From the NCBI GenBank assembly GCA_016214445.1, contig JACROM010000094.1, forward strand, positions 1 through 19,842: a stretch of DNA of 19,842 nt, written 5' to 3'. The notes under the pieces were generated by a model. It was not told the origin of the DNA, did not search any database, and saw only the letters and a program-made list of their open reading frames with translations. Source of the stretch: Microcaldota archaeon. Its GTDB lineage: Archaea; Micrarchaeota; Micrarchaeia; Norongarragalinales; Norongarragalinaceae. Of the stretch, positions 1 to 19,842 are shown in pieces. The first letter of the stretch is position 1. Every line of letters starts with the position of its first letter. The position numbers and the translations under genes are program-made.

Positions 1-2
1 AA

Positions 3-884
3 CGCCTGAAAGGCTACGTCAAGCAAAGGAACCTTCCCCACCTCATGTTCGCGGGCCCGGCTGGAATCGGCAAGACGACGGCGTCATTGGCGTTAGCGCA
101 CGAATTGTTTGGAGACGACATACGCTCGAGTTTTCTAGAGCTAAACAGTAGTGACGAGCGCGGAATTGACATAATTCGAGGAAAAGTTAAGGACTTCTCC
201 CGCACGCTCGCGTTGGCGGACGTGCCCTTCAAGATAATCTTCCTCGACGAGTCCGACGCCCTCACTCCGGACGCCCAGCAGGCTTTGCGCAGGACGATGG
301 AGCAGTACTCCAAGAACGTCCGCTTCATCCTTTCAGCGAACTATTCCTCCAGAATCATAGAACCAATTCAGAGCAGGTGCGCTGTTTTCCGTTTCTCGCC
401 CTTGAAGGACGAGGAGCTCGGGGAACTTGTTGGCAAGGTCGCAAAAGCGGAGGGCTTGGTTCTGGACGAAAAAGCTAAGGACGCTGTCGTGTTGGTTTCC
501 GAAGGCGACGCGCGCAAGGTCTTGAACGTCCTGCAGGGAGTGTCAGTGATGGGCTCCAAGGTGACTGAGGAGCAGGTTTTGAAGGTGAGCGCGCAGGCCC
601 GTCCCAAGGAAATAGCCGAAATGGTCGCTTTGGCCTTGAACGGCAAGTTCACAGAAGCAAGGAAGCAGCTGGACGACCTCATGCTCGCGTATGGTTTGAG
701 CGGTGAAGATGTGATGCGCCAGATGTACCGAGAAGTGGTTTCGCTTAGCATTTCCGACGAAACCAAGGTTTTTCTCGTTGACCGTTTGGGAGAATACTCC
801 TTCCGTTTGAGCGAAGGAGCTGACGAGCGCATCCAGCTGGAAGCCATGCTCGCGCAAATCATGCTTGCTGGGAAGAGGAAATGA
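3..884 (+). CDS. rfcS: Replication factor C small subunit, 5' end outside window
   Basis: This is the small subunit of the archaeal clamp loader, which opens PCNA and loads it on primed DNA using ATP, in complex with RFC large subunit. The frame is open from the first bases of the window (it reads RLKGYVKQRNLPHLMF before the first ATG at 45), so the true start lies upstream and about 294 codons are visible. Signatures seen are the P-loop GPAGIGKTT just after the LMFAG segment, the Walker B/RFC box FLDESDALT (usually DEAD; here DESD), the RRTMEQYSKNVRFILSANY box and the IEPIQSRC box with the arginine finger. No intein is present in the visible part. The stop is TGA at 882-884. The last residues (LAQIMLAGKRK) are echoed in the same frame just after the stop. 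The family call is very secure. Confidence 0.96.
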   Translation, partial: RLKGYVKQRNLPHLMFAGPAGIGKTTASLALAHELFGDDIRSSFLELNSSDERGIDIIRGKVKDFSRTLALADVPFKIIFLDESDALTPDAQQALRRTMEQYSKNVRFILSANYSSRIIEPIQSRCAVFRFSPLKDEELGELVGKVAKAEGLVLDEKAKDAVVLVSEGDARKVLNVLQGVSVMGSKVTEEQVLKVSAQARPKEIAEMVALALNGKFTEARKQLDDLMLAYGLSGEDVMRQMYREVVSLSISDETKVFLVDRLGEYSFRLSEGADERIQLEAMLAQIMLAGKRK

Positions 885-998
885 TTGTTCGGCGTAGAAG
901 GAAGGGGGATGCGTCCGGTTCGCGGGGGAAACCGCGAGCAGGCGCGAGTGGTTGCCTCCAAGAAGCTGGCGCAATTGATGCTTGCGGGAAAGAAAAAA
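849..998 (+). repeat. Duplicated 3' tail of the RFC small subunit gene
   Basis: The last 11 codons of rfcS (849-881, LAQIMLAGKRK) recur 117 bp downstream at 966-998 in the same reading frame as LAQLMLAGKKK; I count about 26 of 33 bases identical. The second copy lies beyond the TGA stop at 882-884, in the gap before the next gene. The frame stays open from 885 into the downstream ATPase. It looks like a decayed tail duplication or a former C-terminal extension cut off by a stop codon. Only the similarity itself is observed; the history is inferred. Confidence 0.6.
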
Positions 999-1022
999 AC
1001 GCGAGTCCTTCCCCAGAATAGG

Positions 1023-1030
1023 TTTATATA
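1023..1030 (+). promoter_or_regulatory. TATA box of the DUF234-type ATPase gene
   Basis: TTTATATA is centred about 26 bp upstream of the ATG at 1053, the usual archaeal distance to the transcription start, so the transcript is probably leaderless. This position argues that the gene starts at 1053 and not at the upstream in-frame codons from 885. A second AT-rich stretch (TTATATAAA, 1041-1049) is too close to the ATG to be the box for this start. Confidence 0.7.
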
Positions 1031-1052
1031 TTGTTTATGTTTATATAAATCC

Positions 1053-2444
1053 ATGGAAGAGAAAGCATTCGTGAACCGGCAGGAAGAACTGAAACAGCTA
1101 GTTTCCGCCCTTTCCCGCAAGGGCCCGGAGCTGATTATTTTATACGGCCGCAGGCGGGTTGGCAAAAGCCGTTTGCTGAGGGAGGTATGTAAAAAAGCCA
1201 AGGTCGATGTTTTCGTAATGCTGGAGGAGGCGGACTATAATACGAATTTAAGGAAAGTGTCCGAAGCGGTTGTCAAGCGTTTTGGTTTCCCGAGTTTTTC
1301 GCCCGCTTCGTTCAAAGACCTCTTCAGTTCCCTGCCGGACGGAACACTAATATTTCTCGACGAGTACTCTTACCTTCCCGGCTCAATAGGAGAATTCCAG
1401 GCAATTTGGGAAGACATCGTCAAACCTAAAGGAATCAAGCTTGTTTTGTCTGGTTCTTTGATCAGGGTAATGGAAGACCTGTCCTACTCTTTGTCAAGCC
1501 CGCTCTATGGCCGCGCAACTCAAATCATTAAACTAACGCCGCTCTCTTTGCAGCATGTCCTAGAATGGTACGGAAAAAACGCCAAAATAGAAAAAGTGCT
1601 GCCAACTTACTTTTGTGTTGGCGGAGTCCCAAGATACCTCGAAGTCATCGAGCGCCCTTCACTGGCTCAGGTCCAGCATGCTTTTCTCTCAAAGAACGGG
1701 CTTCTTTTGAGGGAAGGCAAACTGCTTTTGAAAGAGAGCTTTCCCACTTCACTGGTTTTTCCAAAGATACTTTTCACAGTATCCTGTGGTGTTTCTGAAG
1801 CAACTAAAATAGCGAATGCAGTTCAAATCAAGGCAAACGAGGTCAGCAAGTATCTGATGCTGCTTTCAGATTACGGGTTTGTTGAAAAAAGATACCCTTC
1901 GTTAGGCGGAGGCAAAAAAGACGTGCGTTTCTATACTGCCGACCGTTTCCTGTCGTTTTGGACGAAGTTTGTCTGGCCATATTATGATGAAATAGAGAAC
2001 AGTTCAGAAAATCAAGCAACAGCCAAGTTCAAGAAAAACTTCACTACTTTTGCCGGGCTTGAATTTGAGAAAACAATTATTGAGATTTTGAAGCAGCGCC
2101 CCCGCCTTATCCCCCTCTCTTCCAATAACGCTGGAAAACAATGGGGCAGGATACCCGGAGCAAGGGAGGGGGAGAACCAGTACGAAATAGATGTGTGCGC
2201 TACAGACGAAAAAAACAATAAAATCTTCTTTGCCGAGTGCAAGTGGAAGGAAAAAGTGAACGCGCAGGATGTCATCAAAAACTTGAACGAAAAAACTGCT
2301 TTCGTTGACTGGCGCAAAAACAAGAGGAGAGAAATATTAGCGGTGTTTGCGAAATCTTTTAAAAGCAAAATAACCGAATACGAAGGCAAAAAGGTCCTGT
2401 GCTTTGACTTGAATGATCTGGAGCAAACTTTGAAAAACAGCTAG
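1053..2444 (+). CDS. Archaeal ATPase with C-terminal DUF234/PD-(D/E)XK-like nuclease domain
   Basis: The product is 463 aa. Seen: an N-terminal FVNRQEELKQL motif typical of archaeal ATPases (ATPase_2 family), P-loop GRRRVGKS at residues 32-39, Walker B LIFLDE at 99-104 and the KLVLSGSLIRVM strand after it. The middle region is compatible with a winged-helix segment (KANEVSKYLMLLSDYGFVEK). The C-terminus has a restriction-nuclease-like core: D380 in YEIDV and E395/K397 in FAECKW. This is the architecture of ATPase_2 plus DUF234 proteins, which are common in archaea; their cellular role is not settled, and defence, mobile-element or DNA-handling functions are guesses. The ATG at 1053 is preferred because of the TATA box at 1023; the longer frame from 885 would add the duplicated rfcS tail. 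Confidence 0.88.
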   Translation: MEEKAFVNRQEELKQLVSALSRKGPELIILYGRRRVGKSRLLREVCKKAKVDVFVMLEEADYNTNLRKVSEAVVKRFGFPSFSPASFKDLFSSLPDGTLIFLDEYSYLPGSIGEFQAIWEDIVKPKGIKLVLSGSLIRVMEDLSYSLSSPLYGRATQIIKLTPLSLQHVLEWYGKNAKIEKVLPTYFCVGGVPRYLEVIERPSLAQVQHAFLSKNGLLLREGKLLLKESFPTSLVFPKILFTVSCGVSEATKIANAVQIKANEVSKYLMLLSDYGFVEKRYPSLGGGKKDVRFYTADRFLSFWTKFVWPYYDEIENSSENQATAKFKKNFTTFAGLEFEKTIIEILKQRPRLIPLSSNNAGKQWGRIPGAREGENQYEIDVCATDEKNNKIFFAECKWKEKVNAQDVIKNLNEKTAFVDWRKNKRREILAVFAKSFKSKITEYEGKKVLCFDLNDLEQTLKNS

Positions 2445-2470
2445 CGACAAAAAATTTGCGAGGGAAAACG

Positions 2471-2959
2471 ATGAAAATCAAGATTTTCGTAACCGGCGGG
2501 ACGTTCGACAAGGAGTACGACGAGATAGAGCAGCTGTTGGAGTTCAAGAAAACCCATCTGCCGCAGGTGCTGGAACAGGCCCGGTGCAAGCTGGAAATAA
2601 GCGTGGAAACGGTTTTCCTGAAGGACAGCCGCGACACAACAGACATCGACCGCGAAAAGATAGCAAAAGCCTGTGCGGAAGCGAAAGAGGACAAGATAGT
2701 CATAACGCACGGGACAGATACTGCCGACCAGACGGCCCGCGCCCTCAAGAAGAAAGTCAAGAACAAGACCATTGTCCTGACTGGAGCAATGGTTCCCTAC
2801 GCTTTCAACAGCTCGGACGGCTCGTTCAACCTCGGCTGCGCCTTGGCTTTCGTGCAAACCCTTCCGCCCGGAGTGTACGTGACGATGAACGGCTTCGCTT
2901 TCGACGCAGAAAACGTCAAAAAGAACCTCAAGACGGGCGTTTTTTCCGAGCTGAAGTGA
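2471..2959 (+). CDS. Single-domain asparaginase-like protein
   Basis: The product is 162 aa and corresponds to only the N-terminal domain of type I/II L-asparaginases (about 330 aa). Seen: FVTGGTFD with the nucleophile-type Thr at residue 11, a K-D-S-R-D stretch at 51-55 matching the substrate-binding Asp-Ser loop, THGTDT at 79-84 with the second catalytic Thr/Asp pair, and VLTGAM. The C-terminal domain that completes the active site in full-length enzymes is absent and the next gene is unrelated, so this is not a frameshifted asparaginase. Short asparaginase-domain proteins of this size are known in prokaryotes, but their substrate is unclear. ATG 2471 has GAGGG a few bases upstream; a TTG at 2456 is an in-frame alternative. 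It follows the ATPase gene by 26 nt and may share its transcript. Confidence 0.85.
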   Translation: MKIKIFVTGGTFDKEYDEIEQLLEFKKTHLPQVLEQARCKLEISVETVFLKDSRDTTDIDREKIAKACAEAKEDKIVITHGTDTADQTARALKKKVKNKTIVLTGAMVPYAFNSSDGSFNLGCALAFVQTLPPGVYVTMNGFAFDAENVKKNLKTGVFSELK

Positions 2960-2964
2960 AAAGC

Positions 2965-2977
2965 CTCCTTTTTTGTT
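2965..2977 (+). terminator. T-rich terminator after the asparaginase-like gene
   Basis: A pyrimidine-rich run with six consecutive T (2969-2974) follows the stop at 2959. Archaeal RNA polymerase terminates at such U tracts without a strong hairpin. It separates this unit from the cdc48 promoter at 3021. Confidence 0.4.
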
Positions 2978-3020
2978 CCCCGTAGGCTCAAGTGAATTTT
3001 CCGGGCTTTAAAGCGAGGGG

Positions 3021-3055
3021 TTTAATAAGTTTTTTCCAGAAATGATAGCGTGGTG
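3021..3055 (+). promoter_or_regulatory. cdc48 promoter and ribosome-binding site
   Basis: TTTAATAA at 3021-3028 is a TATA-like box, which predicts a start near 3050. GGTG at 3052-3055 lies 8 nt before the ATG at 3064 and can pair with the 3' end of archaeal 16S rRNA. The leader would be very short. Confidence 0.55.
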
Positions 3056-3063
3056 CTTACTGT

Positions 3064-6000
3064 ATGGAAGAGATTGAACTGAAAGTAGCGGAAGCGATGC
3101 AGATAGACTACGGCAAGCGTGTTGTAAGGCTGGATTCGAATGCGCGCAAAGTGCTCGCGCTTACAACCGGGGACGTGGTGGAGATAAACGGGAAGAAGAA
3201 AACCGCCGCGCTGGTTCTTCCTTCCCACCCGCAGGACGAAGGCATGAACATAATCCGCATGGACGGCATACTGCGCCAGAACACCAGCGTGGGCCTAGGA
3301 GACCGAGTAAAGATCAAGAAAGCAGAAATCAAGCCAGCGAAAAAAATAGTCATCGCCCCCAACCAGCCTTCACGCTACGCTCCAGGTTTCGACGCTTACG
3401 TCAAGAAGAACCTCATAGGCAAGCCGTTGAGCAAGGGCGACATCCTTTCCGTGAATGTTTTCGGCACCAGCTTCCCGTTCGTCGTAGCGCAGACCGTTCC
3501 TACAGGGTTGCTCGTCATCACCCCTGAAACCGAGGTCATACTCAAGGACGAGCCGCTGAAGGAAGTGGGCAAGATAGCAACGCTCTCGTACGAAGACATA
3601 GGCGGCCTCAAGGACGAAGTGCAGAAAATCCGCGAGATGGTCGAGCTGCCCATGAGGCACCCGGTCCTGTTTGAGCGGCTTGGCATAGAACCGCCCAAAG
3701 GGGTTCTCATCTACGGCCCGCCGGGAACAGGCAAGACGCTGTTGGCGAGGGCAGTAGCGAATGAAAGCGACGCTCACTTCATAACCATCAACGGCCCGGA
3801 GATAATCTCGAAATTCGTCGGCGAAGCTGAGGAGCGGTTAAGGCAGATATTCCAGGAAGCGGAAGACAACGCCCCCACCATAATGTTCATAGACGAGCTC
3901 GATGCCATAGCCCCAAAACGCGAGGAGGTCGTGGGCGAAGTCGAAAAACGGGTAGTCAGCCAGTTGTTGTGTGTTTCTCCCGACACTCCTATATATACAT
4001 CTGATGGCGTGGTGCCGATTAAACAGCTCTACGAAAGCGTCCAAGGGGAAAAATACGTCATGAACGGCGTAGAGTACGTTCACCCGCAAGGGCTGAAAGT
4101 TAACGCATTAGCTGAAAAAGAGATCAAGCATTCGCCTGTTTTGGCCATGAACAAGCTGTTCGTTCCGGATGCTTACGAAGTCGTGCTAGACAACGGGGCA
4201 AACTTGAAAACGTCGGCCATCCAGCGCTTTTGCACTATTTCCGAGGGTCGCCTGGAATGGGTTCCCGTGACCGAACTTAACGCGGGCGATTATGTGGCGG
4301 TGCCGACTGAAATCGGACTGGAAGAAAAACCAGTTGACCTGATGGGCCGCCTTTCTGGCTGTTACTCCTTCCAGCTTTCCGACAGGGGCGCGGCTGTTTT
4401 CGGCCGCCGCTACGTGAACCGGGCGGAATTCACGCACTTCAACACGCACTGTACTTTGAAGGAAGACGGGACCCTTCGTACGCGTTTGCTCAACTTTATC
4501 CGTGACAAAAAACAGTGCAGTGTTGCCGAGGTCTTTTCCGCGTTTGCCAAGAATGAAAACGAGCGCATCCACGTCCGCCGCCTGCTTAGGTCCCTTGAAT
4601 CCCTGCAGAGCGTCAGCATTCTACGGAATGGGCGAAAACTAGGTGTTGTCCGGGCCGCCCCATTCGCGGCGTTGTTGTGGGAAGACGTCAAAGGCGTTTC
4701 GGTGTTCAAGTATTCCCGGAACTACGTCAAGGACTCTTACTTCCTCAAGACTGTGCGCGAACTGACTCCCGAGCTCGCCGAGTTTGTGGGCTACGTCATG
4801 GCCGACGGAAGCATGGCCAAAACCCGCGTTAATTTCTCCGGCAAGCCCGAAGTGGTCCTGCGCGCCCAGGAAATTTCCGCCAAACTGTTCGGCAAAGAAG
4901 GCTGCCTCAAAAAAATCAACGACAAGTATTATAGGTTGGACATCGCCTGCCAAACGCTGCCGTTTCTGCTGAACGACCTGTTCGGTATCCCCATTGGCAA
5001 AAAATCCCACATTATCGCCCTCCCGCCGCTCCTGTTCACTGCCACAACTGCGTGCAAGAAAGCGTTCGTTAGGGCCTATTTCGACTGCGACGCTTCCCTG
5101 TCATCGAACCTCCGCGCTTTCTCCAGAAGCAGGCAAATGATGCAGGACTTGGGTGCTCTCCTGCTTTCGCTCGGTTTTCTCACGAGTTACTCCTTTGCAA
5201 ACGGCATGCACTACTGCAACGTGCTGGACGGAACCAAGGGCGCTTTGCGTTATGCCGAAACAATAGGCTCGGTCAGAAAAGACCGGCTGGCCAAGTTCCA
5301 TGAGCTTTTGGCTGGAAGAACTGTAAGCTCTTCGGTCCGGTTTGTCCCGAACATGCAAGAAGCGCTCAATGCGCTGCGCAGCGGCCTTTCGGGTCTGAAG
5401 GATAACGATTACCGCTACCTGACTGGAACCAGGGCGGCTGGCAAGGACAAGCTGAATTATTTCCTCGGCTTATACGCGGGGCAGAAAACCCGTTGGGTCG
5501 AGTGCCTTGACTCGCTGCTGCAAACCCAAGTGGCGTGGACGCGCATCCTGTCAATTAAAAAAATTCCCGGGATGACGATGTACGACTTGACAACTCAAAC
5601 AGGCAATTTCGTGGGCGGGAACGTCCCGACGCTTCTCCATAATACGCTCATGGACGGACTAAAGAGCAGGGGGCAAGTGGTGGTCATAGCTGCAAGTGTA
5701 ACTGGAGACACGCCGATTTTGGTCAGGAACGAAAAAGGGACCGGATTGGTTGCAATTGGGGATTTTGTCGACTCTTTCTACGCTCAAGGCGAAGCGGACG
5801 TAGAAAAACCTGTTTCTGGCGTTCATACTTTAGGTTTTTCTTCGCGTGCCGCAGACAACAATTTCGGTAATGTTCATTTTGACCGGGCAGAATTCAAAAA
5901 AGTTGGCGGCGTTTTCCGGCACAAAGTAAACGAAATCTACGAAATTAAATTTAACGGCGGAAAAATAAGGGCAACTGGAAACCACTCCGTGTTTGTCAGA

Positions 6001-9000
6001 ACCAAAAAAGGCGTTGAGTCAAAACCCGTGACCGAGCTGAAAGAAGGCGAGTATCTTGTTGATTTGCCATACAAAGTCAGGTCAACGAACGGCCCGCAGT
6101 TGCGCTGCGCGTCGTTTTCGTCAGTCTATCCTTCAACGCTTCCCGTTGCCGCGAAAATCCGAAGAGCTTATAATGAAGCGTTAACCAGGTCCGTTTCAGC
6201 TGCTGCCGACGCAGCCGGCACGCATGTCACCACAGCTTACGCGTGGCGCCGAGGAAGGTTGCCCAAGGCACTCCAAACTCCTCTTTCACGTTCTCTCCCC
6301 GAAGAGGTGAATCTTGCCCCTCCCCTGTTTCGTTTGCTTGGATATTACGCTGCGGAAGGCTACTCGCGGAAGGAACTTGATTTCTGTTTTGGAACCCATG
6401 AACCTGCCCTAATTTCAGACCTTCAGAATCTGATGGGCGAGTATTTCGGGATAGAGCCTTCAAAAGTCGCGGCCACAGGTTCTCGGACAAACATTGTTTA
6501 CTACTCAAAACTGCTCGCATCATTTTTCGCTCAACACTGCGGCAAAGGAGCGCACAACAAGCATGTGCCGCCTTTGCTTTTCGATATGCCGAAAGAGTTT
6601 TTCCTCGAATTTCTCAAGGGCTTCGCGGCCGGCGACGGTTATACGTCCCCTGAAGGTAAGATCGAAATCACATCCGTCAGCAGGCGGTTGATTCTGGAGC
6701 TGAACTGGCTGTGCCGAATGCACGGCATCAAGTCTGCGTTCTCTTCTTTCATCGTGAAGGAACGAAGTCTCGACGGGTATATGCTTCCGAAAACAACCGC
6801 GTTTCGTTTGCACATAGGCGCCCGCCAAAATCCCTTCCGGCTCCAGACAGTTAACCGCATGAAAATAAGCCGCGCGAAAATCAAGAGAATTACCAGGTTG
6901 CCGTTCGACGGCTATGTTTACGATCTGTGCGGTTGTGACAATGAAGCATTTTTTGGCGGTGAAGCTCCGATTTTGCTTCACAACACCAACCGTCCCAACA
7001 GCATAGACCCCGCGCTCAGAAGGCCGGGAAGGTTCGACCGCGAGATAGAGCTAGGGGTTCCGGACAAGAGGTCTCGCAAGGAAATACTCCAGATTCACAC
7101 GCGCGGCATGCCGCTCGCCAAGGACGTCTCACTGGACGAGCTTGCGTCAGTGACGCACGGCTTCGTTGGTGCGGATTTGCAGTCCCTGACTAAGGAAGCC
7201 GCGATGAAAGTGCTCCGCAGGGTTCTGCCCAAGATAAAGCTGCAGGACGCCGAAATCCCGCAAAACGTGCTGGACGAGCTGACTGTAACGCGCCACGATT
7301 TCCAGAACGCGCTACGCGAAATCCAACCGTCAGCGCTGAGGGAAGTTTTCGTCGAGATTCCCAACGTCCGGTGGAACCAAGTAGGCGGTTTGGACGAGGT
7401 AAAGCGTGAACTCAGGGAGGCGGTAGAGATGCCGCTCAAGAACCCGGGAGTTTTCAAGAGGCTCGGCATACGGCCAGTCCGGGGCATACTTCTGTTCGGC
7501 CCTCCGGGAACAGGCAAGACGCTGTTGGCGAAGGCTGTAGCAACTGAAAGCGAGTCCAACTTCATTTCCATAAAAGGGCCCGAACTCATAAGCAAGTGGG
7601 TCGGTGAATCGTTGGCATATGATGAAGAGGTCATCGTCCAAGTCGATGGAGCCACCCAACGCCGGAAAATCGGCGAGTTGGTGGACGAAAACCTGTCCGA
7701 GAACGCGGGACAACTTACGGCGCTCAAGCAACGCATGTTGGTTCAAACCCTTGACGAAGCCGGAAAAGCCCAGTGGGCGCCGGTAACGGATTACTTACGC
7801 CACGCGGCTCCAACACAACTCTACGAAGTTCACACCCGATCCGGCCGCCGCATCCAACTGACTGCGGACCACGGCCTTTTCGTGCTGGACGAAGGAATGA
7901 TAAAAACCATTCCCACCCAAAATCTGGTCCCGGGCGAATCGTTTGTTGCAATTCCAAACCGCGCCACAGAGACTGGCCAAGACGTGGAATTGGATTTGCT
8001 GGCGTTGCTTGGAAACGACCCGCATGTCACAGTTGGAAACGTTTCCGGAATGGTCCAAGACGCAATCAACCGTTTTGGACTAGCAAAAGTCAACCAAATA
8101 TTATTAGGATACTCGCGCCAGTTGGACGTGTTGCAGCGCGTAAAGGGCGACATGCGCATTCCCGTGCAGGCGTTCAAGCGCATGGCTGAATTACGTGCGG
8201 CATGCGATTCCTCTCAATTGACTGTAAGCACCAAAGCAAGCCGCGACCGCATTCCCGAACGCTTGAAATTCACTCCCGAACTGGCCTATTGGGTTGGCAT
8301 CTGGGTGGCGGAAGGCGATTTCAACGGCCGTGGAGCGCGGGTCCACAACCAGAACCCTGAAAACAGGCAACGGCTCAAAGCCTGTTTGGATTCGCTCGGT
8401 ATTTCCTACTCGGAAAACAAAAACGCCATCGTCACGTCAACTCTGTCCGCCAAAATCCTGCGCGCGTTGGGTTTGAACCATGGGGCAGACCAAAAACGCA
8501 TGCCCGCCATTGCGTTCAGCCTCCGTCGGGATGTTCTGGCCAGTTTGCTGTCCGGTTATTATAGTGGCGACGGCAGCGTTTACGGCAACGCGCACCGCAG
8601 CTACATCGAGGCCTGCACTGCCAGCGCAGGGTTGGCCAACGACCTCATGCGGTTGCTTCTGCCGTTCAGAATCGTCTCGATTCACTATGAACGGACCGAC
8701 AAGCGTTACGGCACCTTGATGCACAAAGTCCAGTTTTCGGGAGTCGAAAACTTCCAGAAATTCGCCACCATCGGCTTCAGCGACTCCAAGCGCAACGAAT
8801 GCGTTGCCGCCTACATCGTCTCCAAGAAATGGACGCGGACAGCCCAATTGCCAATTGACAAGACTCTGCGCGAACTGCTGCAAGACTATGGGTTTGAAGA
8901 ATGGGCCAAATCCAAGACTGTTGGCAGCCGCATCCTCAAGGAACTGTTCAGGTGGGCGCCTGCGGAAAAAACCGCGCCCTACCGCCAACTTTTGGAAAAC

Positions 9001-9669
9001 GACGTGCACTGGGACTTGGTTGTCGACGTGCGTAAAGTCGCATACGGCAAGCCCTACGTGTACGATTTGAGCGTCGATTCCACGCAGAGGTTCGTTGCCG
9101 GCTTTGGCGGGTTGTACGTCCACAACTCGGAAAAATATGTTCGTGAAACATTCAGGAAGGCGAGGCTGGCTGCGCCGTGCATAGTGTTCATAGACGAGCT
9201 CGACTCCGTTGCTTCCGCCCGCGGGACCGACCAGGGCTCCAAGGTGACCGAACGGGTGGTTGATTCGCTCCTTACTGAGATGGACGGCTTAAAGGACCTG
9301 AAGGACGTCCTGATAATAGGCGCCACCAACCGCATCGACCTCATAGACCCCGCGCTCCTGAGGCCCGGCAGGTTCGACAAGCTCATCGAGATACCGTACC
9401 CAGACCTCGCGACCAGGCTCGCGATATTCAAGGTGCACACCTCGAAGATGCCTTTGACGAAAGACGTGGACCTGAAGGAGCTCGCCAAGGTAACAGAAGA
9501 CTACTCAGGAGCAGACGTCGAGGGACTTTGCCGCGAGGCGGCAATGGTGGCCTTGCGCGAAAACATCGGCGCTGCCGAAGTAAACCACGACCACTTCATG
9601 AAGGCAACGAAGACGTTCTCGGTGCTCGTGTCCAAAAAGAAGGAAAGGGAAGACCTGACGTACGCGTGA
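3064..9669 (+). CDS. cdc48: Cdc48/VAT AAA+ ATPase precursor with three inteins
   Basis: This is the precursor of an archaeal Cdc48/p97 unfoldase, a homohexamer that pulls proteins apart and can feed the proteasome. The 2201 codons contain a 707-aa host protein in four pieces (residues 1-302, 861-877, 1308-1515, 2022-2201), a normal length for archaeal Cdc48. Seen: an N-terminal double-psi-barrel-like substrate domain (about 1-180), D1 P-loop GPPGTGKT at 218-225 and Walker B IMFIDE at 273-278, sensor-1 Asn and arginine fingers in [17 protein letters not shown] after residue 1308, D2 P-loop at 1479-1486, pore loop KWVGE just before residue 1516 and D2 Walker B IVFIDE at 2040-2045. The protein ends in DLTYA, close to the proteasome-docking hydrophobic-Tyr-X tail (p97 ends DLYG). 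Removing the three inteins restores the family sequence exactly, so the gene is probably functional. Confidence 0.97.
3970..5643 (+). mobile_element. Intein 1 of Cdc48 (558 aa, LAGLIDADG)
   Basis: The intein occupies residues 303-860. It starts with Cys303 ([11 protein letters not shown], block A) and ends in LLHN followed by Thr861. It splits QLL from TLMDGL in D1, between Walker B and sensor 1. The splicing blocks F and G are present ([12 protein letters not shown], then LLHN). Two homing-endonuclease motifs are seen: [13 protein letters not shown] with Asp581, and [13 protein letters not shown] with Asp676, the latter having Ala in place of Gly. The block B histidine is not found: the equivalent stretch reads SAIQRF with Gln387. 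Between the N-terminal splicing part and the endonuclease lies a segment (about residues 470-540) with charged helices resembling a winged helix. It splices itself out post-translationally, and the endonuclease would copy the element into intein-free alleles. Confidence 0.93.
5695..6984 (+). mobile_element. Intein 2 of Cdc48 (430 aa, LAGLIDADG)
   Basis: The intein occupies residues 878-1307. It starts with Ser878 ([10 protein letters not shown]) and ends in ILLHN followed by Thr1308. It cuts the D1 sensor-1 motif between IAA and TNRP. Block B is intact (RATGNHSVF, His974) and block F reads GYVYDLCG. The endonuclease motifs are [11 protein letters not shown] with Glu1098 and [13 protein letters not shown] with Asp1191, so it looks intact. 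Between the splicing and endonuclease parts a stretch [22 protein letters not shown] looks like a helix-turn-helix that may help DNA recognition. Only 17 host residues separate it from intein 1. Confidence 0.94.
7609..9126 (+). mobile_element. Intein 3 of Cdc48 (506 aa, LAGLIDADG)
   Basis: The intein occupies residues 1516-2021. It starts with Ser1516 ([10 protein letters not shown]) and ends in LYVHN followed by Ser2022. It interrupts the D2 pore loop between KWVGE and SEKYVRE. Block B is LTADHGLF with His1603, and block F is [16 protein letters not shown]. The endonuclease motifs are [14 protein letters not shown] with Glu1750 and [12 protein letters not shown] with Asp1836. All key splicing and nuclease residues look intact. 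The region around 1650-1700 ([20 protein letters not shown]) is helical and may be a DNA-binding insert. Confidence 0.94.
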
Positions 9670-9673
9670 TGAA

Positions 9674-10099
9674 ATGAACCTCCGGATAACCTTGAAGGCT
9701 TTGGGAATCTACGTCTCGGTAGCCATGGTCCTTTACGGCATGAGCGGTTACCTCGCGAAAACGTTTTCCTTCGATGCCTCGCTGCTCGCAGACGCGTGGA
9801 AGATGATAGCGTTGGCCGTAGGGCTCGCTTTCATAACCGGATTCGTCTACCCCCACCTCCGGGCGGTCCGCCACGGCGACCAGCTGATGGTCTTCGCGAA
9901 CCGCCAGCTTGTTGTCGGCGGCATCCAGCAGAACATGATGGACTTGCTTTTCGTGACTGCGCTCGAAGACGGCAAACGCGGCCAGAAGATAAAGTTCGCT
10001 TTCGGCAACGGCATGCAGGGCGAGGGCGTAATCACTTCCTATTCCGGCACCTTCACTCCGGGCATGCTCAAGGTAACTGAAACGGAACGTATGGAATGA
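9674..10099 (+). CDS. Small membrane protein of unknown family
   Basis: The product is 141 aa. I do not recognise the family. Two hydrophobic segments are seen (about residues 8-29 and 42-63), followed by a soluble, probably beta-rich C-terminal part (LRAVRHGDQLMVFANRQLVVGG onward). The ATG lies 4 nt after the cdc48 stop, so the two are very likely co-transcribed and perhaps translationally coupled. A membrane partner or adaptor of Cdc48 is conceivable, but that rests only on position. Confidence 0.75.
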   Translation: MNLRITLKALGIYVSVAMVLYGMSGYLAKTFSFDASLLADAWKMIALAVGLAFITGFVYPHLRAVRHGDQLMVFANRQLVVGGIQQNMMDLLFVTALEDGKRGQKIKFAFGNGMQGEGVITSYSGTFTPGMLKVTETERME

Positions 10100-10145
10100 C
10101 TTTTCATTATAGCGAGCCACGAAAGTTTCCCGACTGCTTTTCGCG

Positions 10146-10178
10146 TCTTATTCGGTCTTATTCGGCGAGAATTTAAAC
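10146..10178 (+). promoter_or_regulatory. Promoter of the M50-like protease with tandem 10-bp repeat
   Basis: ATTTAAAC (10171-10178) is a TATA-like box about 20 bp before the ATG at 10194 and 26 bp before a second in-frame ATG at 10200. Immediately upstream is a perfect tandem repeat, TCTTATTCGG twice (10146-10155 and 10156-10165). One repeat length is about one helical turn, and the position next to the box suits a regulator binding cooperatively on one DNA face. Confidence 0.5.
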
Positions 10179-10193
10179 CGGTTCCTCCAAACG

Positions 10194-10763
10194 ATGCTAA
10201 TGAAAAACTCCTTCGACTCCACTGAAATACTGCACATCGTCGTGTCGATAGTGACCATTTCGCTGGCGTTCTCGCTCTTCAAGGACGAAACATTTTCGCC
10301 TGAAGCCTTCTGGCTCGTTTTCCTCACAGTCGGCGTAGGCTTCGTGTTGCACGAACTCGCGCACAAATACGTGGCGCTCTCTTTCGGCGCCCACGCCTAC
10401 TACCGAGCATTCTTGTGGGGGCTTTTCCTCGCGTTGGTTTTGGCTTTCGCAACAAACGGCTCCCTTGTTTTCGCCGCTCCAGGCGCAGTGCTAATCCACG
10501 GCCGCATCACGCGCGAGCAGTACGGCAAGATTTCGCTCGCAGGCCCGCTCGCGAACTTAATCCTCGCCTTTGGCTTTCTTGTTTTGGCCTCGACAACAGG
10601 AATGCACGAGCTGGGTACAACAGGCGCCTACGTCAACGCTTTCTTGGGAATATTCAACATGCTTCCGTTCGGCCCGTTGGACGGCGCCCACGTCATGGCG
10701 TGGGACCGCAGAATATGGGGACTTGCCACTGCCGCGTTTGTTTTGCTGTTCTTTTTGTTTTGA
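10194..10763 (+). CDS. Site-2 protease-like M50 family membrane metalloprotease
   Basis: The product is 189 aa, an integral membrane zinc protease that would cleave substrates inside the membrane. Seen: the zinc motif HELAH at residues 53-57 within a hydrophobic segment, GPLANL at 117-122, and the third ligand motif N155-M-L-P158 with L162-D163-G164. At least four further hydrophobic segments are present. This is the minimal site-2 protease core without PDZ or CBS domains. Whether translation starts at the ATG at 10194 or at 10200 is open; the TATA box distance slightly favours 10200. Substrates cannot be deduced from the context. It has its own promoter. Confidence 0.9.
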   Translation: MLMKNSFDSTEILHIVVSIVTISLAFSLFKDETFSPEAFWLVFLTVGVGFVLHELAHKYVALSFGAHAYYRAFLWGLFLALVLAFATNGSLVFAAPGAVLIHGRITREQYGKISLAGPLANLILAFGFLVLASTTGMHELGTTGAYVNAFLGIFNMLPFGPLDGAHVMAWDRRIWGLATAAFVLLFFLF

Positions 10764-10764
10764 G

Positions 10765-10795
10765 TTGCGGAGAAAAAAATTATCCGCAAGGTTTT
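10765..10795 (+). repeat. Diverged copy of the vapBC-flanking repeat
   Basis: This stretch matches the reverse complement of the 33-bp repeats at 18048-18080 and 18883-18915 at about 27 of 31 positions, including AGAAAAAAATT and TCCGCAAGGTTT. It lies directly after the M50 gene, more than 7 kb from the other copies and in the opposite orientation relative to the window. Confidence 0.6.
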
Positions 10796-10796
10796 T
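10766..10796 (+). terminator. Hairpin plus T-tract after the M50 protease gene
   Basis: TGCGGA (10766-10771) and TCCGCA (10783-10788) form a perfect 6-bp stem around an A-rich 11-nt loop, followed by five T at 10792-10796. It starts 3 nt after the stop codon. The same stretch, read as a sequence, is the diverged third copy of the repeat that flanks the vapBC module. Confidence 0.5.
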
Positions 10797-10825
10797 GTGC
10801 CGCCAAACGGAAGGGAAAGACAAGG

Positions 10826-10834
10826 TATTTAAAA
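10826..10834 (+). promoter_or_regulatory. TATA box of the TumE-like/wHTH pair
   Basis: TATTTAAAA lies about 30 bp before the GTG start at 10863. GTGAT at 10855-10859 is a possible weak ribosome-binding site. Confidence 0.5.
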
Positions 10835-10862
10835 CGGTTAACATATAAGGTTAAGTGATGGC

Positions 10863-11144
10863 GTGGAGAAAAAGTTCACAATATGGCGGGACAACGCGAG
10901 AATCGACGTACGCTTCAGCGTGCAGAAAGGAAAAATCGAAGAATTTGCAATCAACGTATCGTACGAAAAGGACGGCGAAGTCATTGAGGTTTACCGGGCG
11001 GACACCGAACACGGGTTTCTGCACGAGCACATATTCGGAGAGAAAAGGAAGGTCCGCTTAGAGGAAAGCTTCGGAGATTACAACGCGGCATTTGAAGCAT
11101 TGTACGAGTACGCAAAAAAACACGCCGATGAATGGGTGAAATGA
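10863..11144 (+). CDS. TumE-like toxin candidate
   Basis: The product is 93 aa with a GTG start. A central pattern YRADTEHGFLHEHIFG (Asp...His-Gly...His-x-His) following a beta-rich N-terminal half resembles TumE/DUF7718-type toxin proteins, in which a D-x-x-H-G...H-x-H motif is typical. The gene directly abuts a winged-helix gene (stop 11142-11144, next ATG 11145), as in TumE-TumA pairs. The family is recognised from motif pattern and gene order only, so the toxin call is tentative. An ATG at 10858 is in another frame and gives a shorter unrelated ORF. Confidence 0.6.
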   Translation: MEKKFTIWRDNARIDVRFSVQKGKIEEFAINVSYEKDGEVIEVYRADTEHGFLHEHIFGEKRKVRLEESFGDYNAAFEALYEYAKKHADEWVK

Positions 11145-11501
11145 ATGAAAAACAAAATCGACCCGGCTGAATGGGTTTTCAGGCAGTGGGTTAAGGAGTC
11201 CCTGAAAAACCCGGAAAGCACGCCGGGCGAATTGAGCGTATTGACGCTTACGCCTGCAAAGCTGGCGAAAGTGTTCACGCCGGCGAGGGCGGAGCTATTG
11301 CAGGAAATAGAAAGGGACAGGTGCCGAAGCATCGGCGAACTGGCGGAAAAGCTCGGAAGGCCGCTCGAATCGGTTTCCCGTGACTTGAAGGTGTTGAAAT
11401 TCTACGGCCTGATAGAAATCGTAAAGGACGGCAAGGCGAGGACACCTAAGACTGCAAAACAACTGGTTTTGGTGCCATTGTGCTGGCAAACGCCGCACTA
11501 G
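11145..11501 (+). CDS. Winged-helix DNA-binding protein, probable antitoxin partner
   Basis: The product is 118 aa. Residues about 45-95 form a winged helix: LTPAKLAKVFTPARAELLQEI, then SIGELAEKLGRPLESVSRDLKVL as the helix-turn-helix and LIEIVKDG as the wing. This is like the HVO_A0114-type archaeal regulators that sit beside TumE toxins. Its start abuts the stop of the TumE-like gene without a gap. It would neutralise the toxin and may autoregulate the pair. Confidence 0.75.
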   Translation: MKNKIDPAEWVFRQWVKESLKNPESTPGELSVLTLTPAKLAKVFTPARAELLQEIERDRCRSIGELAEKLGRPLESVSRDLKVLKFYGLIEIVKDGKARTPKTAKQLVLVPLCWQTPH

Positions 11502-11509
11502 AAAAAAGG

Positions 11510-11546
11510 TTTTATAAGCACAACCGTGCACGAACTGTAAAAGGTG
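11510..11546 (+). promoter_or_regulatory. Promoter and RBS of the small zinc protein
   Basis: TTTTATAA (11510-11517) is a TATA-like box, and AGGTG (11542-11546) lies 5 nt before the GTG start at 11552. The box begins only 9 nt after the previous stop codon. Confidence 0.55.
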
Positions 11547-11551
11547 TTAAA

Positions 11552-11776
11552 GTGAAGAAGAGAAAACAGAACAAGTGCGAAAGATGCAAGAAGGAAGAGT
11601 ACTATTTCGAATGCTGCATGTTCTGCAAGCGCGTGACCTGCAAAAACTGCATAAAGAGCAGCGCGACCGCCTCGAAGACCGAGCGCCGCGTCATATGCAA
11701 GGACTGCTGGGGCGACAAGCGCAAGCAGAAGGTGTACCAGGTCCCTTCGAAGCCTAAGCCAATAGGGCTGCGTTGA
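11552..11776 (+). CDS. Small cysteine-rich zinc-binding protein
   Basis: The product is 74 aa with a GTG start, chosen over the longer frame from 11480 because of the promoter and AGGTG just upstream. Nine cysteines are arranged as CxxC (9,12), CC-x2-C (21,22,25), CxxC (30,33) and CxxC (49,52), enough to bind two zinc ions in a treble-clef or B-box-like fold. The N-terminus is basic (KKRKQNK) and the C-terminus is rich in Lys and Pro, which suits nucleic-acid or ribosome binding. I do not recognise the exact family, and the function is unknown. Confidence 0.75.
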   Translation: MKKRKQNKCERCKKEEYYFECCMFCKRVTCKNCIKSSATASKTERRVICKDCWGDKRKQKVYQVPSKPKPIGLR

Positions 11777-11792
11777 AAAACAACCGCCAAAG

Positions 11793-11816
11793 CTTAAAAC
11801 CACTACGCGCGTAGTG
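11793..11816 (+). promoter_or_regulatory. TATA box with 16-bp palindromic operator candidate
   Basis: CTTAAAA (11793-11799) is the TATA-like box for the hydrolase gene starting at 11828. One base after it comes CACTACGCGCGTAGTG (11801-11816), a perfect 16-bp palindrome lying between the box and the expected transcription start. A dimeric repressor bound there would block polymerase. Confidence 0.65.
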
Positions 11817-11827
11817 AAGACCGTACC

Positions 11828-12460
11828 ATGCTTAAAAACACGAGTTTCCTTAGCCCAATCGCGATGAAAAAAATCTCGGAAAACGTCTTTTGCGTCGAAG
11901 AGCCGCACGGCCGCATATGCTCGAAAGTCTACGTCCTCGAGGGCGAGGAAAGCGTGTGGCTCATAGACTCCGGTGACAAGGCGGAACGGGTTTTGAGCAA
12001 TCTGAAGAAACCGATTGAACGGGTTTTGCTGACACACGGACACTTCGACCACGTCCTCGGAGCGATTGAAGGGAAATGGGACAGCTGGCTCCGGCAAGAG
12101 GATTTGGAGCTGATAACGGAAATGAGCAGGGACTACGCTGAAGTTCCGAAGCCTGATTTCTTCAAGCCGTTCCCTCCGAAACTCGAATTCGAATCCTTCA
12201 AACTGGAACTTTTCCACACTCCTGGGCACACTCCCGGTAGCGTCTGTTTTTTGGACAGGAAAAGAGGAATATTGTTTTCAGGCGACACTTTGTTCGCGGG
12301 CGGCTTCCAAGGTAGGACGGATTTAATCGGTTCCGACCAAGGCCAGATGGACCGTTCGCTGGAAAAAATCGCCTCTTTGGAATTCGACCTGCTTTGCCCC
12401 GGCCATGGGAAGATAGAAAAACGGGCCCGCCTCGAAAATGAGCAGCAAGGAAAACGTTAA
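11828..12460 (+). CDS. Metallo-beta-lactamase-fold hydrolase (glyoxalase II-like)
   Basis: The product is 210 aa. The metal-binding motifs are complete: H70-G-H72-F-D74-H75, H134 in HTPGHTPGS, D153 in FSGDTLF and H193 in CPGHGK. This matches the MBL-fold hydrolases annotated as glyoxalase II-like, which cleave thioesters or similar substrates with two metal ions. The closing region beyond H193 is short, so the glyoxalase II C-terminal domain is absent and the true substrate is open. The ATG at 11828 fits leaderless initiation from the TATA box at 11793; M13 at 11864 is an alternative. The palindrome upstream suggests the gene is inducible. Confidence 0.9.
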   Translation: MLKNTSFLSPIAMKKISENVFCVEEPHGRICSKVYVLEGEESVWLIDSGDKAERVLSNLKKPIERVLLTHGHFDHVLGAIEGKWDSWLRQEDLELITEMSRDYAEVPKPDFFKPFPPKLEFESFKLELFHTPGHTPGSVCFLDRKRGILFSGDTLFAGGFQGRTDLIGSDQGQMDRSLEKIASLEFDLLCPGHGKIEKRARLENEQQGKR

Positions 12461-12489
12461 AAACAACCGTTACAACTAAATGATAGGTG
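12456..12489 (+). promoter_or_regulatory. Promoter and RBS of the RHH/RelE pair
   Basis: GTTAAAAAC (12456-12464) overlaps the end of the hydrolase gene and is a plausible TATA box. GGTG (12486-12489) lies 7 nt before the ATG at 12497. Confidence 0.45.
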
Positions 12490-12496
12490 TTTCACT

Positions 12497-12766
12497 ATGA
12501 AAACTACTATTGAAATAACGGGTTTTTGGGATGAGGTGCTGCAACGGGCAGTAGACGTGGGATTAGCCCGCTCGAAAACCGACGCGCTCAGGATAGGGGT
12601 AATAGAATTGAACCACCACTACAACCTTCTTGAGGATGATGAAGCTGAACTCGTAATAAGAAAAATTGAGCGCACTGAAGCCGACAACAGGGCCAAAGGG
12701 TTGAAGCCAAAAACTCTCGCGGATGTGCTCAAAGAGTACCCGGAATTGAAAAAAGTCAAGGGTTGA
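12497..12766 (+). CDS. Ribbon-helix-helix antitoxin candidate
   Basis: The product is 89 aa. The N-terminus reads as a short beta strand (TTIEITGFWDEVLQRAV) and two helices (GLARSKTDALRIGVIELNHHYNLL), typical of RHH antitoxins. The acidic helical tail (DDEAELVIRKIERTEADNRA) would wrap the toxin. It lies 4 nt before a RelE-like gene, the usual antitoxin-first order. It would repress its own promoter as a dimer and neutralise the toxin. Confidence 0.8.
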   Translation: MKTTIEITGFWDEVLQRAVDVGLARSKTDALRIGVIELNHHYNLLEDDEAELVIRKIERTEADNRAKGLKPKTLADVLKEYPELKKVKG

Positions 12767-12770
12767 CAAC

Positions 12771-13034
12771 ATGGAAGAATACGCGCTCGGGTTTGGACCC
12801 GGTTGGGACGAGCATTTCAAAAAATTCGACCTGAGCGTGAAGCAGCAAATCTGGAAAAAGATACTTCGCCTGCAACGTGCCTTAAAGCACAGGCACTTGA
12901 AACACGGCAACCCGTGCTTCGTTGAGAAAGCCGGCGGGTACAGAATCGCTTTTAGGGTTGATGAAGAGGGAAAAACCAAGAAAGTGGTTTTTGTCGGCGA
13001 CCACAAGCAGTACGAAAAATGGTACACGGGGTGA
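12771..13034 (+). CDS. RelE/ParE-family toxin
   Basis: The product is 87 aa. The closing pattern RHLKHGNPCFVEKAGGYRI followed by FVGDHKQYEKWY is characteristic of archaeal RelE-like toxins, where the basic residues and the terminal Tyr act in ribosome-dependent mRNA cleavage. The family could also include ParE-like gyrase inhibitors; the Tyr near the end favours RelE. The length is normal and no disruption is seen. Confidence 0.85.
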   Translation: MEEYALGFGPGWDEHFKKFDLSVKQQIWKKILRLQRALKHRHLKHGNPCFVEKAGGYRIAFRVDEEGKTKKVVFVGDHKQYEKWYTG

Positions 13035-13056
13035 CTTCCGCCCCAAAGCACCAACT

Positions 13057-13064
13057 TCTATAAA
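13057..13064 (+). promoter_or_regulatory. TATA box of the RFC large subunit gene
   Basis: TCTATAAA lies about 26 bp before the ATG at 13087, which supports a leaderless transcript and excludes the longer in-frame ORF that begins inside the relE-like gene at 12922. Confidence 0.65.
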
Positions 13065-13086
13065 CCGTCTCCCGCACAACAGAAAC

Positions 13087-14223
13087 ATGTCAGAACTCTG
13101 GACCGAGAAGTACGCCCCCCGTTCACTTAAGGAGGTTTACGGAAACTCGACGGCGATCGAGGTTATCAAGGCGTGGGCCCTTGACTGGAAGCGGGGAAAG
13201 AAAGGAAAACCTCTATTGCTGAACGGCCCGCCCGGAATCGGAAAAACCGCCTGCGCGCGGGCGCTTGCAGAGGAGATGGGCTGGGAGATTCTGGAAACGA
13301 ACGCTTCCGACCTTAGGGACTCCGCAAACGTGAAGAAACTAGTTGGAGCGGCAGCCTCGACAGGAACTCTGTTCGGAGGACTTAGGTTGGTGTTGGTGGA
13401 CGAAGTGGACTCCGCTCTTGACAGGGGGGAAGTGCCTGCGCTTAGCAGGGTGGTCGAAGAAGCAGCACAGCCCGTAATACTCACCGCTAACGACGCGTGG
13501 AACCCGAAGCTTGCAGCATTGAGGACATTGTGCGAAAGGATCGACTTCAAGAGGCTCGGAAAAGTAGACGTGAGGAGGAAGCTGGCCGACGTCGCGGAGC
13601 GGGAGGGGACGGTTTTCGAGGAGGGCGTTGTTGAAAACTGCGGCGGCGACATGAGGGGAGCGCTCATAGACATGCAGGCAGGCGGGGCGAGCGAGCGCGA
13701 AAGGGAGGAGAACGTTTTCGAGGGAATGAAGAAGGTCTTCAAGGGCAGCCTCGAAGAAGCCTTAGAAGCGCAGGACGCGAGCGGCGTGGACCTCGACCTG
13801 TTCATACGATGGGTGGAGGAAAACATACCGAACGAGTACGAAAAAGAGGACGACATAGCCAAAGCGTTCGACTGGCTTTCCAAGTCTTCGGTTTTCTCAG
13901 CTAGGATATTCAGAAGGCAGAACTACAAGCTCCAGAAGTTCGAAAGAGCCTTGGCGTTGGGCGGCGTGGCGTCAAGCAAAGAAACCCAGTACAGGAAGTT
14001 CACCGCTTACCAGTTTCCCGGATACATAAGGAGGATGGCGCAGAGCAGGCAGAAACGAGCATTGGCCAAAAGCGCATGGTCCAAGGCTTCAGCGAAGCTT
14101 CATTGTTCCTCCAAGAAAGCAAAAGAAGCGGAGTGGGCCTACGCTCCATACGCTGGTTTTTTCGGGTGGACGGAAGAAGAAACAGGGGTCGCGCCGAAGC
14201 AGCCAGTCAAAAAGAAGGTTTAG
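13087..14223 (+). CDS. rfcL: Replication factor C large subunit
   Basis: The product is 378 aa, the large subunit of the clamp loader. Seen: the N-terminal LWTEKYAPRSLKEVYGN, P-loop GPPGIGKT at 47-54, TNASDLRD at 71-78, Walker B LVLVDEVD at 101-108 and LTANDAWNPK. In the C-terminal collar region the family pattern (A..FDWLSKSSVFSARIFRRQNY) is seen. The protein ends with WTEEETGVAPKQPVKKKV and lacks an obvious QxxLxxFF PCNA-binding tail; many archaeal large subunits are 400-500 aa with such a motif. The start is chosen by promoter distance. It is transcribed alone, 12 kb from rfcS. Confidence 0.95.
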   Translation: MSELWTEKYAPRSLKEVYGNSTAIEVIKAWALDWKRGKKGKPLLLNGPPGIGKTACARALAEEMGWEILETNASDLRDSANVKKLVGAAASTGTLFGGLRLVLVDEVDSALDRGEVPALSRVVEEAAQPVILTANDAWNPKLAALRTLCERIDFKRLGKVDVRRKLADVAEREGTVFEEGVVENCGGDMRGALIDMQAGGASEREREENVFEGMKKVFKGSLEEALEAQDASGVDLDLFIRWVEENIPNEYEKEDDIAKAFDWLSKSSVFSARIFRRQNYKLQKFERALALGGVASSKETQYRKFTAYQFPGYIRRMAQSRQKRALAKSAWSKASAKLHCSSKKAKEAEWAYAPYAGFFGWTEEETGVAPKQPVKKKV

Positions 14224-14246
14224 CGCTTCCAGGGGGGGCGCCTAGT

Positions 14247-14273
14247 CTTCAAATTTCGCCGGAATAATTGAAG
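14247..14273. terminator. Inverted repeat between converging rfcL and racemase genes
   Basis: CTTCAA (14247-14252) and TTGAAG (14268-14273) form a 6-bp inverted repeat in the 93-bp gap between two converging genes. It could serve as a two-way terminator, though the stem is short. Confidence 0.3.
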
Positions 14274-14316
14274 CGGGAGAAAACAAAGCGAAAACGCTGG
14301 TTTCCTGAAAAACGGT

Positions 14317-15122
14317 CTATGTTTTGGTTCGGCGCGGCGTTTCAACACCTTTTAGAGCAAAATCAACTGCAGCTTGAGCATGTAAACGCGCCGTATCGTA
14401 CAGCTTGATTTTGCAATCAGTTGGTTTGAGTAAGTGCGGAAGTTCCGTACAACCCAAAATAATCCCCCGCGCTCCTTTGCCGGTCAAACGGTCAATTACC
14501 TCCAATAACTTCTTTTTGGAACTGGGATTGTTTTTGCCAGAAACCAACTCTTTGAAAATCACGTCTTCAATCATGTCGCGGTCTTTCGCACCGGGAATAA
14601 CTACTTTTATAGCTGATTGCGAAAATATTGGAACTTTTAAGCGTTGTTTTCCCTCTTGGCGGATGTTCCTTTATTTCTGTGATGCGCTATTAAACCAAAT
14701 TTTGACTCCAGCCGCTTGCGGAAAAAACCATGCTCCATAGTAAACCGCGTGCCCAACAAGCCCACCGTCTTCAAACCGTCTGAACGAACTGCTTCAGCAG
14801 CCGGGTCAACTATGTGCAATAACGGAATCGAAACGGAAGCTTGGATTGAGTCGGCGCAAGAATGAACGGTGTTGACTGCCAGCACCAAAAAATCAGCGCC
14901 ACCAGCCTCAACGTGACGCGCTCCATCAGCCACCAATTGAGAAACCAAGTCCCAGCGGTTTTTTTGGACTGCTTCTTCAATGGGTGCAAAATCCACCGAA
15001 TACATGACAATGTTGGCGGAATGCAGTCCACCCAAACGCTTGCTGACCTCTTGATTGATTAACCGGTAATACTCGGCCGACGATACCCAACTCATGCCGC
15101 CCAAAATGCCAATTGTTTTCAT
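14317..15122 (-). pseudogene. Aspartate/glutamate racemase-family gene broken by an ~80-bp insertion
   Basis: The gene encodes an Asp/Glu racemase-superfamily protein. The N-terminal part (15122-14637, 161 codons) carries MKTIGILGGMSWVSSAEYYR and ends in a TAA at 14637-14639. The C-terminal part continues in another frame (readable from about 14640, its first ATG at 14574) with KDRDMIEDVIFKELVSG and IILGCTELPHLL, the second catalytic Cys. Between SKFGL and IKVVIPGAKD about 80 extra bases (14611-14690) break the frame; deleting them restores a continuous family-like protein of about 240 aa. The first catalytic site is also altered: VNTVH with Val83 where racemases have Cys or Thr before NT. 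GGTGAG precedes the ATG at 15122. It is probably inactive. Confidence 0.8.
14605..14694 (-). repeat. ~80-bp insert with short imperfect terminal inverted repeats
   Basis: The extra segment in the racemase gene (about 14611-14690) is bounded on the - strand by TTTAATAGC (14694-14686) and GCTATAAAA (14613-14605), which are inverted with one mismatch in nine. ATA occurs at both edges (14690-14688 and 14610-14608). No coding potential is seen. It could be a tiny non-autonomous element or, less likely, an RNA intron. Confidence 0.4.
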
Positions 15123-15237
15123 ATGCTCACCAAATTCTTAAAAACAAAATGCCTGCATGCCATAAGGCGCCCAGCCATGTTTTGCACCGACGCGGTTTTT
15201 GGATGCAGTCACCCGCTCCAAGATACTGCAAAGTCGC

Positions 15238-15951
15238 CTAGCGCTTCAGCCCGAACACCTTGTACCCTACGACCAGCAGGACGAAGAACAGGAGAATCCA
15301 GAGCAGGTAGGACGACGAGAGGAGGCTGAACAGGCCGATGAAGAACTCCTGCACTTCCTGCGCGAGCGTTATCTCTATGTCGAAAGAAACGTCCCACCTC
15401 CCGGAAGTGGGGCCGATCCACTTTATGGTGTTCTCTTCAATAGTTGCGCCGGCATCCGGCGCCACCTTCAGCCTTATGGCGTTCTGGGGAGCGAAGAGCG
15501 TGAAGACCACGTTGCTTCCGAGCGTCATGTCTCCTGGAGAAGAGCCGAGAAGGAGCTTGTCCCCGTTCAGGGAGTAATGGGTCGTCCTGCTGCCCGTCTG
15601 GTTCATTAAGAGTACGTTGAAGACGTTGTACTCGAGGGTGACTGAAGCAGTTGTAAAGCCTTTGCCGAACTCGCGCGCGGCAACTATTCGGAGGCTCTTG
15701 GTCTCCACAGAACCGATGAAGTGGTAGCGGATGTTCCTGCTGAACTTCTGCCAGTCCGCGAGAGTGGACTTGCCCTGTTTGAGCACGAACTCGAAAGCCT
15801 CAACCTCGTTCTTGTTGTCGAGCACGAAGTAAGCCTTTTCGACAACGTGCGCGCTGCCGTCTGGCTTCAGCTGCATGTCAACTGAGAAGCTCCGGTCGGT
15901 GTAGCCTGCAACGAGGAACGCAAACAACAACAAAAGCAACAAACGCTTCAT
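15238..15951 (-). CDS. Secreted, C-terminally membrane-anchored protein of unknown family
   Basis: The product is 237 aa. A classical signal peptide is seen (MKRLLLLLLFAFLVAGY), then about 185 residues of beta-rich ectodomain with DMQLKPDGSAHVVEKAYFVL near its start, and a C-terminal membrane segment (SSYLLWILLFFVLLVVGYKV) with a short basic tail. This is the topology of archaeal surface proteins built on an immunoglobulin-like exterior domain. The start is chosen for the signal peptide and because a TATA box lies 25 bp upstream; the frame extends to 16014 but without a signal peptide at that start. No family is recognised. It follows the pilin-like operon in the same direction and may share its surface role. 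Confidence 0.8.
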   Translation of the reverse strand: MKRLLLLLLFAFLVAGYTDRSFSVDMQLKPDGSAHVVEKAYFVLDNKNEVEAFEFVLKQGKSTLADWQKFSRNIRYHFIGSVETKSLRIVAAREFGKGFTTASVTLEYNVFNVLLMNQTGSRTTHYSLNGDKLLLGSSPGDMTLGSNVVFTLFAPQNAIRLKVAPDAGATIEENTIKWIGPTSGRWDVSFDIEITLAQEVQEFFIGLFSLLSSSYLLWILLFFVLLVVGYKVFGLKR

Positions 15952-15973
15952 GGAAGTGTTTTCTGCACCGTGG

Positions 15974-15983
15974 TTTATAATAT
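15974..15983 (-). promoter_or_regulatory. TATA box of the membrane-anchored protein gene
   Basis: On the - strand ATATTATAAA lies about 27 bp before the ATG at 15951, as expected for a leaderless transcript separate from the upstream pilin-like operon. Confidence 0.55.
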
Positions 15984-16060
15984 CGCCATTCCCGCCTTCG
16001 GGGTTTTGGCACAACAGCCTTTAAGCTGCGCAGTCTGCCCCAAAAGCGTTTGCCTTGTCC

Positions 16061-16072
16061 CCCCTCTAGGGG
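16061..16072 (-). terminator. Hairpin after the pilin-like operon
   Basis: CCCCTCTAGGGG is a perfect inverted repeat located 16-27 bp beyond the stop of the last operon gene (16088). No T-tract follows directly, so it may stabilise the mRNA end more than terminate transcription. Confidence 0.35.
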
Positions 16073-16087
16073 AATACGCGGGCGTGG

Positions 16088-16372
16088 CTATTTCCGGCCG
16101 GCGCAGACGCCGTAAACGCGGAATTTCCCTTGGGAGTAAACCGTCCTCGGCACGCACGCCCACCTCTCCGCGCTGCAGGTTTGAAAAGCTTCCGGGCCTG
16201 TCGCGCGGTAACAGAAACCTTTCGCTGCATCCATTGAGTTCGAAAACTCGAACGCAGCGTCGAGGGCAAGCAGGTTTTCCATGCGCGGTTGCGGCGGGAA
16301 ATGGAGGGAAGCGATGAAGAGCATGCCTAATAGGGCATAGAAAGCCTCCAGAACGAAAATCATGCCGCGCAT
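16088..16372 (-). CDS. Pilin-like small surface protein, last gene of the operon
   Basis: The product is 94 aa. The N-terminus (MRGMIFVLEAFYALLGMLFIASL) has a short basic head, a hydrophobic segment and a Glu near its start, resembling an archaeal type IV pilin-like helix with little or no leader. The remainder is soluble, with four cysteines (GFCYR, QTCSAERWACV, GVCAGRK) that could form disulfides outside the cell. The start codon overlaps the preceding stop (TGATG), so translation is coupled. No named family is recognised. Confidence 0.7.
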   Translation of the reverse strand: MRGMIFVLEAFYALLGMLFIASLHFPPQPRMENLLALDAAFEFSNSMDAAKGFCYRATGPEAFQTCSAERWACVPRTVYSQGKFRVYGVCAGRK

Positions 16373-16596
16373 CAGCCAACACTCTTTTTTACTTCTTCGA
16401 ATGCATTCTCATGGCCGCGAGCGCCGGGACCCGCCAGCTCCTCGCTGGCAACACTCCTTTTTACTTCTTCGAAAACCTTCCCCTGAACCTGCGTCTGGAG
16501 GTTGTTGTAGTCAAGCCACGCTGCTGAAACAGAAAAAGCCAAGGCCACCAAGCCCAGTACAACCAAAGCCGCCAGCAAAAACTCGAGTTCCATCAT
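16372..16596 (-). CDS. Pilin-like small protein with duplicated tail
   Basis: The product is 74 aa. It begins MMELEFLLAALVVLGLVALAF, a pilin-like hydrophobic helix with an early Glu, then a charged helical tail. The tail contains FEEVKRSV and, 24 residues later, FEEVKKSV just before the stop. ATG 16596 overlaps the stop of the upstream gene (ATGATG), and its own stop overlaps the next ATG. An upstream extension of the frame to 16641 lies inside the preceding gene and lacks pilin character. Confidence 0.65.
   Translation of the reverse strand: MMELEFLLAALVVLGLVALAFSVSAAWLDYNNLQTQVQGKVFEEVKRSVASEELAGPGARGHENAFEEVKKSVG
16377..16473 (-). repeat. 72-bp-spaced 25-bp repeat in a pilin-like gene
   Basis: The 25-bp segments at 16377-16401 and 16449-16473 differ at one base. 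They encode FEEVKKSV and FEEVKRSV in frame, 24 codons apart. It looks like a recent duplication of the gene's 3' end. Confidence 0.75.
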
Positions 16597-17015
16597 CCTA
16601 TCAGCTCGAGCGACTCGGAGAACCGGTAAAGCACGCTGCATGATTGGTTGAACCCCACGTCAAACCCAAGCCGTGGAGCTTGGGTTGCCGTTCGGTTTAC
16701 CGCGAACCGTGTGATGACGGTTCGCGTTTGCGTAGTCCGCTTTGCGGCATCAAAAACGCGTTGCTTTGCAGGCAACGCGAAAATCGGAAAATCTAGATTT
16801 GCGAATCTTGTAGAAGCCTCGGCATTTAGGCCAAGGCTTTTTGCCGAACGGTCGAACGAGAGGCGGGTGTATGGAGAGGAGGAGAGCTTTTTCAGGAACG
16901 CGCAAAACCAAGGGGACGAAGGTTCCGGAAGCGCTGGAACGTGTGATGCCTGTAGAAGTACAACCATGAAAGAGGCGTAGGCCGCGAAGCAGACGAGCCA
17001 CGGCAACGCGTTCAA
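16593..17015 (-). CDS. Pilin-like membrane/secreted protein, TTG start
   Basis: The product is 140 aa. TTG at 17015-17013 is chosen because GAGGTG lies 6 nt upstream and the TTG overlaps the preceding gene's stop (TTGA). The N-terminus (NALPWLVCFAAYASFMVVLLQ) is a hydrophobic helix and the rest is soluble with few recognisable features (SFDRSAKSLGLNAEAS, FNQSCSVLYRF). No family is recognised. The length, N-terminal helix and place inside the operon fit a minor pilin-like subunit. Confidence 0.6.
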   Translation of the reverse strand: MNALPWLVCFAAYASFMVVLLQASHVPALPEPSSPWFCAFLKKLSSSPYTRLSFDRSAKSLGLNAEASTRFANLDFPIFALPAKQRVFDAAKRTTQTRTVITRFAVNRTATQAPRLGFDVGFNQSCSVLYRFSESLELIG

Positions 17016-17449
17016 GCGAACACCTCTACAGCAGCCCAGTCGCCCGCGTATAAACTCGCGCCGTACGTTTGCGGCAACAAGCCGCCGGCGTAGAGGTCTA
17101 TACAGCCAAGGCACTTGAGCGGCCTGCGTTCTTCCATCATTCTGACTGGAAGCGCGTCCAGACCGAACGGGTACCCCGCCCACGCTTCAGCGCTTACAGG
17201 GTAGTCGTTTTCAAGGAAGCGCTCGAACTCTGCCATGACCAAAATCTTCTCTTCGTTCTTCTTCCCTTCAATGGCTCTTGAAAAAGCGGTTTTGACGTCC
17301 CAGCCGACTGCTTCCCGGTAAACGAGCGCGGACAGCTTGTCCTCCCAGAAAGCGGAGTCCTTCGCCATGGATGCGGAAGAGGATATCAGCGGTAGCAAAA
17401 CCGAGAGCCAAGAGAAAGCCAGGACAAAAGCTATGCCTCTTGTTGCCAT
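17012..17449 (-). CDS. Pilin-operon secreted protein with CxxC
   Basis: The product is 145 aa. The N-terminus MATRGIAFVLAFSWLSVLLPLIS is a basic head plus hydrophobic helix like a leader or pilin helix, but without a Glu at +5. The soluble part includes an alpha-helical stretch (AFWEDKLSALVYREAVGWDVK) and KCLGCIDLYAGG with two cysteines. It overlaps the upstream gene by 19 nt and the downstream gene's TTG by 3-4 nt. No named family is recognised. Confidence 0.7.
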   Translation of the reverse strand: MATRGIAFVLAFSWLSVLLPLISSSASMAKDSAFWEDKLSALVYREAVGWDVKTAFSRAIEGKKNEEKILVMAEFERFLENDYPVSAEAWAGYPFGLDALPVRMMEERRPLKCLGCIDLYAGGLLPQTYGASLYAGDWAAVEVFA

Positions 17450-17844
17450 TCGAGTTTCAACCCCTGGTTGTTTTCAACCACTGCTCGCCATTTTCCGTTG
17501 AGAGTCCTGCGCGCGCCCGAGCCTTCCGCGTCAAAGCGCCAGGTGGTGTTGCCGAACCTCCAAACCAGCCCCTCGCCCAATGCTACTTCGGTGTCAACTG
17601 GAAAATACACCTCTTCCCTGACGCGGTTGCCGTCCATGCGCGAGGCGAACCGGAGGGCTGATTTCACGCGCTCGAACGCCGCCTCTTCCAGACGCTCAAC
17701 AGCCAGCGCTTTGGCCTTTTCCTGCACTGGCGCGATTACCGCGAACCATGCAGCGAGGAAGGCCACGATTCCAGCGAACAGGACGAGCGCCTCCAACGTT
17801 GCCTGGGCCTTCGTTATCCCCGGTATTCCAGCAGCGCGTTTCAT
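17431..17844 (-). CDS. Class III signal peptide pilin-like protein
   Basis: The product is 137 aa. The leader MKRAAGIPGITKA is followed by QATLEALVLFAGIVAFLAAWF: a prepilin-peptidase site after Ala13, Glu at +5 (Glu18) and a hydrophobic helix, the hallmark of archaeal type IV pilins and archaellins. The mature C-terminal part is beta-rich (WRFGNTTWRFDAEGSG), as in pilin head domains. The ATG overlaps the stop of the preceding small pilin gene (ATGA). It is the largest classical pilin here and may be the main structural or a core minor subunit. Confidence 0.85.
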   Translation of the reverse strand: MKRAAGIPGITKAQATLEALVLFAGIVAFLAAWFAVIAPVQEKAKALAVERLEEAAFERVKSALRFASRMDGNRVREEVYFPVDTEVALGEGLVWRFGNTTWRFDAEGSGARRTLNGKWRAVVENNQGLKLEWQQEA

Positions 17845-18020
17845 TTGATTTTCTCGATCTCCTTGAACAATTCGGCTGATTCTTTTACGAGAACGCTCTT
17901 GCCTTTCGCGGCAGTTTCCTGCAGTTGGCTAACCAAGAGCAAAGCCAACGCTACCATGGCCGCTATCACTATGAGCATTTCAGCCGAGACCTGCCCGTCC
18001 TCTTCGCTCCAAAAACCCAT
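17841..18020 (-). CDS. Short class III signal peptide pilin (59 aa)
   Basis: The product is only 59 aa and easily missed by length cut-offs. EEDG|QVSAEMLIVIAAMVALALLLV shows a class III prepilin site after Gly9, Glu14 at +5 and a 20-residue hydrophobic helix, then a short amphipathic helical tail ending EKIK. The residues before the site are acidic (EED) where a basic residue is usual, which is odd. Such headless pilins resemble the small class III signal peptide proteins (DUF361 type) of archaea, some of which form thin filaments. The first gene of the operon has a TATA box about 28 bp upstream. Confidence 0.85.
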   Translation of the reverse strand: MGFWSEEDGQVSAEMLIVIAAMVALALLLVSQLQETAAKGKSVLVKESAELFKEIEKIK

Positions 18021-18045
18021 GAGTTGTGAAGGGATAAAAAGGGAA

Positions 18046-18053
18046 GATAAACC
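18046..18053 (-). promoter_or_regulatory. TATA box of the pilin-like operon
   Basis: On the - strand GGTTTATC lies 26-33 bp before the ATG at 18020, in the right place for leaderless transcription. It overlaps the end of the 33-bp repeat at 18048-18080, so the repeat supplies part of this promoter. Confidence 0.5.
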
Positions 18054-18080
18054 TTGCGGAGAATTTTTTTCTACCCAAGT
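18048..18080 (-). repeat. 33-bp direct repeat, copy at the vapC 3' end
   Basis: This copy is identical over 33 bp to 18883-18915, in the same orientation. On the - strand it contains the last codons and TAG of vapC (CTTGGGTAG), then AGAAAAAAATTC, TCCGCAAGG and the TTTA of the pilin promoter. Confidence 0.9.
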
Positions 18081-18481
18081 AGTTGCGCCAAGCGGCTTGT
18101 CTTGAATATTTTAGCCAAGTTCTGCCTCTCAAAATGCCGGTCATCGGACCAAATTCCGTCTGCATTAATTGCAAGCGCGGCCGCGACAAACGGCGTGTCG
18201 TCCGGGTCTATTGAATCCATAATTCTTGCTTGATCCATGTACTCCTGCACGTTAGCATCTTCCAGGATGTGAATGCGCGAAAACAGCAAATCAACCAAAT
18301 GTGCGAATGTTGTTTCCGAAATTTTCGACTTGAGCAGCAATTCCGGCAAATACTTCGACAACTCTTTTTTGCTAAGATTAGGGCTGAAAAAAGCAAATTT
18401 TGGGCAAAGTAAGATGCGGCGGGAAACAGAATCCTTTATTATTGCGGCAAACAGGCGGTTCGTGTCAACAATCAGATTCAT
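18071..18481 (-). CDS. vapC: VapC-like PIN-domain toxin
   Basis: The product is 136 aa. The PIN nuclease acids are all visible: Asp6 in LIVDTN, Glu40 in LSKKELSKY, Asp95 in PDDTPFVAAAL and Asp113/114 in IWSDDRHF. These bind magnesium for RNA cleavage, usually of tRNA or rRNA in VapC toxins. The ATG overlaps the stop of the antitoxin gene (ATGA). Length and motifs look intact. The stop codon lies inside the 33-bp repeat. Confidence 0.9.
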   Translation of the reverse strand: MNLIVDTNRLFAAIIKDSVSRRILLCPKFAFFSPNLSKKELSKYLPELLLKSKISETTFAHLVDLLFSRIHILEDANVQEYMDQARIMDSIDPDDTPFVAAALAINADGIWSDDRHFERQNLAKIFKTSRLAQLLG

Positions 18482-18696
18482 TTGAATCTTTTCCGAATCT
18501 CCGCCTTAATCTTGTGCCCTATCCGTTCTGCATCCTCTTCGGTGAACTCGCTGTCCTTCAACCACTCGTCCATTTTTTCCAGAACAGTCAATTCCTTTTC
18601 GAACGCCTTTCTGGCAACCTCGCTCCACTTTATCTGTGGAAAATTGCCCATGCGCTGGCGCAGGTCGTCAGGAACCGATAGGGTCATGTTCACCAT
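18478..18696 (-). CDS. vapB: VapB-like ribbon-helix-helix antitoxin
   Basis: The product is 72 aa. MTLSVPDDLRQRM forms the DNA-binding strand and first helix, and FPQIKWSEVARKAFEKEL the second helix, a pattern seen in archaeal VapB proteins. The acidic tail (DEWLKDSEFTEEDAERIG) would contact the toxin. The start at 18696 has AGGTG 8 nt upstream; the frame extends to 18759 through intergenic sequence without a good start. It is translationally coupled to vapC. Confidence 0.88.
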   Translation of the reverse strand: MVNMTLSVPDDLRQRMGNFPQIKWSEVARKAFEKELTVLEKMDEWLKDSEFTEEDAERIGHKIKAEIRKRFK

Positions 18697-18720
18697 TTTA
18701 AAACACCTTATTTGTATTAT

Positions 18721-18825
18721 AGTTGGCGACACAAATTGTCGTGCAATCGTCGTCGCCAACTAGATGGCGAGTGACGCCTCTTTCGTATAACCATTTGCGT
18801 CACTTGCTATATGTGTTAGCACATA
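18721..18825. promoter_or_regulatory. Three consecutive inverted repeats upstream of vapB
   Basis: AGTTGGCGAC/GTCGCCAACT (18721-18730 and 18752-18761, perfect 10 bp), AGTGACGC/GCGTCACT (18770-18777 and 18797-18804, perfect 8 bp) and TATGTG/CACATA (18810-18815 and 18820-18825, perfect 6 bp with a 4-nt loop) follow each other between vapB and the methylthiotransferase gene. The first also encloses the palindrome ACAAATTGT. They could be operators for VapBC or other regulators, or hairpins in a structured leader or small RNA. The 258 bases between the two genes (18697-18953) contain no convincing ORF. Confidence 0.55.
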
Positions 18826-18882
18826 ATATAAGTGTTTTGGTTCTTGCGGAAACCCGACAACAATCCTTGCAAAGAACGCGGT

Positions 18883-18915
18883 TAAACCTTGCGGAGAATT
18901 TTTTTCTACCCAAGT
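18883..18915 (-). repeat. 33-bp direct repeat, copy upstream of vapBC
   Basis: This copy is identical to 18048-18080 and in the same orientation, so the two bracket an 868-bp segment containing vapBC. Here too the - strand ends in a TATA-like GGTTTAA that would point toward vapBC from about 160-190 bp upstream. Confidence 0.9.
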
Positions 18916-18920
18916 CGCGT

Positions 18921-18930
18921 CTTTTAAAAA
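18921..18930 (+). promoter_or_regulatory. TATA box of the methylthiotransferase gene
   Basis: CTTTTAAAAA lies about 28 bp before the ATG at 18954, consistent with a leaderless transcript. It begins 6 bp beyond the 33-bp repeat. Confidence 0.6.
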
Positions 18931-18953
18931 CAAACGCGTACAATCTGCCTGTC

Positions 18954-19842
18954 ATGAAAATCCATTTGCGCACTTTCGGCTGCACCTACAACATGGCCGA
19001 CTCCGATGCGTTGAAGGAAAAACTTTCGCTGGCGGGCCACGAGTTCGTGCAGGAAAAAGAAGCCGACATCGTCATATTCAACACCTGCTCCGTGAAGGAC
19101 GCAACCGAACAAAAAGCCCTTCATCTGATAAAAAAAGAGAAAAAACCTCTTGTTGTGACAGGCTGCCTTGCGGCCTCGCCCGAGAAAATAGGGAAAGCGA
19201 ACGCTTCCGCCTCGGTTGTCGGCACGTTCTCGCAGGACAAAATAGCTGACGCAGTTGAGGCAGCAGCAAAAGGAGAGCGCGCAAAGTTTCTCGGGAAAAC
19301 GGGCAGGCTCGAAAACGCCTTGTCGGTTTCCGGGCTCATAGGCAGGATAAGGATTTCAACCGGCTGCCTCGGCGCGTGCGCCTACTGCCAGACGAAGTTG
19401 GCGCGCGGAAACCTCGAAAGTTTTCCAATAAAAAACCTTAGGTTTTTGGCGGAACAGACAGTCGCACATGGCGCGAAGGAAATCCAGCTCACTTCGCAGG
19501 ACTGCGCTTGTTACGGTTTGGACATAGGCGAAAGCCTTCCGCCGCTCGTCAACGCCATATCTTCAATTGAAGGGGACTTCAGGGTGAGGGTGGGAATGGG
19601 CAACCCCGACCACTTCAAACGCTTTTTCCCCTCTTTTCTTGACGCGGTTTCCTCTGAAAAAGTCTACAACTTCGCGCATATTCCGGTTCAGAGCGGCAGC
19701 GACCACGTTCTGAGGCAGATGAGCCGCGCCTACACTTCGGACGACTTCACTTCACTAGTGTCTGATTTCAGGAAAAAATTCCCGGACGGAATGGTTGCCA
19801 CAGACGTGATAGTGGGCTACCCCACTGAAACCGGTGCGGATT
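18954..19842 (+). CDS. tRNA t6A methylthiotransferase (e-MtaB/CDKAL1-like), 3' end outside window
   Basis: A radical-SAM enzyme that would add a methylthio group to N6-threonylcarbamoyl-adenosine 37 of tRNAs. The frame is open to the end of the window (296 complete codons). Seen: Cys10 in RTFGCTYN, Cys45 in FNTCSVKD and Cys71 in TGCLAA for the auxiliary iron-sulfur cluster, then C138-LGA-C142-AY-C145, the radical-SAM CxxxCxxC motif. Later motifs are LTSQDCACYG, RVRVGMGNP, HIPVQSGSD and TDVIVGYPTET. The order and sequence match the archaeal/eukaryotic branch more than bacterial MiaB or RimO. The C-terminal TRAM-type region is not in view. Confidence 0.95.
   Translation, partial: MKIHLRTFGCTYNMADSDALKEKLSLAGHEFVQEKEADIVIFNTCSVKDATEQKALHLIKKEKKPLVVTGCLAASPEKIGKANASASVVGTFSQDKIADAVEAAAKGERAKFLGKTGRLENALSVSGLIGRIRISTGCLGACAYCQTKLARGNLESFPIKNLRFLAEQTVAHGAKEIQLTSQDCACYGLDIGESLPPLVNAISSIEGDFRVRVGMGNPDHFKRFFPSFLDAVSSEKVYNFAHIPVQSGSDHVLRQMSRAYTSDDFTSLVSDFRKKFPDGMVATDVIVGYPTETGAD

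Follow-up and report, generated by a model that had tools for sequence, protein, structure and literature searches.

Three inteins in one archaeal cdc48 gene: evidence for separate acquisition and for spread between paralogous AAA sites

Introduction

How does one gene come to hold more intein than host sequence, and would its protein still be made in working form? The window discussed here, by which we mean the whole 19,842-nucleotide stretch of archaeal DNA that was analyzed, poses this question through a cdc48 gene with three long inserts; Cdc48 is an essential motor that unfolds proteins. A sequence-only reading had called the inserts LAGLIDADG inteins, together more than twice the size of their host, beginning with Cys, Ser, and Ser, ending in His-Asn before Thr, Thr, and Ser, and leaving an exactly restored host sequence upon removal. 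When the frame is read again, all of this is borne out, down to the coordinates, lengths, and junctions: the inteins (1494 aa) separate cleanly from a spliced CDC48 of 707 aa in exact register. The same reading had passed over the loss of a block B histidine in the first intein, the family at paralogous sites to which the second belongs, and the intein richness of the genome, and much of what follows concerns these points. What the present analysis adds is the family-wide block B variant and the spread between paralogous sites; a cdc48 with three inteins is already known in kind.

A precursor with three inteins

The gene is laid out as follows, with a slash marking each insertion point.

3064..9669, + strand: cdc48 precursor open reading frame, 2201 aa, with stop; a single uninterrupted frame
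3064..3969, + strand: CDC48 extein 1 (aa 1-302), comprising the N domains and the larger part of AAA D1
3970..5643, + strand: intein a, 558 aa (precursor aa 303-860), site 302 (SQLL/TLMDG), starts with Cys, ends HN/T
5644..5694, + strand: CDC48 extein 2, 17 aa, separating inteins a and b
5695..6984, + strand: intein b, 430 aa (precursor aa 878-1307), site 319 (VIAA/TNRPN, D1 sensor-1), starts with Ser, ends HN/T; block B Thr94-x-x-His97; acids Glu221 and Asp314
6985..7608, + strand: CDC48 extein 3, remainder of D1 and start of D2
7609..9126, + strand: intein c, 506 aa (precursor aa 1516-2021), site 527 (WVGE/SEKY), starts with Ser, ends HN/S; block B Thr85-x-x-His88; acids Glu235 and Asp321
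9127..9669, + strand: CDC48 extein 4, remainder of D2, with stop

The host protein belongs to the CDC48 family of AAA ATPases: the frame scores 1020.9 bits against the TIGR01243 profile (cut-off, 802.65), and PF02359, PF02933, and PF00004 are found in the extein. In homologues and relatives, the alignment shows extein sites 302, 319, and 527 either empty or filled with homologous inteins, so the inserts are more than chance. Each begins with Cys or Ser, ends with His-Asn ahead of a Thr or Ser, and restores the host in frame when removed; none is a Class 3 intein, that is, one without an N-terminal Cys, Ser, or Thr nucleophile. The recognizable endonuclease motifs also hold up, since all three carry the two LAGLIDADG (DOD) helices with both acids (D279/D374 in a, E221/D314 in b, E235/D321 in c) and match PF14528 above cut-off.

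The splicing domain is recognized by profile in b and c, which score 51.5 and 64.7 bits against PF14890 when searched alone, both above cut-off, and by the fold of a structure model in a. Over the whole frame there are three stretches of PF14890 and three of TIGR01445; given that only b and c reach the PF14890 cut-off alone, these stretches may all be pieces of b and c. The canonical Class 1 block B motif, Thr-x-x-His, is likewise present in b and c, and intein a has Ser-x-x-Gln.

Based on established intein chemistry, we posit the following. Translation would yield a precursor of 2201 aa for CDC48, an AAA+ unfoldase, and each splicing (HINT) domain would excise itself and join its flanks stepwise, by an N-S or N-O acyl shift at Cys1 or Ser1, transfer onto the +1 residue (Thr, Thr, and Ser, respectively), and cyclization of Asn aided by the penultimate His, yielding the 707-aa CDC48 and three free inteins. 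With both acids intact, the LAGLIDADG endonucleases would cut intein-free alleles, into which the intein would then be copied. The anatomy, junctions, homology, phylogeny by site, and empty sites in relatives are observed directly; splicing, cleavage, and homing we infer for all three inteins from their sequences, with a structure model made for intein a. Taken together, it is very probable that this gene encodes a CDC48 precursor whose three independent homing inteins are excised to give the mature protein.

An intein family lacking the block B histidine

If any of the three would be expected to splice by an unusual route, it is intein a, two features of which are mapped here.

4213..4224, + strand: block B position of intein a, Ser82-Ala-Ile-Gln85 where Thr-x-x-His is expected (family alignment)
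4804..5091, + strand: LAGLIDADG core of intein a, acids Asp279 and Asp374 (alignment, profile)

Searched alone, intein a has a single Pfam match, PF14528 (1.1e-6); the missing PF14890 match marks its splicing domain as divergent. A good model nonetheless predicts a complete splicing and endonuclease fold, and the modeled chain resembles HINT structures along residues 1-558. Those structures, the TliVMA intein (7qss, 7qsu) and PI-PkoII (2cw7), come from other host proteins and share 19-28% identity with intein a over aligned residues.

The substitution is not peculiar to the window. Thr-x-x-His is absent from all 11 aligned site-302 inteins, the window's included; the first position is Ser in every one, and the histidine position holds Gln in nine and Thr in two. 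At the equivalent position of 27 site-248 inteins, we find S..Q in 16, S..H in 9, and S..E in 2. Intein a thus represents a family-wide block B variant, and by sequence we class it as a noncanonical intein without the block B histidine. Its N-terminal junction would have to be activated without that residue. Perhaps Ser82, Gln85, and the bulky Leu found at position -1 serve as helpers. A published account describes natural inteins lacking the block B His, the Tko CDC21-1 group, which likewise have Leu at -1, and reports that in a DnaB intein compensation can come from a bulky residue at -1 (PMC6333167). Intein a differs from the Tko CDC21-1 type in sitting in CDC48 and in having its own Ser-x-x-Gln/Thr.

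Could one or more of the inserts, then, be dead for splicing or conditional, so that CDC48 activity is regulated or lost? Intein a would be the likeliest candidate: the block B His, although only important in some inteins, is indispensable in many (PMC6333167), and an intein with neither the block B Thr/His nor a PF14890 match might splice slowly or under certain conditions only. We nevertheless consider a dead or conditional insert unlikely: besides the block B Ser, residues Cys1, Asp539, His557, and Asn558 are kept in 11 of 11 site-302 inteins, as expected of a working variant, and the Tko CDC21-1 group offers a natural precedent. That all three inteins are excised thus remains our preferred reading. 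Within the phylum, intein a is scarce; at E <= 1e-20, a full-length match occurs in 1 of 301 genomes, its own, and four further genomes have partial matches in or around the endonuclease.

Intein families at paralogous AAA sites

The host itself repeats its ATPase module, and D1 and D2 of this CDC48 are 50% identical. Do inteins use that repetition? Two of the occupied sites have empty counterparts in the other domain.

9295..9354 (junction 9324/9325), + strand: empty D2 counterpart of the intein b site (IIGA/TNRID), aligned equivalent of site 319
3796..3855 (junction 3825/3826), + strand: empty D1 counterpart of the intein c site (FVGE/AEER), by alignment; its +1 residue, Ala, cannot act as the +1 nucleophile

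Among the best 120 of 1221 homologues (taken within a length range, so that counts are not frequencies), clean inteins occur at extein sites 221, 248, 254, 302, 319, 521, 527, and 593; a further site, 271, is occupied in G047. Insertions with a junction score below 5.9 were kept out of the site counts as alignment slips or nonintein inserts (for example, in P0006, P0046, P0047, P0090, P0103, P0115, and P0117). The aligned D1/D2 equivalents are 248/521, 254/527, and 319/593; that is, in this set, all three D2 sites seen are images of D1 sites that also hold inteins.

Intein c sits at site 527, which we take from AAA anatomy to lie behind the D2 pore loop. It has matches in 23 of 301 phylum genomes (E <= 1e-30), 12 of which were placed: the window's own, three at site 527 (G009, G016, and G025), and eight at site 254, in other CDC48-like frames. 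A FastTree phylogeny was built of 178 inteins, 165 from CDC48s and 13 others of the same genome, including half-inteins where the aligner had split one intein (P0085 and P0116). In it, the site-527 inteins fall mainly into one clade (81 of 88; support, 0.974) with site-254 inteins interleaved, and at least four changes between 254 and 527 are required, a number unaffected by collapsing branches below 0.95. These patterns suggest that equivalent D1 and D2 sites have shared inteins during evolution.

For intein b the range of hosts is wider. A search with it gave 651 matches; the best 120 within a length range included 108 new proteins, one of them the window's own (P0186), which was set aside. 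In the 107 others from among these listed matches, the intein, as placed by alignment, has a terminal Asn with T-N or S-N behind it, in nearly every case in the form (A/G/S)A/TN; P0181 has GT/TN, and P0180 starts six residues ahead of its intein. By flanks and motifs, with nine calls made by hand, the hosts are FtsH in 80, CDC48 D1 in 18, and CDC48 D2 in 9; adding those found earlier brings the listed matches to 30 in D1, 17 in D2, and 80 in FtsH. One and the same sensor-1 codon boundary is thus used in CDC48 D1, CDC48 D2, and FtsH, bacterial FtsH included, and the source names include Patescibacteria, Peregrinibacteria, and Thermoflexus. That one family occupies all three sites bears on the old question of how inteins gain new ones.

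FastTree places all 17 D2 inteins of this family in one clade (0.936) and 79 of the 80 FtsH inteins in one group that has two D1 inteins within it; the remaining FtsH intein, P0160, has a long branch and lies near the root, outside the others. A quick IQ-TREE analysis of 74 rows, in which 24 of the 80 FtsH inteins were included, brings 23 FtsH, 17 D2, and 2 D1 inteins together with an SH-aLRT value of 99. Do the two D1 inteins, P0192 and P0217, record a move back from FtsH into CDC48 D1? AU tests on 60 of the 74 rows, with the outgroup, P0160, and near-copies omitted, rejected neither all D1 inteins as one clade (p = 0.272) nor all FtsH inteins as one clade (p = 0.362). The back-move is therefore not significant, and the tests favor neither direction of movement.

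Might the family instead have been inherited at D1, D2, and FtsH from before the AAA duplications, without any movement? The D1 and D2 sites do correspond in the alignment, and host D1 and D2 are about as similar to each other as their inteins are. We judge such vertical descent improbable nonetheless. Mean intein identity between D1 and D2 (50.7%) is close to that within D1 (51.6%; D1-FtsH, 48.1%), and that between D2 and FtsH (54.4%) is higher, though the D1 exteins downstream of the site are 61-82% identical to the window's (11 compared); for scale, the family is 24-25% identical to four outgroup inteins. The D2 and FtsH inteins cluster, with two from D1, in the quick tree. Distribution is also patchy: full-length relatives (residues 1-430, at 44% identity or more) occur in 3 of 301 phylum genomes, namely, the window's own, G077 (55%), and G232 (44%); G077 and G232 carry theirs at CDC48 site 319. 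G048 matches residues 6-404 at 30% in a different frame with different junctions, and three further phylum genomes match the endonuclease part.

Inteins are as a rule allelic, and their ectopic movement has been deemed very rare for want of flanking homology (PMC1635734). Here, flanking homology is supplied by paralogy, the target motif being common to CDC48 D1, CDC48 D2, and FtsH. The spread of intein b is compatible with rare ectopic homing at conserved codons, from one paralogous AAA site to another. We put forward, with some leaning in its favor, a broader proposal in which the repeated AAA modules of CDC48 have served inteins as stepping stones: the intein b lineage would have moved by ectopic homing along the sensor-1 codons of CDC48 D1, CDC48 D2, and FtsH and passed between archaea and bacteria, candidate phyla included, and the intein c lineage would have moved repeatedly between the D1 and D2 pore-loop sites. 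Among the papers listed in literature searches on CDC48, DPANN/Micrarchaeota, and FtsH inteins and on paralogous or ectopic movement, we did not find this pattern described.

A special DNA likeness between the window's own 319 and 593 sites was also considered and rejected. Centered on the junction, 20 of 30 nucleotides are identical, an ordinary likeness that 57 of 220 ten-codon stretches equal or better; over the 30 nucleotides downstream, 24 are identical, and 23 of 220 stretches do as well or better.

Site occupancy and neighboring inteins

How unusual is a CDC48 with three inteins? The sequence-only reading had called triple insertion unusual, which stands in the sense of uncommon, though not of unique: 4 of the best 120 of 1221 homologues hold at least three clean inteins (four in P0005; three each in P0016, P0017, and P0018), and a triple insertion has been published for Haloquadratum walsbyi polB, which has three HEN inteins (PMC10643990). 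The same survey covers 2 DPANN genomes and gives 0 multi-intein genes among them (PMC10643990, Table 1). Other CDC48s share the window's extein positions and junctions and carry homologous inteins, at 302+527 in P0001, 319+527 in P0002, and 248+254+302+593 in P0005; in contrast, the combination 302+319 is confined to the window among the best 120 of 1221 homologues. Among 29 genomes of the order, sites 302 and 319 are filled in the window's own genome only, and site 527 is filled in that genome and in G009, G016, and G025 and empty in 24; in G028 the frame stops at a contig end, which places it outside these counts. The empty site 527 of G010 has Ala at +1.

Sites 302 and 319 are 51 nucleotides apart in the empty gene. 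Closely spaced sites are likewise known for haloarchaeal MCM inteins, and in Haloferax, adjacent active endonucleases hamper each other's homing (PMC10643990); these systems, polB included, differ from ours in host gene and lineage. By analogy, we reason that two active endonucleases at 302 and 319 would make this pair partly a dead end as regards homing.

Could the gene be an assembly chimera of intein-bearing alleles from several strains? The assembly is fragmented and incomplete (1,293,712 bases in 140 contigs, 71.8% complete). We hold a chimera to be very improbable, however, as all junctions are exact and in frame, GC is level along the whole gene (about 0.49-0.58), and multi-intein CDC48s recur in other records.

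Separate acquisition of the three inteins

We return, then, to three genuine inteins in one gene and to how they came to be there. The sequence-only reading had suggested separate acquisitions, and the trees support this view. In the 178-intein tree, all 11 site-302 inteins form one clade (0.965), and all 20 from sites 319 and 593 form another (1.0). With the site-527 group described above, each window intein lies in its own site clade, which argues that a, b, and c are separate acquisitions, presumably from inteins that already occupied the same CDC48 sites, or equivalent ones, elsewhere. Duplication within the gene, by which a single intein would have been copied from its first site to the others, is highly improbable and was rejected: all three inserts have LAGLIDADG domains and intein junctions, and inteins at equivalent D1/D2 sites do share families, but sites 302, 319, and 527 are not equivalent to one another, each intein groups by site, and the three are 23.5-28.9% identical mutually, versus 60%, 61% (P0159), and 56% for a, b, and c with their best same-site counterparts elsewhere.

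An intein-rich genome

At least 17 inteins, spread over 15 genes, were found in the window's genome, a lower bound because profiles miss divergent inteins. The genes are cdc48 (three inteins), smc, rtcB, glmS, hel308, and those for EF-2, a beta-CASP nuclease, and PEP synthase, as well as rpoB, rpoA, MCM, metK, DP2, IMP dehydrogenase, and a secretion ATPase. The rpoA intein, one half of which lies at an end of contig C44 and the other at an end of C43, was counted once, and the DP2 intein was counted with a candidate C-terminal junction. TIGR01443 alone gives 12 matches, which puts this genome joint top with G020 among 301 phylum genomes; within cdc48, that profile matches the C terminus of intein c only. 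In a contig scan, both of the 2 named loci closest to the window were Candidatus Micrarchaeota; among viral contigs, a weak search with the full precursor, its patterns drawn from six short stretches, found no relative. The genome's total of at least 17 nearly matches the 19 inteins given for Methanococcus jannaschii (PMC1635734). Two of the genome's inteins, in IMP dehydrogenase and the secretion ATPase, are mini-inteins of 139 and 177 aa.

Inteins elsewhere in the genome and in related proteins

Beyond cdc48, at least 14 inteins were found in 14 other genes of G000, the window's own genome (loci L049 to L063 without L062), and among these are mini-inteins in the genes for IMP dehydrogenase and a secretion ATPase. 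RNA polymerase A' (L056, 10085-13489) continues into both the beginning of A'' and an intein, the latter at GEPGTQM|S, and contig C43 opens with the opposite end of an intein like that one (L058, 1-1539); thus, A' and A'' may be fused in this genome.

Inteins resembling intein a also occur in P0121-P0126, proteins containing Pfam domains of the SRP54 type. These inteins lie mostly at a P-loop (GxGK|C) and share 25-37% identity with intein a across 31-80% of intein a.

Among related CDC48s, those of L017, L029, and L048 have 211-232 aa inserted at extein position 363-374, and this insert lacks intein junctions. The CDC48 of L089 (G047:C29, from another genome of the phylum) contains two inteins, one at site 254 and one at an additional site, 271:

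L089, site 271: intein, QAP|CITGDT...VHN|CILFFDE, immediately upstream of Walker B

Apparent introns in the rRNA operon

The rRNA operon of G000 (L062, G000:C69, 7740-16707, minus strand) looks rich in introns, and its 16S pieces are adjoined by the following feature:

L062 (G000:C69), 12770-12996: group I intron (RF00028 match, E 6.6e-16)

Archaeal group I introns have already been published (PMC6125680). LAGLIDADG ORFs also lie inside this operon.

Other ORFs of the window

14317-15122, minus strand: two ORFs, apparently a broken aspartate/glutamate racemase gene
12497-13034 and 18071-18759: two pairs of adjoining small ORFs
2456-2959: asparaginase-like ORF, 167 aa

The racemase gene is apparently split in two: the ORF at 14637-15122 gives a match to the initial portion of the family, and the one at 14317-14574, read by eye, resembles the remainder. 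From their arrangement, the small ORF pairs give the impression of toxin-antitoxin pairs; a profile search of the ORF at 18081-18481 returned zero NCBIfam matches. The asparaginase-like ORF matches its family profile in the N-terminal part only.
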